The notes under the pieces: generated by a model
Seen by the model: only the letters and a program-made list of their open reading frames with translations
Database searches by the model: none
Told to the model about the DNA's origin: nothing
In this document: one piece after another, positions 1 to 64,000 of the stretch
How the letters are laid out: every line of letters begins with the position of its first letter
Numbering within the stretch: the first letter of the stretch is position 1
Position numbers and translations under genes: made by a program
From: an uncultured Clostridia bacterium
GTDB taxonomy: Bacteria > Bacillota > Clostridia > Oscillospirales > Acutalibacteraceae
Reading direction: 5' to 3'
Assembly: GCA_944384985.1 (NCBI GenBank)
Contig: CALWVM010000001.1
Location: forward strand, 124,001 to 188,000
DNA length: 64,000 nt

Positions 1-1
1 G

Positions 2-775
2 ACCCTGCCGCTTTCGGAGATCGAACCGAACCGGGCACAGCCGCGCAAGACCTTTGACGAGGCGGCGCTCGCGGAACTGGCGGAAAGCATCGCCGAACAC
101 GGCGTTTTGCAGCCGCTGCTTGTGCGGCCGCAAGCCGTCGGCGGTTATCGTCTGGTCGCGGGCGAACGGCGGTACCGCGCCGCGCGCATGGCGGGCTTAA
201 AAGAAGTCCCCGTGACTGTGCGCGAAATGACCGACGAGGAAGAGAGTGTTTTTGCGCTCATTGAGAATTTGCAGCGCGAGGACCTGAACCCGCTGGAAGA
301 AGCCGAGGGTTTGCAGCAGCTCATCACGCGGTTCGGCTTGACGCAGGAGCAGGCGGCTGCGCGCGTGGGCAAAAGCCGCACCGCTGTCACAAACGCCCTG
401 CGGCTGTTGCAGCTGCCCGAAGAGACGGCGGCCCTCGTGCGCGACGGCAAGCTTTCAATGGGCCATGCGCGCGCGCTGCTTTCCGTGGAGGATCCGGCGG
501 CGATCAACGCGCTTGCGCAGCAGATCGTACAAAACGGCGTTTCGGTGCGCGAGACGGAACGGCTCGTGAAATCGGCGGGGCGCGAGAAAAAACCGACCGA
601 GCGCCGTGCAAAGCGCCGCGACCGGTTTTATGACGAAGTGGAGCTGGCATTGAGCGAAACGCTCGGCCGCTCGGTGAAGGTCTATGTGGGCAAAGGCGGC
701 CGCGGGACGCTGGAAATCGAATTTTTCGGCACGGACGACCTTAAAAAGCTTGCGGCGGCGTTCGACGAAGACTGA
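2..775 (+). CDS. parB: ParB/Spo0J chromosome-partitioning protein (5' end outside window)
   Basis: ParB binds parS sites near oriC, loads SMC and works with the Soj/ParA ATPase in origin segregation. The reading frame is open from base 2, so the true start lies upstream. Visible are the CTP-binding boxes of the ParB N-terminal domain (GERRYRAARMAG, then ENLQREDLNPLEEAEG), the helix-turn-helix KRSRTAV-like segment (GLTQEQAAARVGKSRTAV) and a short C-terminal dimerisation region ending LKKLAAAFDED. A parB gene followed by serS is a common origin-proximal arrangement in Firmicutes, which supports placing this edge near oriC. No parS-like 16-mer was seen in the window. Noc is a close paralog and cannot be fully excluded without the N-terminus. 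Confidence 0.93.
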   Translation, partial: TLPLSEIEPNRAQPRKTFDEAALAELAESIAEHGVLQPLLVRPQAVGGYRLVAGERRYRAARMAGLKEVPVTVREMTDEEESVFALIENLQREDLNPLEEAEGLQQLITRFGLTQEQAAARVGKSRTAVTNALRLLQLPEETAALVRDGKLSMGHARALLSVEDPAAINALAQQIVQNGVSVRETERLVKSAGREKKPTERRAKRRDRFYDEVELALSETLGRSVKVYVGKGGRGTLEIEFFGTDDLKKLAAAFDED

Positions 776-811
776 TACAGGGAATACCCTATAATCAACC
801 TGTCAACAAAG

Positions 812-1148
812 TCTTTTCTCTCCCCCAGTCTCGCTAACGCTCGCCAGCCGCTGACAGCGGCCGTCCCCTTTGTCGCTACGCGACATTTCCCCACACTGTG
901 GGGAATCACCCTCCTCAGAGGGGGCAACGCTTAACCGAAAGTTTGCAGAAACCCTTTCCTCCCTCTGACGAGGGAGGTGGCACGCGCTTTGCGCGTGACG
1001 GAGGGAGAGAACCCTTGAAAAAGCAAGGGTTCTGACTACCCCCAAGGCTTACTTCGCTCGCCAGCCGCTGACGGCGGCCGTCCCCTTTGTCGCTTCGCGA
1101 CATTTCTCCGCCCCGCGGGGAATCACCCCTGACAAGGGGAGCAAAAGG
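812..1148. repeat. Three palindromic intergenic repeat modules between parB and serS
   Basis: This gap of about 420 bases holds three copies of the hairpin-rich family found throughout the window. Copy 1 (812-926) is a long form: TTTTCTCTCCCCC, then hairpins around GTCGCTACGCGAC and CCCCACACTGTGGGG, ending CTCAGAGGGGGCAA. Copy 2 (953-1012) is a short form with a variable stem, CACGCGC pairing with GCGCGTG (981-997), between CCCTCTGACGAGGGAGG and GACGGAGGGAGAGA. Copy 3 (1038-1148) is a diverged long form. The linker between copies 1 and 2 (about 930-955, CCGAAAGTTTGCAGAAACCC) recurs in reverse complement near 20500-20530. No gene is seen in this gap. Confidence 0.8.
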
Positions 1149-1171
1149 CACTTTATTTAACACGCTTACCT

Positions 1172-1177
1172 TATAAT
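1172..1177 (+). promoter_or_regulatory. Possible -10 element of serS
   Basis: TATAAT lies 18 bases before the serS start codon, with a strong ribosome site (CGGAGG) in between. No good -35 hexamer sits 16-18 bases upstream, so this is a weak call. If real, the transcript would have almost no leader. Confidence 0.3.
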
Positions 1178-1194
1178 AATATCGGAGGCAAACT

Positions 1195-2478
1195 ATGCTG
1201 GACATCAAATTTGTTCGGGAGAACCCGGAGCTTGTCAAGGAAAACATCCGAAAGAAATTCCAGGATGAAAAACTGCCGCTTGTGGATGAAGCGATCGACC
1301 TCGACCGCCGCTACCGCGAATGCAAGGGCCGCGCGGACGGGCTGCGCGCCGATCGCAACCGCATCAGCAAGCAGATCGGCGCGCTGATGGCAAAAGGGCA
1401 GCGCGAGGAAGCGGAAGCGACCAAGAAAAAAGTTACCGAAATGGCGGATGAATTGAAGTCGCTCGAAGAGCAGGAGACCGAGCTTTCCGCACAGCTTCGC
1501 GAACGGATGCTTGTGATCCCGAACATCATCGGCCCGGATGTGCCCATCGGTAAAGACGACAGCGAGAACGTCGAGCGCGAGCGCTTCGGCGAGCCGGTCG
1601 TGCCGGATTTCGAGATCCCCTACCATGTGGACATCATGGAGAGCTTTGACGGCATCGACCTCGATTCCGCGCGCAAGACGAGCGGCAACGGCTTCTATTA
1701 CCTCAAAGGCGACATCGCGCGGCTGCATTCCGCCATCCTCTCCTATGCGCGCGATTTCATGATCGACCGCGGCTTCACCTATTACGTCCCGCCGTTCATG
1801 ATCCGCGGGAACGTCGTGACGGGCGTTATGAGCTTTGCCGAAATGGAAAACATGATGTATAAGATCGAGGGCGAGGATCTGTATTTGATCGGCACGAGCG
1901 AGCACTCGATGATCGGCAAATTCATCGACACGATCCTCCCGGAAAGCGACCTGCCGCAGACGCTCACGAGCTATTCGCCCTGCTTCCGCAAGGAGGTCGG
2001 CGCGCACGGCATCGAGGAGCGCGGCGTGTACCGCATCCACCAGTTCGAGAAGCAGGAGATGGTCGTGGTCTGCAAGCCCGAAGAGAGCGACAAGTGGTAC
2101 GACGTGCTGTGGCACAACACGGTCGATTTCTTCCGCTCACTGGATATCCCCGTGCGCACGCTGGAATGCTGCTCGGGCGACCTTGCCGACCTGAAGGTCA
2201 AGAGTCTGGACGTTGAGGCGTGGAGCCCGCGCCAGAAAAAATATTTCGAGGTCGGTTCGTGCTCAAACCTCGGCGACGCGCAGGCGCGCCGCCTCGGGAT
2301 CCGCATCAAGGGCGAAAAGGGGAATTATTTCCCGCACACGCTCAACAATACCGTCGTCGCCCCGCCGCGCATGCTCATCGCTTTTCTCGAGAACAACCTG
2401 TGCGCCGACGGCACGGTGAACATCCCCGCGCCTTTGCGCATGTATATGGGCGGCAAGGAAAAGCTGACAAAGAAATAA
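1195..2478 (+). CDS. serS: Seryl-tRNA synthetase
   Basis: Cytoplasmic class II synthetase that charges tRNA-Ser (and tRNA-Sec if present). At 427 residues it is the usual bacterial length. The N-terminal part (about residues 1-110) is the long antiparallel coiled coil that grips the tRNA variable arm. The catalytic domain shows GTSEHSMIGKF, motif 2 around CFRKEVGAHGIEERGVYRIHQF and motif 3 near NTVVAPPRMLIAFLENN. The start is supported by CGGAGG seven bases upstream. It follows parB across a repeat-filled gap and ends in a strong terminator. No T-box leader is visible, because the upstream DNA is made of repeats. Confidence 0.98.
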   Translation: MLDIKFVRENPELVKENIRKKFQDEKLPLVDEAIDLDRRYRECKGRADGLRADRNRISKQIGALMAKGQREEAEATKKKVTEMADELKSLEEQETELSAQLRERMLVIPNIIGPDVPIGKDDSENVERERFGEPVVPDFEIPYHVDIMESFDGIDLDSARKTSGNGFYYLKGDIARLHSAILSYARDFMIDRGFTYYVPPFMIRGNVVTGVMSFAEMENMMYKIEGEDLYLIGTSEHSMIGKFIDTILPESDLPQTLTSYSPCFRKEVGAHGIEERGVYRIHQFEKQEMVVVCKPEESDKWYDVLWHNTVDFFRSLDIPVRTLECCSGDLADLKVKSLDVEAWSPRQKKYFEVGSCSNLGDAQARRLGIRIKGEKGNYFPHTLNNTVVAPPRMLIAFLENNLCADGTVNIPAPLRMYMGGKEKLTKK

Positions 2479-2482
2479 GCAG

Positions 2483-2512
2483 AAAAGCCGAGGCGCGCGC
2501 CTCGGCTTTTTC
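2483..2512 (+). terminator. Rho-independent terminator after serS
   Basis: A perfect palindrome starts five bases after the stop codon (AAAAGCCGAGGC with its complement), followed by a T run. It would work in both directions. Confidence 0.9.
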
Positions 2513-2514
2513 GA

Positions 2515-2590
2515 TACCGGATGTTAGACGCCACACCCAGAATCCAGCAAGACAGCGTCTAATCTCCGGGTCTAAAATCCACCGTCTATT
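2515..2590. repeat. Minimal heptad element between serS terminator and guaB promoter
   Basis: Two heptads in complement sense (TACCGGA, TGTTAGA at 2515-2528) are followed almost at once by an array in direct sense (ACCCAGA at 2535, ATCCAGC, GTCTAAT, GTCTAAA, ATCCACC, GTCTATT to 2590), with one 8-base and one 6-base unit breaking the register. This resembles the outer parts of the larger intergenic elements joined without the hairpin core. Confidence 0.6.
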
Positions 2591-2664
2591 TCACCCAAAA
2601 GCCGTCGAAAAGCGCCGCGCGAGCGGGCGAACTGCCTAAAGCGGCGAATTTTCGTAAAAATCTA

Positions 2665-2694
2665 TTGAAAACCCGCCCATGGGAATGGTATAAT
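2665..2694 (+). promoter_or_regulatory. Sigma-A type promoter for guaB
   Basis: TTGAAA (2665-2670), an 18-base spacer and a consensus TATAAT (2689-2694), about 32 bases before the guaB start. A GGGAGGA ribosome site follows. Confidence 0.8.
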
Positions 2695-2723
2695 AATGGA
2701 TAATTAAAATGGGAGGATAGTAA

Positions 2724-4190
<1,467 letters not shown>

Positions 4191-4222
4191 CGCGCAAAAA
4201 CAGAGAAGGAGCACAACACGAT

Positions 4223-5476
4223 ATGTACGCAGATTTGATGGATACCATCGGGTTTGTCGAAGCCCATGATAAAGAAGTCGGCGAAGCCATGCGGGCGGAA
4301 CTCAACCGCCAGCGGCGCAATCTGGAGCTGATCGCCAGCGAAAACATCGTTTCCCCCGCCGTTATGGCGGCGATGGGCAGCGTGCTGACCAACAAATACG
4401 CCGAAGGCTATTCCGGCAAGCGCTATTACGGCGGCTGTGAATGCGTGGACGTGGTCGAGGACATCGCCATCGCGCGCGCAAAGGAACTGTTCGGCGCCGG
4501 CTTTGCCAATGTCCAGCCCCACTCCGGCGCGCAGGCGAATATGGCGGTCTATTTTGCCCTTTTGACGCCTGGCGACACGGTCATGGGCATGAACCTTGCC
4601 GAGGGCGGCCATTTGACGCACGGCTCGCCCGTGAATATGTCCGGCAAATACTTCCATTTTGTCCCCTACGGCGTCAATGCCGAGGGCTACATCGACTATG
4701 ACGAATTCGAGAAAACGGCGCGGGAATGCAAGCCGAAACTGATCGTCGCGGGTGCGTCGGCGTATCCGCGCATCATCGACTTCAAACGGATTTCCGAGAT
4801 TGCAAAGGAAGTCGGCGCATATCTTATGGTAGATATGGCGCACATCGCGGGGCTTGTCGCCGCAGGGCTGCACCCCTCGCCCATGCCCTATGCCGACGTG
4901 GTGACCACCACCACGCACAAGACCCTGCGCGGTCCGCGCGGGGGGCTCATCCTCACGAACGACGAGGAGCTTGCCAAAAAGATCAACAAAGCCATCTTCC
5001 CCGGCACGCAGGGCGGCCCGCTCATGCACATCATCGCGGGCAAGGCGGTCTGCTTCGGCGAAGCGCTGAAGCCCGAATTTAAAGATTATCAGCAGCGCGT
5101 GGTCGACAACTGCCGTGCGCTCGCCAAAGGGCTTCTTTCGCGCGGCATCCAGCTTGTCTCCGGCGGCAGTGACAACCACCTGCTGCTTGTGGACCTGCGC
5201 TCGACCGGCGTAACGGGCAAGGAGCTCGAACACCGGCTTGACGAAGTGTATATCACCGTCAATAAAAACGCCATCCCCAACGACCCCGAAAAGCCCTTTG
5301 TCACAAGCGGCGTAAGACTTGGCACGCCCGCTGTTACAACGCGTGGGCTTGGCACAGAGGATATGGATAAGGTCGCCGAATACATCGCGCTTGCCGCGAC
5401 CGATTTCGAAGCGAATGCAGAGCGTATCCGCGAGGGCGTGACCGCGATCTGCAAAAAATATCCGCTGTACGAATAA
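4223..5476 (+). CDS. glyA: Serine hydroxymethyltransferase
   Basis: PLP enzyme that interconverts serine and glycine while making 5,10-methylene-tetrahydrofolate. At 417 residues it is typical in length. The PLP lysine is Lys233 in [16 protein letters not shown], and the N-terminal [21 protein letters not shown] and [16 protein letters not shown] signatures are intact. The start at 4223 has AAGGAG about 12 bases upstream. An in-frame ATG at 4238 is an alternative, but the family usually has this N-terminal helix. It lies downstream of guaB, a sensible pairing because purine synthesis consumes one-carbon folate. Confidence 0.97.
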
Positions 5477-5509
5477 CCAGAAACTGCCGGAAAGGATGCC
5501 GCCCATCGC

Positions 5510-6043
5510 ATGAGAGACGTGATTATCGCGAGCAAAAACCCTCGCGCCGCCGAGCGGATGCGCGCCATCTTACAAAGCGGGCAGATTTTTGTAAATACGC
5601 TGCTGCCCTCCGGGGCGGAAGTGCTCAGCTACGCGAGCATCCGCCCCGAGGCGGTCGTGGTCTGCGGACATCTTGCCGATATGCCTGCGACAGAGCTCGC
5701 GCGGCTTTTGCCGGGCGGGTTTGACGTTGTGTGGCTGATGTCGTCCGGCGACCCGCAGCCGGGGTACAGCAGCAACCTTGTGCCGATGCAAAAGCCCGTG
5801 GACCGTGCGGAGCTGCTCGGCACGGTGCGGCGGCTCGCCGCGGCAGAAAGCGAGCAAAGCCGGCCGCGCGCCGTGCGCGCGCCGGAGGACGAAGCCCTGC
5901 TTCGCGCGGCAAAGGAAGTCCTGATGCGCACGCTGGGGATCTCGGAACGCGAAGCGCACCGCGAATTGCAGCGCCGCGCCATGCGCGCAGGACGAAAGCT
6001 TCTCGACGAAGCGCGGCAGGTGCTGAAGACGGCGGGCGAATGA
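5510..6043 (+). CDS. ANTAR-domain antiterminator with degenerate receiver domain
   Basis: ANTAR proteins bind paired hairpins in nascent RNA and prevent termination. The C-terminal part (about residues 125-175, LLRAAKEVLMRTLGISEREAHRELQRRAM) is a clear ANTAR three-helix domain with the conserved alanines. The N-terminal 110 residues resemble a response-regulator receiver, but the strand where the phospho-acceptor Asp should be reads PEAVVVCGHLADMPATEL, with no Asp at that site. It is therefore probably not controlled by phosphorylation. No histidine kinase lies nearby. It sits 33 bases after glyA and may share its transcript. Its RNA targets cannot be read from the window. Confidence 0.88.
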   Translation: MRDVIIASKNPRAAERMRAILQSGQIFVNTLLPSGAEVLSYASIRPEAVVVCGHLADMPATELARLLPGGFDVVWLMSSGDPQPGYSSNLVPMQKPVDRAELLGTVRRLAAAESEQSRPRAVRAPEDEALLRAAKEVLMRTLGISEREAHRELQRRAMRAGRKLLDEARQVLKTAGE

Positions 6044-6054
6044 ACGGCACGCGC

Positions 6055-6180
6055 CAACAGAGATCAGAATACAGATGTTAGATATCAGAGGCGGTGCAGG
6101 CAGGTTTCACGCATTGCGGCGGCTGCGCAGGAAAAATAAAATTTGTAGTTGTAGGGGCGGGTTTCCACGCCCGCCCGCAA
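6055..6180. repeat. Composite heptad/GTAGGGGCGGG intergenic element
   Basis: Five heptads in complement sense (6055-6089, for example GATCAGA, TGTTAGA, TATCAGA) are followed by GCGG, a spacer resembling GGTTTCACAAAGCCGCGGCT, and then the hairpin module GTAGGGGCGGG with CCCGCCC (about 6150-6178). The same order recurs near 18.5 kb and 52.0 kb, and in inverted order at 12.06-12.16 kb. The array starts 12 bases after the stop of the ANTAR gene. Confidence 0.75.
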
Positions 6181-6266
6181 GAAAGTTGGATTTTAAATCG
6201 GTTCCGCCGCGGAGCGGAATCATAAATAGAACGTAGTCAAAAACTATCTACAACAGGAGGGCGGCT

Positions 6267-7103
6267 ATGAAATTCACCAAAATGCAAGGCGCGGGCAACG
6301 ATTATATCTATGTCAATGCGTTCGAAGAACGTGTGGAAGATCCCGCAAAAACGGCCCGGCTCGTCAGTGACCGCCATTTCGGCGTCGGCGCGGACGGGCT
6401 TGTGTGCATTTGCCCTTCTGAAAACGCCGATTTCTTTATGGATATCTATAATGCGGATGGCTCGCGCGCCAAAATGTGCGGCAACGCGATCCGCTGCGTC
6501 GCGAAATATGTGTATGACCGCGGGATGACCGACAAAACGGAAATTGCGATCGAAACGTTGAGCGGCATCAAGACCGTCAAGGTGTTCACCGAGGGCGGCA
6601 AGGTCACGGCCGCGCGCGTCAATATGGGCGCGCCGATCCTCGCCGCGCGCGAAATTCCGACGACGTTCGACGGCGATTTCGTGGTTAGTCAAAAACTAAC
6701 TATCGATGAAACGGACTACGCCGTCACCTGCGTTTCCATGGGCAACCCGCACTGTGTGCTGTTCGTGGACGACGTGGAAGGGCTGGAGCTTGAAAAAATC
6801 GGCCCCAGGTTTGAGCATCACGAACGCTTCCCCGACCGCATCAATACGGAGTTCGTGCGGACAATCACGCCAACAGAATTCGACATGCGCGTTTGGGAAC
6901 GCGGCTCGGGCGAAACGCTCGCCTGCGGCACGGGCGCGTGCGCGTCGGCGGTCGCGTCGGTCTTAAACGGACGCGCCGAACGCGATACCGACATCCGCGT
7001 GAACCTGCGCGGCGGCCAGCTTGTGATCCGCTGGTCAAAGAATGGCGACGTCTATATGACCGGTCCCGCCGAAGAGGTCTTTTCGGGGGAAATCAAATTT
7101 TAG
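6267..7103 (+). CDS. dapF: Diaminopimelate epimerase
   Basis: Converts LL- to meso-diaminopimelate for lysine and peptidoglycan synthesis. The 278-residue length is normal. The two catalytic cysteines are present: Cys71 in SRAKMCGNAIRC and Cys220 in GETLACGTGACASA. The substrate loop GAGNDYIYVN is at the N-terminus. A strong AGGAGGG site supports the start. The stop codon TAG lies inside a repeat heptad (TTTTAGA at 7098-7104), so the last bases of the gene may have been set by the repeat. dapL, the next gene, makes the LL-diaminopimelate substrate. Confidence 0.97.
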   Translation: MKFTKMQGAGNDYIYVNAFEERVEDPAKTARLVSDRHFGVGADGLVCICPSENADFFMDIYNADGSRAKMCGNAIRCVAKYVYDRGMTDKTEIAIETLSGIKTVKVFTEGGKVTAARVNMGAPILAAREIPTTFDGDFVVSQKLTIDETDYAVTCVSMGNPHCVLFVDDVEGLELEKIGPRFEHHERFPDRINTEFVRTITPTEFDMRVWERGSGETLACGTGACASAVASVLNGRAERDTDIRVNLRGGQLVIRWSKNGDVYMTGPAEEVFSGEIKF

Positions 7104-7411
7104 ATTTTATTATAGACACCGGATTTTAGATGTAGGATGGGAAATCCTGTGGAAAGCCAAAATTTTGCGCAAACGCGTAGCGGCGGGGGACTCCCTTGTT
7201 AAGGGAGATGTCCGCGCAGCGGACAAAGGGTTTCCGGAATCCGGAGGATTTCCACGCCCGCCGGAGCAATTTGATGTCCCGCTGCCCTCGTCGGGTGCAG
7301 ATTCTCCGAATCCCGCCCCCCCTCTTTGATTTCCACGATGGCGCGGCTTTGCGAAAACTTACCCACCCCACATCTAACATCCGGCGTCTAATATCCAGTA
7401 TATCATCCAGC
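7098..7411. repeat. Heptad-bounded intergenic element between dapF and dapL
   Basis: Complement-sense heptads at 7098-7137 (TTATAGA, CACCGGA, TTTTAGA, TGTAGGA) overlap the dapF stop. Direct-sense heptads at 7372-7411 (ATCTAAC, ATCCGGC, GTCTAAT, ATCCAGT, ATCCAGC) end 11 bases before the dapL ribosome site. Between them are ACGCGTAGCGGCGG (shared with 15.62 kb), hairpins such as TGTCCGC with GCGGACA before AAAGGG, and a partial TTTCCACGCCCGCC module. No gene is seen; the dapL frame happens to stay open through it. Confidence 0.7.
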
Positions 7412-7432
7412 ACAACAGCGGAGGTAAAACAT

Positions 7433-8653
7433 ATGCAGATCAACAAAAACTTTCTGAAGATCGAAAGCAGCTACCTGTTTTCCGGCATCGCCAAAAAGGT
7501 GCGCGAATACAAGGCGGCGAATCCCGACAAAGCGGATTCGGTCATCAGCCTCGGCATCGGCGACGTAACACGGCCGCTCGCACCCGCATGCATCGAAGCC
7601 ATGCACAAGGCGGCGGACGAAATGGCGCATGCCGAAACGTTCCACGGCTATCCGCCGGAGTACGGCCAGGATTTCCTGCTGGAAGCCATTTTGCAAAATG
7701 ACTATCTTGCGCGCGGCATCCAGCTTGACAAGTCGGAAATTTTCGTTTCCGACGGTGCGAAATCCGACTGCGGCAACATTGGCGACATCTTTTCGAATGA
7801 TAACGTCGTCGCGGTGTGCGACCCCGTCTACCCCGTGTATGTAGACACGAACGTCATGAGCGGCCGCGCGGGCGACAAGACCGAAACCGGCTGGTCGAAC
7901 ATCGTCTATATGCCCTGCACGGCAGAGAACGGCTTTTTGCCGCAGATCCCGGACTGCCACGTAGATATGATTTATCTATGCTTCCCGAACAACCCCACCG
8001 GCATGGCGGCAACAAAGGAACAGCTGAAGCCCTGGGTCGATTACGCCAACCGCGAGGGCGCGGTGATTTTGTTCGATTCGGCGTATGAGGCGTTTATCAC
8101 GACGCCCGGCGTGCCGCACTCGATTTTTGAGATCGAAGGCGCGAAGACCTGCGCCATCGAGTTCCGCAGCTTCTCGAAAACCGCCGGCTTCACCGGCGTG
8201 CGCTGCGGCTATACGGTCGTGCCGCATGACCTGAAATTTGACGGTGTGGAATTAAACGCCATGTGGGCGCGCCGCCAGGCGACGAAGTTCAACGGCGTTT
8301 CCTACATCACCCAGCGCGCCGCCGCGGCCTGCTACACCCCGGAGGGCAAGCAGCAGCTTCGCGACACCATTGCCTATTACCAGCGCAACGCCAAAACGAT
8401 CTACGACGGGCTCAAAGCCTGCGGCTTCACCGTGTACGGCGCGGTGGATTCGCCCTATGTGTGGCTCAAAACGCCCGACGGCATGGGCAGCTGGGAATTC
8501 TTTGACCTTTTGCTCGAAAAGATGCAGGTCGTGGGCACGCCCGGCGAGGGCTTCGGCCCTTCGGGCGAGGGCTATTTCCGCCTGACCGCGTTCGGTTCGG
8601 CAGAGAACACAGAAAAAGCGGTCGAGCGCATCAAGGCGTATTTCGCAAAATAA
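7433..8653 (+). CDS. dapL: LL-diaminopimelate aminotransferase
   Basis: PLP enzyme that makes LL-diaminopimelate directly from tetrahydrodipicolinate, bypassing the acylated intermediates. The 406 residues beginning [26 protein letters not shown] match the family in length and in the [18 protein letters not shown] motif. The PLP lysine is Lys249 in [18 protein letters not shown]. The frame is open further upstream to 7196, but that extension is repeat DNA; GGAGG lies just before the ATG at 7433, so I chose that start. With dapF it gives the last two steps before decarboxylation to lysine. Confidence 0.97.
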
Positions 8654-8675
8654 GACCGACCGCGGAGGAATTGGG

Positions 8676-8963
8676 ATGCAGATAGACAAAACCTTAGTGA
8701 TGTATCTGGAAAAGCTCGGCAGAATCGAGCTTTCCGAGGAACAGCGCGCCGCCTGTGAAAAGGACTTACAAAGTATTTTGGATTACATCGACACGTTAAA
8801 CGAATTGGACACCGAGGGCGTCGAGCCTGCGTCCCATTCGTTCCCCGTGGCGAACGTTGTGCGGGAAGACGTGGTGACGAACACCGCGCGTGCGGACGTG
8901 ATCTTAGCCAATGCGCCGGACAGCCGCGAGGGCTGCTTTGCCGTGCCGAAAACCGTGGAATAA
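8676..8963 (+). CDS. gatC: Asp-tRNA(Asn)/Glu-tRNA(Gln) amidotransferase subunit C
   Basis: Small 95-residue subunit that wraps around and stabilises GatA. It has the expected N-terminal helix pair and the extended segment DTEGVEPASHSFPVANVVREDVV. It is the first gene of the gatC-gatA-gatB operon, starting 22 bases after dapL with GGAGG upstream. Confidence 0.95.
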   Translation: MQIDKTLVMYLEKLGRIELSEEQRAACEKDLQSILDYIDTLNELDTEGVEPASHSFPVANVVREDVVTNTARADVILANAPDSREGCFAVPKTVE

Positions 8964-8975
8964 GGAGTGCTGTTT

Positions 8976-10439
8976 ATGGAAATTTTAGACATGAGCGCGC
9001 TTGCGCTCGGCAGCGCCATCCGCGAAAAGCAAATCGGCGTGCGCGAAGCGGCGCAGGCCTATCTGGATGCGATCGAAGCGCAGGACGGCGCTTTGCACTG
9101 CTACAACACCGTCTGCCGCGACGAAGCGCTGCAACGTGCCGATGAAGTGCAAAAGGGCATCGACGACGGCACATACACCTCGCCTTTGGCGGGCGTGCCC
9201 GTCGGCATCAAGGACAATATCTGCACCAAGGGCGTCAAAACCACTTGTTCTTCCAAGATCCTTTCGAATTTCGTACCGACCTATGACGCGACCGTGGTGC
9301 AAAAGCTCCACGCCGCGGGGCTCGTGACATTAGGGAAGCTGAACATGGATGAATTCGCCATGGGCAGCACCACCGAGACGTCGTATACCGGTGTGACGCA
9401 CAACCCGTGGGATTTGGACCGCGTCCCCGGCGGCTCTTCGGGCGGCGCGGCGGCTGCGGTTGCGGCGCGCCTTGCGCCCGTCACCTTAGGGTCGGATACG
9501 GGCGGCTCCATCCGCCAGCCCGCGTCGTTCTGCGGCGTTTCGGGCTTGAAGCCCACCTACGGCGCGGTGTCGCGCTACGGGCTTGTGGCGTATGCGTCGT
9601 CGCTTGACCAGATCGGCCCGCTCGCCCACGACGCGGCGGACTGCGCCGCGCTGTTTGCGGAGATCGAGGGCAAAGACCCCATGGACGGCACGTCCATGGA
9701 AAACCCGAAATTTGATTTCGCGGCGGCAGCAGCGGGTTCGCTTGCCGGCAAGAAGATCGGCCTGCCCGCCGACTATTTCGGCGAAGGGCTCGCCCCCGAG
9801 GTGCGCGCGGCTGTGGAAGCGGCGGCGAAAACCTGCGAGACTTTGGGCGCGACGGTCGAGACCTTCCCCATGCCGATCGTCAAATACGCCGTGCCCGCGT
9901 ACTATATCATCGCCTGCGCCGAGGCGTGCTCGAACCTCTCGCGCTACGACGGCATCAAGTACGGCTACCGCAGTCCCAATGCGGAAAACCTGATGGAAAC
10001 CTATGTCAAGACCCGCTCCGAGGGCTTCGGCATGGAGGTCAAGCGCCGCATCATGCTCGGTAACTTCGTGTTGAGCTCCGGCTATTACGACGCCTACTAT
10101 AATAAGGCGCTCAAGGCGAAAAAGCTCATCCAGCAGTCGTTCTTCGATGCGTTCGAGAAATACGATATGCTCTTAGGGCCCGTTGCGCCCACCACGGCGC
10201 TGAAATTAGGCGAAAACCTTTCGGATCCTCTGAAAATGTATCTCGGCGACATCTACACCGTCATGATCAACATCGCGGGTGTGCCTTCGATGGCGCTGCC
10301 CTGCGGGTTTGATGGGGCCGGGCTGCCTATCGGGATGCAGTTTATCGGTAAGCCGTTTTGTGAGGCGGAAATTTTGTCCGCCGCGGCGGCATTCCAGCAG
10401 GCGACGGACTTCCACAAACAGTCCCCGCAGCAAAGATAA
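8976..10439 (+). CDS. gatA: Asp/Glu-tRNA amidotransferase subunit A
   Basis: Amidase subunit that releases ammonia from glutamine for GatB. Counting from the ATG at 8976, the Ser-cisSer-Lys triad falls at Lys79 (VGIKDN), Ser154 (PGGSSGGAAA) and Ser178 (GSDTGGSIRQP), the same numbers as in the Staphylococcus aureus enzyme. A GTG at 8967 in frame would overlap the ribosome site TAAGGAG, so the ATG was chosen. It starts 12 bases after gatC and is followed 12 bases later by gatB. Confidence 0.97.
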   Translation: MEILDMSALALGSAIREKQIGVREAAQAYLDAIEAQDGALHCYNTVCRDEALQRADEVQKGIDDGTYTSPLAGVPVGIKDNICTKGVKTTCSSKILSNFVPTYDATVVQKLHAAGLVTLGKLNMDEFAMGSTTETSYTGVTHNPWDLDRVPGGSSGGAAAAVAARLAPVTLGSDTGGSIRQPASFCGVSGLKPTYGAVSRYGLVAYASSLDQIGPLAHDAADCAALFAEIEGKDPMDGTSMENPKFDFAAAAAGSLAGKKIGLPADYFGEGLAPEVRAAVEAAAKTCETLGATVETFPMPIVKYAVPAYYIIACAEACSNLSRYDGIKYGYRSPNAENLMETYVKTRSEGFGMEVKRRIMLGNFVLSSGYYDAYYNKALKAKKLIQQSFFDAFEKYDMLLGPVAPTTALKLGENLSDPLKMYLGDIYTVMINIAGVPSMALPCGFDGAGLPIGMQFIGKPFCEAEILSAAAAFQQATDFHKQSPQQR

Positions 10440-10451
10440 GGAGGCGTCGCT

Positions 10452-11885
10452 ATGGAATGGGAAATCGTCATGGGGCTTGAGGTGCACACCGAGCTCGCTA
10501 CAAAGACCAAAATTTTCTGCGGCTGCTCCACCGAATTCGGCGGCGAGCCGAACACGCACGTCTGCGAGATCTGCTCGGGCCAGCCCGGCACGCTCCCGCT
10601 TTTGAACCGGCGCGTCGTGGAGTTCGCCGTGCGCACGGGGCTTGCGACGAACTGCGAGATCACGCGCAAAACCAAGTTTGACCGTAAAAACTATTTCTAC
10701 CCCGATTTGCCGAAAGCGTATCAGATTTCGCAGCTGTACCTGCCCATCTGCCGAAACGGCTGTATCGAGGTCAAAGGGCAAGACGGGAACCCGAAAAAGA
10801 TCGGCATCCATGAGATCCACATGGAAGAGGACGCGGGTAAGCTCGTCCACGATGAATTTGCTGACTGCACGCTGGTGGATTACAACCGCTGCGGCGTGCC
10901 GCTTCTGGAGATCGTCTCCGAGCCGGACTTCCGTTCCGCCGACGAGGTCGTCGAATACCTCGAAAAGCTGCGCGCGATTTTGCAATTCACGGGCGTTTCC
11001 GACTGCAAAATGCAGGAGGGGTCCTTGCGCGCCGACGTGAACCTTTCCGTCCGCCCCAAGGGGCAGGCGGAGTTTGGCACGCGCACCGAAATGAAGAACC
11101 TCAACTCCTTCCACGCGATCGCACGCGCCATCGAATACGAGTCGCGCCGCCAGATCGACCTTTTGGAAGACGGCGAAACCGTCGTGCAGGAGACGCGCCG
11201 CTGGGATGATAATAAAGGCATTTCTTACGCCATGCGCTCGAAAGAGGACGCGCAGGATTACAAATATTTCCCCGAACCGGACCTGCCGCCCATTGAGATT
11301 TCGGATGCCTACATCGAAAAGGTGAAAGCCGAAATGCCGGAGCTGCCGGAAGCGAAAAAGCGCCGCTATCAAGAGGCGCTGGGGCTTTCCGAATATGACA
11401 CCTCCATCCTCACAAGCGACCTTGCGTTCGTGCGGCTGTTTGAAGCGACCGAAAAGCTTTGCCAAAGCCCCAAGGACGCGGCGAACTGGATCATGGGCGA
11501 GGTCATGAAGCTCTTGAACGACAGCGGCACGCTCCCCGAAGACATGACCCTCTCGCCCGAAAAGCTTGCGGCGGTCATCAACATGGTGAAGTCCGGCAAG
11601 ATCAACCGCGGCACGGGCAAGAAAGTGCTCGAAAAGGTGTTCTCGGAAGACGTAGACCCCGAAACGTATGTCAAAGAAAACAACCTTGCGCAGATCACCG
11701 ACCTTTCCGCGCTGCGCCCGGTGCTCGAAGAGGTCATCGCCGCGAACGAAAAGAGCGTTTCGGAGTATAAGGGCGGTAAAACGCAGGCGATGGGCTACAT
11801 CATGGGCCAGGCGATGCGCGCGCTCAAAGGCAAAGCCCCCGCGCAGGAAGTGCAGAAGCTCCTGCACGAGATGCTGGATAACTGA
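10452..11885 (+). CDS. gatB: Asp/Glu-tRNA amidotransferase subunit B
   Basis: Kinase/transamidase subunit that activates Glu-tRNA(Gln) or Asp-tRNA(Asn). At 477 residues it is full length. The N-terminal GLEVHTELATKTKIFCGCSTEFGGEPNTHVCEICSGQPG region holds the zinc-site cysteines (CGC and CEIC). The C-terminal YqeY-like tail is present (TGKKVLEKVF, then GYIMGQAMRALKGKAPAQEV). The complete gatCAB set implies that at least Gln-tRNA is made by the indirect route. It overlaps neither neighbour and is followed by repeat DNA. Confidence 0.97.
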   Translation: MEWEIVMGLEVHTELATKTKIFCGCSTEFGGEPNTHVCEICSGQPGTLPLLNRRVVEFAVRTGLATNCEITRKTKFDRKNYFYPDLPKAYQISQLYLPICRNGCIEVKGQDGNPKKIGIHEIHMEEDAGKLVHDEFADCTLVDYNRCGVPLLEIVSEPDFRSADEVVEYLEKLRAILQFTGVSDCKMQEGSLRADVNLSVRPKGQAEFGTRTEMKNLNSFHAIARAIEYESRRQIDLLEDGETVVQETRRWDDNKGISYAMRSKEDAQDYKYFPEPDLPPIEISDAYIEKVKAEMPELPEAKKRRYQEALGLSEYDTSILTSDLAFVRLFEATEKLCQSPKDAANWIMGEVMKLLNDSGTLPEDMTLSPEKLAAVINMVKSGKINRGTGKKVLEKVFSEDVDPETYVKENNLAQITDLSALRPVLEEVIAANEKSVSEYKGGKTQAMGYIMGQAMRALKGKAPAQEVQKLLHEMLDN

Positions 11886-11939
11886 AGGCGGAGGAAGAAA
11901 ATCGTAAGGTTAAAAGTTGCGTGATTTTCGGCGCATTTT

Positions 11940-12163
11940 GTCAGCATCGCAAAACGCGTAGTGGCAGGGGATTCCCCACACTGTGGGGAAGTACCCTCCT
12001 CAGAGGGGGCAAGGGAACCCGCCGGCAATCTGTGCGAACCCTTTCCTTCCGTCTAATCCCCGCCCCTGCGACTACAAATTTTTGATTTCCGCGAAACCGC
12101 GGCGTTTGGAATACCCCGCCTAAACCGCTTCTGACCTCTAACCTCTAACCTCTGAACTCTGAA
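11940..12163. repeat. Inverted-orientation composite element before the UDG gene
   Basis: From left to right: ACGCGTAGTGGC, a hairpin module with CCCCACACTGTGGGG and CCTCCTCAGAGGGGGCAA, then CCCCGCCCCTGCGACTAC (complement of the GTAGGGGCGGG module), a spacer with CCGCGAAACCGCGGCG, and five heptads at 12129-12163 (TTCTGAC, two of CTCTAAC, two of CTCTGAA). This is the reverse complement, module for module, of the arrangement at 6055-6180 and 18495-18620. The array ends just before AAGGTG, the ribosome site of the next gene. Confidence 0.75.
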
Positions 12164-12176
12164 AAGGTGAAACGCC

Positions 12177-12749
12177 ATGGAATACACCTGGGAGACCTTA
12201 AAAACCGAGTGCCTGGCCTGCCGCAACTGTGCGCTGTGCGAAACGCGGCACAACGTTGTGTTCGGCGTGGGAAACACGCAGGCGAAGGTGATGTTCGTCG
12301 GGGAGGGACCGGGCGAAAATGAAGACCTCCAGGGCGAACCGTTCGTCGGCCGCGGCGGGCAGCTTCTCGACAAATACCTGACGCACATCGACCTTTCACG
12401 CGATAAAAACATCTATATTGCGAACATCGTCAAGTGCCGCCCGCCGAAAAACCGCGACCCGCGCGAAGAGGAACAGGCGGCGTGTACGCCGTGGCTGCGC
12501 GAGCAGGTGCGGCTTTTGCACCCGAAGATCCTCGTGTGTTTAGGGCGCATCGCGGCGCAGTATATCATCCGTCCGGATTTCCGCGTGACCAAAGAGCACG
12601 GTGTGTTTTATGAAAGAAACGGTATGCTGCTCATGGGCACGTATCACCCCGCCTCGCTTCTGCGCAACCCCGCGCAAAAGCCGGATGCGCTCTCCGATTT
12701 CTGCGCCCTGCGGGAGAAGATCAAAGAGCTGGGGATGGAGAGCGAGTAA
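12177..12749 (+). CDS. Family 4 uracil-DNA glycosylase (iron-sulfur type)
   Basis: Removes uracil from DNA. The 190 residues have the family 4 signatures: an N-terminal cysteine cluster (Cys12, 15, 18, 21 in ECLACRNCALC) and Cys87 and Cys103, which together ligate a 4Fe-4S cluster; the GEGPGENEDLQGEPFVGRGG water-activating loop; and the TYHPASLLRNP uracil-binding loop near the end. The start has AAGGTG eight bases upstream. It lies between two repeat-filled gaps and is probably a single-gene unit. Its exact substrate range (uracil alone or also other deaminated bases) cannot be told from sequence. Confidence 0.94.
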   Translation: MEYTWETLKTECLACRNCALCETRHNVVFGVGNTQAKVMFVGEGPGENEDLQGEPFVGRGGQLLDKYLTHIDLSRDKNIYIANIVKCRPPKNRDPREEEQAACTPWLREQVRLLHPKILVCLGRIAAQYIIRPDFRVTKEHGVFYERNGMLLMGTYHPASLLRNPAQKPDALSDFCALREKIKELGMESE

Positions 12750-12769
12750 GAAAACGCTGTAATTTCGAG

Positions 12770-13203
12770 CTTCCGTTCCTCCCGTCTTTCCGAGGGTGAT
12801 TCCCTGCGGTGCGGGGAAATGTCGCGCAGCGAAGCGACAAAGGGGATGGCGCCGTTGACGACGAAGAGATATATAAAGCCGAAAACCTGCTTTTTTCTCT
12901 CCCCCAGTCTGCTATCGCAGACAGCCCCCTCGTCAGAGGGGGCAAGGAGAAAAGTCGAAAGATAGCACAAATCCTTTCCTCTCTCTGATGAGGGAGGAGT
13001 CAAACGGCGTTTCGCCGTTTGACGGAGGGAGAGAAAAACTTTACGCATGGAACCAATCTTTTCCCGCCTGCAAACAGCAACTGTTTTCTCTCCCCCGACC
13101 GCCCTGTGGCGGCCGCCCCCCTCGGATGATCGGGGCAAGGCACAACAGAGGCTCGCATAAGCTTCCCCGCACCACGTCCGGCATCCAACATCCAACTTTT
13201 AAC
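12770..13203. repeat. Cluster of hairpin repeat modules and heptads before the glycosidase gene
   Basis: This gap of about 470 bases contains at least four module copies. 12770-12850 carries CCTGCGGTGCGGGG and TGTCGC hairpins. 12893-12945 has the variable stem GTCTGC/GCAGAC (12907-12922). 12975-13036 has the variable stem TCAAACGGCG/CGCCGTTTGA (13000-13022). 13083-13140 has the stem CCGCC/GGCGG (13099-13112). Heptads at 13176-13203 (GTCCGGC, two of ATCCAAC, TTTTAAC) end right before CAGGA of the next gene. No gene is seen. Confidence 0.8.
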
Positions 13204-13222
13204 ACAGGAATGATTTTTGCCT

Positions 13223-15091
13223 ATGAACTGGACCCCTTTTAACTCCGCCGATGCGTTTTATAAAAGCGTGCCGGGCGCCGTCGAAACAGATCTTCCGTTT
13301 CGGCTGCGCCTGATTTTGCCGCGCGCTTTCGGCGCGAGCGGGGCGCACCTGCTGCTGCAAAAAGACGGCGAAACGGCGGTCGACCACCCGATGTACTGGG
13401 CGGGCATGTACGGCGACGAGCAGGAGATCTGGGACATCGAGCTTTCCGTCCCGGAAAAGGGGCTGTATTTTTATCACTTTGATTACGACTCCTCCTGGGG
13501 GCGCGGGTCGGTCTTTCACAGCGGCGACGGCGTAGGCGCGCTTTCGGGCGCCGGCGTGCAGCAGAGCTGGCAGCTGACCGTCTATGACAAAAATTTCCGC
13601 ACGCCCGACTGGCTCAAAGGCGGCATCATCTATCAGATCTTCCCCGACCGGTTTTACAATTCGGGGAAGCCGAAACAAAATGTGCCCGGCGACCGCATTT
13701 TGCGCACGGACATCGAAAACCCGCCGTACTGGAAGCCCGACGAGACGGGCGAGGTGCGCAACAACGATTATTTCGGCGGCGACCTTGCGGGCATCTGCGA
13801 AAAGCTGCCGTATCTCGAAAGCCTCGGGGTGACATGTCTGTATCTGAACCCCATTTTCGAGGCGCATTCCAACCACCGTTACAATACGGCGGACTATGAA
13901 AAAATCGATCCCCTTTTGGGGACCGAAGCGGATCTCAGAACGCTCTGCGCCGAAGCGGCAAAGCACGGCATCCGGGTCCTCCTTGACGGCGTGTTTTCGC
14001 ATACGGGCTCCGACAGCCGCTATTTCAACCGCGAGGGCCGCTACAAGACGATCGGCGCCTACAATTCGAAAGCGTCCCCCTATTATCCGTGGTACACGTT
14101 CACCGAATATCCCGACCGGTACAAAAGCTGGTGGGGCTTTGAAACGCTCCCCGAGGTCAACGAGGAAAGCCCCGCGTACCTCGACTTCATCACGGGGCAG
14201 GACGGCATCGTGCGCCGCTGGCTGCGCGCGGGCGCCGCGGGATGGCGGCTCGACGTCGCCGACGAACTGCCCGACACGTTTCTGGACGCGCTCGTAAAAG
14301 CGGCGAAAGCGGAAAAACCGGACGCGCTCGTGCTCGGCGAGGTCTGGGAGGACGCCACGACCAAATGGGCATACGGCGTGCGGCGGCGGTACCTGCTCGG
14401 CGGGCAGCTTGACAGCGTGATGAACTACCCCTTTGCCGAAGCGGTGCTCGAATTTGCGCGCGGCGGCGTTGCCGAGGATTTTCAGCGCGCCGTTACGCCG
14501 ATTTTGGAGCACTACCCCAAGCCCGTGCTCGACGTGCTGATGAATCATATCGGCACGCACGATACCGAACGTGCGATCACGCGCCTTGCCGGCGAGAGCG
14601 CCAAATTCCATGACCGCGCCTGGCAGGCTGAGCGGAGGCTTTCCGACGCAGATTACAAAAAAGGCGTGCAGCTGCTCCGGCTTGCGGCGGTGCTGCAATA
14701 CACGCTGCCCGGCGTGCCGTCCGTCTACTACGGCGACGAGGCGGGGATGCAGGGCTATAAGGACCCGTTCAACCGCGGATACTACCCGTGGGGCCGCGAA
14801 AACGAAACGCTTCTGGCGTTTTACAAGAAGCTGGGCGCGCTGCGGCACGCGCTTCCCGTCCTGCGCGACGGCGAGATGCGCTTTGTCTCCGCCGTGCTCG
14901 GGTGCGTCGCGTATACGCGGGAAAACGAGACGGGCGCGATCCTCGTCATCGCCAACCGCAACGAACACGATATTGTTTATAACCTCCATGAAAAATGGCA
15001 TTTTGCGCGCGAACGGCTCTACGGCAGCCCCGTGACCTCGTGCGTGCGCGTCGGCGCAATGGATTGTGCGGTGTTAGATGCTGGAAATTAG
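13223..15091 (+). CDS. GH13 alpha-glycosidase (neopullulanase/cyclomaltodextrinase type)
   Basis: Hydrolyses alpha-1,4-glucosidic bonds in maltodextrin-like substrates. About 622 residues, with an N-terminal beta domain (1-130), then the barrel from GGIIYQIFPDRFYN onward. The catalytic residues are Asp344 (GWRLDVADEL), Glu373 (LGEVWED) and Asp447 (GTHDTER). LLDGVFSHTGSDSRYFN is conserved region I. There is no signal peptide, so it acts in the cytoplasm on imported oligosaccharides. The start could be the ATG at 13223 or the TTG at 13217, which is better spaced from CAGGA. The last codons and the TAG stop are formed by repeat heptads (AATTAGA at 15086-15092), so the C-terminus may be altered. 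No transporter lies beside it. Confidence 0.93.
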   Translation: MNWTPFNSADAFYKSVPGAVETDLPFRLRLILPRAFGASGAHLLLQKDGETAVDHPMYWAGMYGDEQEIWDIELSVPEKGLYFYHFDYDSSWGRGSVFHSGDGVGALSGAGVQQSWQLTVYDKNFRTPDWLKGGIIYQIFPDRFYNSGKPKQNVPGDRILRTDIENPPYWKPDETGEVRNNDYFGGDLAGICEKLPYLESLGVTCLYLNPIFEAHSNHRYNTADYEKIDPLLGTEADLRTLCAEAAKHGIRVLLDGVFSHTGSDSRYFNREGRYKTIGAYNSKASPYYPWYTFTEYPDRYKSWWGFETLPEVNEESPAYLDFITGQDGIVRRWLRAGAAGWRLDVADELPDTFLDALVKAAKAEKPDALVLGEVWEDATTKWAYGVRRRYLLGGQLDSVMNYPFAEAVLEFARGGVAEDFQRAVTPILEHYPKPVLDVLMNHIGTHDTERAITRLAGESAKFHDRAWQAERRLSDADYKKGVQLLRLAAVLQYTLPGVPSVYYGDEAGMQGYKDPFNRGYYPWGRENETLLAFYKKLGALRHALPVLRDGEMRFVSAVLGCVAYTRENETGAILVIANRNEHDIVYNLHEKWHFARERLYGSPVTSCVRVGAMDCAVLDAGN

Positions 15092-15263
15092 ATTCTGGAC
15101 GCTGGACGTTGCGCGGTGAGGGTGAGTTTTCGCTTGGGTTTTACCGCCTGCAAGCGAAAGTTTTTCTCTCCCCCAGCCGCCTTGCGGCGGCAGCCCCCTC
15201 GTCAGAGGGGGTAATATCTAATCGAAAGGCTTATATGCCGTTCCTCCCTCTGAGGAGGGAGGT
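15072..15263. repeat. Heptads and hairpin modules running into the DUF554 remnant
   Basis: Five complement-sense heptads (15072-15106: TGTTAGA, TGCTGGA, AATTAGA, TTCTGGA, CGCTGGA) overlap the end of the glycosidase gene. A short hairpin module (15161-15212) with stem GCCGC/GCGGC follows, then a second module that stops abruptly after CTGAGGAGGGAGGTGG at about 15263. The rest of that second module (stem and GACGGAGGGAGAGA) is missing and protein-coding DUF554 sequence begins instead. Confidence 0.75.
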
Positions 15264-15527
15264 GGGTCGGCGGCAAGCCTCGGCGCGGGGTGTATGCTCG
15301 CGGGCGTGGTGCTGTTTGTCTATGAAGGCGCGCTGACGCTCTCGGCGCAGTTTCTGGCGCAGTATCTCACGAATACCATGCTCAACGAATTGACGAGCGT
15401 CGGCTCGCTTTTGGTGCTTGCCATCGGGCTGAACCTGTTAGGCGTCACGCGCATCAAAGTGGCGGACATGCTGCCCGCCGTGGTGCTCGTCCCGTTTTTG
15501 TGTATGATCCCCGGCATTGCGGGGTGA
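15264..15527 (+). pseudogene. C-terminal remnant of a DUF554 membrane protein
   Basis: The frame reads GSAASLGAGCMLAG from 15264, then LFVYEGALTLSAQFLAQ, a middle part and GLNLLGVTRIKVADMLPAVV before the stop. This is the last third of a DUF554 (YqgA/YdfK-like) integral membrane protein, whose ends typically carry a GALTL loop and an IKVxxMLPAL motif. Full members have about 230 residues; here only about 87 codons remain and there is no ribosome site. The upstream part is replaced by a truncated hairpin repeat. I infer a gene cut down by repeat insertion or recombination. Confidence 0.72.
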
Positions 15528-15540
15528 GCGCGCGGAGGGC

Positions 15541-15845
15541 GTGCAGAGATCAGAAGTCAGATTTCAGTGGTCAGAGATTAGAAGCACGATGGGAAAATTG
15601 CAAAAATCGAAGATTCGATCAGACGCGTAGCGGCGGACTTTCGGTTCCGCACAAACCTTCCCACCCCATGTCTAACATCTGAAATCTAACACGGACAGCC
15701 GCAAGGGCTGTCCCTACGGATATGCGTTTCCTTTCGGTTTTCGAAAAACCTCCCCACCGCACATCTGACATCTAACTTCTGAAATCTGAACGCTGGTCCG
15801 CTACCCGCACATCCAGAATCCAGCATCTAACATCTACCATCTAAA
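15541..15845. repeat. Heptad arrays in both senses between DUF554 remnant and coaE
   Basis: Complement sense at 15541-15582, six units in perfect register (GTGCAGA, GATCAGA, AGTCAGA, TTTCAGT, GGTCAGA, GATTAGA). Direct sense at 15670-15690 (GTCTAAC, ATCTGAA, ATCTAAC), 15763-15797 (ATCTGAC, ATCTAAC, TTCTGAA, ATCTGAA and a diverged unit) and 15811-15845 (ATCCAGA, ATCCAGC, ATCTAAC, ATCTACC, ATCTAAA). Each direct array is preceded by a spacer of the form CGGTT...CCCACC. At 15692-15716 is a variant of the GTAGGG module whose stem is GGACAGCC with GGCTGTCC. The last array ends at ACGGAAGGAG, the coaE ribosome site. Confidence 0.8.
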
Positions 15846-15862
15846 ACGGAAGGAGTTTTGCT

Positions 15863-16444
15863 ATGCAGGTCATCGGCATCACCGGGCAGACCGGCGCGGG
15901 CAAAAGCACGGTCTGTGAAACGCTCGTGCGGCGCGGCTGGGCGCATATTGACGCCGACCGCGTGGCAAAATCTCTATATATCCCCCATTCGCCGCTGCTT
16001 CAGAAATTGCAGGCGGCGTTCGGCAGTCAGATTTTAACTACGAGCGGCGAGGTCGACCGCGCCGCGCTCGCCAAGGCGGCATTTGCCTCGCCCGAAGCGA
16101 CCGAAACGCTCAATAAAATCGTCCATCCCGCCGTGACCGAAGCCGTGCGCGAAACGCTTTCCGACCTTGTGCGCGCGGGCGTTCCGGCCGCCCTGCTCGA
16201 CGCGATCGCCCTGTTTGAAAGCGGCGAGGACGCGCTTTGTTCGCGCACCGTCGCCGTCGTCGCGCCCGAAAGCACGCGCCTTGCGCGCATCATGGAGCGC
16301 GACGGGCTCACGGAAGAAGACGCGCTGCGGCGCATTCGCGCCCAGCATGACGAGAGCTGGTTTTGCGCGCGCTGCGACGCGGTCATCCGCAATTATCCGC
16401 CTTATACATTGGACCAGGAGATCGGGAGGGTGTTCCCGGAATGA
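15863..16444 (+). CDS. coaE: Dephospho-CoA kinase
   Basis: Final step of coenzyme A synthesis: ATP-dependent phosphorylation of dephospho-CoA. The 193 residues have the P-loop GITGQTGAGKST (residues 5-16), IDADRVAKSLY with the acceptor-site Asp, and the lid arginines in RIMERDGLTEEDALRRIRAQ. The GGAAGGAG site is well placed. Its stop overlaps the ATG of the following lytic transglycosylase (ATGA), so the two are translationally coupled. Confidence 0.96.
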   Translation: MQVIGITGQTGAGKSTVCETLVRRGWAHIDADRVAKSLYIPHSPLLQKLQAAFGSQILTTSGEVDRAALAKAAFASPEATETLNKIVHPAVTEAVRETLSDLVRAGVPAALLDAIALFESGEDALCSRTVAVVAPESTRLARIMERDGLTEEDALRRIRAQHDESWFCARCDAVIRNYPPYTLDQEIGRVFPE

Positions 16445-17037
16445 AAAACAGACGAAAACGCATAGCGGCGAGCAAGCTTGCAGCACTGACGCTGTGTTTT
16501 GTGCTGCTGATCGGTTCGGCGGTCTTTTTCGGCGGCCGCGCGGTCTTTCACGCCGTGTTCCCGCTCGAATATACCGAGGAGGTCGAAGCGGCGGCAGAAG
16601 AATACGACGTGCCGCCCGTGCTCTTGTATGCCGTGCTACATACCGAAAGCGGCTTTGACCCGGACGCTGAATCCGACGCAGGGGCGCTCGGCATCGCGCA
16701 GATCACGCCCGAGACGTTCGAGTGGCTGCAAACGAAAACCGGCGAGACGCTCCCGACCGACGCGCTCTATGAACCGGAAACGGCGATCCGCTATTCGGCG
16801 GCGTTCCTGAGCCTGCTGCTTTCGGAGTTTGACGGCGACATCCCCACCGCCGTCGCCGCCTACCACGCGGGGCGCGGGCAGGTGAACGCCTGGCTTTCCG
16901 ATACGCGGTATTCCGCAGACGGCAAAACGCTCATCGACATCCCCGCACGCGGCACCAACCACTACGTCTACAAGGTGCAGCGGGCGATGCGCATATATCA
17001 AAATTTATATAAAGAGGAGCTGAACAGCAATGGCTGA
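16441..17037 (+). CDS. Membrane-anchored lytic transglycosylase (SLT domain)
   Basis: Cleaves peptidoglycan glycan strands at the cell surface. From the ATG at 16441 the protein has 198 residues: a basic start, one membrane segment (about 13-32, AALTLCFVLLIGSAVFFGG), then the goose-lysozyme-like SLT fold with the catalytic Glu in LLYAVLHTESGFDPDAESDAGALGIAQITPET and AAYHAGRGQVNAWL near the end. The frame is open upstream to 16363 inside coaE, but the ATGA overlap with the coaE stop makes 16441 the natural start. The same coaE-lytic transglycosylase pairing occurs in other clostridia. Confidence 0.93.
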   Translation: MKNRRKRIAASKLAALTLCFVLLIGSAVFFGGRAVFHAVFPLEYTEEVEAAAEEYDVPPVLLYAVLHTESGFDPDAESDAGALGIAQITPETFEWLQTKTGETLPTDALYEPETAIRYSAAFLSLLLSEFDGDIPTAVAAYHAGRGQVNAWLSDTRYSADGKTLIDIPARGTNHYVYKVQRAMRIYQNLYKEELNSNG

Positions 17038-18439
17038 AGAAAAAAGCAAGGTAGACAGCCTCAAGGAAAAGCTGTTTTACAAGCGTGAAAACGCGGCGGA
17101 GAAGCTGACGCAAAGCGAGGTCGCCGAAGCGGACGCATTCTGCGAAGGGTACAAGGACTTCCTCAACCGCGCGAAAACGGAACGCGAAGCGACGGCGTTC
17201 ATGGAGGTGCGCGCCAAGGCGCACGGGTTCGAAAAATTCGATCCGGAAAAGGCGTATGCGGCGGGCGACAAGGTCTATTACAACAACCGCGGCAAGGCGA
17301 TCATCCTCGCCGTGATCGGCGAAAAGCCGCTTCCCGAAGGGATCCGGCTTACGGCGGCGCACATCGATTCCCCGCGCCTCGACTTAAAGCCGAGCCCGCT
17401 GTATGAGGACAGCAACCTCGCGCTTTTCAAAACACACTATTACGGCGGCATCAAGAAGTACCAGTGGACCTGCCTGCCGCTCGCGCTGCACGGCGTGATC
17501 GTCAAAAAGGACGGCGAGAAGGTCGAAGTGCGCATCGGCGAGGAAGCGGGCGAACCGCAATTTGCGGTAACGGACCTTTTGCCGCATCTGGCGGGCGAGC
17601 AGATGAAACGCACGCTCGCCGACGGCGTACGCGGCGAAGAGCTCAACGTGCTCGTGGGCAGCCGTCCGTTTTCCGCCGACGAGGGCAGCGAAAAGGTCAA
17701 GCTGAACATCCTGAACATCCTGTTCGAAAAATACGGCGTGACCGAAGGCGATTTCTTAAGCGCGGAGCTGGAGGTCGTCCCTGCCTATCACGCGTGCGAC
17801 ATCGGCTTTGACCGCAGCATGATCGGCTCGTACGGCCACGACGACCGCGTGTGCGCATACCCGGCGGCGGAAGCGATCTTTGCGCTGGAAAGCACACCCG
17901 CCTACACGGCGGTGACCGTCCTTACGGATAAGGAGGAAATCGGTTCGGAGGGCAACACAGGGCTGAACTCGGCGTATCTGGAGCATTTCATCGCCGACCT
18001 TGCAGCTGCGCGCGGCGAAAACGTCCGTACCGTACTGCGCAACACCAAGTGCCTGTCGGCGGACGTCACCGCGGCGTTTGACCCGACCTACCCGGATGTC
18101 TGCGAGCGGAACAACGCCGCGTTTATAAACGGGGGCGCCGCGTTCATGAAATACTCCGGCGCGCGCGGCAAGAGCGGCACGTCGGATGCTTCGGCGGAAT
18201 ATATGGCGGCTGTGCGCCGCATGCTCGACGAAAACGGCGTAATCTGGCAGTGCGCGGAGCTCGGCAAGGTGGACGCGGGCGGCGGCGGCACCGTCGCGAT
18301 GTTCCTGGCGTCGCTTGGGATGGATGTGGTGGACATCGGCGTGCCGGTGCTCTCCATGCACGCGCCGTTCGAGATCGTCTCGAAACTCGACGTATTCATG
18401 ACCTACCGCGCCTGCAAGGCGTTTTTTGAGGAGAAATAA
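17030..18439 (+). CDS. M18 family aminopeptidase
   Basis: Cytoplasmic dinuclear-zinc aminopeptidase of the aspartyl-aminopeptidase family. Its 469 residues show the metal and catalytic motifs in order: TAAHIDSPRLDLKP, GYGHDDRVCAY-type (SYGHDDRVCAYPA), LTDKEEIGSEGNTG with the paired Glu, and MHAPFEIVSKLDV with the C-terminal His ligand. It overlaps the lytic transglycosylase by eight bases, so coaE, slt and this gene form one coupled unit ending in a terminator. Confidence 0.95.
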   Translation: MAEEKSKVDSLKEKLFYKRENAAEKLTQSEVAEADAFCEGYKDFLNRAKTEREATAFMEVRAKAHGFEKFDPEKAYAAGDKVYYNNRGKAIILAVIGEKPLPEGIRLTAAHIDSPRLDLKPSPLYEDSNLALFKTHYYGGIKKYQWTCLPLALHGVIVKKDGEKVEVRIGEEAGEPQFAVTDLLPHLAGEQMKRTLADGVRGEELNVLVGSRPFSADEGSEKVKLNILNILFEKYGVTEGDFLSAELEVVPAYHACDIGFDRSMIGSYGHDDRVCAYPAAEAIFALESTPAYTAVTVLTDKEEIGSEGNTGLNSAYLEHFIADLAAARGENVRTVLRNTKCLSADVTAAFDPTYPDVCERNNAAFINGGAAFMKYSGARGKSGTSDASAEYMAAVRRMLDENGVIWQCAELGKVDAGGGGTVAMFLASLGMDVVDIGVPVLSMHAPFEIVSKLDVFMTYRACKAFFEEK

Positions 18440-18462
18440 ACAGCGCCTGCAAAGGCGCAGAC

Positions 18463-18497
18463 AAAAAGCCGGGGCATTCACAATGCCTCGGCTTTTT
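18463..18497 (+). terminator. Rho-independent terminator after the M18 gene
   Basis: AAAAAGCCGGGGCATT pairs across a short CACA loop with AATGCCTCGGCTTTTT, with one G:T pair. The T run is shared with the first repeat heptad (TTTCAGA). Confidence 0.9.
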
Positions 18498-19085
18498 CAG
18501 AGGGCAGAAAGCAGAGATTAGAAGTCAGAAGCGGTATAGGCGGGGTTTCACAAAGCCGCGGCTGTGAAAATAATTAAAATTCTGCTTGATCTTGTAGGGG
18601 CGGATTTCCATGCCCGCCCGCGAACAGAAGTCAGATTTCAGTGGTCAGAGGTCAGCCGCGGTATAGGAAGATTCCGCACACAGTAGTGGCGACGCGAGGA
18701 AGAAAGACAATCGCCGTAGGGGCGGGTTCCCACGCCCGCAAAGCTAAGCGCGATACGATTACAGCTTATGTTTGTCCCGTGATCTGAATCCCCGTGTTCG
18801 CCGTGACCGATCACAAAATCCGACTTTCTTACGGGCGGGCACGGCGACCCGCCCCTACGACAGAAAACATCAAGTTTTCGGTATAGCCGCAAGTGGTTTG
18901 GGCGCCTGTAACTGCCCTTAGGCGGACGTGGAATTTTCTCCGAAAACGGCACCCTTTTTCGCTTCCGCGGATATTTCCCCTAACAGGGAAATTGCTGCCA
19001 CTACGCGCTTGATCGGGCTTTCGGTTCCGCGCAAAACCCGCCTGTCCCGCGTCCGGTGTCCGGTATCCAGCATCCAGCATCTGAA
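18495..19085. repeat. Double composite element upstream of mreB
   Basis: Heptads (18495-18529) are followed by GCGGTATAGGCGGGG, a spacer GTTTCACAAAGCCGCGGCTG, and a GTAGGGGCGGA...GCCCGCCC hairpin. A second set of heptads (18622-18656), CGCGGTATAGG and another GTAGGGGCGGG...CCCGC module (18715-18740) then follow, so the unit is repeated in tandem. An inverted GTAGGGGCGGG module lies at 18831-18858, and direct-sense heptads end the element (19051-19085: two of GTCCGGT, two of ATCCAGC, ATCTGAA). 22 bases of the second array are identical to the array at 15555. No gene is seen in this gap of roughly 730 bases apart from the mreB promoter at its right end. Confidence 0.75.
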
Positions 19086-19146
19086 ATCGCGCGTACTTCT
19101 ACAAAAAAATTACAACAGAATTTAGAAAGTTTTAACGATTTAGCGG

Positions 19147-19175
19147 TTGAGAAATTTTATGGCGTAGGGTATAAT
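19147..19175 (+). promoter_or_regulatory. Promoter of the mreB operon
   Basis: TTGAGA (19147-19152), 17-base spacer, TATAAT (19170-19175). It lies in an AT-rich stretch between the repeat element and the mreB ribosome site, leaving a leader of about 50 bases. Confidence 0.8.
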
Positions 19176-19229
19176 AACTACATATTGGAAAATTGTGCGC
19201 ATTGCACTTGGAAAGAAAGGAAGAGCCAA

Positions 19230-20249
19230 ATGTTGTTTTCACAGGATATTGGGATCGACCTCGGCACCGCCAATACCCTTGTTTTCGTCAAGGGCAAGGG
19301 CATTGTGATCCGGGAGCCCTCGGTCGTTGCGGTGGACGTCAGCGCCTACCCGCAGAAGGTCGTCGCCGTCGGCGACAAGGCGAAGCAGATGATCGGCAGA
19401 ACGCCCGGCTCCATCACGGCGGTGCGCCCCTTAAAGGACGGCGTTATCGCCGACTTCGAGATCACCTCGGACATGCTTAAGGAATTCATCCGCATGGCGA
19501 TCAATAAATCTCCGTTTTCAAAAGCGCGCGTGCTCATCTGCATCCCCTCGGGCGTTACCGAGGTGGAGCGCAAGGCGGTGCACGACGCGGCGCGCTCGGC
19601 GGGCGCGAAATACGTCAGCCTTATCGAAGAGCCTATGGCTGCTGCCATCGGTGCGGGGCTGCCGGTCTCCGAAGCGGTCGGCTCCATGGTCGTGGACATC
19701 GGCGGCGGTACGAGCGAAGTGGCGGTCATTTCGTTCGGCGACATCGTCACCGCGCAGTCCGCGCGCGTGGCGGGCGACAATTTTGACGAATCCATCATCG
19801 CCTATATCCGCAAAAAGCATAACCTGCTCATCGGCGAGCGCACCGCTGAGGACATCAAAATCAAGATCGGCTCTGCCTACCCCTACGACGGCGAAGGCGC
19901 CATGGACGTCAAGGGGCGCAACCTGCTCGACGGCCTGCCGAAGAATATTGAAATTACATCCGAAGAGGTCCGCGAAGCGCTGGCGGACCCGGTCAACCAG
20001 ATCCTGGATACGATCCGCTCGACGCTGGAGAAGACCCCGCCCGAGCTTTCCGCCGATATCATCGACCGCGGCATCATGCTCACGGGCGGCGGCGCGCTGC
20101 TGCGGGGGCTTGACAAGCTGATCTCGATCGAGACGAAGATCCCCGTGCACGTCGCGGACAATCCGCTGGACTGCGTGGTGGACGGCTGCGGCAAATGCCT
20201 GGAGAACGGGGACATGCTCGCCGTGACCGGTAAACGCAATTACGATTGA
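19230..20249 (+). CDS. mreB: Rod-shape determining protein MreB
   Basis: Actin-like filament protein that guides lateral wall synthesis under the membrane. The 339 residues have the phosphate loops [16 protein letters not shown] and [16 protein letters not shown], and the adenosine motif [12 protein letters not shown]. The frame is open upstream to 19056, but that lies before the promoter; the ATG at 19230 is preceded by AAAGGAAGAG. The amphipathic start [10 protein letters not shown] is typical of Gram-positive MreB. It heads the cell-shape cluster, though a repeat-filled gap of 444 bases separates it from mreC. Confidence 0.97.
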
Positions 20250-20280
20250 TTGCAGGCGAGAAGCCAACAAACAGCCTGTA

Positions 20281-20681
20281 GCTGTAGGGGCGGGCGATTT
20301 CCCCACAGCGTGGGGAATCACCCTCGAAAGACGGGAGGAAATGGTTCTGCAAATTTTCGGCTGTCTTTTTGCCCCCTCTGACGAGGGGGCTGGCGAGCGG
20401 AGCGAGACTGGGGGAGAGATAAAGCTGCATTCTCCTTTTGTCTCTCCCTCCGTCTTTTGCCTGCGGCAAAATCCACCTCCCTCCTCAGAGGGAGGAAAGG
20501 TTTTCAGCAAACTTTCGGTCAAGCGTTTCCCCCTTTGACGGGCGTCGTCAGTGGAAGGCGAGCGGAGCGAGACTGGGGGAGAGAAAAACCGATAAATCGC
20601 AGTCGGTAAAAGCCCAAGCGGGACCCCGCCCCGCCTTACTTCTGCCCGCTGTCCTCTGATCTCTGCGTTTGTCCGTCTGCG
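20281..20681. repeat. Repeat modules and heptads between mreB and mreC
   Basis: A partial GTAGGGGCGGG module (20284) runs directly into TTTCCCCACAGCGTGGGG. Further modules lie at 20369-20420 (with GGCGAGCGGAGCGAGAC), 20440-20505 (variable stem TTTTGCC/GGCAAAA at 20455-20471) and 20528-20590. Direct-sense heptads (20640-20681: TTCTGCC, CGCTGTC, CTCTGAT, CTCTGCG, TTTGTCC, GTCTGCG) end at TAAAGGAG, the mreC ribosome site. No promoter or gene is visible in this gap. Confidence 0.75.
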
Positions 20682-20693
20682 TAAAGGAGAAGT

Positions 20694-21539
20694 ATGCGTA
20701 ACTTTTTCAAAAGCACTGCTTTCAAAATTTTGCTTGCCGTGGCGGTTGTGCTGCTGGCGTGTGTGGTCGCTGCGGCGGCGTTTTCGAGCGGCACTTCCGT
20801 GCTCACGTCTGCGGTGAGCACGGTGCTTTCGCCTCTGGAGCGCGCCTGCACCTACATAGCGGAAAAAGTGGGCAGCGCGGCGGACGGCTTTGTTTCGGCG
20901 GGCGCATACCGCGACCGCGTGGAGGAGCTGGAAAGCCAGGTCGCCGAATATCAGGGCATGCTTGTGGACTACGAAAAGCTGCAAAAGCAGGTGGAAAGCT
21001 ATGAGAATTTCCTGGGCGTAAAAGAAAAGAACCCGGATTTCCAATTCGTCGCGGGCACGCTCATCGGGCGTGACGCCGCGGACGTGTTCGGCTCGTTCGA
21101 GCTCAACTGCGGCGAGACCGACGGCGTTGCCGTCGGCGACCCGGTCATCAGCGGCGAATACCTGATCGGCATCGTGTCGGAAGTGAGCCCTACCTCGTGC
21201 GTGGTGCTGTCGATCTGCGACCCGAAGGTCAGCGCGGCGGCGTATGAGATCCGCACGGGCGAGACGGGCTACACCGAGACGACCTCCAAGCTCGCCGCCG
21301 ACGGGAAACTCAAGCTCACGGGGCTTTCGCGCGATACGGCGGTCGCCCCGGGCGGGATCGTCTGCACCTCCGGTGTGGGCGGCGTGTTCCCGCGCGGGCT
21401 CATCATCGGCACGGTCACGGACGTTTATAAAGAAGAGGGCGACGTGTCCTATTGCGCGGAGATGCAGCCCGGCGTGGATACCGGCGAAGTGCAGGACGCC
21501 TTTGTCATCACGGATTTCGAGGGCAAGGGCGATGCGTAA
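20694..21539 (+). CDS. mreC: Rod-shape determining protein MreC
   Basis: Membrane-anchored scaffold that links MreB to the wall-synthesis enzymes outside the membrane. The 281 residues comprise a short cytoplasmic start, one membrane helix (about 9-31, AFKILLAVAVVLLACVVAAAAFS), a coiled coil (about 70-105, VEELESQVAEYQGMLVDYEKL) and two beta-barrel domains with GDPVISGEYLIGIVSEVSPTS and a GVFPRGLIIGTV end motif. The stop overlaps the start of mreD. Confidence 0.96.
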   Translation: MRNFFKSTAFKILLAVAVVLLACVVAAAAFSSGTSVLTSAVSTVLSPLERACTYIAEKVGSAADGFVSAGAYRDRVEELESQVAEYQGMLVDYEKLQKQVESYENFLGVKEKNPDFQFVAGTLIGRDAADVFGSFELNCGETDGVAVGDPVISGEYLIGIVSEVSPTSCVVLSICDPKVSAAAYEIRTGETGYTETTSKLAADGKLKLTGLSRDTAVAPGGIVCTSGVGGVFPRGLIIGTVTDVYKEEGDVSYCAEMQPGVDTGEVQDAFVITDFEGKGDA

Positions 21540-22047
21540 GAAGACACGGATCCTGCTTTTGCGCCGCGGCATCTTCGTGCTGCTGATTTTGGCGGCGCAT
21601 CTGCTGCAGAACACCCCCGGCGCGTTTCCGTCCGTTTTCGGCGTGCGCGCGTATTTCCTTTTGTCGCTGACGGTCTGTCTCGGGCTTTTCGAGCGCGAGA
21701 TCGCGGGCGCGCTGTTCGGCGCGTTTGCAGGGGTGCTTTGGGACAGCGTCTCGCCTTTGGGCGACGGGTTCCACGCGCTGCTGTTTATGCTCATCGGCGC
21801 GGCGTGCGGCATCCTCATCAATACCATCATGCGCAACAACCTGATTACGGCGATGCTGCTTTCGGGGCTCGCGCATGTTTTGTACGTTTCGTTGTATGTG
21901 ATCTTTTTTGTGGTTGCCGAGGGCGTGGACGGCGCGGGCTGGCTCTTCGCGCGCTACTACCTGCCGTCGGTTCTGTTTTCCGTTTTGCTTACCCCCCTTG
22001 TCTATCTGCTCGTGCGTGCGGTGATGCGGCGGACGCGCATAGAATGA
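21532..22047 (+). CDS. mreD: Rod-shape determining protein MreD
   Basis: Small polytopic membrane partner of MreC. From the ATG at 21532, which overlaps the mreC stop by eight bases, it has 171 residues, with about five hydrophobic helices, a polar GVLWDSVSPLGDGFHALLFML segment (the GxxxDxxxxxxxG motif of the family) and a basic C-terminus. The frame stays open upstream inside mreC, but the overlap start is the natural one. Confidence 0.93.
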   Translation: MRKKTRILLLRRGIFVLLILAAHLLQNTPGAFPSVFGVRAYFLLSLTVCLGLFEREIAGALFGAFAGVLWDSVSPLGDGFHALLFMLIGAACGILINTIMRNNLITAMLLSGLAHVLYVSLYVIFFVVAEGVDGAGWLFARYYLPSVLFSVLLTPLVYLLVRAVMRRTRIE

Positions 22048-22069
22048 CACATCGCAGGAAGGAGTACCC

Positions 22070-24163
22070 ATGAAAGAAAAAAGCCTGCGGCTGCGCACGG
22101 TGGCGTTCTTGGTCGCCATTGCGCTGTTCTTTTCCGTTTTCCTTGTGGACCTGTTCCGCGTGCAGATCGTCAACGCCGGCAACTATTCCACCGGCCGCGT
22201 GGCGCTCAATTCCGTGAACAGCACCGTCCGTGCGGCGCGCGGCGAGATCCTCGACTGCAACGGCGTACCGCTCGTTACAAACGAGCAGGTCAACACGATC
22301 GTGCTCAATGCATCTTATTTCCCCCCGACCGCCGAGCAGGAACGCCGCAACGAGATCTTAGCGGCGCTCATTGCGCTGTGCGAGGCGCACGGTGTGGAAT
22401 GGAACGACGACCTGCCGCTGGTGTTTGACGTCAACGGGCAGATCCAGTATAAAGAAAATGCAGACTCGGACATCGCGTTTTTAAAGTCGCGCGACGTGCT
22501 GCACCTGAATTCTTATGCCACGGCGCAGAACTGCTTTGACGCGCTGGTCGAGACATTCAAGCTGCAGGATTACGACAAAGAGACGGCGCGCAAGATCGCG
22601 TCGGTCTGCTATTCGCTCAAGCGCATTTCCTTCTCGGCGATGAATCCTTTCACCTTCGCGGACGAAGTTTCGACCGAGGTCGCCGCGATCATCAAGGAAA
22701 ACAGCGCCGAGTTTGCGGGCGTGGACATCGAAGTCACCACGCGCCGCAGCTATCCCGACGGCACCATCGCGCCGCACATCCTCGGCGTGGTCGGGCAGCT
22801 GGACGCCGAGGAATACGAGGCGCGCTCCACGGAATATGAAGAAGCACGCGCCGACGAGTCGCTCACCGAATCCGAGCGGCAGACGCTGGCGCTTCGCGCC
22901 TATGCGATGAACGACACCATCGGCAAATTCGGCATCGAAAGCGCCATGGAGGAATACCTGCGCGGCACGAACGGCGTCATGACCACGACGACCGACGCCG
23001 ACGGCAACAAGACCTCCGAGCTCACCACCGCCCCCATAGAGGGCAACGCCGTGATTCTGACGATCGATTCCAAGCTTCAAAAGCAGACGCAGGACGCGCT
23101 CGCCGCGTTCATTCAGGAATACCGCGACAAGGAATCCATCCCGGCGGTCGGCTCGGCGGTGGTCATCGACGTGAAAACGGGCGGGGTGCTCGCCTGTGCG
23201 ACCTACCCGAGCTATGACCTTTCGGCCTATTATGACAATTACGCAGCGCTTGCGGCGGACGACAGCTCGCCGCTTTGGAACCGCGCGCTGCTTTCGACCT
23301 ACGCGCCCGGTTCTACGATGAAGCCTGCCATCGCTGTGGCGGGGCTCGAAGAGGGCGTGATTACCGAGAGCACGCGGTTCCGCTGCACGCGCTACTACAC
23401 CTATTTTACGGACACGGTCTTCCGCTGCACCGGCTATCACGGCAACATCGACGTCAAAGAGGCGCTCAACCAGTCGTGCAACATCTTTTTCTATGAGACG
23501 GGCAGGCTTTTGGGCATCGACCGCATGAACGAATACTGCACGCGCTTCGGCCTTGGGCAGAAGACCGGCGTGGAAGTGGGCGAGTCCACGGGCGTGCTCG
23601 CAAGCATCGCCTACCGCGAATCGCACGGCGGCACCTGGTACCCCGGCGATACGGTCCAGGCCGCCATCGGGCAGTCCGACAACCTGTTCACACCCATCCA
23701 GCTCGCGAATTACGCCGCGGCCCTCGCTACGGGCACGCGTTATCAGGCGCACTTTGTCAAAAGCGTGAAGTCTGCCGACTATTCCGAGACGATCCTCGAA
23801 AACACCGGCACGGTTTTAAACGAACTGAACGTTTCGGACAATACGCTGCGTATCGTGCACGAAGGCATGCACCGGTACGGCCAGCGCATGTCGGCGTTCC
23901 GCAGCCTGCCTGTGGAAGTCGCCGCGAAAAGTGGTACGGCAGAATCCAAAGCCAAGGTAGAGGGCAAGATCGTGGAGGGCCTCAACGGCTTCATGATCTC
24001 CTTTGCGCCCTATGACGACCCCGAAATCGCGGTCGCCGTGGCGATTGAAAACCTGAACAGCGGTTCGGCAACGGCAACGCTCGTCGCCCAGATCTATCAG
24101 GCGTATTTTTCGGGCGATACGACGCTCGACACCGAACAGGGCTACAACAGCGTGCTCAGCTGA
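22070..24163 (+). CDS. mrdA: Penicillin-binding protein 2 (elongation transpeptidase)
   Basis: Class B PBP that cross-links peptidoglycan during elongation. The 697 residues have an N-terminal membrane helix (about 11-28), a PBP dimerisation domain, then the transpeptidase domain with the active serine Ser415 in PGSTMKPA, Ser469-Cys-Asn471 (NQSCN) and the KSG triad at Lys620 (AKSGTAES). It would be expected to pair with the SEDS glycosyltransferase RodA, but no rodA gene follows here. Spacing to mreD is 22 bases, within one operon. Confidence 0.95.
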   Translation: MKEKSLRLRTVAFLVAIALFFSVFLVDLFRVQIVNAGNYSTGRVALNSVNSTVRAARGEILDCNGVPLVTNEQVNTIVLNASYFPPTAEQERRNEILAALIALCEAHGVEWNDDLPLVFDVNGQIQYKENADSDIAFLKSRDVLHLNSYATAQNCFDALVETFKLQDYDKETARKIASVCYSLKRISFSAMNPFTFADEVSTEVAAIIKENSAEFAGVDIEVTTRRSYPDGTIAPHILGVVGQLDAEEYEARSTEYEEARADESLTESERQTLALRAYAMNDTIGKFGIESAMEEYLRGTNGVMTTTTDADGNKTSELTTAPIEGNAVILTIDSKLQKQTQDALAAFIQEYRDKESIPAVGSAVVIDVKTGGVLACATYPSYDLSAYYDNYAALAADDSSPLWNRALLSTYAPGSTMKPAIAVAGLEEGVITESTRFRCTRYYTYFTDTVFRCTGYHGNIDVKEALNQSCNIFFYETGRLLGIDRMNEYCTRFGLGQKTGVEVGESTGVLASIAYRESHGGTWYPGDTVQAAIGQSDNLFTPIQLANYAAALATGTRYQAHFVKSVKSADYSETILENTGTVLNELNVSDNTLRIVHEGMHRYGQRMSAFRSLPVEVAAKSGTAESKAKVEGKIVEGLNGFMISFAPYDDPEIAVAVAIENLNSGSATATLVAQIYQAYFSGDTTLDTEQGYNSVLS

Positions 24164-24182
24164 CGGCGGGAAGAGGAAGGCT

Positions 24183-24932
24183 ATGGCGAAACGGATCCTG
24201 ATATGTTCCGGCAAAGGCGGCGCGGGGAAATCCACCGTCGCCGTTTGCCTTGCGCGCGCCCTGATGGAACGCGGCAGCCGCGTGCTGCTCGTGGACTGCG
24301 ACGCGGGGCTGCGCACGCTCGACCTGCTCACGGGTCTGGGCACCGAGGCGGTGTATTCCTGGCTCGACGCCGCCGCGGGGCGCTGCGCGCCTGCGGATGC
24401 GGTGCTGACAGAAAGTGGGAGCAAGCGTCTCGGGCTGATGCTGCCGCCGCCCGCGGAGGCAGCGCTTCCTGATGCGGATGCGTTTTCCGCGGTGCTCGAC
24501 GCAGCGGGCGGGGATTTTGACTACTGTTTTCTGGATGCGCCCGCAGGGCTTACGGGTTTCGTACCGACGCTCTGCCGTGTGTCCGATGCGGCAGTGGCGG
24601 TCGCCACGCCCGACGCCGTCTGCGTGCGTGCGGCATCCACGCTGAGTTCCCTGCTGTTTGAAAACTTCCCGGAACACGAAATTCGGCTGCTGCTCAACCG
24701 ATTTGACTATGCGCGCATGCGCGCGCACGAGAGCCTTACGCCGGATGAAGCGGTCACGCAAAGCGGCATCCGCCTCATCGGCGCAATCCCCGAAGACCCG
24801 CGTTTGACCGGGCTTTCCGAAGGTGTCTTGCCCGCGGCGGCCACCCGCGCAGCGTTCCAACGCGTTGCCGCAAGGCTTTCGGGTGAGGAAGTGGAATTCA
24901 AGGCGCGGAAGGTACGCGCGAACATGTTTTGA
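24183..24932 (+). CDS. minD: MinD-like ParA-family ATPase
   Basis: Deviant-Walker ATPase of the MinD/ParA group. The 249 residues have KGGAGKST (Lys11 and Lys16), the VDCDAGLRTLDLLTGLG switch I region and CFLDAPAG (Walker B). Its place after the PBP2 gene in the mre cluster is the usual clostridial location of minD, which is why I use that name. Two cautions apply: minC and minE are not adjacent, and the C-terminus (EEVEFKARKVRANMF) does not look like the usual amphipathic membrane-targeting helix. It may therefore have a changed role, or act with Min partners encoded elsewhere. Confidence 0.8.
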   Translation: MAKRILICSGKGGAGKSTVAVCLARALMERGSRVLLVDCDAGLRTLDLLTGLGTEAVYSWLDAAAGRCAPADAVLTESGSKRLGLMLPPPAEAALPDADAFSAVLDAAGGDFDYCFLDAPAGLTGFVPTLCRVSDAAVAVATPDAVCVRAASTLSSLLFENFPEHEIRLLLNRFDYARMRAHESLTPDEAVTQSGIRLIGAIPEDPRLTGLSEGVLPAAATRAAFQRVAARLSGEEVEFKARKVRANMF

Positions 24933-24993
24933 GGGCTCGCTTCCCCGGCAATAGCGGGAGAGAGGAAAAACGTCTTGCCGAAAAACGGTGTAA

Positions 24994-25060
24994 CCCCGTT
25001 CCTCCCGTCTTCCGAGGGTTATTCCCCGCGATGCGGGGAAATGCCCGCTGTACAATATTT
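24994..25060. repeat. Diverged hairpin repeat module upstream of mgsA
   Basis: GTTCCTCCCGTCTTCCGAGGG is followed by TTCCCCGCGATGCGGGGAA, matching the right part of the modules at 12770 and 52170. No heptads are present on either side. Confidence 0.55.
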
Positions 25061-25117
25061 CGGCTTTTGACGGTTCCAAAACGCGTCTTGTTTCCCACAC
25101 GCGAAAATTTTGTAAAA

Positions 25118-25162
25118 AAATACCAAACAACTGTTGATTTTTTTAAAAAAGTTTGGTATGCT
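25118..25162 (+). promoter_or_regulatory. mgsA promoter flanked by an inverted repeat
   Basis: TTGATT (25134-25139), a 17-base spacer and TATGCT (25157-25162). ATACCAAAC lies just before the -35 and its complement GTTTGGTAT overlaps the -10, so a factor bound to both arms would cover the promoter. This is an operator candidate of unknown cognate regulator. Confidence 0.55.
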
Positions 25163-25256
25163 ATATAGCGGTGTAATATCACGGACCGCGGCTTGACGGA
25201 ATTTTCCCCGGCAAACGCGAATTTTGTGACTGAATTTTGTGAAAGAGAGGAACGCT

Positions 25257-25658
25257 ATGAACATCGCCCTGATGGCGCACGATTCCAAAAAAGAGCTGCT
25301 TACGCAGTTCTGCATCGCCTACTGCGGGATCCTGTCCCGCCACAACCTCTGCGCGACCGGTACCACGGGCAAGCTCGTTGCCGAGGCGACGGGTTTAAAG
25401 ATTACAAGGTTCCTGAACGGCTCCCAAGGCGGCGATCAGCAGATCGGCGCGCGCATCGCCTGCAATGAAATCGACCTGCTTTTGATCTTCCGCGACCCCT
25501 TAAATCCCAAACCCCACGAGCCGAAAGAGTATAACCTGCTGCGTCTTTGCGACGTCCACAACATCCCCGTGGCGACCAACATCGCCACTGCCGAAGCGAT
25601 CATCCATTCGCTTGAGCGCGGCGACCTCGATTGGCGCGACATCGTCAACCCCAAATAA
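25257..25658 (+). CDS. mgsA: Methylglyoxal synthase
   Basis: Converts dihydroxyacetone phosphate to methylglyoxal and phosphate, a bypass used when sugar phosphates accumulate. The 133 residues contain [22 protein letters not shown] (phosphate-binding), [16 protein letters not shown] and [10 protein letters not shown] with the catalytic Asp. The ATG at 25257 with GAGAGGAAC upstream is preferred over the in-frame ATG at 25239. In clostridia mgsA commonly closes the mre-min-rodA cluster, so its position here is conserved although several cluster genes are missing. Confidence 0.96.
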
Positions 25659-25668
25659 ACCCTGTCAA

Positions 25669-25703
25669 TAAGCGGACCCCCTCCCAAGGGAGGGGGCGCT
25701 TTT
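25669..25703 (+). terminator. Terminator after mgsA
   Basis: AAGCG and CCCCCTCCC pair with GGGAGGGGG and CGCTT across a two-base loop, followed by a short T run (TTTT). Confidence 0.85.
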
Positions 25704-25731
25704 ATCCTATCCCACAAAAGGAAGAAAACGT

Positions 25732-27078
25732 ATGGCACTGATTACGAATGCAATCAAGGGGACGCTTGACCTGCTCCCGAAAGAGAGCTACAAGACCCAG
25801 TATGTAGAAGCGGCGGTGCGCGAGATCGCTGAAAACTACGGCTTTTCAGAAATGCGTACGCCGGTTTTCGAGCATACCGAGCTGTTCCAGCGCTCGGTCG
25901 GTGAAACGACCGACGTCGTGCAAAAGGAAATGTATACTTTTGAAGACAAGGGCGGTCGGTCCATCACCCTGCGGCCCGAAGGTACGGCGGGCGCGGCACG
26001 CGCGTTTTTAGAGCACGGGTTGTTCAACGACGCCCTGCCGCAGAAAATTTACTATCTGACCTCCTGCTACCGCTACGAAAAGCCGCAGGCGGGGAGACTT
26101 CGCGAATTCCACCAGTTCGGCGTGGAATCCTTCGGCGCGGGCACGCCCGCGGCGGACGCCGAGATCATCTCGCTCGCGCACGCGGTGTTCCGCTATCTCG
26201 GCGTGCAGAACCTGCAGCTCGAGATCAATTCCATCGGCTGCCCCGAATGCCGCAAGCATTTTCAGGATGCGCTCAAAGCTTACTTTACGGAGCGTCGCGA
26301 AGACCTTTGCGACACCTGCAAATCAAGGCTCGAACGCAACCCCATGCGCATCCTCGACTGCAAAAGCCCCGTCTGCTCAGGTATCGCGGCCGGCGCGCCG
26401 AAGATCCTCGACTACCTTTGCGACGACTGCCGCGCGCACTTTGACGCGGTACAGCAGTATTTGCGGGCGATGGACATCGAATTTACCGTCAACCCAACCA
26501 TTGTACGCGGGCTTGACTATTACACGCGCACGGTGTTCGAATTCGTTTCGAATGAGATCGGCGCGCAGGGCACGGTCTGCGGCGGCGGCCGTTACGACGG
26601 GCTTTTGGAAGAGCTCGGCGGCAAGCCGATGCCCGCGTGCGGCTTCGGTATGGGGATCGAACGGCTGCTTCTTTTGATGGAAGCGCAGGGCGTGCCGTTC
26701 CCCGAACCGAAAAAATGTGATATTTATCTTGTCTCCATGGGCGAAGCGGCAGGCCTTGAAGCCGCCGCGCTTGCCGAAGCGCTTCGGGAAGAAGGGCTTT
26801 CGGCACAGTTCGACACCGTCGGCAGAGGGCTTAAAGCGCAGATGAAATATGCCGATAAGATCGGCGCGTCTTATACCGTCGTGCTCGGCGACGCGGAGCT
26901 TGAGAACCGCCGCGTCAACCTCAAAGCCATGCGCGACGGCACGCAGACGGAATTGCCGCTGGATGATTTCGTCGGCGCGTTCCAGTCCATCGTGCTTCGC
27001 GAGGCGCTTGACGTTTTGGACACATCGGACCTGGACGAAGCGGACATTTCCGCGATTTTGGGAGGCGTGCAAAACTGA
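25732..27078 (+). CDS. hisS: Histidyl-tRNA synthetase
   Basis: Class II synthetase for tRNA-His, 448 residues. It begins with the family's IKGTLDLLP start, has motif 2 (TSCYRYEKPQAGRLREFHQFGVE) and the histidine-specific GLDYYTRTVFEF loop, then GYDGLLEELGG (GRYDGLLEELGG) and a C-terminal anticodon-binding domain. A cysteine-rich insertion CPECRKHF with CDTCKSRLERNP is seen in many Firmicutes HisRS. The stop and the aspS start overlap (TGATG), so the pair is coupled. Confidence 0.97.
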   Translation: MALITNAIKGTLDLLPKESYKTQYVEAAVREIAENYGFSEMRTPVFEHTELFQRSVGETTDVVQKEMYTFEDKGGRSITLRPEGTAGAARAFLEHGLFNDALPQKIYYLTSCYRYEKPQAGRLREFHQFGVESFGAGTPAADAEIISLAHAVFRYLGVQNLQLEINSIGCPECRKHFQDALKAYFTERREDLCDTCKSRLERNPMRILDCKSPVCSGIAAGAPKILDYLCDDCRAHFDAVQQYLRAMDIEFTVNPTIVRGLDYYTRTVFEFVSNEIGAQGTVCGGGRYDGLLEELGGKPMPACGFGMGIERLLLLMEAQGVPFPEPKKCDIYLVSMGEAAGLEAAALAEALREEGLSAQFDTVGRGLKAQMKYADKIGASYTVVLGDAELENRRVNLKAMRDGTQTELPLDDFVGAFQSIVLREALDVLDTSDLDEADISAILGGVQN

Positions 27079-28868
27079 TGGATACGATGCAAGGAATCAA
27101 ACGGACGGATTACTGCGGGACGCTTCGCGCTTCCGACATCGGCCGCACGGTCACCGTGTGCGGCTGGGTGCAGAAGCAGCGAGACCTTGGCGCGCTCATC
27201 TTTGTCGATCTGCGCGACCGCACGGGGATCTTACAGCTTGCGTTTACCGAAAGCACCGTCCCCGAAGTGTTTGAAAAGGGCCGGAAGCTGCGCTCGGAAT
27301 TCGTCGTAGCGGCAACGGGCGTTCTGCGCGAACGCGCGGCGAAAAACAGCGATATCCCCACGGGTGACGTGGAAGTGGAAGTTTCCGCGCTTCGCATTTT
27401 GGGCGAAAGCGAGACGCCGCCTTTTGAAATTGTCGAAAACTCGCAGACCTCGGAGCTCACGCGTTTGAAATACCGCTACCTCGACCTGCGCCGCCCCGAT
27501 CTGCAAAAAAATATTCTGATGCGCCACCGCCTTGCAAAGATCACGCGCGACTATTTTGACGAAAACGGCTTTATCGAGATCGAAACGCCGATGCTCATCC
27601 GCTCCACGCCCGAGGGCGCGCGCGATTTCCTCGTACCCTCGAGGCTTCACAAGGGCAGCTTTTACGCCCTGCCGCAGTCGCCGCAGCTTTATAAGCAGCT
27701 TTCCATGGTCGCGGGGTTTGACCGCTATATGCAGATTGCGCGCTGCTTCCGCGACGAGGACCTGCGCGCCGACCGCCAGCCGGAATTCACGCAGATCGAT
27801 ATTGAAATGTCCTTCGTCGATATGGAGGACGTGCTTGAAATGGGCGAGGGCTATATGCGCCGCGTGTTCCGCGAAATGCTCGGGATCGACCTTGCGACCC
27901 CGCTGCCCAGACTTACCTACCGCGAGGCAATGGAACGCTATGGCTCGGACAAACCCGATACCCGTTATGGGTTAGAGCTTGTGGACCTGACCGACATCGC
28001 GCGCGAAACGGAATTCGGCGTGTTCCGCTCTGCTGTCGAGGCGGGCGGCACCGTGCGCGGCATCAACGCCAAAGGCGCCGCTTCGAAGCTTTCGCGCAAG
28101 GAGATGGACAAGCTCACCGAGTTCGTCCGCGGCATCGGCGCGAAGGGCCTTGCTTGGGCGCGGCTGAACGCAGACGGCACGGCGGCATCGTTTAGTAAGT
28201 TTTTAACTACCGAGCAAATGCAGGCGATTTGCGACAAAATGGACGCCGAAACGGGCGATGCGCTGCTGATCGTCGCCGACGCGAACGAAACGCTCGCGCT
28301 CACTGTCCTCGGCGCGCTGCGCCAGGAACTCGCCGCCAAGCTCGACCTCATCCCGAAAGGGCGCTACGACCTGCTTTGGATCACGGAGTTCCCGTTCTTC
28401 GAGTACGACGCGGACACGGGCGAATACGTGGCGATGCACCACCCCTTTACCGCGCCTATGGATGAGTGCCTGGAGTATCTCGAAACCGACAAAGCCCGCG
28501 TGCGCGCCAAGGCGTATGACCTCGTGCTCAACGGCATCGAGCTTTCGAGCGGCTCTATCCGCATCACCGACCCGAAATTGCAAAGCCGCATTTTCTCGCT
28601 GTTGGGGCTTTCGGACGAAGAGGCCAAAGAAAAATTCGGCTTCCTTTTGGACGCGTTCCGCTTCGGCGCGCCCCCGCACGGCGGCATGGGTATCGGGCTT
28701 GACCGCCTTTGCATGCAGCTTTTGGGCTGTGCGAGCCTGCGCGACGTCGTCGCGTTCCCAAAGGTGCAAAACGCCTCCGAGCCGATGACCGAGTGTCCCG
28801 CGCCGGTGGATACCGCGCAGCTCGTCGAATTGGGCCTTGCCGTGGAAGAAACGGAAAAGGACGAATAA
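27078..28868 (+). CDS. aspS: Aspartyl-tRNA synthetase
   Basis: Class II synthetase, 596 residues, bacterial type: N-terminal OB fold that reads the anticodon (CGWVQKQRDLGALIFVDLRDRTG), catalytic domain with FLVPSRLHKGSFYALPQSPQLYKQ and the GAD insertion domain (about 280-420), and motif 3 GMGIGLDRLCMQLLG. Whether it is discriminating or also charges tRNA-Asn cannot be decided by eye; GatCAB is present, and no asnS is seen in the window. It overlaps hisS and ends in a strong terminator. Confidence 0.97.
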   Translation: MDTMQGIKRTDYCGTLRASDIGRTVTVCGWVQKQRDLGALIFVDLRDRTGILQLAFTESTVPEVFEKGRKLRSEFVVAATGVLRERAAKNSDIPTGDVEVEVSALRILGESETPPFEIVENSQTSELTRLKYRYLDLRRPDLQKNILMRHRLAKITRDYFDENGFIEIETPMLIRSTPEGARDFLVPSRLHKGSFYALPQSPQLYKQLSMVAGFDRYMQIARCFRDEDLRADRQPEFTQIDIEMSFVDMEDVLEMGEGYMRRVFREMLGIDLATPLPRLTYREAMERYGSDKPDTRYGLELVDLTDIARETEFGVFRSAVEAGGTVRGINAKGAASKLSRKEMDKLTEFVRGIGAKGLAWARLNADGTAASFSKFLTTEQMQAICDKMDAETGDALLIVADANETLALTVLGALRQELAAKLDLIPKGRYDLLWITEFPFFEYDADTGEYVAMHHPFTAPMDECLEYLETDKARVRAKAYDLVLNGIELSSGSIRITDPKLQSRIFSLLGLSDEEAKEKFGFLLDAFRFGAPPHGGMGIGLDRLCMQLLGCASLRDVVAFPKVQNASEPMTECPAPVDTAQLVELGLAVEETEKDE

Positions 28869-28898
28869 AGCGATTTGTAAAAATCGAATATTACGAGA

Positions 28899-28938
28899 AC
28901 CCGACCCGAACAGATTTCCTGCTCGGGTCGGGTTTTGT
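28899..28938 (+). terminator. Terminator after aspS
   Basis: AACCCGACCCGA pairs with TCGGGTCGGGTT across a loop of about 13 bases, ending in TTTTG. Confidence 0.88.
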
Positions 28939-28947
28939 CAAAAAACG

Positions 28948-29035
28948 CATACAAAAGTTTTCACCCGCCTTAGAGGCAGGCGGCGGGGTCGGGGCGCATC
29001 CGTGGTAGTGATGAAAACAAGCCTGCCACTACGCG
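28948..29035. repeat. Short copies of a CATACAAAAGTTTTC repeat and an AGTAGTGGC-type fragment
   Basis: CATACAAAAGTTTTC (about 28949) is followed by a hairpin CCGCCT/AGGCGG and GGCGGGG. The same leader sequence occurs at 32091, where it is followed by a different hairpin (ACCCTTTT/AAAAGGGT) and again GGCGG. GCCTGCCACTACGCGG near 29020 matches fragments at 18993 and, in complement, 11950. No gene is seen between aspS and the M23 gene. Confidence 0.45.
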
Positions 29036-29119
29036 GGGTATGGTTGGTTTGCTTCGTCGCCACCGCTTTGCACGATCCCGCCAATTCCGCGCCGGCATCC
29101 GATTTTTAGCAGTCAAAAG

Positions 29120-29854
29120 CTATCCAAGCACGCCCATCGGATCGATCGCCGCGTCATCCTGCCAAAGTTCCAAATGCAGGTGCGTCTCGTCCGCGGCTTC
29201 GATGGGGATCGTGCCTAAGTTCCCGACTTTGTCATTGATTTTGACCGTCGCGCCGACCTCCGCCGTGCTGCCCTTGCCTAAGCCGCAGTATTTGGCGATC
29301 AGCCCGTCGCCGTGGTCGATCTCCACGACCGTGCCCCACAGCACGTCGTCATACACCGCCTTGACCACGCCGTTGTTGATCGCTTTCACGGGGTCGCCCT
29401 CAGCGCCGCGGAAATCCACGCCGTTGTGCACGCGCCAGTCGCCCATCGTTTTCGACTGCACCATTTCGCCGTTCGAAAAGCCCTTGTCCGTCCCGCCGTC
29501 AAGCGGTGTAACGAACGAAGCCGCGCGCTCGATGCCGTCATCCTGCGCGGCGACCGCGAGCCCTTCTTCCGCTTCGGGCGCGTAGACGCCGCCGGATTCC
29601 GCCGGAGCTTCGGTGGAACTTTCACGGTTCGGCGCGGCGGGCGCGGTCAGGTCCTCCGCGGAAAACCGCGCCGTCGGGGCCTCCGTCACGGCTTCGGTCG
29701 TTTCAGACGCATCGCTTTGCGGTTTTATACTGAAATTCATCGCCGTGCGTGCGGCGACGCCCACGCCCAACACACAGACCGCCAGTGTCAGATACAGCAC
29801 CGCGGCGCGGCGGGTCAGCTTTTTCTTTGTTTTTTTCGGTTCACGGTTTTCCAT
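29120..29854 (-). CDS. M23 family peptidase-like protein (SpoIIQ-like), membrane anchored
   Basis: Single-pass membrane protein of 244 residues: basic N-terminus, membrane helix (about 16-36, AAVLYLTLAVCVLGVGVAA), a low-complexity Thr/Glu/Ala linker, then a LytM/M23 domain. The zinc motifs look intact (HNGVDFRGAEGD and HLHLELW), so it may be an active D,D-endopeptidase. The layout of one membrane helix, linker and C-terminal LytM domain is that of SpoIIQ, the forespore partner of SpoIIIAH, and clostridial SpoIIQ keeps its zinc motif. That assignment is an inference. The ATG at 29854 is used because GGAGG lies eight bases upstream; a GTG at 29863 is less likely. It is convergent with aspS. Confidence 0.85.
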   Translation of the reverse strand: MENREPKKTKKKLTRRAAVLYLTLAVCVLGVGVAARTAMNFSIKPQSDASETTEAVTEAPTARFSAEDLTAPAAPNRESSTEAPAESGGVYAPEAEEGLAVAAQDDGIERAASFVTPLDGGTDKGFSNGEMVQSKTMGDWRVHNGVDFRGAEGDPVKAINNGVVKAVYDDVLWGTVVEIDHGDGLIAKYCGLGKGSTAEVGATVKINDKVGNLGTIPIEAADETHLHLELWQDDAAIDPMGVLG

Positions 29855-29915
29855 TCGGGACACCTCCGCAAAAAGTATGCCCCGCTTTTGCCGCGTCTAT
29901 TCGGACCGCAGACAG

Positions 29916-29944
29916 TTGCGCTTTTTTGCACAGTGTGCTACAAT
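29916..29944 (+). promoter_or_regulatory. Promoter of the aminotransferase-rsmA operon
   Basis: TTGCGC (29916-29921), 17-base spacer, TACAAT (29939-29944), about 30 bases before the start codon; AAGGGAG follows as ribosome site. Confidence 0.7.
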
Positions 29945-29974
29945 ACCATTTGATTTTGAAAAGGGAGTGTTCTC

Positions 29975-31159
29975 ATGGAATATACATTTTCCAAACGCAT
30001 TTCATCGCTGCAGCCGTCGGCGATCCGTGAAATCCTGAAAGCGACCGCCGACCCCTCGGTCATCCCCTTTGCGGCGGGCAACCCGGACGCGGCGGCGTTC
30101 CCCATCGAGGAAGTCCGCGCCATTTCAAAGCGGATTTTTGAGGAAGAGCCCGTCACCGCCCTGCAATACGGCGTGACCGAAGGCTATGCGCCGCTTCGCG
30201 CGCGCGTCAAGGCCTATATGAAAGAAAAGCACAACATCGGGCGCGAGTTTGACGATCTGATTATCACCTCGGGCGCAACGCAGGTCATGGACCTTGCAAC
30301 CAAGACCCTTTGCAACTTCGGCGACGTCGTCATCAGCGAATCGCCGTCGTTCATCGGCTCGCTCAACTGCTTCCGCTCCTACGGCGTGCAGCTGCGCGGC
30401 GTGCCGGTCGAAGCGGACGGCATGAATATGGAGATTTTAGAGCAGAAGCTCAAAGACAATCAAAACGTCCGCTTCATCTACACCATCCCGAATTTCCAGA
30501 ACCCCTCGGGTGCGACGATGTCGCTCGAAAAACGCAAAAAACTGTATGCGCTCGCGAAGCAGTACGGCGTGCTGATCCTCGAAGATAACCCCTACGGCGA
30601 CCTGCGCGTGGCGGGCGAATCCCTGCCGAGCATCAAGAGCATGGATGAAGACGGCCTCGTTATTTACGCGGGCTCGTTCTCCAAGGTGTTCGCGCCCGGC
30701 GTGCGCGTCGGGTACACGATCGCCCCCGCGCCGATCGTTGCGAAAATGACCGTCGGCAAGCAGGCGGCGGATACCCATACGCCCATGTTCACCCAGATGC
30801 TCGTGGACGAATGGATGGCGACCACCGATTTTGAAGCGCATATCCAAAAGATCCGCGAAATTTATCGCCGCAAGCTCAACTTGATGTGCGACCTCATTGA
30901 CGAAAAGCTCGGCGGCTTTGTCGAGTATGTGCGCCCCGAGGGCGGTATGTTCGTCTGGTGTAAGCTGCCCGATTCGGTCGATATGCTCGACTTCTGCGCG
31001 CGCGCCGTGGAAAAGAAGGTCGCGGTTGTGCCCGGCAGCGCGTTCACCGTGGAAGAGGGCGAAACCACCAACTGCTTCCGCATGAACTTCACCACGCCGT
31101 CCGACGAAAACATTGTCAAGGGCATGGATATCCTCGGCGAGCTGCGCCATGCGTTTTGA
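29975..31159 (+). CDS. PLP-dependent aminotransferase (class I, 2-aminoadipate/aromatic type)
   Basis: Fold-type I aminotransferase of 394 residues. PLP lysine is Lys237 in YAGSFSKVFAPGVRVGY; other landmarks are ITSGATQVMDLATK, YTIPNFQNPSGATMS and the arginine in CFRMNFTTPS that binds the substrate carboxylate. The group (MocR-like aminotransferase domain without the DNA-binding part) includes 2-aminoadipate and aromatic or branched-chain aminotransferases, so the substrate is left open. It overlaps rsmA by 11 bases. Confidence 0.9.
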   Translation: MEYTFSKRISSLQPSAIREILKATADPSVIPFAAGNPDAAAFPIEEVRAISKRIFEEEPVTALQYGVTEGYAPLRARVKAYMKEKHNIGREFDDLIITSGATQVMDLATKTLCNFGDVVISESPSFIGSLNCFRSYGVQLRGVPVEADGMNMEILEQKLKDNQNVRFIYTIPNFQNPSGATMSLEKRKKLYALAKQYGVLILEDNPYGDLRVAGESLPSIKSMDEDGLVIYAGSFSKVFAPGVRVGYTIAPAPIVAKMTVGKQAADTHTPMFTQMLVDEWMATTDFEAHIQKIREIYRRKLNLMCDLIDEKLGGFVEYVRPEGGMFVWCKLPDSVDMLDFCARAVEKKVAVVPGSAFTVEEGETTNCFRMNFTTPSDENIVKGMDILGELRHAF

Positions 31160-32018
31160 TCTTTCCGACGAAAAGACCGTGCGCGCGGTGCTTGCCCGCC
31201 ACGGCTTTTCGTTCTCGAAAGCCCTCGGGCAGAATTTTTTGATAGACCCGACCGTTTGCCCCGAAATGGCGCGGGCGGCGACGCGGGAGGGCGCGGACTG
31301 CGTTTTGGAGATCGGCCCGGGCATCGGCGTTTTGACCGCTGCGCTTTGCGAGCAGGCGAAGCGGGTCGTCGCTGTGGAGCTCGACCGCAGGCTGTTCCCC
31401 GTGCTTCGGGAGACGCTTGCGGACTATGACAATATAGATCTTGTCGAGGGCGACGCGATGCAGCTCGACCTGCACGCGCTTTTGCGCGAACGCTTCGGCG
31501 AGGGCGCGCGCATCGCGGTGTGCGCGAACCTGCCGTATTACATCACGTCTCCGTTGCTCATGCGCTTTCTCGAAAGCCGCCTGCCCATAGAAAAGCTGGT
31601 CGTCATGGTGCAAAAGGAGGCAGCCGTTCGCCTTTGCGCCGAGGTCGGCTCGCGTGACGCGGGCGCGGTCACGGTGGCGGTGCGGTATTACGCCGAGGCA
31701 CACACGCTCTTTACGGTCGGGCGCGAATCGTTCCTGCCCGCGCCGAAGGTGGACAGCGCCGTGATCGAATTGTGCGTGCGGGAAAAACCCGCAATCGAAT
31801 TGCGCGACGAAGCCTATTTCTTTAAAATGGTGCGCGCGGCGTTCGCCCAGCGGCGCAAGACGGCGGTGAACGGCATTTCGGCTGGCTTGAATCTGCCAAA
31901 AGCGGCGGTGGCCGAGACGATCGCCGCCACGGGACTGCCCGCCGACGTGCGCGCGGAAAAGATCCCGATGGAAAAGCTCGCCCAACTGGCGAACCGGCTT
32001 TTAGATGTCAGAGCTTAG
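31149..32018 (+). CDS. rsmA: 16S rRNA dimethyladenosine transferase
   Basis: KsgA/RsmA dimethylates two adjacent adenines in the 3' terminal hairpin of 16S rRNA. The 289 residues contain FSFSKALGQNFLIDPTV, the SAM motif LEIGPGIGVLTAAL and the catalytic NLPYYITSPLLM. The ATG at 31149 lies inside the upstream gene, so translation is coupled; the longer frame from 31113 is not needed. The TAG stop falls within a heptad (GCTTAGA, 32013-32019), and the last residues (LLDVRA) are encoded by the repeat array. Confidence 0.96.
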   Translation: MRFDLSDEKTVRAVLARHGFSFSKALGQNFLIDPTVCPEMARAATREGADCVLEIGPGIGVLTAALCEQAKRVVAVELDRRLFPVLRETLADYDNIDLVEGDAMQLDLHALLRERFGEGARIAVCANLPYYITSPLLMRFLESRLPIEKLVVMVQKEAAVRLCAEVGSRDAGAVTVAVRYYAEAHTLFTVGRESFLPAPKVDSAVIELCVREKPAIELRDEAYFFKMVRAAFAQRRKTAVNGISAGLNLPKAAVAETIAATGLPADVRAEKIPMEKLAQLANRLLDVRA

Positions 32019-32380
32019 ATTCCGGACGATAGATGCGATGTGGGGCGGTTGTGTAAAGCTGTTCTGTTCTGCAAGAACCAACCGAGACCCATACAAAAGT
32101 TTTCGTCTACCCTTTTTCAAAAGGGTGGCGGAATCCAAAGGCGGCGCCTTTGGCCGCACGCCGCAGCGTGCGAAATCCCTTGCCTTTATAAAGCGCCGGA
32201 GAGGAGGCAGAACAGTCCGGACGACTGTTCGCCCGGAGAACCCTCGCCGGGGGTTCCCCGATGCGACGCGCAGCGGCGCATTTATTAGTTACCAGGAGGA
32301 AAGGGTCTTGTAAAGCCGTGGCTGCACAAAAGGGGTAAAGCTTGCAGCTGTAGGGGCGGGGCTTTTCGGTTTTATCGCAG
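31999..32380. repeat. Heptads plus a different hairpin-rich repeat downstream of rsmA
   Basis: Heptads at 31999-32033 (TTTTAGA, TGTCAGA, GCTTAGA, TTCCGGA, CGATAGA) cover the rsmA stop. A second family then begins with CATACAAAAGTTTTCG (about 32091), followed by hairpins ACCCTTTT/AAAAGGGT, CCAAAGGCGGCGCCTTTGG, GCACGC/GCGTGC, GAACAGTC/GACTGTTC and GAACCC/GGGTTC up to about 32265. A partial TAAAGCCGTGGCTGC spacer with a GTAGGGGCGGGG module ends the element (about 32315-32365). No gene is seen in the gap (433 bases). Confidence 0.7.
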
Positions 32381-32451
32381 CTGAAAATGCGCGCATCTAT
32401 TTTTCTGCACCGGGGACACAGAGACATTTTAGCAAAAAAGGAGTTTTAACC

Positions 32452-32715
32452 ATGACCTATACCTATCGCACGCGCGGGACGTGCTCGCAGCAGATCGAAG
32501 TCGAGCTCGACGGCGACGTGATAAAGAATGTGAAATTCTACGGCGGCTGCAACGGCAACACGCAGGGCGTGGCACGCCTGGTGCGCGGCCGCAAGGTCGA
32601 TGAGGTGATCGGCACGCTTTCGGGCATCCGCTGCGGGCTTCGCCCGACCTCCTGCCCCGACCAGCTTGCGCACGCCCTGCGCGAAGCGCAGAAGGCACAG
32701 CAGGCGGCGGAGTAA
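32452..32715 (+). CDS. TSCPD-domain protein of the TIGR03905 family
   Basis: 87-residue protein with the TSCPD signature near the C-terminus (GLRPTSCPDQLAHAL) and conserved cysteines in RGTCSQQ, GGCNGN and IRCGLRP, a pattern seen in a domain shared with some ribonucleotide reductases. The family is common in clostridia and its function is unknown. AAAGGAG precedes the start, and a strong terminator follows, so it is a single-gene unit. It marks the right edge of the repeat-rich part before the accessory island. Confidence 0.88.
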   Translation: MTYTYRTRGTCSQQIEVELDGDVIKNVKFYGGCNGNTQGVARLVRGRKVDEVIGTLSGIRCGLRPTSCPDQLAHALREAQKAQQAAE

Positions 32716-32731
32716 GGCAGAAAAGCAAAGG

Positions 32732-32776
32732 AAAACGGGGATGGTATCCTTTATTTAGGATACCAGCCCCGTTTTT
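32732..32776. terminator. Bidirectional terminator between TIGR03905 and barstar genes
   Basis: AAAACGGGG and TGGTATCC pair with GGATACCA and CCCCGTTTT around an AT-rich loop, with one unpaired base on each side. A-rich and T-rich flanks allow function for both converging genes. Confidence 0.88.
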
Positions 32777-32785
32777 GCAAAACCG

Positions 32786-33079
32786 TCAGGGACGGCTCAC
32801 GATTTCGATCTCTTCGCCGTATTTTGCTCGATGGGCCTTTAATCTTTGAAGAATCTCCAGCATTTTATCCAAATGCCACGCGTATTCTTCTGATAAGGTT
32901 TTCAGACCTAAAACAACAATCCGATTTGCATCGAATTCACTCCAAAGCAGATCCCAAAAGGCGTCCCAATTTTGCCCGTAAAAATCGGGAAAATCAAAGG
33001 CTTTTTTGATCCGCAGGTGCAGTTCCCCCAAGGATTTGCAGCCGGTCAGATCGAGCGTGACCGTTTTTTTCTCTTCCAT
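32786..33079 (-). CDS. Barstar-family ribonuclease inhibitor
   Basis: Barstar proteins inhibit barnase-type guanyl-specific RNases by covering the active site. The 97 residues show the family pattern: TVTLDLTGCKSLGELHLRIKKAF, then the inhibitory-loop region DFYGQNWDAFWDLLW, and a C-terminal helix-strand. Asp and Trp residues in YGQNWDAFWD correspond to the barstar loop that fills the RNase site. The start at 33079 has GGGAGGA upstream; the longer frame to 33136 overlaps the RNase remnant. A decayed RNase gene lies 13 bases upstream on the same strand, so this antitoxin now appears to be an orphan. Confidence 0.88.
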   Translation of the reverse strand: MEEKKTVTLDLTGCKSLGELHLRIKKAFDFPDFYGQNWDAFWDLLWSEFDANRIVVLGLKTLSEEYAWHLDKMLEILQRLKAHRAKYGEEIEIVSRP

Positions 33080-33092
33080 GTGCCGTCCTCCC

Positions 33093-33152
33093 TTAGATGA
33101 TTTCAAAAAATGTTTCATAATGGTCGTAGGTGACAAACAAAAGCCCGTCGTT
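33093..33152 (-). pseudogene. C-terminal remnant of a barnase-like RNase
   Basis: Reading the minus strand to the stop at 33093, the last codons give NDGLLFVTYDHYETFFEII. This aligns with the barnase C-terminus (SSDWLIYKTTDHYQTFTKIR), including the catalytic His of the DHYxTF motif. Upstream in the same frame the protein-like pattern is lost and a stop occurs at about 33228. Other frames show pieces such as RGGAVFTRYF that may belong to the same gene shifted. The RNase core with its catalytic Glu is missing. It sits directly upstream of barstar in the order known for RNase-inhibitor pairs. I infer an inactivated toxin gene. Confidence 0.62.
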
Positions 33153-33262
33153 TAGACCACAGCAGGGGCAAAATAACGCGTGAAAACGGCCCCGCCGCGC
33201 ACAATCCAAAGATACCTGCCCATTCCTTTACGGAGCCGGGCGGGTGTTTTATTTACGGAACA

Positions 33263-33508
33263 TCAGGAAGGCTGCTCAAGCTTTCCTTGGTGGTTTCCTG
33301 CCATTTCACGGATGTCGGTCCTTCCCAGAATGTAATCTGTGGAAACATTATAAAAATCAGCCAAACGAATCAAAATCTCGGTCGGGACATCCAAAACACC
33401 TCGTTCATAATCGCTGTATACACGCTGACTGCAAAGCAGGATTTCCCCCATTTCCCGCTGCGTTAAATCCCGATCTTCCCGCAGATCACGGATCCGCCGA
33501 TAGAGCAT
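33263..33508 (-). CDS. XRE-family transcriptional regulator
   Basis: 81-residue helix-turn-helix protein, little more than the DNA-binding domain: RRIRDLREDRDLTQREMGEILLCSQRVYSDYERG is the Cro/C1 fold and DVPTEILIRLADFYNVSTDYILGRTD its last helices. GGAGG sits eight bases before the ATG. It is divergent from the collagen-like gene, and the TTTAGCGGA motif occurs both in its own promoter region and, as a perfect inverted repeat, in the promoter of that gene. It is therefore the likely regulator of both. Confidence 0.92.
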   Translation of the reverse strand: MLYRRIRDLREDRDLTQREMGEILLCSQRVYSDYERGVLDVPTEILIRLADFYNVSTDYILGRTDIREMAGNHQGKLEQPS

Positions 33509-33542
33509 ACGATCACCTCCGTATAATATGCCCTATTATAGG

Positions 33543-33590
33543 TTTAGCGGATATTACTCTATTGACTTTTAGCGGAAAATCCGCTAAAAT
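33543..33590 (+). promoter_or_regulatory. Divergent control region with XRE operator inside a promoter
   Basis: For the rightward gene: TTGACT (33562-33567), 17-base spacer and TAAAAT (33585-33590). The spacer holds an inverted repeat with 10-base arms TTTTAGCGGA and TCCGCTAAAA separated by AAA (33567-33589). A half-site TTTAGCGGA lies at 33543-33551. On the minus strand it falls just upstream of TATAAT (complement of 33534-33539), i.e. in the spacer of the regulator's own promoter. Binding would block both promoters. Confidence 0.75.
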
Positions 33591-33651
33591 GGATTTACAA
33601 ATCCTTTCCCCGGTACGTGGCGGCGGGGAGCCCGTGTTTAGGAGGAGAACG

Positions 33652-36639
33652 ATGGAGAACACAGCGAAAAATTCCACAACGAAAAGCGGCCGGAAGCATA
33701 TCGCGCGTAAAATTCTTGCGGTGCTTCTTGCGGTGTTGATTATGTTCGCCATAGCATTTGGTGTAGCGACCTATGTGCACAGAAAGAGCAGCGCACAAGC
33801 CGTTTCCACGGTTAAAAACGGCCTGTCGGCATACGAGCTGGCTGTGCAGTACGGCTATACGGGTACGGTGCAGGAGTGGCTGGACTCCCTTTCGGGGAAA
33901 TCGGCCTATGAGATCGCCAAGGAGAATGGCTACTCCGGTACAGAGCAGGCGTGGATCGATTCGCTGAAAGCAGCCGCCGAGCAGGACAATATCAGCATCA
34001 AAACAGCCAGCTTTTCTCGGGACGGCGATTTGCTTTTGAAGCTGTCCGACGATCGGGTAATTAACCTCGGCAGGGCCGTCGGTACGGATGGAAAAGACGG
34101 CGCGCAGGGAGAAAAAGGGGACAAGGGCGATATCGGTGTCGGCATCAGCAAAGCATATGTTAACGCGGACGGGCAGCTCATCCTGAACTTTTCGGATGGC
34201 ACCGGCGTCAATCTGGACCGGGTCGTCGGCAGCAAAGGGGACGACGGCATTGGTGTGTCCGGCTCTGTCATCAATGAAAACGGCGAACTGGTGCTTACCT
34301 ATTCCAACGGGCAGACAGCGAATTTAGGAAATGTAATCGGCGCCAAGGGCGAGAAAGGCGATCCAGGCGCAGCGGGCGCGCAGGGCGTTCAAGGCGAACA
34401 GGGCATACAGGGCGAAAAGGGCGACGATGGTATCGGCGTCGAAAGCTCTTCCATCAACGAAAACGGCGAGCTGGTGCTGACCTATTCGGACGGCCGGACC
34501 GCCAACCTCGGCAGCGTCATCGGCGCCAAAGGGGAACAGGGCGAAGCTGGTGAAAACGGCATAAGCGTAACCAGTGCGGAGATCACCTCCACCGGGGAGC
34601 TGGTGCTGACCTATTCCAGCGGCCAGAGGGACAACCTCGGGAACGTTATCGGGGCAAAAGGTGAACAGGGCGAAAAAGGCGAAACCGGTGCGACCGGCGC
34701 CGCCGGTAAGGACGGCATCAGTGTGACGAAATCCGAGATCAACCAAAAGGGAGAACTCGTGGTGACGTATTCGGATCATCGTGTGGAAAATCTTGGCGTT
34801 GTCGTTGGTGCGAAAGGCGACAAGGGGGACAAAGGCGAGAAAGGTGATACCGGGGCAACAGGTGCAGCCGGCGCCGACGGGGAAGACGGCGTAGGTATTC
34901 GCACGATCACCATCACTGCCGAAAATACGCTGGAGATCGCGTTGACCAACGGAACGCTTTTGAACCTTGGCAACATCAAAGGCGACAAGGGCGATACCGG
35001 CGAAGCGGGCGCAGCGGGCACGGATGGTGTCGGCATTACCCAAACGGAAATCAATGCAGCCGGGGAGCTGGTGCTGACCTATTCGGACGGCAATTCCGTC
35101 AACCTCGGTAAAGTGGTCGGCAAAGACGGCGTGCAGGGCGAAAAAGGCGACAAAGGCGATACCGGCGCAGCGGGCACGGATGGTGTCGGCATTACCCAAA
35201 CGGAAATCAATGCAGCCGGGGAGCTGGTGCTGACCTATTCGGACGGCAATTCCGTCAACCTCGGTAAAGTGGTCGGCAAAGACGGCGAGCAGGGCGAAAA
35301 AGGCGACAAAGGCGATACCGGCGCGGCGGGTGCCGACGGCGCGGACGGCGTGGGGATTACCGCAGCGGAGATCAACGACGTCGGCGAACTGGTGCTGCGC
35401 TTCTCCAATTCCACCAGCATCAACCTCGGGCGCGTTGTCGGGCAGAACGGCGCCGACGGGGAGAAGGGCGAAAAGGGCGATACCGGGGCAGCGGGCGCGA
35501 ACGGTATCGGCATTGCGGACGTGACCGTTACCGACGCGGGCGCATTGAACGTGACGCTGACCAACGGTACGATTCTGCAGCTGGGCAACATCAAAGGCTC
35601 CGACGGCGTCGGGATCGTCAAGACGGAAATCAATACGGAAGGGCACCTGATATTGACCTATTCCACCGGGGAGTCTGCCGACCTCGGTGCCGTTGTCGGC
35701 GCCGATGGTGAGGACGGCGTGGGGATCAAAACCGTTACGCTTTCGGCGGCGGGCGAACTGAGTGTTACGATGACCGATAATTCCGTGACGAATTTAGGCA
35801 ACGTGAAAGGCGAGAAGGGAGACAAAGGCGACAAGGGCGACAAAGGTGATACCGGTGCGGCCGGCAGAGGGATTTTGACGATGGAGATCAACAGCGCCGG
35901 CGAGCTGGTCGCGTATTATACCGACGGAACAAGTCAGAATCTGGGAAGCGTCGGCGGGACGGACGACACACAGGATATTCAGTATTTTGATTTCACCAGG
36001 CTTGCAGATAATACGTTAGGGGTATCCATAAAAGAGGAGTTCAAAGATGTTGTAGAAGACGTTACGATTCCAAGCACATTGGACGGAATGGCTGTCACAG
36101 CAATCAATGAAAGAGCCTTCTATCAATGTTCGCACTTAAAAAGGGTTACGATACCGGAGACCATTACCACGATGGGGAACTCCGCATTTATGTATTGCAC
36201 GAATCTTCAGTCCGTTGTTATCCCGAAAGATCTTTCCGTCGGCGCGTACGCCTTTTTCGGATGCACGAACCTGGAAACGGTGATTATTCAAAAAGGAGAT
36301 CAGCCCGTCACGATCGGAGATTATGCCTTTGCTGGGGATTGCATCTCTTTAGAGAATATCAGCTTGCCGGACAATCTTACGACCATTGGACGTTATTCCT
36401 TTTACGGGGCTACGGCACTTACGACGATCACCATTCCCGGAAATGTTACAACAATTTATCCGCAAGCATTTGTCAACGCCGGCTTGACGAATGCCTATGT
36501 AGACAACCCGGTGGGCTGGCAGTATTTGAACAACAATTCCCAAACGCCGACGAATATCAGCAGCTCTGTGATGCAGGATCCGAGCAGAGTCGCTTCGTTG
36601 CTGCTTGCTGCAAGCACACGCACGTTTATCCGTCAATAG
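33652..36639 (+). CDS. Collagen-like repeat surface protein with C-terminal leucine-rich repeats
   Basis: 995 residues from the ATG at 33652 (GGAGGAG upstream). An N-terminal membrane helix (about 21-41) is followed by two copies of a short motif, SAYELAVQYGYTGTVQEWLDSL-like (about 60-105). Then come about 14 modules, each of around 32 residues (GVGITQTEINAAGELVLTYS pattern, ending NLGKVVG) and most followed by Gly-X-Y collagen stretches such as GEKGDKGDTGAAG. From about residue 790 the protein turns into BspA-type leucine-rich repeats (TAINERAFYQCSHLKRVTIP pattern, five copies). No LPXTG motif is seen; the N-terminal helix may be the anchor. It is probably an adhesin-like filament. Expression is likely controlled by the neighbouring XRE protein. 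Confidence 0.88.
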   Translation: MENTAKNSTTKSGRKHIARKILAVLLAVLIMFAIAFGVATYVHRKSSAQAVSTVKNGLSAYELAVQYGYTGTVQEWLDSLSGKSAYEIAKENGYSGTEQAWIDSLKAAAEQDNISIKTASFSRDGDLLLKLSDDRVINLGRAVGTDGKDGAQGEKGDKGDIGVGISKAYVNADGQLILNFSDGTGVNLDRVVGSKGDDGIGVSGSVINENGELVLTYSNGQTANLGNVIGAKGEKGDPGAAGAQGVQGEQGIQGEKGDDGIGVESSSINENGELVLTYSDGRTANLGSVIGAKGEQGEAGENGISVTSAEITSTGELVLTYSSGQRDNLGNVIGAKGEQGEKGETGATGAAGKDGISVTKSEINQKGELVVTYSDHRVENLGVVVGAKGDKGDKGEKGDTGATGAAGADGEDGVGIRTITITAENTLEIALTNGTLLNLGNIKGDKGDTGEAGAAGTDGVGITQTEINAAGELVLTYSDGNSVNLGKVVGKDGVQGEKGDKGDTGAAGTDGVGITQTEINAAGELVLTYSDGNSVNLGKVVGKDGEQGEKGDKGDTGAAGADGADGVGITAAEINDVGELVLRFSNSTSINLGRVVGQNGADGEKGEKGDTGAAGANGIGIADVTVTDAGALNVTLTNGTILQLGNIKGSDGVGIVKTEINTEGHLILTYSTGESADLGAVVGADGEDGVGIKTVTLSAAGELSVTMTDNSVTNLGNVKGEKGDKGDKGDKGDTGAAGRGILTMEINSAGELVAYYTDGTSQNLGSVGGTDDTQDIQYFDFTRLADNTLGVSIKEEFKDVVEDVTIPSTLDGMAVTAINERAFYQCSHLKRVTIPETITTMGNSAFMYCTNLQSVVIPKDLSVGAYAFFGCTNLETVIIQKGDQPVTIGDYAFAGDCISLENISLPDNLTTIGRYSFYGATALTTITIPGNVTTIYPQAFVNAGLTNAYVDNPVGWQYLNNNSQTPTNISSSVMQDPSRVASLLLAASTRTFIRQ
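35026..35337 (+). repeat. Near-identical tandem 156-base duplication in the collagen-like gene
   Basis: The 52-codon module GVGITQTEINAAGELVLTYS...GAAG is present twice in direct succession (35026-35181 and from 35182), nearly identical at DNA level; the first difference I see is GTG against GAG after KDG. Other modules of the gene are much more diverged, so this pair is a recent duplication and a likely site of length variation. Confidence 0.85.
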
Positions 36640-36655
36640 GCGCGGGAGGAAAACC

Positions 36656-36904
36656 ATGAACACTTATCCGAAAACAGCGACAACCCACGAAAATTCGACA
36701 ACCAATCTGTATGTCTATGAATATAAAGGGAGACTAAGCGATAAAATCACATATCGCAAGAATCTGGTCAGCGAAATTCAGGGGCGTTGTGGGAACGCGC
36801 TGGGTGCGTTTGATGCCGACACCATGAATGAAGCGAGCTTCAGATCGTTTGCGGAAAGAGCGAAAGCGGAAGGGTTTACGATTTACAGGCTCGTTCAAGT
36901 GTAA
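36656..36904 (+). CDS. Small protein of unknown function
   Basis: 82 residues starting MNTYPKTATTHENSTTNLYVYEYKG, with GGGAGGA eight bases upstream of the ATG. It is hydrophilic with no signal or membrane segment, and resembles no family I recognise. It begins 16 bases after the collagen-like gene and is followed by a strong terminator, so it shares that transcript and the XRE-controlled promoter. Its role could be linked to the surface protein, but nothing in the sequence shows how. Confidence 0.7.
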   Translation: MNTYPKTATTHENSTTNLYVYEYKGRLSDKITYRKNLVSEIQGRCGNALGAFDADTMNEASFRSFAERAKAEGFTIYRLVQV

Positions 36905-36960
36905 GGATTTCGCATTTGCGCAAGCAGAAAAGGCAGAAAGCTTTCAAAGCTGTATAAACC

Positions 36961-37003
36961 AAAAAGGACGGATCTGTGTCAACCGACACAGATCCGTCCT
37001 TTT
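36961..37003. terminator. Strong bidirectional terminator
   Basis: AAAAAGGACGGATCTGTGTC pairs perfectly with its complement across the loop AACC, ending in TTTT. It lies between the converging small-protein gene and the second XRE gene. Confidence 0.92.
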
Positions 37004-37028
37004 CTGCATACCGCGCGATCACGGCGCG

Positions 37029-37427
37029 TTAGTCCTTTCCCGAAAGCTGCGTAATTGCCAAAGCGGCGAGGCCGATGCCCAGCATACCGACAGCGTCGGC
37101 GGTTTCGATCTCTTTAAGAAACGACAGCACGGCAACGGCGATCCCCATGGCCAGCGCGACGCCTTTTAGGGCAAGCTGTACGATGCCGGCAACCCGGCTG
37201 TCGGCGGCTTTCCCTTTTGTACCGGCTTTCCCCTGCATGAGCTCGTCAACGGTCACGCCGAAAATCTCGGCGAGCTTCGGGATGGAATTGACATCCGGGA
37301 AGGATAAGTCGCGTTCCCATTTCGAAACGGCCTTGTCCGTCACGCCCATTTTTTCGGCAAGCTCCAGCTGCGTCATGCCTTTTTCCCGGCGCATCTCTGC
37401 AAGCTTTGTTCCAAATGTTTTTTTCAT
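37029..37427 (-). CDS. XRE-family regulator with C-terminal membrane segments
   Basis: 132 residues: an N-terminal Cro/C1 helix-turn-helix (FGTKLAEMRREKGMTQLELAEKMGVTDKAVSKWERDLSFPDVNSIPKLAEIFGVTVDELM), a short linker and two hydrophobic stretches (about 85-103 GIVQLALKGVALAMGIAVAV and 112-128). The pattern of a DNA-binding domain tied to the membrane is common in Firmicutes. Start at 37427 with AGGAG upstream; the 20-residue extension to 37487 runs through the promoter and is rejected. Probably autoregulated through the inverted repeat in its promoter. Confidence 0.88.
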   Translation of the reverse strand: MKKTFGTKLAEMRREKGMTQLELAEKMGVTDKAVSKWERDLSFPDVNSIPKLAEIFGVTVDELMQGKAGTKGKAADSRVAGIVQLALKGVALAMGIAVAVLSFLKEIETADAVGMLGIGLAALAITQLSGKD

Positions 37428-37458
37428 GGCGGTTTCGCTCCTTTGTTGGGATACCGGC

Positions 37459-37487
37459 ATCTTAACAGACCTTTGTTCTGTTCGCAA
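37459..37487 (-). promoter_or_regulatory. Promoter of the membrane-XRE gene with inverted repeat in the spacer
   Basis: On the minus strand: TTGCGA (complement of 37482-37487), 17-base spacer, TAAGAT (complement of 37459-37464). The spacer contains AACAGA and TCTGTT as an inverted repeat (37464-37482), the same placement as the operator of the first XRE regulator although the sequence is unrelated. Confidence 0.6.
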
Positions 37488-37599
37488 CCGACCGTTGGTT
37501 TAGCCGGCTCGACCGGTAGTTTATCGCCGGTGGAAGAGAAAAAGGACGGCGCTGCGCCTTGCAAAGGCCCGGAACCGGCCCCTGTTGGTCTCTCTTGTT

Positions 37600-38673
37600 T
37601 TATGCCCCCGCATTTTGCAGCTTCTCCGCGGCGTCGGCGGCGAGAAGCGCGTCGATGATCTCGTCAAGGTCGCCGTCGAGCACGGCTTCCAGCTTATAAA
37701 GCGTGAGGCCGATGCGGTGGTCGGTCACGCGCCCCTGCGGGAAATTGTAGGTGCGGATGCGCTCGCTGCGGTCACCCGTGCCGACCTGCGAACGGCGCTC
37801 GCCCGCGATCTCGGCTTCCTGCTTTTTGCGCTCGATCTCGTAAAGCCGTGCGCGCAGGACGGCAAGCGCCTTATCCTTGTTGCGGTACTGGCTGCGCTCG
37901 TCCTGACATTCCACGACCATCCCGGTGGGCAGGTGCGTCACGCGGATGGCGGAGGAAGTCTTGTTGACCTTCTGCCCGCCCGCGCCGGAGGAACGGAACA
38001 CGTCGATCTGCAAATCTGCGGGGTCGAGTTCAAATTCCACCTCTTCGGCTTCGGGCAGCACCGCGACGGTAGCGGTGGAGGTGTGGATGCGCCCCTGGCT
38101 TTCGGTCTCGGGCACGCGCTGGACGCGGTGGACGCCGCTTTCGAATTTCAGGCGCGAATACGCGCCCTCGCCTTCGATGATGCAGCTGATCTCCTTGAAC
38201 CCGCCGAGCTGTGTTTCGGAGGCGCCCACGACCTCCAGCTTCCAGCCGCGCGCTTCTGCATACATCGAATACATGCGGAAAAGCCGCGCGGCGAACAACG
38301 CGGCTTCGTCGCCGCCCGCGCCTGCGCGGATCTCTAAAATCACATTTTTATCATCGTTCGGGTCGTGCGGCAGCAAAAGCACGCGCAAATCCTGTTCCAA
38401 TTTCTCAAGCTTTTCTTCCGCGGCGCGGCACTCTTCTGCCGCCATGTCCCGAAGCTCGCGGTCCGCGCCGCTCTCAGCGAGCAGTTCGCGCGCCGCGTCG
38501 CGGTCGGCTTCCGCTTTTTTGTATGCCGCGTAGGCGTCCGCAATCGGGCGCAGGTGCTTGGCTTCGCGCATGAGCGCGGCGAAATGCTTTGCATCCGCCG
38601 CCGCTTCGGGCGTGCAGAGCTCGCGCTCGATCTCCTGAAGCCGCGCCTCGACCCCCTGTACTGATTCAAACAT
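37600..38673 (-). CDS. prfA: Peptide chain release factor 1
   Basis: Reads UAA and UAG stops and triggers peptide release. The 357 residues contain the GGQ catalytic motif (residues 232-234 in [15 protein letters not shown]) and the stop-reading PxT tripeptide as Pro-Glu-Thr (188-190, [15 protein letters not shown]). The ATG overlaps the end of the DUF951 gene by eight bases, so the three minus-strand genes are coupled. Confidence 0.97.
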
Positions 38674-38863
38674 CCGATTCCCCGTCTTCCCGCAGAATTT
38701 TTTTGATGCGCTTCTCGATTTTTACGCGCGGCGCCATGAACTCCCTGCCGCACGTCGTGCAGCGCAGGCGGAAATCCATGCCCGCGCGCAGGACCAGGAA
38801 CGTTTTGCCGCCGCAGGGATGCGGCTTTTTCATTTCAAGAATGTCCCCGACGCGCACGTCCAT
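38666..38863 (-). CDS. DUF951 protein
   Basis: 65-residue basic protein [19 protein letters not shown] with a second [11 protein letters not shown] pair, a typical DUF951 member; the cysteines CGG and CTTC could bind zinc. The family is widespread in Firmicutes and its function is not established. It starts right after the Nudix gene stop, with its ribosome site (GAGGTG) inside that gene's last codons, and its own end overlaps prfA. Confidence 0.92.
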
Positions 38864-39607
38864 TCAAAACACCTCGAGTGCGCTGTGTTCAGTGAGGAAC
38901 GCCTGCGCCTTTTTTAAGATCGCCTTGTCGTTCTCGTAATTGAGCGTGGCAAGGCAGCGGTCGAAGTTCAGCCAGATATAGTCTTCGATCTCGCTTTGCT
39001 GGATGACGGTGCGGGTGTCCTTGGTGGTGGCGAGGAAGATCAGGACGGTTTTGTCGATGCGCCCCTGGATGGTGTACGCGGACCTTTCGCAGAACCCTTG
39101 GAACACCTCGATGTGCAGGCCCGTTTCCTCAAGCACCTCGCGTTTGGCGGTGTCGAGATCCGTCTCGCCCGCCTCGACGTGGCCCTTCGGGAAGCCCCAG
39201 TGGGCGCTGCGCTTGTTCTTGATGAGCAGGAACCGGCGCTCGCCGCCGATGTCGCGGAAAACGACCGCCCCGCACGACCGTTCGTAAAAGCATTCGATCT
39301 TCACGCCCTTGCCCTTGTGGCGAAAGGCGACGGCCGGTTTGATATCCTGAATAATAAACCGCTTGGATTTTGGCGAGACTACCAGATAAACGGCGCGTTC
39401 CTGCTTGTCGCGGATGATGGCGATCACGCGGCCGTCAAAGCGGCGGACGGGGTGGTTCACCCCCATGATGTACGCGCCCGCAACCGGGAAACGCGGGTCA
39501 AGCCCGCTTTCAACGACGCCGAAGTTCAGCAGATATTTTGTATTGGTCTCGCTGTCAAAGCGGCCGAGGGGTTTTGTGACCCGAACTCTGACAAATTTGC
39601 CCAACAT
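38864..39607 (-). CDS. Fusion of a degenerate pyrophosphatase-like domain with a Nudix hydrolase
   Basis: 247 residues from the ATG at 39607. Residues 1-90 (LGKFVRVRVTKPLGRFDSE, later AYIMGVNHPVRRFDGRVIAI) align with the small clostridial family I inorganic pyrophosphatases (IDRPLGS ... DAYILGV ... EFTGKVIAII). The metal-binding Asp of that DAY motif is replaced (VAGAY), so the domain is probably inactive. Residues 105-245 are a Nudix domain with a complete box, Gly142 to Leu164 (GHVEAGETDLDTAKREVLEE), close to diadenosine-tetraphosphate hydrolases. The frame runs upstream to 39895 without a start signal; AAGGAG lies 11 bases before 39607. It is coupled to DUF951 and prfA. Confidence 0.85.
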   Translation of the reverse strand: MLGKFVRVRVTKPLGRFDSETNTKYLLNFGVVESGLDPRFPVAGAYIMGVNHPVRRFDGRVIAIIRDKQERAVYLVVSPKSKRFIIQDIKPAVAFRHKGKGVKIECFYERSCGAVVFRDIGGERRFLLIKNKRSAHWGFPKGHVEAGETDLDTAKREVLEETGLHIEVFQGFCERSAYTIQGRIDKTVLIFLATTKDTRTVIQQSEIEDYIWLNFDRCLATLNYENDKAILKKAQAFLTEHSALEVF

Positions 39608-39714
39608 CTGTGGAACGACTCCTTCGTAATAACTGATTCTTATTATACAGGAAAGCCCGCGGTGTTTCAAGGGCTTTTTGCCCCGCCAAAATGCGCCCGC
39701 GTACAAATTTGGAA

Positions 39715-39743
39715 TTGAAAACAGGCAAAAACTATGGTAGACT
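39715..39743 (+). promoter_or_regulatory. Promoter of the propeller-lipoprotein operon
   Basis: TTGAAA (39715-39720), 17-base spacer, TAGACT (39738-39743), about 80 bases upstream of the start codon. Confidence 0.6.
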
Positions 39744-39822
39744 AACAATGTATAAGCATCTGCGCGTAAAAACAGCCGCTGCGGCGCAGGCGGGCGGACG
39801 TTCATTCCCCGGAGGCATACGC

Positions 39823-41571
39823 ATGAAAAAAGAAAAATGGATGATCCTGATATCGGTTCTGCTGCTCGTTGCGGTGTTCGCTGTGCTTTCGGCATGCGGC
39901 GGCAACAAGACGACGAGCGAGACGGTGGTGGTCACCGACGAAAACGGCGAGCCGCTGACAGACGCAAACGGCAACCCCATCACAGCGGTGCTCGAAGGCG
40001 AGATCGTGGAGATCACCAACGCCAACGGCGAAAAAGTCTATGATGAAAACGGCGAGGTGCGCACTACCATTATTTATCCCGCGCAGGAATACGCCGTGCC
40101 CGTCACCGATGAAAACGGCAACCTCGTGTATGACGAGGCGGGCAATCTCGTGACCACGATGGTCGCCTATACCCCCACGACGGCAGGCGGCGGCGGGGCG
40201 GCGATGGGCCTTCCCGTTACGGACGCATACGGCAACGTCGTCGTGGGCGCAAACGGCGAAACGCTGACGTACACCGTACCCTACTCGAACACCCCCGCCC
40301 TGCCGGGGCAGAACACCGCCAACTGGGGCACGACCTTCGGCGGCACGGGCGGCGACGCGTTTGTGGATACGGCAGCCACACCGGACGGCGGCTTTGTGGC
40401 GCTTGTGCAGGCGAACTCCAAAGACGGCAGCATGGCTTCCCTTGCGGGAGACAGCGCAGCGCCGATCCCCGTCGTCATCAAATACACCCGCAAAGGCAGG
40501 CTTGACTGGCAGCAGGCGATCCCGTCCGACGGCGGCGTGCAGGCTACGGGGATCGCGGTGGATGCGGATGGCAATATTGCCGTCAGCGGCAGGACGAAAG
40601 CGTCGGATCTCGGCTTTGCGAACGCGGGCGATTACGACGCGGTCGTATTCAAATTCAACAAGAACGGCGAACGGCAGTGGACCGGCAATTTCAGCGGCAG
40701 CCGCGCCGACGGGTTCGAGCAGGTCGCCGCTGCGCCCGACGGCGGGTTCATAGCGGTCGGGTATTCGAGCTCTCCGGACGGCACCGGCGCATCGCTCGGG
40801 CTTTCCGCGCGGCGCAGCGCCCCGATCGTGGTGAAGTTTACGGCGGACGGCTCGATCGCCTGGCAGCACGCCGTCGGTTCGACCGGCGACTCGCTCACGA
40901 GCGTTGCGGTGGATGCGGACGGCAGCGTCTATGCCGCGGGCAGCTTTACGTCCCGCGGGGCGGACAGCCTGTTTACCCCCTACGGTCGTGCGGACGCGGG
41001 GCTTGTGAAGTTCTCTGCGTCCGGCGAGCAACAGTGGGTGCGGCAGTTCGGCGGTTCCGAAAGCGACATGTTCCTGGCGGTGACGGCAGCCTCGGACGGC
41101 GGCTGCGTCGTGGCGGGGCGCTCGTCCTCGCGCGATCAGACGATGTCCACGCTCTCGAACCAGGGCGGGTATGATGCGATCATGGTCAAATACAATGCCG
41201 ACGGCGCCGTGGCTTGGCAGAGCGTGGTGCACGGCCTGTTTGACGACTGTTTTACCGCCGTCTGCGCGACCGAGGACGGCTACGCGCTCGCGGGCTTCAC
41301 GAACTCCGCCAACAGCGATTTCCGCAAGGTCGGCAACCGTGGCGGCACGGATGCATTCGTGGTGCGCACGGACGCGTCCGGCAAGGTGCTGGAAAACACG
41401 CTGCAATCCTACGGCGGCTCGCGTGACGATCGCTTCGGCGGGATCTGCGCGCTGGAAAGCGGCGAGATCGTCGCCTGCGGCTCGACGCTTTCCACCGACG
41501 GGGACCTGATCGGTCTGCCGGTCAAAAGCAACGGCGAGGACACGGTCGGCATGATCGCGCGCTTTGCATAA
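39823..41571 (+). CDS. Secreted lipoprotein with beta-propeller-like repeats
   Basis: 582 residues from the ATG at 39823 (GGAGG upstream). Lipoprotein signal with lipobox LSAC (Cys25). Residues about 33-110 are a run of VTDENGEPLTDANGNP-type repeats, a stalk shared with the lipoproteins at 55751 and 56462. From about 165 there are repeated blade-like units, each with a GDAFVDTAATPDGGFVALV-type pattern followed by YDAVVFKFNKNGERQW; I count about seven, which suggests a beta-propeller on the outer face of the membrane. No catalytic motif is recognised. The next gene starts 28 bases later. Confidence 0.8.
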   Translation: MKKEKWMILISVLLLVAVFAVLSACGGNKTTSETVVVTDENGEPLTDANGNPITAVLEGEIVEITNANGEKVYDENGEVRTTIIYPAQEYAVPVTDENGNLVYDEAGNLVTTMVAYTPTTAGGGGAAMGLPVTDAYGNVVVGANGETLTYTVPYSNTPALPGQNTANWGTTFGGTGGDAFVDTAATPDGGFVALVQANSKDGSMASLAGDSAAPIPVVIKYTRKGRLDWQQAIPSDGGVQATGIAVDADGNIAVSGRTKASDLGFANAGDYDAVVFKFNKNGERQWTGNFSGSRADGFEQVAAAPDGGFIAVGYSSSPDGTGASLGLSARRSAPIVVKFTADGSIAWQHAVGSTGDSLTSVAVDADGSVYAAGSFTSRGADSLFTPYGRADAGLVKFSASGEQQWVRQFGGSESDMFLAVTAASDGGCVVAGRSSSRDQTMSTLSNQGGYDAIMVKYNADGAVAWQSVVHGLFDDCFTAVCATEDGYALAGFTNSANSDFRKVGNRGGTDAFVVRTDASGKVLENTLQSYGGSRDDRFGGICALESGEIVACGSTLSTDGDLIGLPVKSNGEDTVGMIARFA

Positions 41572-41599
41572 ACGGAATACAAAAAAGGAATTTTTGCTT

Positions 41600-42340
41600 A
41601 TGTCAGACAATCAACTTCCCGGCTACCTGCCGCGGCGCCACCAGATCCTCTGGATCGTGCTGCGCGCCGGGATCATGCTCTGGGGCATTTACGGCCTGTT
41701 CCACGGCTCAGTCGTGGAATTTCTCGAAGCGATCTTCGCCATCCTGTTTACCCACCTGTGGGATTTCTTCCAGGTGTTCGGCGGCAGGTCGTTCATCACC
41801 CGTGTAGACTATCTCACGGGCACCATGCTCAACGTGTTTATTTTCGTGGGCGTGGTCATCGGCTCTACGCTCAACAACCGCACCGATTTTCACAGCTTCG
41901 ACATCGTAACGCATTTCTTCGCGGGCTTCATCGCCGCGTGGTTTGCCTATGACTTTGCCGTAATCATCCAGGGGCGGCGCGGTCCGCTTTCGCCTGCGCT
42001 CGCTTCGCTCTTTGCGCTGTGCTTCTCCCTTGGCATTTCGGTGGGCTGGGAGATCTACGAATTCACTATGGACCGCCTTTACGGGCTGCAGCTGCAATGC
42101 TCTGAGCCCACGTCCGAAGCGGGGCTTTTAGACACCATGGGCGACTTTATCATTTCCGCGGCGGGCGCGCTCGTCGGCATGTTCCTTGTCGCGTTTTATA
42201 GGAACGGGAAAATCGGGAAGCATAAAAAACAGGTGCGCGCGGCGCTTGCCCGCGAAAAACGCGAAGAAGAGATCAAACAACGGCTGTGGGAGGAATATCT
42301 GCATGCGCAAAACGATCATCACAACGGACAGCCCGGCTGA
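41600..42340 (+). CDS. Integral membrane protein, DUF2238/YjdF-like
   Basis: 246 residues with about six hydrophobic helices and a basic C-terminal tail rich in Lys, Arg and Glu (about 205-246). The pattern VGWEIYEFTMD ... LLDTMGDFIISAAGALVGM resembles the conserved end of DUF2238/YjdF membrane proteins (a W-E-xxE motif, then an Asp-rich turn before the last helix). Function of that family is unknown. It overlaps the DegV gene by 38 bases, so expression is coupled. Family assignment is moderate. Confidence 0.7.
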   Translation: MSDNQLPGYLPRRHQILWIVLRAGIMLWGIYGLFHGSVVEFLEAIFAILFTHLWDFFQVFGGRSFITRVDYLTGTMLNVFIFVGVVIGSTLNNRTDFHSFDIVTHFFAGFIAAWFAYDFAVIIQGRRGPLSPALASLFALCFSLGISVGWEIYEFTMDRLYGLQLQCSEPTSEAGLLDTMGDFIISAAGALVGMFLVAFYRNGKIGKHKKQVRAALAREKREEEIKQRLWEEYLHAQNDHHNGQPG

Positions 42341-43154
42341 TGTGCCGCCCGAACTGCGGGAGCGCTACGGGATCCATGTGATCCCCCTGCACATTACGCT
42401 GGACGACAAAAGCTATGAGGACGGTGTGAACATCACCCCGGACGACCTCTATGCGTTTTACCGCAAGACCGGCAGGCTGCCGAAGACCGCGGCGGTCTCT
42501 ATCCCGGAATACGTGGACTTTTTCCGCGCGCTGACCGCGGACGGCAGCGCCGTGGTACATGTGGCGTTTTCGGCGAAGCTTTCCGTGACGTACCAAAACG
42601 CCTGCCTTGCCGCCGAAGAAGTCGGGAACGTCTATGTCGTAGACTCCAAAAGCCTCACGACGGGCATCGCGCTTTTGTGCATCAAGGCTGCGGAGCTTGC
42701 CGAAGCGGGCACGGACGCGAAAACGATCGTCCATGAGCTCGAATACAAGCGCGAAAAGGTCGTGACGACCTTTATTCTGGACAAGCTCGAATTCCTCTAT
42801 AAAGGCGGGCGCTGCTCCGGCCTTACGGCGCTGGGCGCGAACGTGCTGGGCATCAAGCCCTCCATCGTCATGCGCGACGGGGCGCTTGTCGTCGGCAAAA
42901 AGTACCGTGGGAAGCTGGAAGCGTGCCAAATGCAGTATGTGCGCGACCTGCTCAAGCAGTACGAGGGGCAGATCGATACTGACCGCGCCTTCCTTTCGCA
43001 CACGGCCGGCGTTTCCGACGAACAGCTGCGCGCGCTGCAAAAGGAAGTCCACAAAACCGTGAAATTCAAGGAATACTTTGTCTCGACCGTGGGCTGCACC
43101 ATCACCACGCACTGCGGCGAGCGGACGTTCACACTGGAATTCATGCTCAAATAA
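42303..43154 (+). CDS. DegV family fatty-acid-binding protein
   Basis: DegV/FakB proteins hold a fatty acid for phosphorylation by FakA. The 283 residues have the family start TIITTDSPADVPPEL, the IPLHITLDDKSYEDGVNIT segment, the fatty-acid site SIPEYVDFFRAL and FSAKLSVTYQNA, and the DKLEFLYKGGRCSG motif. The ATG at 42303 is preceded by GGGAGGAA within the previous gene. No fakA lies nearby, so the kinase partner is elsewhere. It lies between a membrane protein and a lipoprotein. Confidence 0.93.
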   Translation: MRKTIITTDSPADVPPELRERYGIHVIPLHITLDDKSYEDGVNITPDDLYAFYRKTGRLPKTAAVSIPEYVDFFRALTADGSAVVHVAFSAKLSVTYQNACLAAEEVGNVYVVDSKSLTTGIALLCIKAAELAEAGTDAKTIVHELEYKREKVVTTFILDKLEFLYKGGRCSGLTALGANVLGIKPSIVMRDGALVVGKKYRGKLEACQMQYVRDLLKQYEGQIDTDRAFLSHTAGVSDEQLRALQKEVHKTVKFKEYFVSTVGCTITTHCGERTFTLEFMLK

Positions 43155-43172
43155 GGATCGGAGGCGCGTCGG

Positions 43173-44078
43173 ATGAAACGGATCATAGGGGTGTGTGCGG
43201 CGCTGCTGCTCGTCCTTGCGGCGCTGCCGGCCTGCGGGTCGGACGCGGGCGCCAAGGTAAACGGCTCGCCCGTCGGCGAGGGCGTTTGCCTGTATTTTGA
43301 CGACCTCGCGCGCAGCGAGAACCCGGAGGCGGACGAAGCGGGCGTCGCGCAGGCATCCAACGAGAAGATCGCCGAATATGTTGCGGTCAACTCCGCTTTC
43401 GCTTCGCGCGGGCTTGCGCTTACGACCCAGCAGAAGGCCGAAGTGTCGCAGACGGTCAACGACCTGTGGCGGCTGTTCGGCAATTATTATACGGATCTGG
43501 GCGTTACGAAGCAGGACCTTTGGAAGGTCGAGACCTCTAAGGCGTATAAAGACGCCGTCATGGTGGATTATTATGCCGCCGACGGCGACGAGCCGGTAGA
43601 TGAAGCAACGCTGCAAGCGTATTTCGGCGAAAATTATATCGCGTTCCAGTCCATCACGGGCTTTTTGACCACGGCGGACGACAGCGGCAACGCCGTCGCG
43701 CTGTCCGATACGGAGCGCACGAACCTGATTACCTCTTTTGAGAACATGGCGAGCGCCATCGCGGGCGGGTCGTCCATCGCCGAAGAGGCGGCAAAGGCGA
43801 ACAACACCATTTCGAATACGGAAACGGTGGTCGTCTCGCGCGCGGATGAAAATTATTCCGACGCGTTTTTCGAGCATGTTTTCGCGATGGAAAACAACAC
43901 CACCTCGGTCTTTACCGACGGGGACTATGTGTTCCTGGTGCTGCGCGAGGACATCGCCGACGCGGACCGCAACCTGTTTGCCGACTACCGCACCGACTGC
44001 CTGAAAATGCTCAAGGGCGCGGATTTTGACGCCGTCGTCGCAGACTGGGCGCAAAGCTACCCCGTCGAACGGGTGTAA
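43173..44078 (+). CDS. Lipoprotein with PrsA/SurA-like chaperone layout
   Basis: 301 residues. Lipoprotein signal ending in LPAC (Cys21). The helical N-terminal half (VNGSPVGEGVCLYFDDLARS, later ASNEKIAEYVAVNSAFASRG) resembles the SurA-N region of PrsA-type foldases, with their recurring VNGxxI start. The C-terminal part (about 145-290) is where the parvulin domain would be but lacks a clear parvulin signature, so catalytic activity is doubtful. It has its own GGAGG site 11 bases upstream, is last in the operon that starts at 39823, and is followed by a terminator. Confidence 0.72.
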   Translation: MKRIIGVCAALLLVLAALPACGSDAGAKVNGSPVGEGVCLYFDDLARSENPEADEAGVAQASNEKIAEYVAVNSAFASRGLALTTQQKAEVSQTVNDLWRLFGNYYTDLGVTKQDLWKVETSKAYKDAVMVDYYAADGDEPVDEATLQAYFGENYIAFQSITGFLTTADDSGNAVALSDTERTNLITSFENMASAIAGGSSIAEEAAKANNTISNTETVVVSRADENYSDAFFEHVFAMENNTTSVFTDGDYVFLVLREDIADADRNLFADYRTDCLKMLKGADFDAVVADWAQSYPVERV

Positions 44079-44098
44079 GCGCCGAAAAAAGCAAAGCA

Positions 44099-44138
44099 AA
44101 AAGCGGGTATGTGTCATCTACGACACATACCCGCTTTT
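44099..44138 (+). terminator. Terminator after the PrsA-like gene
   Basis: AAAAGCGGGTATGTGTC pairs with GACACATACCCGCTTTT across a six-base loop. Confidence 0.92.
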
Positions 44139-44141
44139 CAG

Positions 44142-44559
44142 GTTTTAGATGGGGAATGGCAGCAGAGGAGGCGCAGTTATATATATTCCGCGTAGGCGCG
44201 TGTGCACAAATTTTTGGCTTTCCTTTGCCCCCCTAGAAAGACGGGAGGAAAGGGTTTGTACAAACATTAGGTTATGCGTTGCCCCCTCTGACGAGGGGCT
44301 GGCTTGGCGGCGGTCACGTCGCCAAGCCTGGGGGAGAGATAAGTCTGTACTTGGTTCTTTTTCGTCTCTCCCTCCGTCACGGCAACAAGTTGCCGTGACA
44401 CCGCCAACGGCGCCGTCCCCTTTGTCGCTGCGCGACATTTCCCCGCACTGCGGGGCACCACCCTCGTCAGAGGGAAGAAAAGCATGTGCAGATTTTTGGA
44501 ATTCATCTAATTTCCCCATCGCACATCCGGCGTCCAGCATCGAATCTCTGAAATCTAAT
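44142..44559. repeat. Repeat element between the terminator and the dehydrogenase stop
   Basis: A single complement-sense heptad (TTTTAGA, 44142-44148 approx.) follows the terminator. Modules include 44225-44255, 44280-44342 with the 9-base variable stem GGCTTGGCG/CGCCAAGCC (44301-44328), and 44365-44480 with the 11-base stem GTCACGGCAAC/GTTGCCGTGAC (44376-44399). Direct-sense heptads (44525-44559: ATCCGGC, GTCCAGC, ATCGAAT, CTCTGAA, ATCTAAT) provide the TAG stop of the leftward dehydrogenase gene. No gene is seen in this gap. Confidence 0.78.
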
Positions 44560-45511
44560 TCACCACATGAATGGGCGCGCCCTTTGCAAATGCGGCGAAA
44601 TTGTCTTTTAAGATCGACATCAGCCGCGCGCGCGTTTCATACCCTGCCCACGCGATGTGCGGGGTAATCAGGCAGTTTTTCGCGTGCAAAAGCGGGTTGT
44701 CCTCGGCGGGCGGCTCGGTGGTGAGCACGTCGAGCCCTGCGCCCGCCAGCCGCCCTTCGTTTAACGCGTCGGCGAGCGCCCCGGCGTCCACCACGGGCCC
44801 GCGCGCGGTGTTGATGAGGTACGCGGTCTTTTTGCAGCGCGCCAAAAACGCCGCGTCCACAAGGTTTTCGGTTTCGGGGGTCAGCGGGCAGTGCAGGGTG
44901 ATGAAATCCGACTGCGCGGCGAGGCCCTCAAGCGTCGTCCAGCGGAAATTTTTGCGCGCGCTCTGGTCGGTTTCGTGCCCTGAAACGGCAATGACCTGCA
45001 TGTCAAAGGCGGTGGCGATGTCCGCAACTTTCTGCCCGATGCCGCCGAAGCCGATGATGCCGAGCGTCTTGCCGGAAAGCTCTGCGAGCGGCGCTTTCCA
45101 AAAACAGAAATCCGGGCAGCGGCACCACTCGCCCGCGTGCACCGCCTCGGAATGCAGGGCGACGCGGTTCGCAAACGCGGTCAGGAAAGCAAACACCAGC
45201 TGTGCGACAGCCCCGGTCGAATAGGCGGGGATGTTCGAAACGGGCACGCCCTTTTCGCGCAGATACGCCCCGTCCACCACGTTGTAGCCCGTGGAGAGCA
45301 GCGCGACGAAGCGCAGGCGCTCCATTTGGTCGATCTCCGCGCGCCCGAGCGGCGTCTTGTTGGTCACAACGATATCCGCGTCGCGGGTGCGTTCCACGAT
45401 CTTTTCATGCGGCGTGCGGTCGAAAACGGCCGCCTCGCCGTATTCGGACAGCCACGCCCAGGAAAGGTCGCCGGGGTTGGTGGTGTAGCCGTCTAAAATG
45501 ACGATTTTCAT
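44555..45511 (-). CDS. D-2-hydroxyacid dehydrogenase (glycerate/hydroxypyruvate reductase type)
   Basis: NAD(P)-dependent dehydrogenase of 318 residues. The Rossmann motif GKTLGIIGFGGIGQKVADIA, the catalytic Arg in LINTARGPVVDAGALADAL, the Glu in AGAGLDVLTTEPPAEDNPL and the His in ITPHIAWAGYETR are all present. It is closest in layout to HprA-like glycerate dehydrogenases. The ATG at 45511 has AAGGA upstream; the ATG three codons earlier is too close to it. The TAG stop lies in a repeat heptad. Confidence 0.92.
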   Translation of the reverse strand: MKIVILDGYTTNPGDLSWAWLSEYGEAAVFDRTPHEKIVERTRDADIVVTNKTPLGRAEIDQMERLRFVALLSTGYNVVDGAYLREKGVPVSNIPAYSTGAVAQLVFAFLTAFANRVALHSEAVHAGEWCRCPDFCFWKAPLAELSGKTLGIIGFGGIGQKVADIATAFDMQVIAVSGHETDQSARKNFRWTTLEGLAAQSDFITLHCPLTPETENLVDAAFLARCKKTAYLINTARGPVVDAGALADALNEGRLAGAGLDVLTTEPPAEDNPLLHAKNCLITPHIAWAGYETRARLMSILKDNFAAFAKGAPIHVVN

Positions 45512-45669
45512 AAAGCGCACATCCTTTCAGAAAGGTTAGGTATATTGTATCATAAAAATTCATACCATAACAGCACAAAATGCGTGCGCACAGAGAACAG
45601 ACCCCCCTGCAAGATAAAACATGCAGTTCTTAGCGCCGCCGCGGCTTCGTGCAATCCCACCCATTCGGT

Positions 45670-45756
45670 TCCTGACCTCTGACTTCTAAACGCTGGCCTC
45701 TACCTGCCCGCCCTGCCCCGCTTCCGACTTCTAATCTCTGACATCTGAACTCTGTA
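45670..45756. repeat. Two heptad arrays upstream of the VTT-domain gene
   Basis: 45670-45704 (TCCTGAC, CTCTGAC, TTCTAAA, CGCTGGC, CTCTACC) and 45722-45756 (TTCCGAC, TTCTAAT, CTCTGAC, ATCTGAA, CTCTGTA), each preceded by a spacer containing a CCCACC- or CCCGCC-type run. The second array ends exactly where the -35 hexamer TTGACC begins. The rest of this gap of 323 bases (45512-45669) shows no gene; an AT-rich stretch with ATTGTA (45544-45549) could hold the -10 of the leftward dehydrogenase gene. Confidence 0.7.
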
Positions 45757-45785
45757 TTGACCTGCACGCCGTTTTGTTATAAAAT
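45757..45785 (+). promoter_or_regulatory. Promoter of the VTT-domain gene
   Basis: TTGACC (45757-45762), 17-base spacer, TAAAAT (45780-45785). A second -10-like TATACT at 45805-45810 lacks a -35. Confidence 0.6.
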
Positions 45786-45834
45786 ACGAAATAGATTAAA
45801 ATGGTATACTCTGCGGCAAAAGGAGGTGCGGCGC

Positions 45835-46599
45835 ATGGCACGCAAACGGCTTACTCGCTCGCGGCTGCTGGATTTTCTCGGCGTGACGCTTTTGATCCTG
45901 GCAGTCGTGCTGTTCTGCGCGGCGCTGCTCTTTCAGGATCCCGACTTCCTGGCGCGCTACGACGACCTCATGCGCCGCCTTGCCGAATTCGAATATGCCG
46001 TCGCGACGCTGCCGTACCGCGGGCTCGTGGTCGTGGTGATCCTGCTTTTGTTTTTGGCAAAGGCCGTGATCCCCCTGCCCATCTCCGCCGTGTGCGTCAT
46101 CGCCGGCATGGTGTTTCGCACGCCCATTGCCATACTCATCAACGCGGCGGGCTATATGCTGCTCGCGTCCATCAAATACGCCTGGGGCAAGCATGTGGGC
46201 GGCGGGCTTTTGCACAAGATGCTCATACGCTATGAAAATGTCGAGCGCATTTTGAACAATGCCGACACACGCACCAAAAGCGTTCTGCTTTTGGGCCTGC
46301 GGCTCGTCCCCTGCTCGCCGATGAATACAATAAGCCAGGTCTACGGCGCGCTGCGGTTCGACCGGCGGCGCTATCTGGTGCTCTCTCTGCTCGGCTTTTT
46401 GCCGAAGCTCCTGTCTTACAGCTTCGTCGGCCGCCATGTCTACGATCCGTTTTCCATGGCGTTCATCCTGCCCATCGTGCTGCTGCTTATGGTGTCGGGC
46501 GTGTCGCTGCTTGTCGTCAACCGCATCCTGGCATTTTACAACAGCCGGATGAAGCTCAAAGAAGATACGAAAACCAAAAAAAGCGGCGCAAACAGCTAA
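45835..46599 (+). CDS. TVP38/TMEM64 (VTT-domain) membrane protein
   Basis: 254 residues with about five to six hydrophobic segments. The DedA/VTT pattern is visible: FLAKAVIPLPISAVCVIAGMVFRTPIAILINAAG (re-entrant loop with conserved Pro and Gly), then LGLRLVPCSPMNTISQVYGA, which carries the family's Arg and Pro. Such proteins move or scramble phospholipids or act in envelope homeostasis; the exact role here is unknown. Start from the AGGAGGTG site seven bases before the ATG at 45835. galK follows 27 bases later. Confidence 0.88.
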   Translation: MARKRLTRSRLLDFLGVTLLILAVVLFCAALLFQDPDFLARYDDLMRRLAEFEYAVATLPYRGLVVVVILLLFLAKAVIPLPISAVCVIAGMVFRTPIAILINAAGYMLLASIKYAWGKHVGGGLLHKMLIRYENVERILNNADTRTKSVLLLGLRLVPCSPMNTISQVYGALRFDRRRYLVLSLLGFLPKLLSYSFVGRHVYDPFSMAFILPIVLLLMVSGVSLLVVNRILAFYNSRMKLKEDTKTKKSGANS

Positions 46600-46626
46600 A
46601 GCGCCGCAAGAAAGGATGTTCTCATT

Positions 46627-47907
46627 ATGCCGAATTTGCAGGAACTGAAAGCACAACTCTTGTCCGGCGCGTATGACGCGCGGCTTCAGCGCGTGTATGT
46701 GACGGATGACGCGGTCAAAGCCCAGCGGGAACGCTTCGCCGCGCTTGCCGATACCTTTGCCGGGCTTTACGACGCACAACGCGACATCCGCCTGTTCTCT
46801 GCGCCGGGGCGCACCGAAGTCGGCGGCAACCACACCGACCACAACCACGGCCGGGTGCTTGCGGCGGGCATCAACCTCGATGCGGCGGCTGCCGCGGCCA
46901 AAAACGACGACAACATCGTGCGCGTCAAATCCGCGGGCTATGATATGGACGTGGTGGACCTTTCCGACCTGTCGGTGCACGAAGACGAGCGCGGCCATTC
47001 GCCCGCCCTGGTGCGCGGGATGTGCCGGGGCTTTTTGGACCACGGGTATAAGATCGGCGGGTTTGACGCCGCGACCGTGTCGCAGGTGCTCTCCGGCTCG
47101 GGGCTCTCGTCGTCGGCGGCGTATGAGGTGCTTGTGGGCGAGATGCTCAACGGCCTTTACAACGACGGCGCGGTGGATGCAGTGACGATCGCGAAGATCG
47201 CGCAGTACGCCGAGAACGAATACTTCGGCAAGCCCTGCGGCTTGATGGACCAGACCGCCTGTGCGGTCGGTTCGTTCGTGACGATCGATTTCGCCGATCC
47301 CCAAAACCCCGTAATTGAAGAGGTCAAGTTTGACTTTGCCGCCTGTTCACACGCGCTGTGCATCGTGGACACCAAGGGCAGCCACTCGGATCTCACCGAC
47401 GAATACGCCTACATCCGCGAGGAGATGGAAAGCGTCGCGCACTGCTTCGGGAAATCCGTGCTGCGCGAGGTGCCTGAAGCGGACTTTTATGCCGCACTGC
47501 CTTCTTTGCGCAAAAAGGTCGGCGACCGCGCGATTTTGCGCGCCATCCACTTCTACGCCGACAACGCCCGCGTGTTAAAGGAAGTCGCGGCGCTGCGCGC
47601 GGGGGATTTCGAAAGCTTTAAGAAATACATACTCGAAAGCGGGTATTCGTCGTTCATGTATAACCAGAACGTGTTCTCCGTCAAAAAGCCGCAGGAACAG
47701 CCCGTCGCGCTGGCGCTTGCCGTTTCGCAGCAGGTGCTTGAAGGCCGCGGCGCGTGGCGCGTGCACGGCGGCGGCTTCGCGGGGACGATCCAGGCGTTTG
47801 TGCCGCTCGATTTGCTCGGCGCGTACAAATCCGCCATGGAAAGCGTGTTCGGCGAAGGGACGTGCTATGTGTTGTCCATCCGTCCCGTGGGCTGCGTGGA
47901 GATTTAA
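46627..47907 (+). CDS. galK: Galactokinase
   Basis: GHMP kinase that phosphorylates galactose at C1. The 426 residues include SAPGRTEVGGNHTDHNHGRVL (galactose-binding signature with catalytic Arg and Asp sites), LSGSGLSSSAAYEVLVG (ATP loop) and CGLMDQTACAVGSF. It is longer than the roughly 390-residue classic enzymes, mostly through an N-terminal extension of about 40 residues, as in many clostridial homologs. No galT or galE lies nearby, so the rest of the Leloir pathway must be elsewhere. Confidence 0.95.
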   Translation: MPNLQELKAQLLSGAYDARLQRVYVTDDAVKAQRERFAALADTFAGLYDAQRDIRLFSAPGRTEVGGNHTDHNHGRVLAAGINLDAAAAAAKNDDNIVRVKSAGYDMDVVDLSDLSVHEDERGHSPALVRGMCRGFLDHGYKIGGFDAATVSQVLSGSGLSSSAAYEVLVGEMLNGLYNDGAVDAVTIAKIAQYAENEYFGKPCGLMDQTACAVGSFVTIDFADPQNPVIEEVKFDFAACSHALCIVDTKGSHSDLTDEYAYIREEMESVAHCFGKSVLREVPEADFYAALPSLRKKVGDRAILRAIHFYADNARVLKEVAALRAGDFESFKKYILESGYSSFMYNQNVFSVKKPQEQPVALALAVSQQVLEGRGAWRVHGGGFAGTIQAFVPLDLLGAYKSAMESVFGEGTCYVLSIRPVGCVEI

Positions 47908-47928
47908 AAAACAAAGGCGATGAAAGCA

Positions 47929-48948
47929 ATGGAGACAAAGGCGCTTTTACAGACGCTGACCGCCGCGCCCGGCGTTTCGGGGGCGGAGCGGGATATTGCC
48001 GAAACGGCAAGAGAACAGCTTGCAAAATACGGCGAGGTGCACACGGATGCACTGGGCAGCGTGATCTGCACGGTCAAAGGCGGCGGGGGACAAAAGATCC
48101 TCCTCGACGCACACATGGACCAGGTGGGCTTGATCGTTTTGGAGATCACGCCCGAAGGGTTCCTGCGCGCCGCGCCGTGCGGCGGGATCGACCGCCGGAC
48201 TTTGGCGGCGGCGGAAGTGACAGTGTACGGCAAAACGCCGATCTTCGGCGTGGTGACCAGCACGCCGCCGCATCTGCTCTCCCCGGAGGACGAGGGCAAG
48301 GTGCCCGAAACGATCCTTGTAGATATCGGCATGACCGCCGAACAGGCGAAAGAACAGGTGCGCCCGGGCGACCGCATCGCGCTGCGCCCGGAATTCCGGC
48401 AGCTTGCGGGCGACTGCGTGTCGGCGCCCGCGCTCGACGACCGCGCGGGGCTTTGCGTGCTGTTGGAAGCGCTGGAGCTTTTAAAAGCGGCGGGCTGCAC
48501 GGACGACCTGACCGTGGTCTTTTCTGTTTTGGAGGAGACGACGGAGGGCGGCGCGCGTGCGGCGGCATTTTCGGCGGAAGCCGACCTCTGCCTTGCGGTG
48601 GACGTGACCTTTGCCAAAACGCCGGATGAAAAGGAAGAAGAGACCGGAACTTTGGGCGGCGGGCCGATGGTGGGCTTTGCGCCGTCTTTAACGCGCGCGG
48701 TGAGCGTCGGGCTGCAAAAAACAGCGGAACGCTGCGGGATCCCCTATCAGGTGGAAGTCATGGGGGGCCTTAGCGGCACGAACGCCGACGCGATGGCGGC
48801 GGCAGCCGGCGGGGTGCGCACGGGGCTTGTGTCCGTGCCGCTTCGCTATATGCACACGGGCGTGGAGGTCGTGAGCACGGCGGATGTGGAAAATTCCGCG
48901 CGGCTGCTCTCGGAATACATTCTGCGGGAGGCGAAGGAAGTATGCTGA
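47929..48948 (+). CDS. M42 family metallopeptidase (first of a tandem pair)
   Basis: Cytoplasmic dinuclear-metal aminopeptidase or glutamyl aminopeptidase type, 339 residues. Metal motifs are LDAHMDQVGLIV, APALDDRAGLCVLLEAL and VLEETTEGGARAA, where the paired Glu is kept but the following loop differs from the usual EEVGxRGA. The ATG at 47929 is preferred over 47920 because AAAGG is better spaced. Its end overlaps the next M42 gene by seven bases. Confidence 0.92.
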   Translation: METKALLQTLTAAPGVSGAERDIAETAREQLAKYGEVHTDALGSVICTVKGGGGQKILLDAHMDQVGLIVLEITPEGFLRAAPCGGIDRRTLAAAEVTVYGKTPIFGVVTSTPPHLLSPEDEGKVPETILVDIGMTAEQAKEQVRPGDRIALRPEFRQLAGDCVSAPALDDRAGLCVLLEALELLKAAGCTDDLTVVFSVLEETTEGGARAAAFSAEADLCLAVDVTFAKTPDEKEEETGTLGGGPMVGFAPSLTRAVSVGLQKTAERCGIPYQVEVMGGLSGTNADAMAAAAGGVRTGLVSVPLRYMHTGVEVVSTADVENSARLLSEYILREAKEVC

Positions 48949-49949
48949 AAACGCTTTGCGAATTGAATGCCGCCTCCGGACGGGAGGACGCGGTGCGCGA
49001 CTTCGTGCTGCAAAACCTCCCCGCAGACGTAACCTATACCGTAGACGCACTCGGCAATATTATCGTGGAGAAAAAAGGCGAACAGCGCGCGAAAAACAAG
49101 GTCGCGCTGTTTGCGCACATGGACGAGGTCGCATTGCTCATTACCCATATCACGGAGGATGGCTTCCTGCGGTTTGAAACCGTCGGCGGCATCGACGCAC
49201 GCGTGCTGTTTGGCAAGTATGTGCGTCTGGAAAGCGGCGCGGTCGGCGTGATCGGCGGCAAAGCCGTGCACCATCTCTCAAAAGACGAGCGCGGCAAGAT
49301 CCCCGATGTGCACACGCTTTGCATCGACATCGGCGCCGCTTCGCGTGCGGAAGCGGAAACCCGGGTGCAGCTTGGCGACAACGCTTATTTCTGCTCGGAT
49401 TACACGCAATTCGGCGACGGGTTTATAAAAGCCAAGGCGCTGGACGACCGTGTGGGCGTTTGTATTTTGCTGGACATGCTGCGAAAGCCCCAGCCCTATG
49501 ACCTGACCTGCTGCTTTACCGTGCAGGAAGAGATCGGTACGCGCGGCGCGGGGGCGGCGGCGTACACGGTGCGCCCCGACTATGCGGTCGTGCTCGAATG
49601 CACGACGGCGGCGGACCTTGCGGATGTTGCGGGGCACAAACGTGTGTGCGAGCTCGGCAAAGGCGCGGTGGTCGGCTTTATGGACCGCGGTACGGTCTAT
49701 GACCGCGATCTCTGTGCGCTGGCGTTTGAGATCGCAGAGAAAAACAACATCCCCTGCCAGACCAAAACGCTCGTCGCGGGCGGCAACGACGCGGCGGCGA
49801 TCCACAAGGCGGCGGGCGGGGTCAAGACCGTGGCGGTGAGCGTCCCGTGCCGGTATATCCATTCCCCGTCGTGCGTCGCAAAGCAGGCGGATATCGAGAG
49901 CACGGCAACCCTCGCGCAGAACCTCGCCGAAGCACTTTGTAATGCTTAA
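48942..49949 (+). CDS. M42 family metallopeptidase (second of a tandem pair)
   Basis: 335 residues, paralogous to the preceding gene: LFAHMDEVALLITHI, KALDDRVGVCILLDML, and the canonical VQEEIGTRGAGAAAY loop, with GGNDAAAIHKAAGGVKTVAVSVPCRYIHSP near the end carrying the last metal His. The canonical motifs suggest a full-activity enzyme. M42 peptidases form dodecameric particles; two coupled paralogs could form mixed assemblies. Its stop overlaps the GNAT gene by eight bases. Confidence 0.93.
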   Translation: MLKTLCELNAASGREDAVRDFVLQNLPADVTYTVDALGNIIVEKKGEQRAKNKVALFAHMDEVALLITHITEDGFLRFETVGGIDARVLFGKYVRLESGAVGVIGGKAVHHLSKDERGKIPDVHTLCIDIGAASRAEAETRVQLGDNAYFCSDYTQFGDGFIKAKALDDRVGVCILLDMLRKPQPYDLTCCFTVQEEIGTRGAGAAAYTVRPDYAVVLECTTAADLADVAGHKRVCELGKGAVVGFMDRGTVYDRDLCALAFEIAEKNNIPCQTKTLVAGGNDAAAIHKAAGGVKTVAVSVPCRYIHSPSCVAKQADIESTATLAQNLAEALCNA

Positions 49950-50706
49950 ACGGTTGGAGCGCGTCACGGACGATGCGGCGGGGAGGCTTTCGGAGCTTTT
50001 TTCAAACGAACTGCCCGCCGCGCTTGGTGCCGCCGGGTGCGACCCTGTGGAGACGGAGAGCGTATGGGTGCAGGAGACCGAACGCGGCACGGTGACGGCG
50101 TTCTGCGTTTTGCAGAAAAACGGGCGGGCGCATATTGCCGCCGCGCCTTTTGCGGATTTTGAAGAGCTGCGCGCCTTTCTTTGCGCTTCGGGCGCACGCG
50201 AGGTACAGGGCGAAGCCGGGCTTCTCGCAGTGCTCGGCGTACCGGTGCAAACGCGCTGTGACCTGATGCGGCTTCAAACGCCGATCCGGCCCGAAGCGGA
50301 AACACCGTTTGTTACGGACGGGCTCGACAAGGTCTACGATCTGCTTGTGACCGCAGACAGCACCCCTGCGGACGCGGACGCAAAAAACGCATGGGTCGCG
50401 CGCAATGCGCGCGGCATCTTCGGCGGCAGGACGCTTTTGACGGCGATATATGACGAGACGGGCGCGCCCGTTGCCTGTGCCGCCGCGGATACGTTCGGGG
50501 ATTATGCTTTTTTGCGCGACGTGGCAAGCGCGCCGCACTGCCGCAAGCGAGGGCTCGCACGCGCCTGCGTGTGCACGCTTTGTGCAATCCTGCGGGAACG
50601 GAAAAAACAGATCTTTTTGCTCGCCGCCGAAAACGCGGCGGGCTTTTACCGCAAATGCGGGTTTGAAAAAACGGACACGATCGGATTGGGAAACAGAAAG
50701 CCATGA
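49942..50706 (+). CDS. GNAT-family N-acetyltransferase
   Basis: 254 residues. The C-terminal half is a GNAT domain: LLTAIYDETGAPVACAAA, then ASAPHCRKRGLARACVCTLCAIL (acetyl-CoA loop, R-x-x-G-x-A form) and LLAAENAAGFYRKCGF. The N-terminal 120 residues have no recognisable domain. The substrate is unknown. Both ends overlap neighbouring genes, so it belongs to the coupled M42-M42-GNAT-PLP lyase unit. Confidence 0.88.
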   Translation: MLKRLERVTDDAAGRLSELFSNELPAALGAAGCDPVETESVWVQETERGTVTAFCVLQKNGRAHIAAAPFADFEELRAFLCASGAREVQGEAGLLAVLGVPVQTRCDLMRLQTPIRPEAETPFVTDGLDKVYDLLVTADSTPADADAKNAWVARNARGIFGGRTLLTAIYDETGAPVACAAADTFGDYAFLRDVASAPHCRKRGLARACVCTLCAILRERKKQIFLLAAENAAGFYRKCGFEKTDTIGLGNRKP

Positions 50707-52004
50707 GGAATTTTTTTGCATTTTCGGATACAATAGAACAAGCGTCCGCCCAAGCGCTCAAAACGGCGCGCGCGCAGTTCCAAAAAATCGACGCGCAAAC
50801 GGAATACAACCAGCAAAAGGTACTTGCGGCGTTCATCCAAAACCGCGTGGACGAAGCGGATTTCGGCACGACCACGGGCTACGGCTATTCCGACCGCGGG
50901 CGCGAGAAGCTGGACAAGCTCACGGCGGACATCTTCGGCGCCGAACGCGCGTTCATCCGCGCCGGGGCGCTCTCCTGCGGGACGCACACGCTGTCCGTCT
51001 GCCTGTTCGGGGTGCTGCGCCCGGGCGACGTAATGCTGTGCGTCACGGGCACGCCCTATGACACGCTGCTTTCGACCATCGGCATCGACGGCGGAAAAAG
51101 CGCGGGCAAGGGGACGCTTAAAGATTTCGGCGTACAGTACCGCCAGGTGGATTTGACGGAAAACGATGCGCTTGACCTTGCCGCCATCGAGCGGGAAGCA
51201 GCGCACAGCGACGTGCGCATGGTGTATCTCCAGCGCTCGCGCGGGTATGCCCTGCGCCACAGCCTTTCGGTCGCAGAGATCGGGCAGGTCGCCGAACTTG
51301 TGCACCGCGTGAACCCCAACGCCGTTGTGATGGTGGACAACTGCTACGGCGAATTCGCCGAGGAAAAAGAGCCGACCGAGGTCGGCGCGGACCTGATGGC
51401 GGGGTCGCTGATTAAAAACGCGGGCGGCGGCATTGCGCCGTCAGGCGGCTATGTGGCGGGGCGCGCGGACCTCGTGGAGCTTTGCGCCTGCCGGCTGACC
51501 ACGCCGGGGCTCGGGCTCGAGGTGGGCGCGACGCTCGGCCAGAACCGCGCATTGTTCATGGGGCTGTTCCATGCGCCGCACGTCGTCGGCGAAGCGCTCA
51601 AGACAGCCGTATTCGCCGCCGCGCTGTTCGAAAAGCTTGGGTTTGCGGTCACGCCGCGGTCAGATGAGCCGCGCCACGATATCATCCAAGCGATCCGGCT
51701 CGAAAACGCCGACCGCCTGATCGCGTTTTGCCAGGGGCTGCAAAAGGGCGCGCCCGTGGATGCCTACGTCTCCCCCGAACCGTGGGATATGCCCGGCTAC
51801 GACAATCAGGTCATCATGGCGGCGGGGGCGTTCACATCGGGGTCGTCCATCGAGCTTTCCGCCGACGCGCCGCTGCGCGCGCCGTTTGCCGTCTGGATGC
51901 AGGGCGGGCTCAATTTCCACACGGGCAAAGTCGGCGTGATGCTCGCCGCCGAGGAATTGCAGAAGCGCGGATTGCTGAAGCAGAAAACAGAGAGCAGATG
52001 TTAG
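50703..52004 (+). CDS. Methionine gamma-lyase-like PLP enzyme (aluminum resistance protein family)
   Basis: 433 residues of the PF06838 family. The PLP lysine is probably Lys238 in LMAGSLIKNAGGGIAPSGGY; VMVDNCYGEFAEEKEP contains the PLP-nitrogen Asp; FGTTTGYGYSDRGREKLD is the family N-terminal signature. The family was named for an aluminium-resistance phenotype but its reaction is not settled; a carbon-sulfur lyase role is a guess from fold. The ATGA overlap couples it to the GNAT gene. The TAG stop is within a heptad (TGTTAGA, 51999-52005). Confidence 0.92.
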   Translation: MRNFFAFSDTIEQASAQALKTARAQFQKIDAQTEYNQQKVLAAFIQNRVDEADFGTTTGYGYSDRGREKLDKLTADIFGAERAFIRAGALSCGTHTLSVCLFGVLRPGDVMLCVTGTPYDTLLSTIGIDGGKSAGKGTLKDFGVQYRQVDLTENDALDLAAIEREAAHSDVRMVYLQRSRGYALRHSLSVAEIGQVAELVHRVNPNAVVMVDNCYGEFAEEKEPTEVGADLMAGSLIKNAGGGIAPSGGYVAGRADLVELCACRLTTPGLGLEVGATLGQNRALFMGLFHAPHVVGEALKTAVFAAALFEKLGFAVTPRSDEPRHDIIQAIRLENADRLIAFCQGLQKGAPVDAYVSPEPWDMPGYDNQVIMAAGAFTSGSSIELSADAPLRAPFAVWMQGGLNFHTGKVGVMLAAEELQKRGLLKQKTESRC

Positions 52005-52276
52005 AAATCAGTGGCGAAGCAGAGTAGTTTTGTGCAAAGCCGCGGCTGTAATGAAACAAAAAATCTACACATATCCGTAGGGGCGGGTCATCAAACTTTG
52101 GCTTTCTTTTGCCCCCTCTGAGGAGGGCGCCGTCCCCTTTGTCGCTTCGCGACATTTCCCCGCACTGCGGGGAATCACCCTCGGAAGACGGGAGGAAGGG
52201 TGCGTGCAGGTTTCGGCTTCACATAAACTTCCCCATGCCGCGTCTAATATCTAATATCTAACGTCTAAAATCTGAA
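51978..52276. repeat. Complete heptad-bounded element between the PLP lyase and the phosphohexomutase
   Basis: The clearest full copy. Complement-sense heptads cover the upstream stop (51978-52012: AAGCAGA, AAACAGA, GAGCAGA, TGTTAGA, AATCAGT). A spacer with CAAAGCCGCGGCTGTAAT, a GTAGGGGCGGG module (52078), a hairpin module (52108-52200) with GTCGCTTCGCGAC and CCCCGCACTGCGGGG, and the spacer GGTTTCGGCTTCACATAAAC follow. Direct-sense heptads (52242-52276: GTCTAAT, ATCTAAT, ATCTAAC, GTCTAAA, ATCTGAA) end at AGGG, the ribosome site of the next gene. No gene is seen inside. Confidence 0.82.
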
Positions 52277-52288
52277 AGGGTGTCGCCT

Positions 52289-53824
52289 ATGAATCTTTTA
52301 CATTTAAAAAGCGGCACGGATGTGCGCGGGACGGCGGTGAATGAGACCGCGCCCGAGCAAATCGACCTGACCGACGAGGTCGTCCGCCGCATTGCGGCGG
52401 CGTTCGTGCCGTTCCTTGCCACACAGTGCGGCAAGCGCGCGGAGGACTTAAAAATCTCGGTCGGGCACGATTCACGCGTCTCCGCGGAACGCATCCGCCG
52501 AGCGGTGCTCTCCGGCCTTGCGGGCGAGGGCGTGCAGCTTCTCGACTGCGGGCTGTGCTCGACGCCCGCCATGTTCATGACCACGCAGACCGAAGGCTGC
52601 GACGGCGCGGTGCAGATCACCGCGAGCCACCACCCGTGGGACCGCAACGGGCTCAAATTCTTCACCCGCGCGGGCGGCATTTCGGGCGCGCAGCTGACCG
52701 AAATTTTATCCGCCGCTGAAACGCGGCCGCTCCCTGACGCGCCGCAGGAGATCCGCGCCGAGAAACTCGACTACCTGCCCATTTACTGTGCGCACCTGCG
52801 GACGCTCATCAAAGACGGCGTGCAAAGTGCGGATCATGACCACCCGCTTGCGGGGATGAAGATCGTTGTGGACGCGGGCAACGGCGTGGGCGGCTTTTAC
52901 GCGGACTGCGTGCTCGCCCCCTTGGGCGCGGACACAGCGGGAAGCTGTTACCTTGACCCGGACGGGCGTTTCCCGAACCACGTCCCAAACCCTGAAAATG
53001 CCGAAGCCATGGAAAGCATCCGGCAGGCGACGCTGCGTGCGCACGCCGACCTTGGCGTGATCTTTGACACGGATGTGGACCGCGGCGCGGCGGTGACGGC
53101 AAGCGGCGAAGAGCTCAACCGCAACCGGCTTGTTGCCGTGGCGGCGGCGATCGCGCTCGAAGAAAGCCCCGGCGGCACGATTGTGACCGACTCGGTGACC
53201 TCGGCGGGGTTGACCAAATTCATTAACGAAACGCTCGGCGGCAAACACCTGCGCTTCAAGCGCGGCTACAAAAACGTCATCGACGAAGCCGAACGGCGCA
53301 CGAAAACAGGCGAAAACGTCCCGCTCGCCATCGAGACTTCGGGACACGCGGCGTTCCGCGAAAACTTTTTCCTTGACGACGGCGCCTATCTCGTCACACG
53401 CATCATCATCAAGCTCTGCCGGTTAAAGCGCGAAGGCAAAACGCTCGACACGCTTCTTGCTGCGCTCGAAGAACCTGCTGAGGAAGCGGAGGTGCGTTTA
53501 GCCCTAACCGACCCGGATTTCCGCGCCTGCGGCGAACGTGTCTTGGCGCAGGTGGAAGAAAAAGCGCAAGCCGCGCACGACATGATCGTGGCGGACGACA
53601 GCTTCGAGGGCGTGAAAGTGATTTTCCCCAAAGACGCGGGAAACGGCTTTTTCATCCTGCGGCTTAGCGTCCACGACCCGGTTCTGCCCGTGAATTTCGA
53701 ATCTGCCGAATGCGGCGGGGTAAAACGCATCGCACAAGCGCTCTTGGGGCTGCTTTCGGGCGCAGACGGTGTGGAGCTTACGCCCTTGCAACAATTTTGC
53801 GGGGAAATCGGAAAAGGTTATTGA
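52289..53824 (+). CDS. Phosphoglucomutase/phosphomannomutase family protein
   Basis: Alpha-D-phosphohexomutase of 511 residues. The phosphoserine loop reads TASHHPWDRNGLKFF (the usual form is TASHNPxxxNG), the metal loop is DTDVDRGAAV (all three Asp kept), and the sugar loop is AIETSGHAAFRENFFLDDG. Which hexose phosphate it uses cannot be told; the altered TASHHPWD loop suggests a distinct subgroup. Start from the ATG at 52289, with AAGGG from the end of a heptad array as ribosome site. The acpP promoter overlaps its stop. Confidence 0.9.
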   Translation: MNLLHLKSGTDVRGTAVNETAPEQIDLTDEVVRRIAAAFVPFLATQCGKRAEDLKISVGHDSRVSAERIRRAVLSGLAGEGVQLLDCGLCSTPAMFMTTQTEGCDGAVQITASHHPWDRNGLKFFTRAGGISGAQLTEILSAAETRPLPDAPQEIRAEKLDYLPIYCAHLRTLIKDGVQSADHDHPLAGMKIVVDAGNGVGGFYADCVLAPLGADTAGSCYLDPDGRFPNHVPNPENAEAMESIRQATLRAHADLGVIFDTDVDRGAAVTASGEELNRNRLVAVAAAIALEESPGGTIVTDSVTSAGLTKFINETLGGKHLRFKRGYKNVIDEAERRTKTGENVPLAIETSGHAAFRENFFLDDGAYLVTRIIIKLCRLKREGKTLDTLLAALEEPAEEAEVRLALTDPDFRACGERVLAQVEEKAQAAHDMIVADDSFEGVKVIFPKDAGNGFFILRLSVHDPVLPVNFESAECGGVKRIAQALLGLLSGADGVELTPLQQFCGEIGKGY

Positions 53825-53848
53825 CAAAGGCAAATATTTTAATACAAT
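53821..53848 (+). promoter_or_regulatory. acpP promoter overlapping the upstream stop codon
   Basis: A consensus TTGACA (53821-53826) contains the TGA stop of the phosphohexomutase gene; after a 16-base spacer comes TACAAT (53843-53848). AT-rich downstream sequence leads to GGGAGG before acpP. Confidence 0.8.
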
Positions 53849-53894
53849 GTAGTATATATTGGGTATCCGAAAACAGATCTTGGGAGGTGCAAAC

Positions 53895-54119
53895 ATGATT
53901 TTTGAAAAGGTCAGAGACATTATCTGCGACCAGTTTGACGTCGAGGAGGATGCCGTCACACCGGAAACGCTTCTCGAGGAGGATCTGGATGCGGACAGCC
54001 TGGATCTTGTGGATCTGGTAATGTCGTTTGAGGATGAATTCCAGATCGAAGTCCCCGAAGAGGAGATCGAGCACATCAAAACCGTCGGCGACATCGTGAA
54101 GTATATCGAAGAACACTGA
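53895..54119 (+). CDS. acpP: Acyl carrier protein
   Basis: 74-residue acidic protein. The phosphopantetheine serine is Ser35 in [14 protein letters not shown], the standard ACP motif. Start at the ATG at 53895 with GGGAGG seven bases upstream; the longer frame from 53859 includes the promoter leader. No fatty-acid synthesis genes lie beside it, so it could be either the housekeeping ACP or a specialised one; the strong promoter favours the former. Confidence 0.93.
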
Positions 54120-54186
54120 GGATACGGAAAACGCGGGGGCGCCCGAACGGCGTCCCCGTAAGTTTCGAAACGGGAAGGAAGCAGAA

Positions 54187-55623
54187 ATGGCAAAGGAAAA
54201 GAAATTTGTGGAAGAGATCACCCCCATGGAGGTCGATTTCGCCAAGTGGTACACGGATGTCGTCAAAAAAGCCGAGCTCATTGAATACACGGGCGTCAAA
54301 GGCTGCGTGGCGCTGCGGCCCTACGGCTATGCCATCTGGGAGAACATACAGAAAATTCTCGACGAAAAGTTCAAGGAACTCGGGCACGAAAACGTCTGCA
54401 TGCCGATGTTCATCCCCGAAAGCCTGTTGAATAAGGAAAAAGAGCACGTCGAGGGCTTTGCGCCCGAAGTGGCGTGGGTCACCTACGGCGGCAGTGAAAA
54501 GCTGGAGGAACGCCTTTGCGTGCGCCCGACCTCGGAGACGCTGTTCTGCGAGCACTACAAATCCATTGTCCACTCCTACCGCGATCTGCCGAAGCTCTAT
54601 AACCAGTGGGTCTCGGTCGTGCGCTGGGAAAAGACGACCCGGCCATTCCTGCGCACCCGCGAATTCTGGTGGCAGGAAGGGCACACCATCCACGCCACGG
54701 AAGAAGAGGCGCGCCAAGAGACGCTGCAAATGCTCGACGTCTACGCGAATTTCTGCGAGCAGCAGCTTGCCATGCCCGTCATCAAGGGCGTAAAGACCGA
54801 AAAGGAACGCTTCGCCGGCGCGGAGGACACCTACACCGTCGAGGCGCTCATGCACGACGGCAAAGCCCTGCAAAGCGCGACTTCGCACTATTTCGGCGAC
54901 GGCTTTGCGCGTGCGTTTGACATTCAATACACCGACAAAAACAATACGCTGCAATATCCCTTCCAGACCTCGTGGGGCTGCTCGACACGGCTCGTCGGCG
55001 CGATCATCATGGCGCACGGCGATGACCGCGGCCTTGTATTGCCGCCCGCCGTCGCACCCATCCAGGTCATCATCGTGCCCGTCGCGGCGCACAAGCCCGG
55101 CGTGCTCGAAGCGGCCGCGGCGGTGGAAGCGCGCTTGAAGCCCATCTGCCGCGTCAAGACCGACACGAGCGACAACACCCCGGGCTGGAAATTCGCGCAG
55201 TATGAGATGAAAGGCGTGCCGCTGCGTTTGGAGATCGGCCCGCGCGACCTTGCGGAGAACCAGTGCGTGCTCGTGCGGCGCGACAACGGCGAAAAGATCA
55301 CCGTGTCGCTCGACGAGCTCGAGGCAAAGATCCCCGAACTGCTCGAAACCGTGCGGCAGGGGCTTTATGATGCGGCATATGCGCGCCGCGCGAAGATGAC
55401 CTTCTCCGCAAAGAACTTCGACGAGCTTAAGGACATCGCCGACAACAAGCCCGGCTTCATCAAAGCCATGTGGTGCGGTGACCGCGCCTGCGAAGAAAAG
55501 CTCAAGGAGGAGGCGGGCGTGACTTCCCGCTGCATCCCCTTCGAGCAGGAGCACATCGGCGACACCTGCGTGTGCTGCGGCAAGCCCGCCACGAAGATGC
55601 TCTATTGGGGCAAGGCGTATTAA
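54187..55623 (+). CDS. proS: Prolyl-tRNA synthetase, short (archaeal/eukaryote-like) type
   Basis: Class II synthetase, 478 residues, of the type without the bacterial INS editing domain and with a C-terminal zinc-like domain. Landmarks: [24 protein letters not shown] at the start, [33 protein letters not shown] (motif 2) and [14 protein letters not shown] (motif 3). The C-terminal cysteines CGDRACEEK and CVCCGKPA and the terminal Tyr fit the subgroup. Lacking INS, it would depend on a free-standing editor if misacylated Ala-tRNA(Pro) must be cleared. It follows acpP by 67 bases and is probably cotranscribed. Confidence 0.96.
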
Positions 55624-55644
55624 GCGCAAGTATCCCTTGCCGGA

Positions 55645-55673
55645 TTGACTTTTCCCCTTTGGCAGGGTATACT
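55645..55673 (+). promoter_or_regulatory. Promoter of the lipoprotein pair
   Basis: TTGACT (55645-55650), 17-base spacer, TATACT (55668-55673), about 78 bases before the first lipoprotein gene. Confidence 0.75.
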
Positions 55674-55750
55674 GAGACCAGAGGAGCATATGGCTGCGGG
55701 AACGGCGGTTTGCCCCCGTGCGGCGCTGCGTATGAAAAGGATGTGTGCCC

Positions 55751-56425
55751 GTGAGAAAAAAGCGTATAGTGATTGCCGGCGTGCTTTTGGCCTTTCTGCT
55801 CGGCGCAACGGCATGCGGGCAGGAAGAGCCGTCATCGGAAAACCCGCAGGCGGTTGTAACCAATGAAGCCGGCCAGCCCGTCGCCGACGGCGGCGCAAAA
55901 GAAGCCGTTACGGATTTGGATGGCAATACCCTCCACCTGGAAGAAGGGGAATACAATGTAATCGAAACGGACGAGGGTTCGATTCTGCAAACGGTAGATT
56001 ATTCCCTGTCCATGCCGAAAGGCTGGACGGCGCAGGAGGACTCCGGCCGCTTTTCACGCGAGGATAATGAAGACGCCACCGTGCAGGTGGAAAAGCTCGG
56101 CCCAACCGAAGGCAGCAACGCCTTGGACATGATTTCTTCCAACCAGCGTGTTGTGGTAGAAGGTCTTCTGGAGTACTTCGGGGACCGCGCTGCGGACGCC
56201 ACCGTGAATTATGCCCAAGAGACCCTGACCGACCAGCAGTTGGACTGCCGTACGGTGGAGGTCAAGGTACCGGTTGCGGACGGCTCGATCGATTTTTACG
56301 CCATGTATATCTATTATGTGTATAAAGGCGAACTCTACAAATATGATTATGTGTGCGCGCACGGAAGCTATGACCCGAGCGTGGACCCGCGGCAGCTTTT
56401 GGCGGACAGCCTTTCTATGAAGTAA
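55751..56425 (+). CDS. Lipoprotein with VTDxxGN stalk (first of a paralogous pair)
   Basis: 224 residues from a GTG start at 55751, nine bases after AAGGA; a GTG at 55745 is too close to it. The signal ends in ATAC (Cys18 approx.). A short stalk (VVTNEAGQPVADGGAKEAVT) is followed by a globular domain with YSLSMPKGWTAQEDSGRFSRED and a C-terminal AMYIYYVYKGELYKYDYVCAHGSYD. The same domain makes up the next gene. No family name is recognised; a lipid-anchored surface protein is all that can be said. Confidence 0.82.
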   Translation: MRKKRIVIAGVLLAFLLGATACGQEEPSSENPQAVVTNEAGQPVADGGAKEAVTDLDGNTLHLEEGEYNVIETDEGSILQTVDYSLSMPKGWTAQEDSGRFSREDNEDATVQVEKLGPTEGSNALDMISSNQRVVVEGLLEYFGDRAADATVNYAQETLTDQQLDCRTVEVKVPVADGSIDFYAMYIYYVYKGELYKYDYVCAHGSYDPSVDPRQLLADSLSMK

Positions 56426-56461
56426 GACGGTGCTTTCGGGGAAAAAGGATGTGTTAAAACA

Positions 56462-57169
56462 ATGAAAAATAAACTTATAGCTGCCGCGTGTGCGGTGCTG
56501 GCGCTTGCCGTGACGCTTGCGGCGTGCGGGAACAAATATCTGGTCATCACCGATGCGTACGGCAACACCCACCTTGCCGTGACGGATGCGGAGGGCAACA
56601 CAGTCCTTAACCAAAACGGCGACATCGAAGTATATGTGACCGATGAGGACGGCGACCCCGTCACGCTCGAAAACGGCGGGTACGACATCGGCGGCATCCC
56701 GTTCCCGAGCCTCGTCTCGGACGGCGACACGATCGAAACCCCGGATTATACGCTGACCATGCCCGATGGCTGGACGGCGGATAAGAATGGCCGCTTTGTC
56801 CGCGATGACAACGCGAACACCTATATTCAGGTCAGCGATCTCGGCGCGCTGGACGACGGCGAAACGCTCGATACCTATTTTGCTTCGCAGCGCGAGGGGC
56901 AGGAGGCGTTCCTTGCACAGGTGCAGGAACAGTATCCCAACGCGGAGCTCGGGTATGACACGCATCTGTTCACCGCAAAGCAGATCGACAGCCGGCTTGT
57001 AGATTTCCGGGTCCCGCAGGACGACGGCACGATGTTCTACTACGCGCTGAATATTTATTATGTATATAAGGATAAGCTGTTCAAGGTGGATTATGTCTGC
57101 TCGAACGGGAGCTATGACGAAACGTTTGACGTTTTGGGCGTGCTGGATTATAATCTTGTGATGAAATAA
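56462..57169 (+). CDS. Lipoprotein with VTDxxGN stalk (second of a paralogous pair)
   Basis: 235 residues, lipobox LAAC (Cys21 approx.), stalk with three VTDAYGNTH/VTDAEGNTV/VTDEDGDPV units, then YTLTMPDGWTADKNGRFVRDD and ALNIYYVYKDKLFKVDYVCSNGSYDE, closely matching the previous protein over its whole length. The stalk unit also occurs in the propeller lipoprotein at 39823. It lies 36 bases after its paralog and ends in a strong terminator. Function unknown. Confidence 0.85.
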   Translation: MKNKLIAAACAVLALAVTLAACGNKYLVITDAYGNTHLAVTDAEGNTVLNQNGDIEVYVTDEDGDPVTLENGGYDIGGIPFPSLVSDGDTIETPDYTLTMPDGWTADKNGRFVRDDNANTYIQVSDLGALDDGETLDTYFASQREGQEAFLAQVQEQYPNAELGYDTHLFTAKQIDSRLVDFRVPQDDGTMFYYALNIYYVYKDKLFKVDYVCSNGSYDETFDVLGVLDYNLVMK

Positions 57170-57193
57170 GCGGACTTGCAAAAACGAAACCGC

Positions 57194-57238
57194 GCAATGG
57201 GGCGCACCGCAACGGTGCGCCCCATTGCCGCTTTTTTG
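57194..57238 (+). terminator. Terminator after the lipoprotein pair
   Basis: GCAATGGGGCGCACCG pairs perfectly with CGGTGCGCCCCATTGC across CAA, followed by CGC and six T. Confidence 0.92.
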
Positions 57239-57427
57239 CACCGTGTCAAATGCAAAATCCAAGCTGACAATATGTTTTTTGCTTTGGCGCGCGCCGCGGC
57301 GGTCTCTTTCCCCGGATAAAAAAGGCTTCCTTTCCTGCATTTGGCAGCCGCTTCGTCCGAATGACTGAAAAAAGCATCAGAAAATTGTGAATTGTGGAAA
57401 AAATGAAAACCTTTTATGAATATTCTG

Positions 57428-57456
57428 TTGACTTTTCCAAGAAATGATTCTATAAT
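57428..57456 (+). promoter_or_regulatory. Near-consensus promoter of the dockerin-protein gene
   Basis: TTGACT (57428-57433), 17-base spacer, TATAAT (57451-57456). It is among the best promoters in the window and lies about 375 bases upstream of the start codon. The stretch 57239-57427 shows no gene. Confidence 0.85.
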
Positions 57457-57462
57457 CTGAGT

Positions 57463-57832
57463 AACCATAGGAATGGTGCAATGGGGTGAAGTGCCCTCTT
57501 TTTTAGGGACAAGCCCTCGCAGGGAGGGCGGCTTTGCCGATTTGCGATACACATCCTACGGTAATACGGCTCGGGTGTGTATCATCAGTTCTCCGCCGGC
57601 TTCACAAAGCGGAGTGCGGTGGAGGCGATCCGAGTACGAGGAGTGCGCAGTGCACAGCCTCCCGCTTGGGACGGGTGGTCAGAGGCGGTCCTCACATTCC
57701 TTTTTCAAAGTCCGGCGAAGCCCCGCGCCGGCAAGATCCAGCAATCCCGGGGCACCTCACCCGGTTCCCTTGTTCCGAACCCCTGCGGCGAGAAGAGGGT
57801 TTTCGGGAAATCTAACAGAAAGGAAAAACAAG
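57463..57832 (+). promoter_or_regulatory. Long, structured 5' leader of the dockerin-protein gene
   Basis: About 370 bases are transcribed before the ATG. Several good stems are visible: GCCCTC/GAGGGC (57513-57529), an 11-base stem GATACACATCC/GGGTGTGTATC (57546-57583), CTCCGC/GCGGAG (57591-57614) and GGAGGC/GCCTCC (about 57621-57661). The reading frame happens to stay open here, but a normal signal peptide begins only at 57833 behind AGAAAGGA. I recognise no known riboswitch class. It could be a cis-regulatory RNA, an mRNA-stabilising leader, or hold a separate small RNA. Confidence 0.55.
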
Positions 57833-60800
57833 ATGAAAAAGTCAACAAAACTGTTGAGCGTCATCCTGGCGATCGTCATGCTGTTTACCAGCATGTCGGT
57901 ACTGGCGTCGGCGGCAAAGACTTCTTATCAGACGGCGGAAGACCTTGAAAATCTTCAGGCGTACAGCCCTTACGGCACCGTCACCCGTCTGACCACGGAA
58001 GAACGTCTGTCGATCCTGTTTGACTATCTTGACAATGTGCTGGCAAGCGCAAACATCAAGATGGACCCGATCGACCTGTCGGTTCTTGGCACGCTGAACA
58101 TCGACCTGACTTCCATCAACGCTGCACTCCGTACAGTCGACGGGGTCAAGTCTCTTCTGGACAACAACAGCTTCCTGATTGGCCTGCTGAGCAGTATGCT
58201 GGGCATCATCGCGGATGTCAATCTGGACAACTGGCAGTCCGGCATGTCCCGTGAGGGCACAGACCACACGGCGATCATCACGTCTCTGCTGAATGTCCTG
58301 CGCGACAACGCTTCTCTGGTTGCGGGCGTCATCCGTGACGGTTCGCTGGATGTCGGCGTCATCGGCAACTTTGTCGATCTGAGCGCAGTCGATCAGTACA
58401 TCTCCGACATCCCCGGCCTCATCAAGAGCCTGATCACGCCTTTGATGGAGCGCAAGGATGACACCGTTGCAGAAGCGGAGACGCTTGCCGCTGCGGGCAG
58501 CATGGACAGCATCGTAACCTCTTTCGTGCAGGGTCTGTTCACCAAGCCCCAGAGCACCACGACCGTGAAAGCGGACGCGGCCGGCACGATCACGAGCGAT
58601 CATGACCTGCCTACGGCAGAAGACAACCTGCGGTATTACTATGTCGCGGGCACTACTGCTACCGATACGCCGAACTATACAGCATATGTATATGACCCTG
58701 CGGCCGACCTTTATGTTCCCGAGGAAGAGACTTTCGTTCTGACGGAAGAAGTGGAAGGCAGCGGCGTCTATGTGTTCGAGAAGTCCACGGGTGAAACGCT
58801 CAAGTATTATGAGAACGACAGCTACTGGCTGCCCTCGCTTGCCGCTTCCGGCAACGCGGCGAACATCATGAACATCTCCACCCAGACCGGTGTGCAGATG
58901 CTCTACAACATGATCCCGTATGTGTTCGGCGAGATGGCGCCTGTCGTCCTCAACGGCTCTGTGAAGAAAGCGATCGCGGAATGGTTCGGCGCGCAGTTCA
59001 ACTATGTCGGCGAAGTCGGCAGCGAAGAAGTCAACGCGCTGGGCAGCGACCCGATCTTCACGGACGAACAGGGCGAATACCTTTGGGAGTGGTCCGATTA
59101 TAAGGTGATCGACGGCGTACATTATTATCGCTTCGAGGATTCCATTTATAAGGCGGACCTTTCCAACGCGAACGCCTACATGAACATCGTCAACTGGGAT
59201 TACAAGATCCCCACTGACCTGCTCAATAAGTACATCCCCGGCACGGATGGCAACACCGCTTCTACGGCGGGCTACACCACCATCCTGCAGGGCCTCAACG
59301 ACTTCCTCGGCGAAGTGGTCGGCATGGTCCTTGCGCCGAATGTTGTGTCTCAGATCAACTGGACAAAGGGCGACAACTCGAAGCTCCTTGACAACGTCAA
59401 GAAAGCGGCGCGTACCGTCGTCGGCATTGCGCCTGAAACCATTTTCGGCGCGAACTATGCGGAAGATGAATATTACAACCTGATGATGGACGAGGGCTCC
59501 ACCGATCAGGAGATCCTTTGCGGCATTGCTGCGAAGCTTCTGGAATTCCTCATGCCGCAGCTGATCCTGCCTTCGGCAGACAGCCTGAAGGGTCAGTCCC
59601 TCGGCGCTGTGCTTGCTATGGTTCTTCGTGAGCTTGCAACGCAGCTTCTGCCGACCTATAACTATGATGCGCTGATCTATGCGGACTACAACACCGCCAC
59701 GCTGCTTTCCGGCAAGGATAACAGCTACTGGCTGGATGTCTGCCTGACCATCGGCGTGGATCTCGGCATGGCGTACCTGCGCAACCTTGTCGACCTCGGC
59801 GAGGACACCGACGTTGGGTTCAAGTTTGCTGACTCCAAGACCTATGAACTTTCCGCGTTCGAATCCAATCCGCGCGCTTGGGAAGACACCGTTGACTGGG
59901 TGATCGACTGGGCTCTGTCGAGTGATTACGAATGGACTTGGAAGATGGAGACGCTCGTGGATTGCGGCGAGACCATCGATCTTGCAACTGCGCAGGATCC
60001 TTGGGTGAAGCTTGGCAACATCCTCAAGAACCTTCTGCCCGTCGACCAGATCCTCAATGTGGATACCTCCGATCCGAGCTGGCTTGAGACAGCACTTCGC
60101 ACCAATTTCGTGGAAGCGCTTCTGAACCTTGACCTCGGTAAGATCGCGGGTGACGCGAGCACCACCGGGCTGCTCGACATCCCGAATGACAGCATTTTGT
60201 TCACGACCCCGCTGCTGACCGCAGCGATCAGCGTTGTGCGCGACCTGCTCAACGACCTCCTGTATAAGGTGGCCGGCAACTTCACCATGATCGATGCGTC
60301 TTACAATTCGATCGACAGCATCCTGAGCAAGAACGGTCTTGCTACGCTGGTGCAGAATCTCCTGCAGAGACTCTCCGTGGCGCACAGCAACGGCCTGCTT
60401 GATCCTGTGATGCCCTTCCTCGGCTTCTTCGTAGGCTGGAAGACGGATACGCAGGAATATCAGGATCCCACTTTCCTGCTGACGGATACCAACAACGGCG
60501 GCAGCTACCTGTACGCACAGGGCGGCTCGGTTGATGGCACGCTGCGCATCCAGAACGACTCGATGGGCATGCTGCTCAAGCATCCGGATGGGTCCTATGA
60601 CACGGCGTATGACGTTACTGTCACGAACATTGTTCCGTCTGATCCGAACCTGACGGTTTACCTCAGCGACGGCACGTCTGCGTTTGCAACGCAGCGCATT
60701 TCGCCCTGGAGCAGCTATTCGTTCCGCATCCGCGGCACGTATACGGCTGACGCTCCGTTCACCCTTGCTGTGACCTATTACTTCATCGGCAAGGACGGCG

Positions 60801-63043
60801 CGGCGCTCGGCGGTGAGCAGACTTTGCTGGCGTATGGTTATATGGATGACTCCCTTGCGGAGAACACCTCGGTTGGGGCTGTTTCGGATGTCTGGCATTA
60901 TGGTGGTTTCTTAGGCATAGGCGAGAAAACTGCCATTAACGTCCAACGTGATGCGTACGATCTCATTCACTATGCGACTTCTCTGGAAGCCGGCGTTAAT
61001 GCTCTGTCAATGACATACTCTAATATTGAAACCTCAACAGGTGGATATTGGGTGTATGATGTAGCAGCGGATAATACGCCTGCATTCGCCACGCTGAACC
61101 GGGACTATGTCCACGGCGACAACGAGAACACAACGCTCTCAGCGGCCGGCCAGGGTTATATCGCCGAAAGTCAGGGCTCCGCAGCGACGATTTATCCTTA
61201 CAAGTATGTGGAAGGATTCGATGACTCGCAGTACGTCTCCGGTACGACGGCGGCATTTGGTAACAACTTTAGAATCACCTGGCATAACCATGAAGATGGC
61301 AACAAAGCTAAAGTTGTGCTTCCGAAGTCTGGCGGGGATAACCTCGGCGAACTCTACATCGTCGATAAGACTGCGCTGGAAGATGCCTATACGAACTATG
61401 AGTCCATGGCTCTGAAAGCGTCTGACTTTGAAAACGCTGATGCAGAATGGGCTGCGTTTACACAGGCCATGTTGGATGCGAAAGCCAGACTGACGCTTCC
61501 TTACATGGCGGATAAGACCCAGTTTGCCAACAACTTCAACCCGGATGCTTTGCAGACGTTGGTTGACAATCTCAATGATGCATATGAGGCGTTGGTTCCC
61601 AAACGCGTCGGTGTTGCCGACCCGACCGATCAGTTGACGGCGGCGCTCAAAGCTGCGGAAGGCGAAGACGGCATCAACTTCCAGAACTACAGATTCTTCG
61701 AATATTGGGACTATGAAGAGGTCCGCAACGAAGCTTGGGATATCCTTGCGGCTTACGAGACCCCCGAAGCGCCCGATAAGTACATTGAAGGCAACTCCCT
61801 GTCTGAGGCAGAGATCAATGCAATCGCCGGTGCGGAGACCAACTCTACGTTGAAGACCGCTATCGAAAACACGATGCTTGATCCTTCCGAAGCGGATAAA
61901 GAAGCCTATGCAGCAGCACTTGCGGCTTATGAAGCGCCGACCTATTCGCCGCTTTATCTTGCTGACGTGACTGCAAAGCTTGGCTACTATGCAGACTTCC
62001 TGCAGGCCAAGGCCACCGAGAAACAGTTCCTTGCGAAAGAAATCGCAGCTGCAAATGCACAGAACTATCAGGAAGCGAACTACTCCACGGATAGCTGGGG
62101 CGCTTACACAGCTGCTCTTGCTAACGCGCAGGAAGTCAACTCCAGCGGTTCCGCACTGCAGTCTGAGGTGTTCGACGCGAAGTACAACCTGATGGTTGCA
62201 CGCAACAACCTCATGGCAGCCGATGATTCCGCGAAGGACAACGGCGACTATGATTATCTCGAAACCCTGATCGCACAGGCCGACTCCATCTTTGCAGATA
62301 CGGGCGCTTGGACGGTTAAGGAAGACGTTGAGCCGGCGGATGCTTACAAGCAGCTGGTCGAAGCGCTTGGTTACGAGTATCAGGACGACGACGGTTACAC
62401 GCAGAACCTGTATTGGAACTCTGCGAAAGCCTTTGTTGCAACCGACCGTGTCAGAGGCGAAGCGACCACCAATGCGACCAACGCGATGGCCGATAAGCTT
62501 CAGGCTGCGATCGACAACTTCGTTTCTACTGCCGCAGCACCGGAACTTCAGCTTTCGGAGAACGGAACATCGACCGGCGTGATTATCGACAGAACATCGC
62601 TTTGCAATGATGGTGCAGGCTTTGTCTATGGTATCGATGCATATTCGGATACAGACATTCTGGATAAGCTGGCAACACCGGCAGGCTCGATCCGCGTAAC
62701 GGCGAATGACTCCGGCGTGTACAGCACAGGCGCGAAGATCGAGTTGCTTAGTGCAAGCGGCGATGTTGTTGAGACATACTACTTCATCTTCTTTGGCGAT
62801 GTTAACGGAGACGGGTTTGTTGATGCTACTGACGTAACCACCGTTGAAGGCATCAACGGGTTTATGGACTTTGACTTTGCGGCTGGCGATGGTTCAGTTG
62901 CCGGTATGGCAGCGGACATCAACGGAGACGGCTGGATTGACGCGACCGATGTTTCATATATTGAAGGCGTCAACGGCTTTATGGATTTCCCGATGCAGTC
63001 TGAAACCGCAGCAACCGTTGCGGCGAATAAAGGAATAAGTTAA
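57833..63043 (+). CDS. Giant secreted protein with FIVAR-like repeats and C-terminal type I dockerin
   Basis: 1736 residues from the ATG at 57833. A signal peptide (about 1-27, LLSVILAIVMLFTSMSVLASAA) is followed by a long region without a family I know (about 30-1150), two FIVAR-like helical repeats (near 1185-1260 and 1405-1470) and, at the C-terminus, two dockerin calcium loops: DVNGDGFVDATD from Asp1656 and DINGDGWIDATD from Asp1695, each followed by a helix with a GINGFMDF-type end. Dockerins bind cohesins, so this protein is probably displayed on a scaffold or on the cell surface. No glycoside hydrolase motif was recognised. It has its own promoter and long leader. Confidence 0.85.
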   Translation: MKKSTKLLSVILAIVMLFTSMSVLASAAKTSYQTAEDLENLQAYSPYGTVTRLTTEERLSILFDYLDNVLASANIKMDPIDLSVLGTLNIDLTSINAALRTVDGVKSLLDNNSFLIGLLSSMLGIIADVNLDNWQSGMSREGTDHTAIITSLLNVLRDNASLVAGVIRDGSLDVGVIGNFVDLSAVDQYISDIPGLIKSLITPLMERKDDTVAEAETLAAAGSMDSIVTSFVQGLFTKPQSTTTVKADAAGTITSDHDLPTAEDNLRYYYVAGTTATDTPNYTAYVYDPAADLYVPEEETFVLTEEVEGSGVYVFEKSTGETLKYYENDSYWLPSLAASGNAANIMNISTQTGVQMLYNMIPYVFGEMAPVVLNGSVKKAIAEWFGAQFNYVGEVGSEEVNALGSDPIFTDEQGEYLWEWSDYKVIDGVHYYRFEDSIYKADLSNANAYMNIVNWDYKIPTDLLNKYIPGTDGNTASTAGYTTILQGLNDFLGEVVGMVLAPNVVSQINWTKGDNSKLLDNVKKAARTVVGIAPETIFGANYAEDEYYNLMMDEGSTDQEILCGIAAKLLEFLMPQLILPSADSLKGQSLGAVLAMVLRELATQLLPTYNYDALIYADYNTATLLSGKDNSYWLDVCLTIGVDLGMAYLRNLVDLGEDTDVGFKFADSKTYELSAFESNPRAWEDTVDWVIDWALSSDYEWTWKMETLVDCGETIDLATAQDPWVKLGNILKNLLPVDQILNVDTSDPSWLETALRTNFVEALLNLDLGKIAGDASTTGLLDIPNDSILFTTPLLTAAISVVRDLLNDLLYKVAGNFTMIDASYNSIDSILSKNGLATLVQNLLQRLSVAHSNGLLDPVMPFLGFFVGWKTDTQEYQDPTFLLTDTNNGGSYLYAQGGSVDGTLRIQNDSMGMLLKHPDGSYDTAYDVTVTNIVPSDPNLTVYLSDGTSAFATQRISPWSSYSFRIRGTYTADAPFTLAVTYYFIGKDGAALGGEQTLLAYGYMDDSLAENTSVGAVSDVWHYGGFLGIGEKTAINVQRDAYDLIHYATSLEAGVNALSMTYSNIETSTGGYWVYDVAADNTPAFATLNRDYVHGDNENTTLSAAGQGYIAESQGSAATIYPYKYVEGFDDSQYVSGTTAAFGNNFRITWHNHEDGNKAKVVLPKSGGDNLGELYIVDKTALEDAYTNYESMALKASDFENADAEWAAFTQAMLDAKARLTLPYMADKTQFANNFNPDALQTLVDNLNDAYEALVPKRVGVADPTDQLTAALKAAEGEDGINFQNYRFFEYWDYEEVRNEAWDILAAYETPEAPDKYIEGNSLSEAEINAIAGAETNSTLKTAIENTMLDPSEADKEAYAAALAAYEAPTYSPLYLADVTAKLGYYADFLQAKATEKQFLAKEIAAANAQNYQEANYSTDSWGAYTAALANAQEVNSSGSALQSEVFDAKYNLMVARNNLMAADDSAKDNGDYDYLETLIAQADSIFADTGAWTVKEDVEPADAYKQLVEALGYEYQDDDGYTQNLYWNSAKAFVATDRVRGEATTNATNAMADKLQAAIDNFVSTAAAPELQLSENGTSTGVIIDRTSLCNDGAGFVYGIDAYSDTDILDKLATPAGSIRVTANDSGVYSTGAKIELLSASGDVVETYYFIFFGDVNGDGFVDATDVTTVEGINGFMDFDFAAGDGSVAGMAADINGDGWIDATDVSYIEGVNGFMDFPMQSETAATVAANKGIS

Positions 63044-63064
63044 TAAATTTTGGAGGCATTATTT

Positions 63065-64000
63065 ATGAAAAAGAGCAGAAAACTTCTTTCTGTTGTTTTG
63101 GCTGTAATTATGCTTGCAACTTGTTTCTCTATGATGGTGAGCGCATATACGTATGAGCCCACACTGACATCGGGCGAAATCAAGCTGATTACAGAAGCCA
63201 GTGCAACAACGGTCGAGCCCGGCGACACCGTTACCTTTAGTCTGAAAATTGACCCGGGCACGCAGACAAATTTGAGTGCATTCAACAACGTCATTTTCTA
63301 CAATGAGGATCAGCTTTCTCCTGTAGGAAGCTCCGCTCCGGAATTTAGAACATGGCAGGGCGATTGCGCAACATCCTTTGCAAACCCGAACGCAGCATGG
63401 AATCCTAACTTCCCGTTGGATCAGGTTGCAAAATGGTTGACAGAGGAAGAACAGGAGTATTTCACTGGAGCGATTCAGATTACGGGATCTGCTTTGTCTG
63501 CTGCATATCGTTGGAATCCGGCAGCTGGAGAGACATATATGACTTTCCAGATGACGGTCGCCGATAGCGTACAGCCCGGCGAGCAGATTTGGATTGGTTT
63601 GCACGAGGCGGCCTATGAGAGAGGCGCTGCGATGTTGGCGATCAACGGTGTTCGTCAGCAGAACTCGGTTTTCGATCTGACCAATTCCATGTGCATGATG
63701 ACGGTAGCTTCCGACGAACCGGCAGGCCCGGTCGTAGCGAAGAGCAAATCGCAGGTCAAGATGACGCCGACGAGCGAAACGACGGTTGCGGATGCGTTCA
63801 CATTCCGTGTGATCTCCACGATCAGCGCTTCGGATTGGGATACCTACTTCGCGAACACCGCGGCAGGCGGCGACACCAACGCGATCCAGAAGCTGGGCTT
63901 CGTAGCTTACAAGGGTACGGAAGGCTTCGACATGGATACCGCGAAGGCAGTAGCACAGGGCACCCCGGCAGAAGGCTATGACGTCGCTTGGACGGACTAT
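63065..64000 (+). CDS. Secreted protein, N-terminal part, possible cohesin-like domain (runs off window)
   Basis: The frame is open from the ATG at 63065 (TTGGAGG upstream) to the last base, 312 codons. The signal peptide MKKSRKLLSVVLAVIMLATC is nearly the same as that of the preceding gene. Residues about 35-220 (ATTVEPGDTVTFSLKIDPG, later YMTFQMTVADSVQPGEQIWI) have the alternating pattern of an immunoglobulin/cohesin-type beta sandwich. That resemblance is only by eye. The gap to the dockerin gene is 21 bases with no terminator, so the two are cotranscribed. Confidence 0.7.
   Translation, partial: MKKSRKLLSVVLAVIMLATCFSMMVSAYTYEPTLTSGEIKLITEASATTVEPGDTVTFSLKIDPGTQTNLSAFNNVIFYNEDQLSPVGSSAPEFRTWQGDCATSFANPNAAWNPNFPLDQVAKWLTEEEQEYFTGAIQITGSALSAAYRWNPAAGETYMTFQMTVADSVQPGEQIWIGLHEAAYERGAAMLAINGVRQQNSVFDLTNSMCMMTVASDEPAGPVVAKSKSQVKMTPTSETTVADAFTFRVISTISASDWDTYFANTAAGGDTNAIQKLGFVAYKGTEGFDMDTAKAVAQGTPAEGYDVAWTDY

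Follow-up and report, generated by a model that had tools for sequence, protein, structure and literature searches.

The repeats described so far that lie closest to the family I will discuss are the CGTC-tagged REPs, in which a constant tag stands beside a hairpin of variable stem and for which the main text of the paper describing them finds no dedicated transposase (Di Nocera et al., 2013; PMC3733652). The same text gives them an unpaired CGTC, TGTC or CCTC at one end, a short CCA tail, a stem 8-9 bp long in which positions one and two are a complementary AT, a loop of 4-5 bases and a mostly inverted dimeric arrangement, and treats as an open question by what means such REP-like repeats spread when they have no RAYT (PMC3733652). 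Also of interest are the GTAG REPs and REPINs with their TnpA_REP/RAYT proteins, which show inverted hairpin pairs, mismatches in the stem and strand-specific recognition of folded single-stranded DNA (PMC8266576; see also PMC3116915); integron attC sites, whose variable region, in the account of PMC2727003, is recombined as a folded strand and recognized by structure; and the Neisseria dRS3 repeats, presented in PMC3898611 as a variable core of 8 bases enclosed by constant ends of 6 bp, ATTCCC(N8)GGGAAT, which form intergenic arrays and are the target of a phage integrase.

Module architecture and likeness to described repeats

The stretch of DNA analyzed here (the window; 64 kb, positions 124001-188000 of contig C1 in the 2.1-Mb genome G000) carries modules of ~50-60 bp which, read in one orientation, have three parts: the inner tag CTCTCCCYC, which is constant, a hairpin that varies, and CCTCNTCAGAGG, which is the core of an outer hairpin that is again constant. 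There are two main types, the AG-type, CAGTC-stem-ACAGCYCCCTC (ends CAGTC..ACAGC), and the CG-type, CCGTC-stem-CCACCTCCCTC (ends CCGTC..CCACC). I count 11 modules in the window (Table 1), eight with paired stems and three (817, 20419 minus and 20584 minus) with an interrupted stem, and every stem quoted by the initial annotation is present within a few bases of where it was placed. The cluster at 12893-13140 has a gene of the uracil-DNA-glycosylase family on one side and one of the alpha-amylase family on the other, and the remaining modules are all intergenic, between ORFs taken as genes, a placing that is uncertain for the pair at 44285-44473, where the adjoining ORFs have no Pfam match.

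Table 1. Modules of the window, with the stem positions given by the initial annotation
Positions	Strand	Type	Stem	Annotated stem position	Remarks
818-922	+	AG-type, long form	interrupted, GTCTCGCTAACGCTCGCC		extra hairpins
962-1009	-	CG-type	CACGCGC/GCGCGTG	~981	outer-facing pair with 818-922
12897-12939	+	AG-type	GTCTGC-TATC-GCAGAC	12907	
12980-13033 (low end approximate)	-	CG-type	TCAAACGGCG/CGCCGTTTGA	13000	outer-facing pair with 12897-12939
13088-13135	+		CCGCC/GGCGG	13099	degenerate outer hairpin
15166-15208	+	AG-type	GCCGCC/GGCGGC		
20375-20418	-	AG-type	interrupted, GTCTCGCTCCGCTCGCC		
20442-20491	+	CG-type	TTTTGCC/GGCAAAA	~20455	inner-facing composite with 20375-20418
20533-20583 (low end approximate)	-		interrupted		degenerate outer hairpin
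44285-44338	-	AG-type	GGCTTGGCG/CGCCAAGCC	~44301	
44366-44473	+	CG-type, long form	11-bp, GTCACGGCAAC/GTTGCCGTGAC	44376	extra hairpins; inner-facing composite with 44285-44338

In the long forms the extra hairpins lie between the stem and the outer hairpin, and there is a second constant-flank site (CCCTTTGTC..GACATTTCCCC) at which the stem is variable too. Contig C1, which makes up 13% of the genome, holds 13 of its 21 exact modules together with parB- and serS-like genes (window 107-2478), and the family may thus be concentrated near the replication origin of G000.

Like the CGTC-tagged REPs, the modules combine a constant tag with a variable stem, many CG-type copies begin with CGTC and end with CCA, and inverted pairs are frequent, their two halves often being unlike; they differ in having few stems that begin with AT, loops of mostly 3 nt, AGTC in the AG-type half and a second constant hairpin, and in being found in Clostridia and Bifidobacterium (compare the main text of PMC3733652, where the terms 'Firmicutes', 'Clostrid' and 'Bifidobacter' occur 0 times). 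A CGTC, TGTC or CCTC start is found in 113 of 162 distinct C-initial inserts, with part of this tag paired, and CGTC-stem-NCCA in 87 of the 162, one extra base preceding the CCA; only 7 of these 87 have a stem core that starts with AT and ends with AT, and the loop has 3 bases in 158 of 264 distinct hairpins and 4-5 in 97. Because the stem rule and the loop length fail, I do not file the modules as CGTC-tagged REPs, although this is the described group that they most resemble; I call them REP-like because constant ends and a fold are kept while stems are interchangeable, as in REP-type repeats.

The other systems are further removed. With the GTAG REPs and REPINs the modules share inverted hairpin pairs and stem mismatches, and perhaps also the strand-specific reading of a folded strand, but there is no GTAG at the stem. 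The likeness to attC sites is structural only: the modules end in CTCTCCCYC and CAGAGG, which do not correspond to the consensus of attC core sites. The dRS3 repeats also have constant ends around a variable core in intergenic DNA, but those ends are different and no second hairpin is attached. No prior description of the family was found in the literature searched, which included few subscription papers, and a search with the module letters matched nothing on bacterial repeats by title or abstract.

Pairing and the strand that is probably read

The initial annotation suggested collecting all copies in the genome from their flanks and testing the stems for covariation. The pattern CTCTCCCYC-N(12-42)-CCTCNTCAGAGG, which carries no pairing requirement, has 21 matches in G000, compared to 0 for the reversed pattern used as control; among the matches listed for relatives there are 3 to 55 modules in one set of seven genomes and 4 to 38 in another of six, again with controls at 0. 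Read by eye, 16 of the 21 inserts in G000 form Watson-Crick stems, some of which contain a mismatch or two, and the other five are GTCTCGCT..GCTCG(A/C)C or near it, with no simple pairing, a form that can be written as the interrupted stem GTC-TC-GC..GC-TC-GAC or near it. The observation of the initial annotation is confirmed, all seven of its stems being present, and the interrupted stem shared by the five had been missed; neither a single ancestral stem nor a majority of stems lacking self-complementarity emerged from the genome-wide collection.

The fold was then assessed on 319 distinct inserts from 439 modules, located by regular expression with one mismatch allowed per flank in fetched loci from genomes of the genus, named Clostridia and Bifidobacterium records and viral contigs. 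Set against dinucleotide shuffles of the same insert, 53% of the 319 equal or surpass 99% of the shuffles in folding and 70% equal or surpass 95%, which leaves 30% short of that level; and for the 306 inserts with at least 4 pairs the mean arm energy is -6.37 kcal/mol with their own arms vs -2.37 when arms are swapped between modules (2000 swaps), in agreement with energies from a DNA parameter set. When stems were grouped by length (groups of 8 or more distinct stems; 51 of the 439 modules being unparsed), Watson-Crick pairing was 0.73-0.96 and in 11 of 11 groups higher than in any of 300 trials with re-dealt 3' halves; up to 4 pair types occur at a single stem position. Since arms fit their own partner better than another and pairing beats re-dealt halves in all 11 groups, selection for the fold, one of the two processes that the initial annotation had invoked, is supported, and the loops and mismatches are strongly strand-specific as well.

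On balance I believe it probable that the modules are a REP-like family that is read as one folded strand, recognized by its fold, built into composites with AG- and CG-type ends, and subject to exchange of stems between copies. They would be short mobile repeats, and the strand that is read would be the one with 5'-CCTCTGANGAGG-stem-GRGGGAGAG-3' (the R strand, its opposite being F), most likely as single-stranded DNA during replication or strand transfer. What is recognized would be the fold itself, that is, a paired stem, a G..A loop and tolerated G·A mismatches, and not the sequence of the stem; the inverted AG- and CG-type halves in the Clostridia studied can be taken as two unlike ends of one composite; and stem classes would spread within a genome by exchange, through ectopic recombination or conversion via the constant ends, combined with amplification of modules.

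Loops that start with G and end with A, taking the central 3 or 4 bases as the loop, are seen in 157 of 277 distinct stems when the R strand is read and in 9 when the F strand is; a separate hairpin finder gives 125 vs 10 of 264, and the Bifidobacterium loci alone 27 of 31 vs 0. The mismatches of the R strand (n=333) comprise 249 A·G, 40 G·T and 18 A·C, all these loop and mismatch counts being drawn from homologous stems that share ancestry, so that they are not independent events and have no simple p-value. GNA triloops are closed by a C-G pair in 81 of 97 cases, and GNA hairpins closed by C-G are very stable in DNA. The interrupted stem would be explained as a tandem G·A stem, a reading that I keep conditional because in the energy test, with DNA or RNA parameters and on either strand, this class folds no better than its shuffles, even though its R strand is the better folder of the two (R vs F: -1.6 vs -0.8 and -0.2 vs 0 for DNA; -5.1 vs -1.1 and -2.6 vs -0.9 for RNA), and its lack of predicted stability counts against the favored explanation.

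The covariation would also be expected of a transcribed RNA element whose hairpins are selected as RNA, for a part in the 3' processing or stability of mRNA or in protein binding, and whose stems change by ordinary compensatory mutation. G·A pairs and GNRA loops are stable in RNA too, G·T mismatches outnumber A·C on the R strand, and the interrupted class folds better by RNA than by DNA parameters, all of which would suit this possibility. However, 110 of the 143 modules in four species (G000, G019, G040 and G053) sit in close inverted pairs, so that any transcript would contain one module in the wrong strand; UNCG loops are nearly absent (0 on R and 1 on F of 264), the third base of the G..A tetraloops has no clear purine bias (20 purines vs 17 pyrimidines, 37 of 40 tallied), and the stems of G040 and G053 form discrete classes and not a continuum. 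Few UNCG loops and the lack of a third-base bias make me lean towards DNA, and the RNA element strikes me as unlikely. Nor was a terminator-like site or promoter found in window 12700-13300 or any Rfam match above the gathering threshold in the window, and the readings as a Rho-independent terminator, promoter or known RNA family were rejected. A hammerhead ribozyme was considered as well, given that the R strand of the outer hairpin contains CUGANGA, which I take to be the hammerhead core, and was dropped when the other hammerhead parts were not seen by eye.

Stem classes, composites and orthologous sites

In the fetched stretches of G040 and G053, two related species, classes defined by the leading motif of the stem number four for AG modules and five for CG modules, so that nine discrete classes recur at many loci, with a within-class stem identity of 0.93-0.99 per column (long forms left out). 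The AG flanks fall to an identity of 0.3-0.65 from about 10 columns outward, and the CG outer flanks to 0.48, after which identity recovers in another conserved block at columns 16-25 (0.86-0.78) before dropping once more. For AG modules the chance of sharing a class does not rise with flank identity, at 0.20 of 65 pairs at ~0.8 and 0.18 of 22 at ~0.9 (18 of 88 pairs at ~0.8 or more), where class frequencies predict 0.24; for CG modules sharing does rise among the most similar flanks (0.34 of 67 pairs and 0.47 of 19, with 0.21 expected), a point against exchange. The looser classes of G019 and G000, with a same-class median identity of 0.69-0.92 in most bins, also count against the favored explanation, as does the fact that leading motifs were used to define the classes.

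Close inverted pairs in G000, G019, G040 and G053 number 59, of which 50 are AG-CG, 8 untyped-CG and 1 CG-CG, and typing by the base after CTCTCCC makes 58 of the 59 unlike; spacers in these species measure 20-38 (or 49-65) bases in inner-facing and 39-46 (once 66) in outer-facing pairs. Loci from named Clostridia have 90 of 175 modules in pairs, the 45 pairs being 37 AG-CG, 3 AG-AG, 1 CG-CG and 4 untyped, whereas in the Bifidobacterium loci only 20 of 54 modules are paired and the 10 pairs comprise 3 AG-CG, 4 AG-AG and 3 with an ACCC-type module. An obligate AG/CG heterodimer was consequently dropped, and the failure of the AG/CG rule in Bifidobacterium is a further point against the explanation I favor. 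Among the matches listed for G054 and G060, both Bifidobacterium, a third module type with CACCCG..CGGGAG in place of AGTC..GACAG tends to occur in outer-facing pairs.

Within composites the AG and CG stems assort freely: no excess mutual information is seen among the typed composites of G040 (21 composites, 11 combinations, p 0.81), G053 (13, 12 combinations, p 1.0) or G019 and G000 together (12, 9 combinations, p 0.36), untyped composites being left out. The 13 composites of G053 have a common spacer of 25-26 bases (mean identity 0.86), and yet they hold 4 AG and 5 CG stem classes.

Five orthologous sites were met along the way, which is no census, and three of the five have clearly changed. 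At the first (G000 C1:104190, G018 C22 and G019 C14), where inner and outer flanks of G018 and G000 are identical in 57/60 and 73/80 positions, the CG stem is GTCAAAACGGCATATTTGCCGTTTTGAC in G018, GGCAAAACGGTGTACACACCGTTTTGAC in G000 and GGTAAAACGGCATGTTTGCCGTTTTACC in G019, and in G019 the AG stem is different and the adjoining sequence rearranged too. At the second (G040 C5 and G053 C8) the outer flanks are identical in 167/183 and 199/238 ungapped columns (0.77 and 0.76 of all columns) and the 18-base outer hairpin ends are identical on both sides, with both stems and the spacer different between them. At the third (window 20442-20491 and G019 C19) the outer flank matches in 52/58 positions and the stem differs; the inner flank has changed together with it, so exchange there is not confined to the stem, which also counts against the proposal. 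The fourth (G000 C9:63260 and G019 C18:24659) keeps its stem class, with differences near the loop, and the fifth (G000 C1:113434 and G019 C14:34020) keeps its AG stem except for one base.

Could all of this arise with no exchange, if each stem class were its own amplifying subfamily and differing stems at one site reflected loss and re-insertion at a favored position? The homogeneity of the classes and the CG association at high flank identity would agree with such a history, as would the strongly different copy numbers between species and the element present in G019 and absent from G018 and G000 (both described below), but it would leave the different stems inside one short-spacer composite family, the differing stems between base-identical 18-nt outer hairpin ends at the second site and the free assortment of stems in composites to be accounted for, and I regard it as improbable. 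The initial annotation had also offered a copying process in which one arm is the template for the other, for instance replication template switching at the hairpin, to which the change of both arms in place at the G000/G018/G019 locus and the classes with loops in both orientations (the ACGCGC class, for one, has both AAA and TTT) might be attributed, but this is not needed for the large swaps, because a limited set of discrete classes already elsewhere in the same genome is used at many loci, both stems differ at an orthologous composite, and chimeric arms with halves from different classes number 0 of 83 short-form modules in G040 and G053 (long forms left out), making it very unlikely as the general route, although conceivable for the small paired changes, such as those in place at the three-species locus, which could be due to compensatory mutation or template switching.

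Hosts, mobility and the search for an enzyme

Copy numbers differ greatly between close species: the identity of G018 to G019 is 93.8% at one locus, and they have 3 vs 43 modules among the matches listed. A single clean insertion was seen, an element of very roughly 250 bases at G019 C14:21880-22120 (L124 ~4380-4620) that is absent from G018 and G000; it is flanked by near-repeats of ~20 bp which are themselves stem-like, and this one candidate for a target duplication, a feature that together with terminal inverted repeats would mark a MITE of an IS family, is not convincing. Among the matches listed for contigs C12, C41, C83 and C88 of G053, module-bearing DNA reaches or nears the contig ends, so assemblies may break there and copy numbers are probably lower bounds. 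Contig C83 matches, letter for letter, a record named uncultured Eubacteriales bacterium T12_L3_320320_idba_bin.72, which identifies G053, a member of the same genus as G000.

Seven Bifidobacterium genomes of named strains contain from at least 17 to at least 54 exact pattern copies each. G016 and the genome with the B. callitrichidarum locus share a 44-base core without a single difference; Clostridia and Bifidobacterium belong to two phyla, and because of this shared core the family spans both.

A mobilizing enzyme would be expected, and that the search, which covered the Y1_Tnp family, found none tied to the modules counts against the favored explanation; the CGTC-tagged REPs have no known transposase either. 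At an E-value of 0.001 the Y1_Tnp domain (PF01797) has no match in G000, G040, G053 or G018 and was not detected in 6 of the 7 module-bearing Bifidobacterium genomes, so that a co-resident Y1/RAYT mobilizer is rejected for these. Matches are present in 23 of 39 genomes of the genus, including the module-rich G016, G043, G012, G003, G047 and G019, and because several module-rich relatives have them, a RAYT that works in trans, or that has since disappeared, may have been involved. In GTAG REP/RAYT systems the genome would contain a RAYT gene flanked by the repeats, and G000 has no such match. RAYT-like proteins do occur in the genus, and modules lie within 1 kb of none of the 20 fetched Y1/RAYT-like loci (20 of 44 match rows); at one Y1 locus (G045) they are ~1.25 kb off.

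A bolder proposal, which I offer as tentative and rather doubtful, is that the modules are mobile DNA that crosses phyla, recognized by the shape of one folded strand with its G..A loop and G·A-tolerant stem, moved by an enzyme other than Y1/RAYT, and carrying the stem as a cassette exchanged between copies. The search for such an enzyme is now practical because there are seven named Bifidobacterium strains with at least 17-54 copies, six of them without a detected Y1. The strand-specific loop signature provides a direct handle on whether single-stranded DNA or RNA is read, and the freely assorting stems are a natural series of hairpins for defining the features that a structure-reading enzyme would need.

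Other repeats accompany the modules: GTAG-type (GTAGGGGCGGG..CCCGCCCCTAC) and TCTGACNTCTGA-like repeats were noticed in the same regions of L131, L148, L162 and other intergenic stretches, and some RAYT-like proteins have insertions of the VGAGLRACP type, which may have arisen by read-through of such repeats. Modules are also found in 19 stretches of viral contigs (L286-L304), which may be phage or host pieces, and a more distant relative (L061, from G049) has the variant CCTCAGTCGGCTACGCCGACAGCTCCCTCAAAGAGGGAGC with the same two-hairpin plan.
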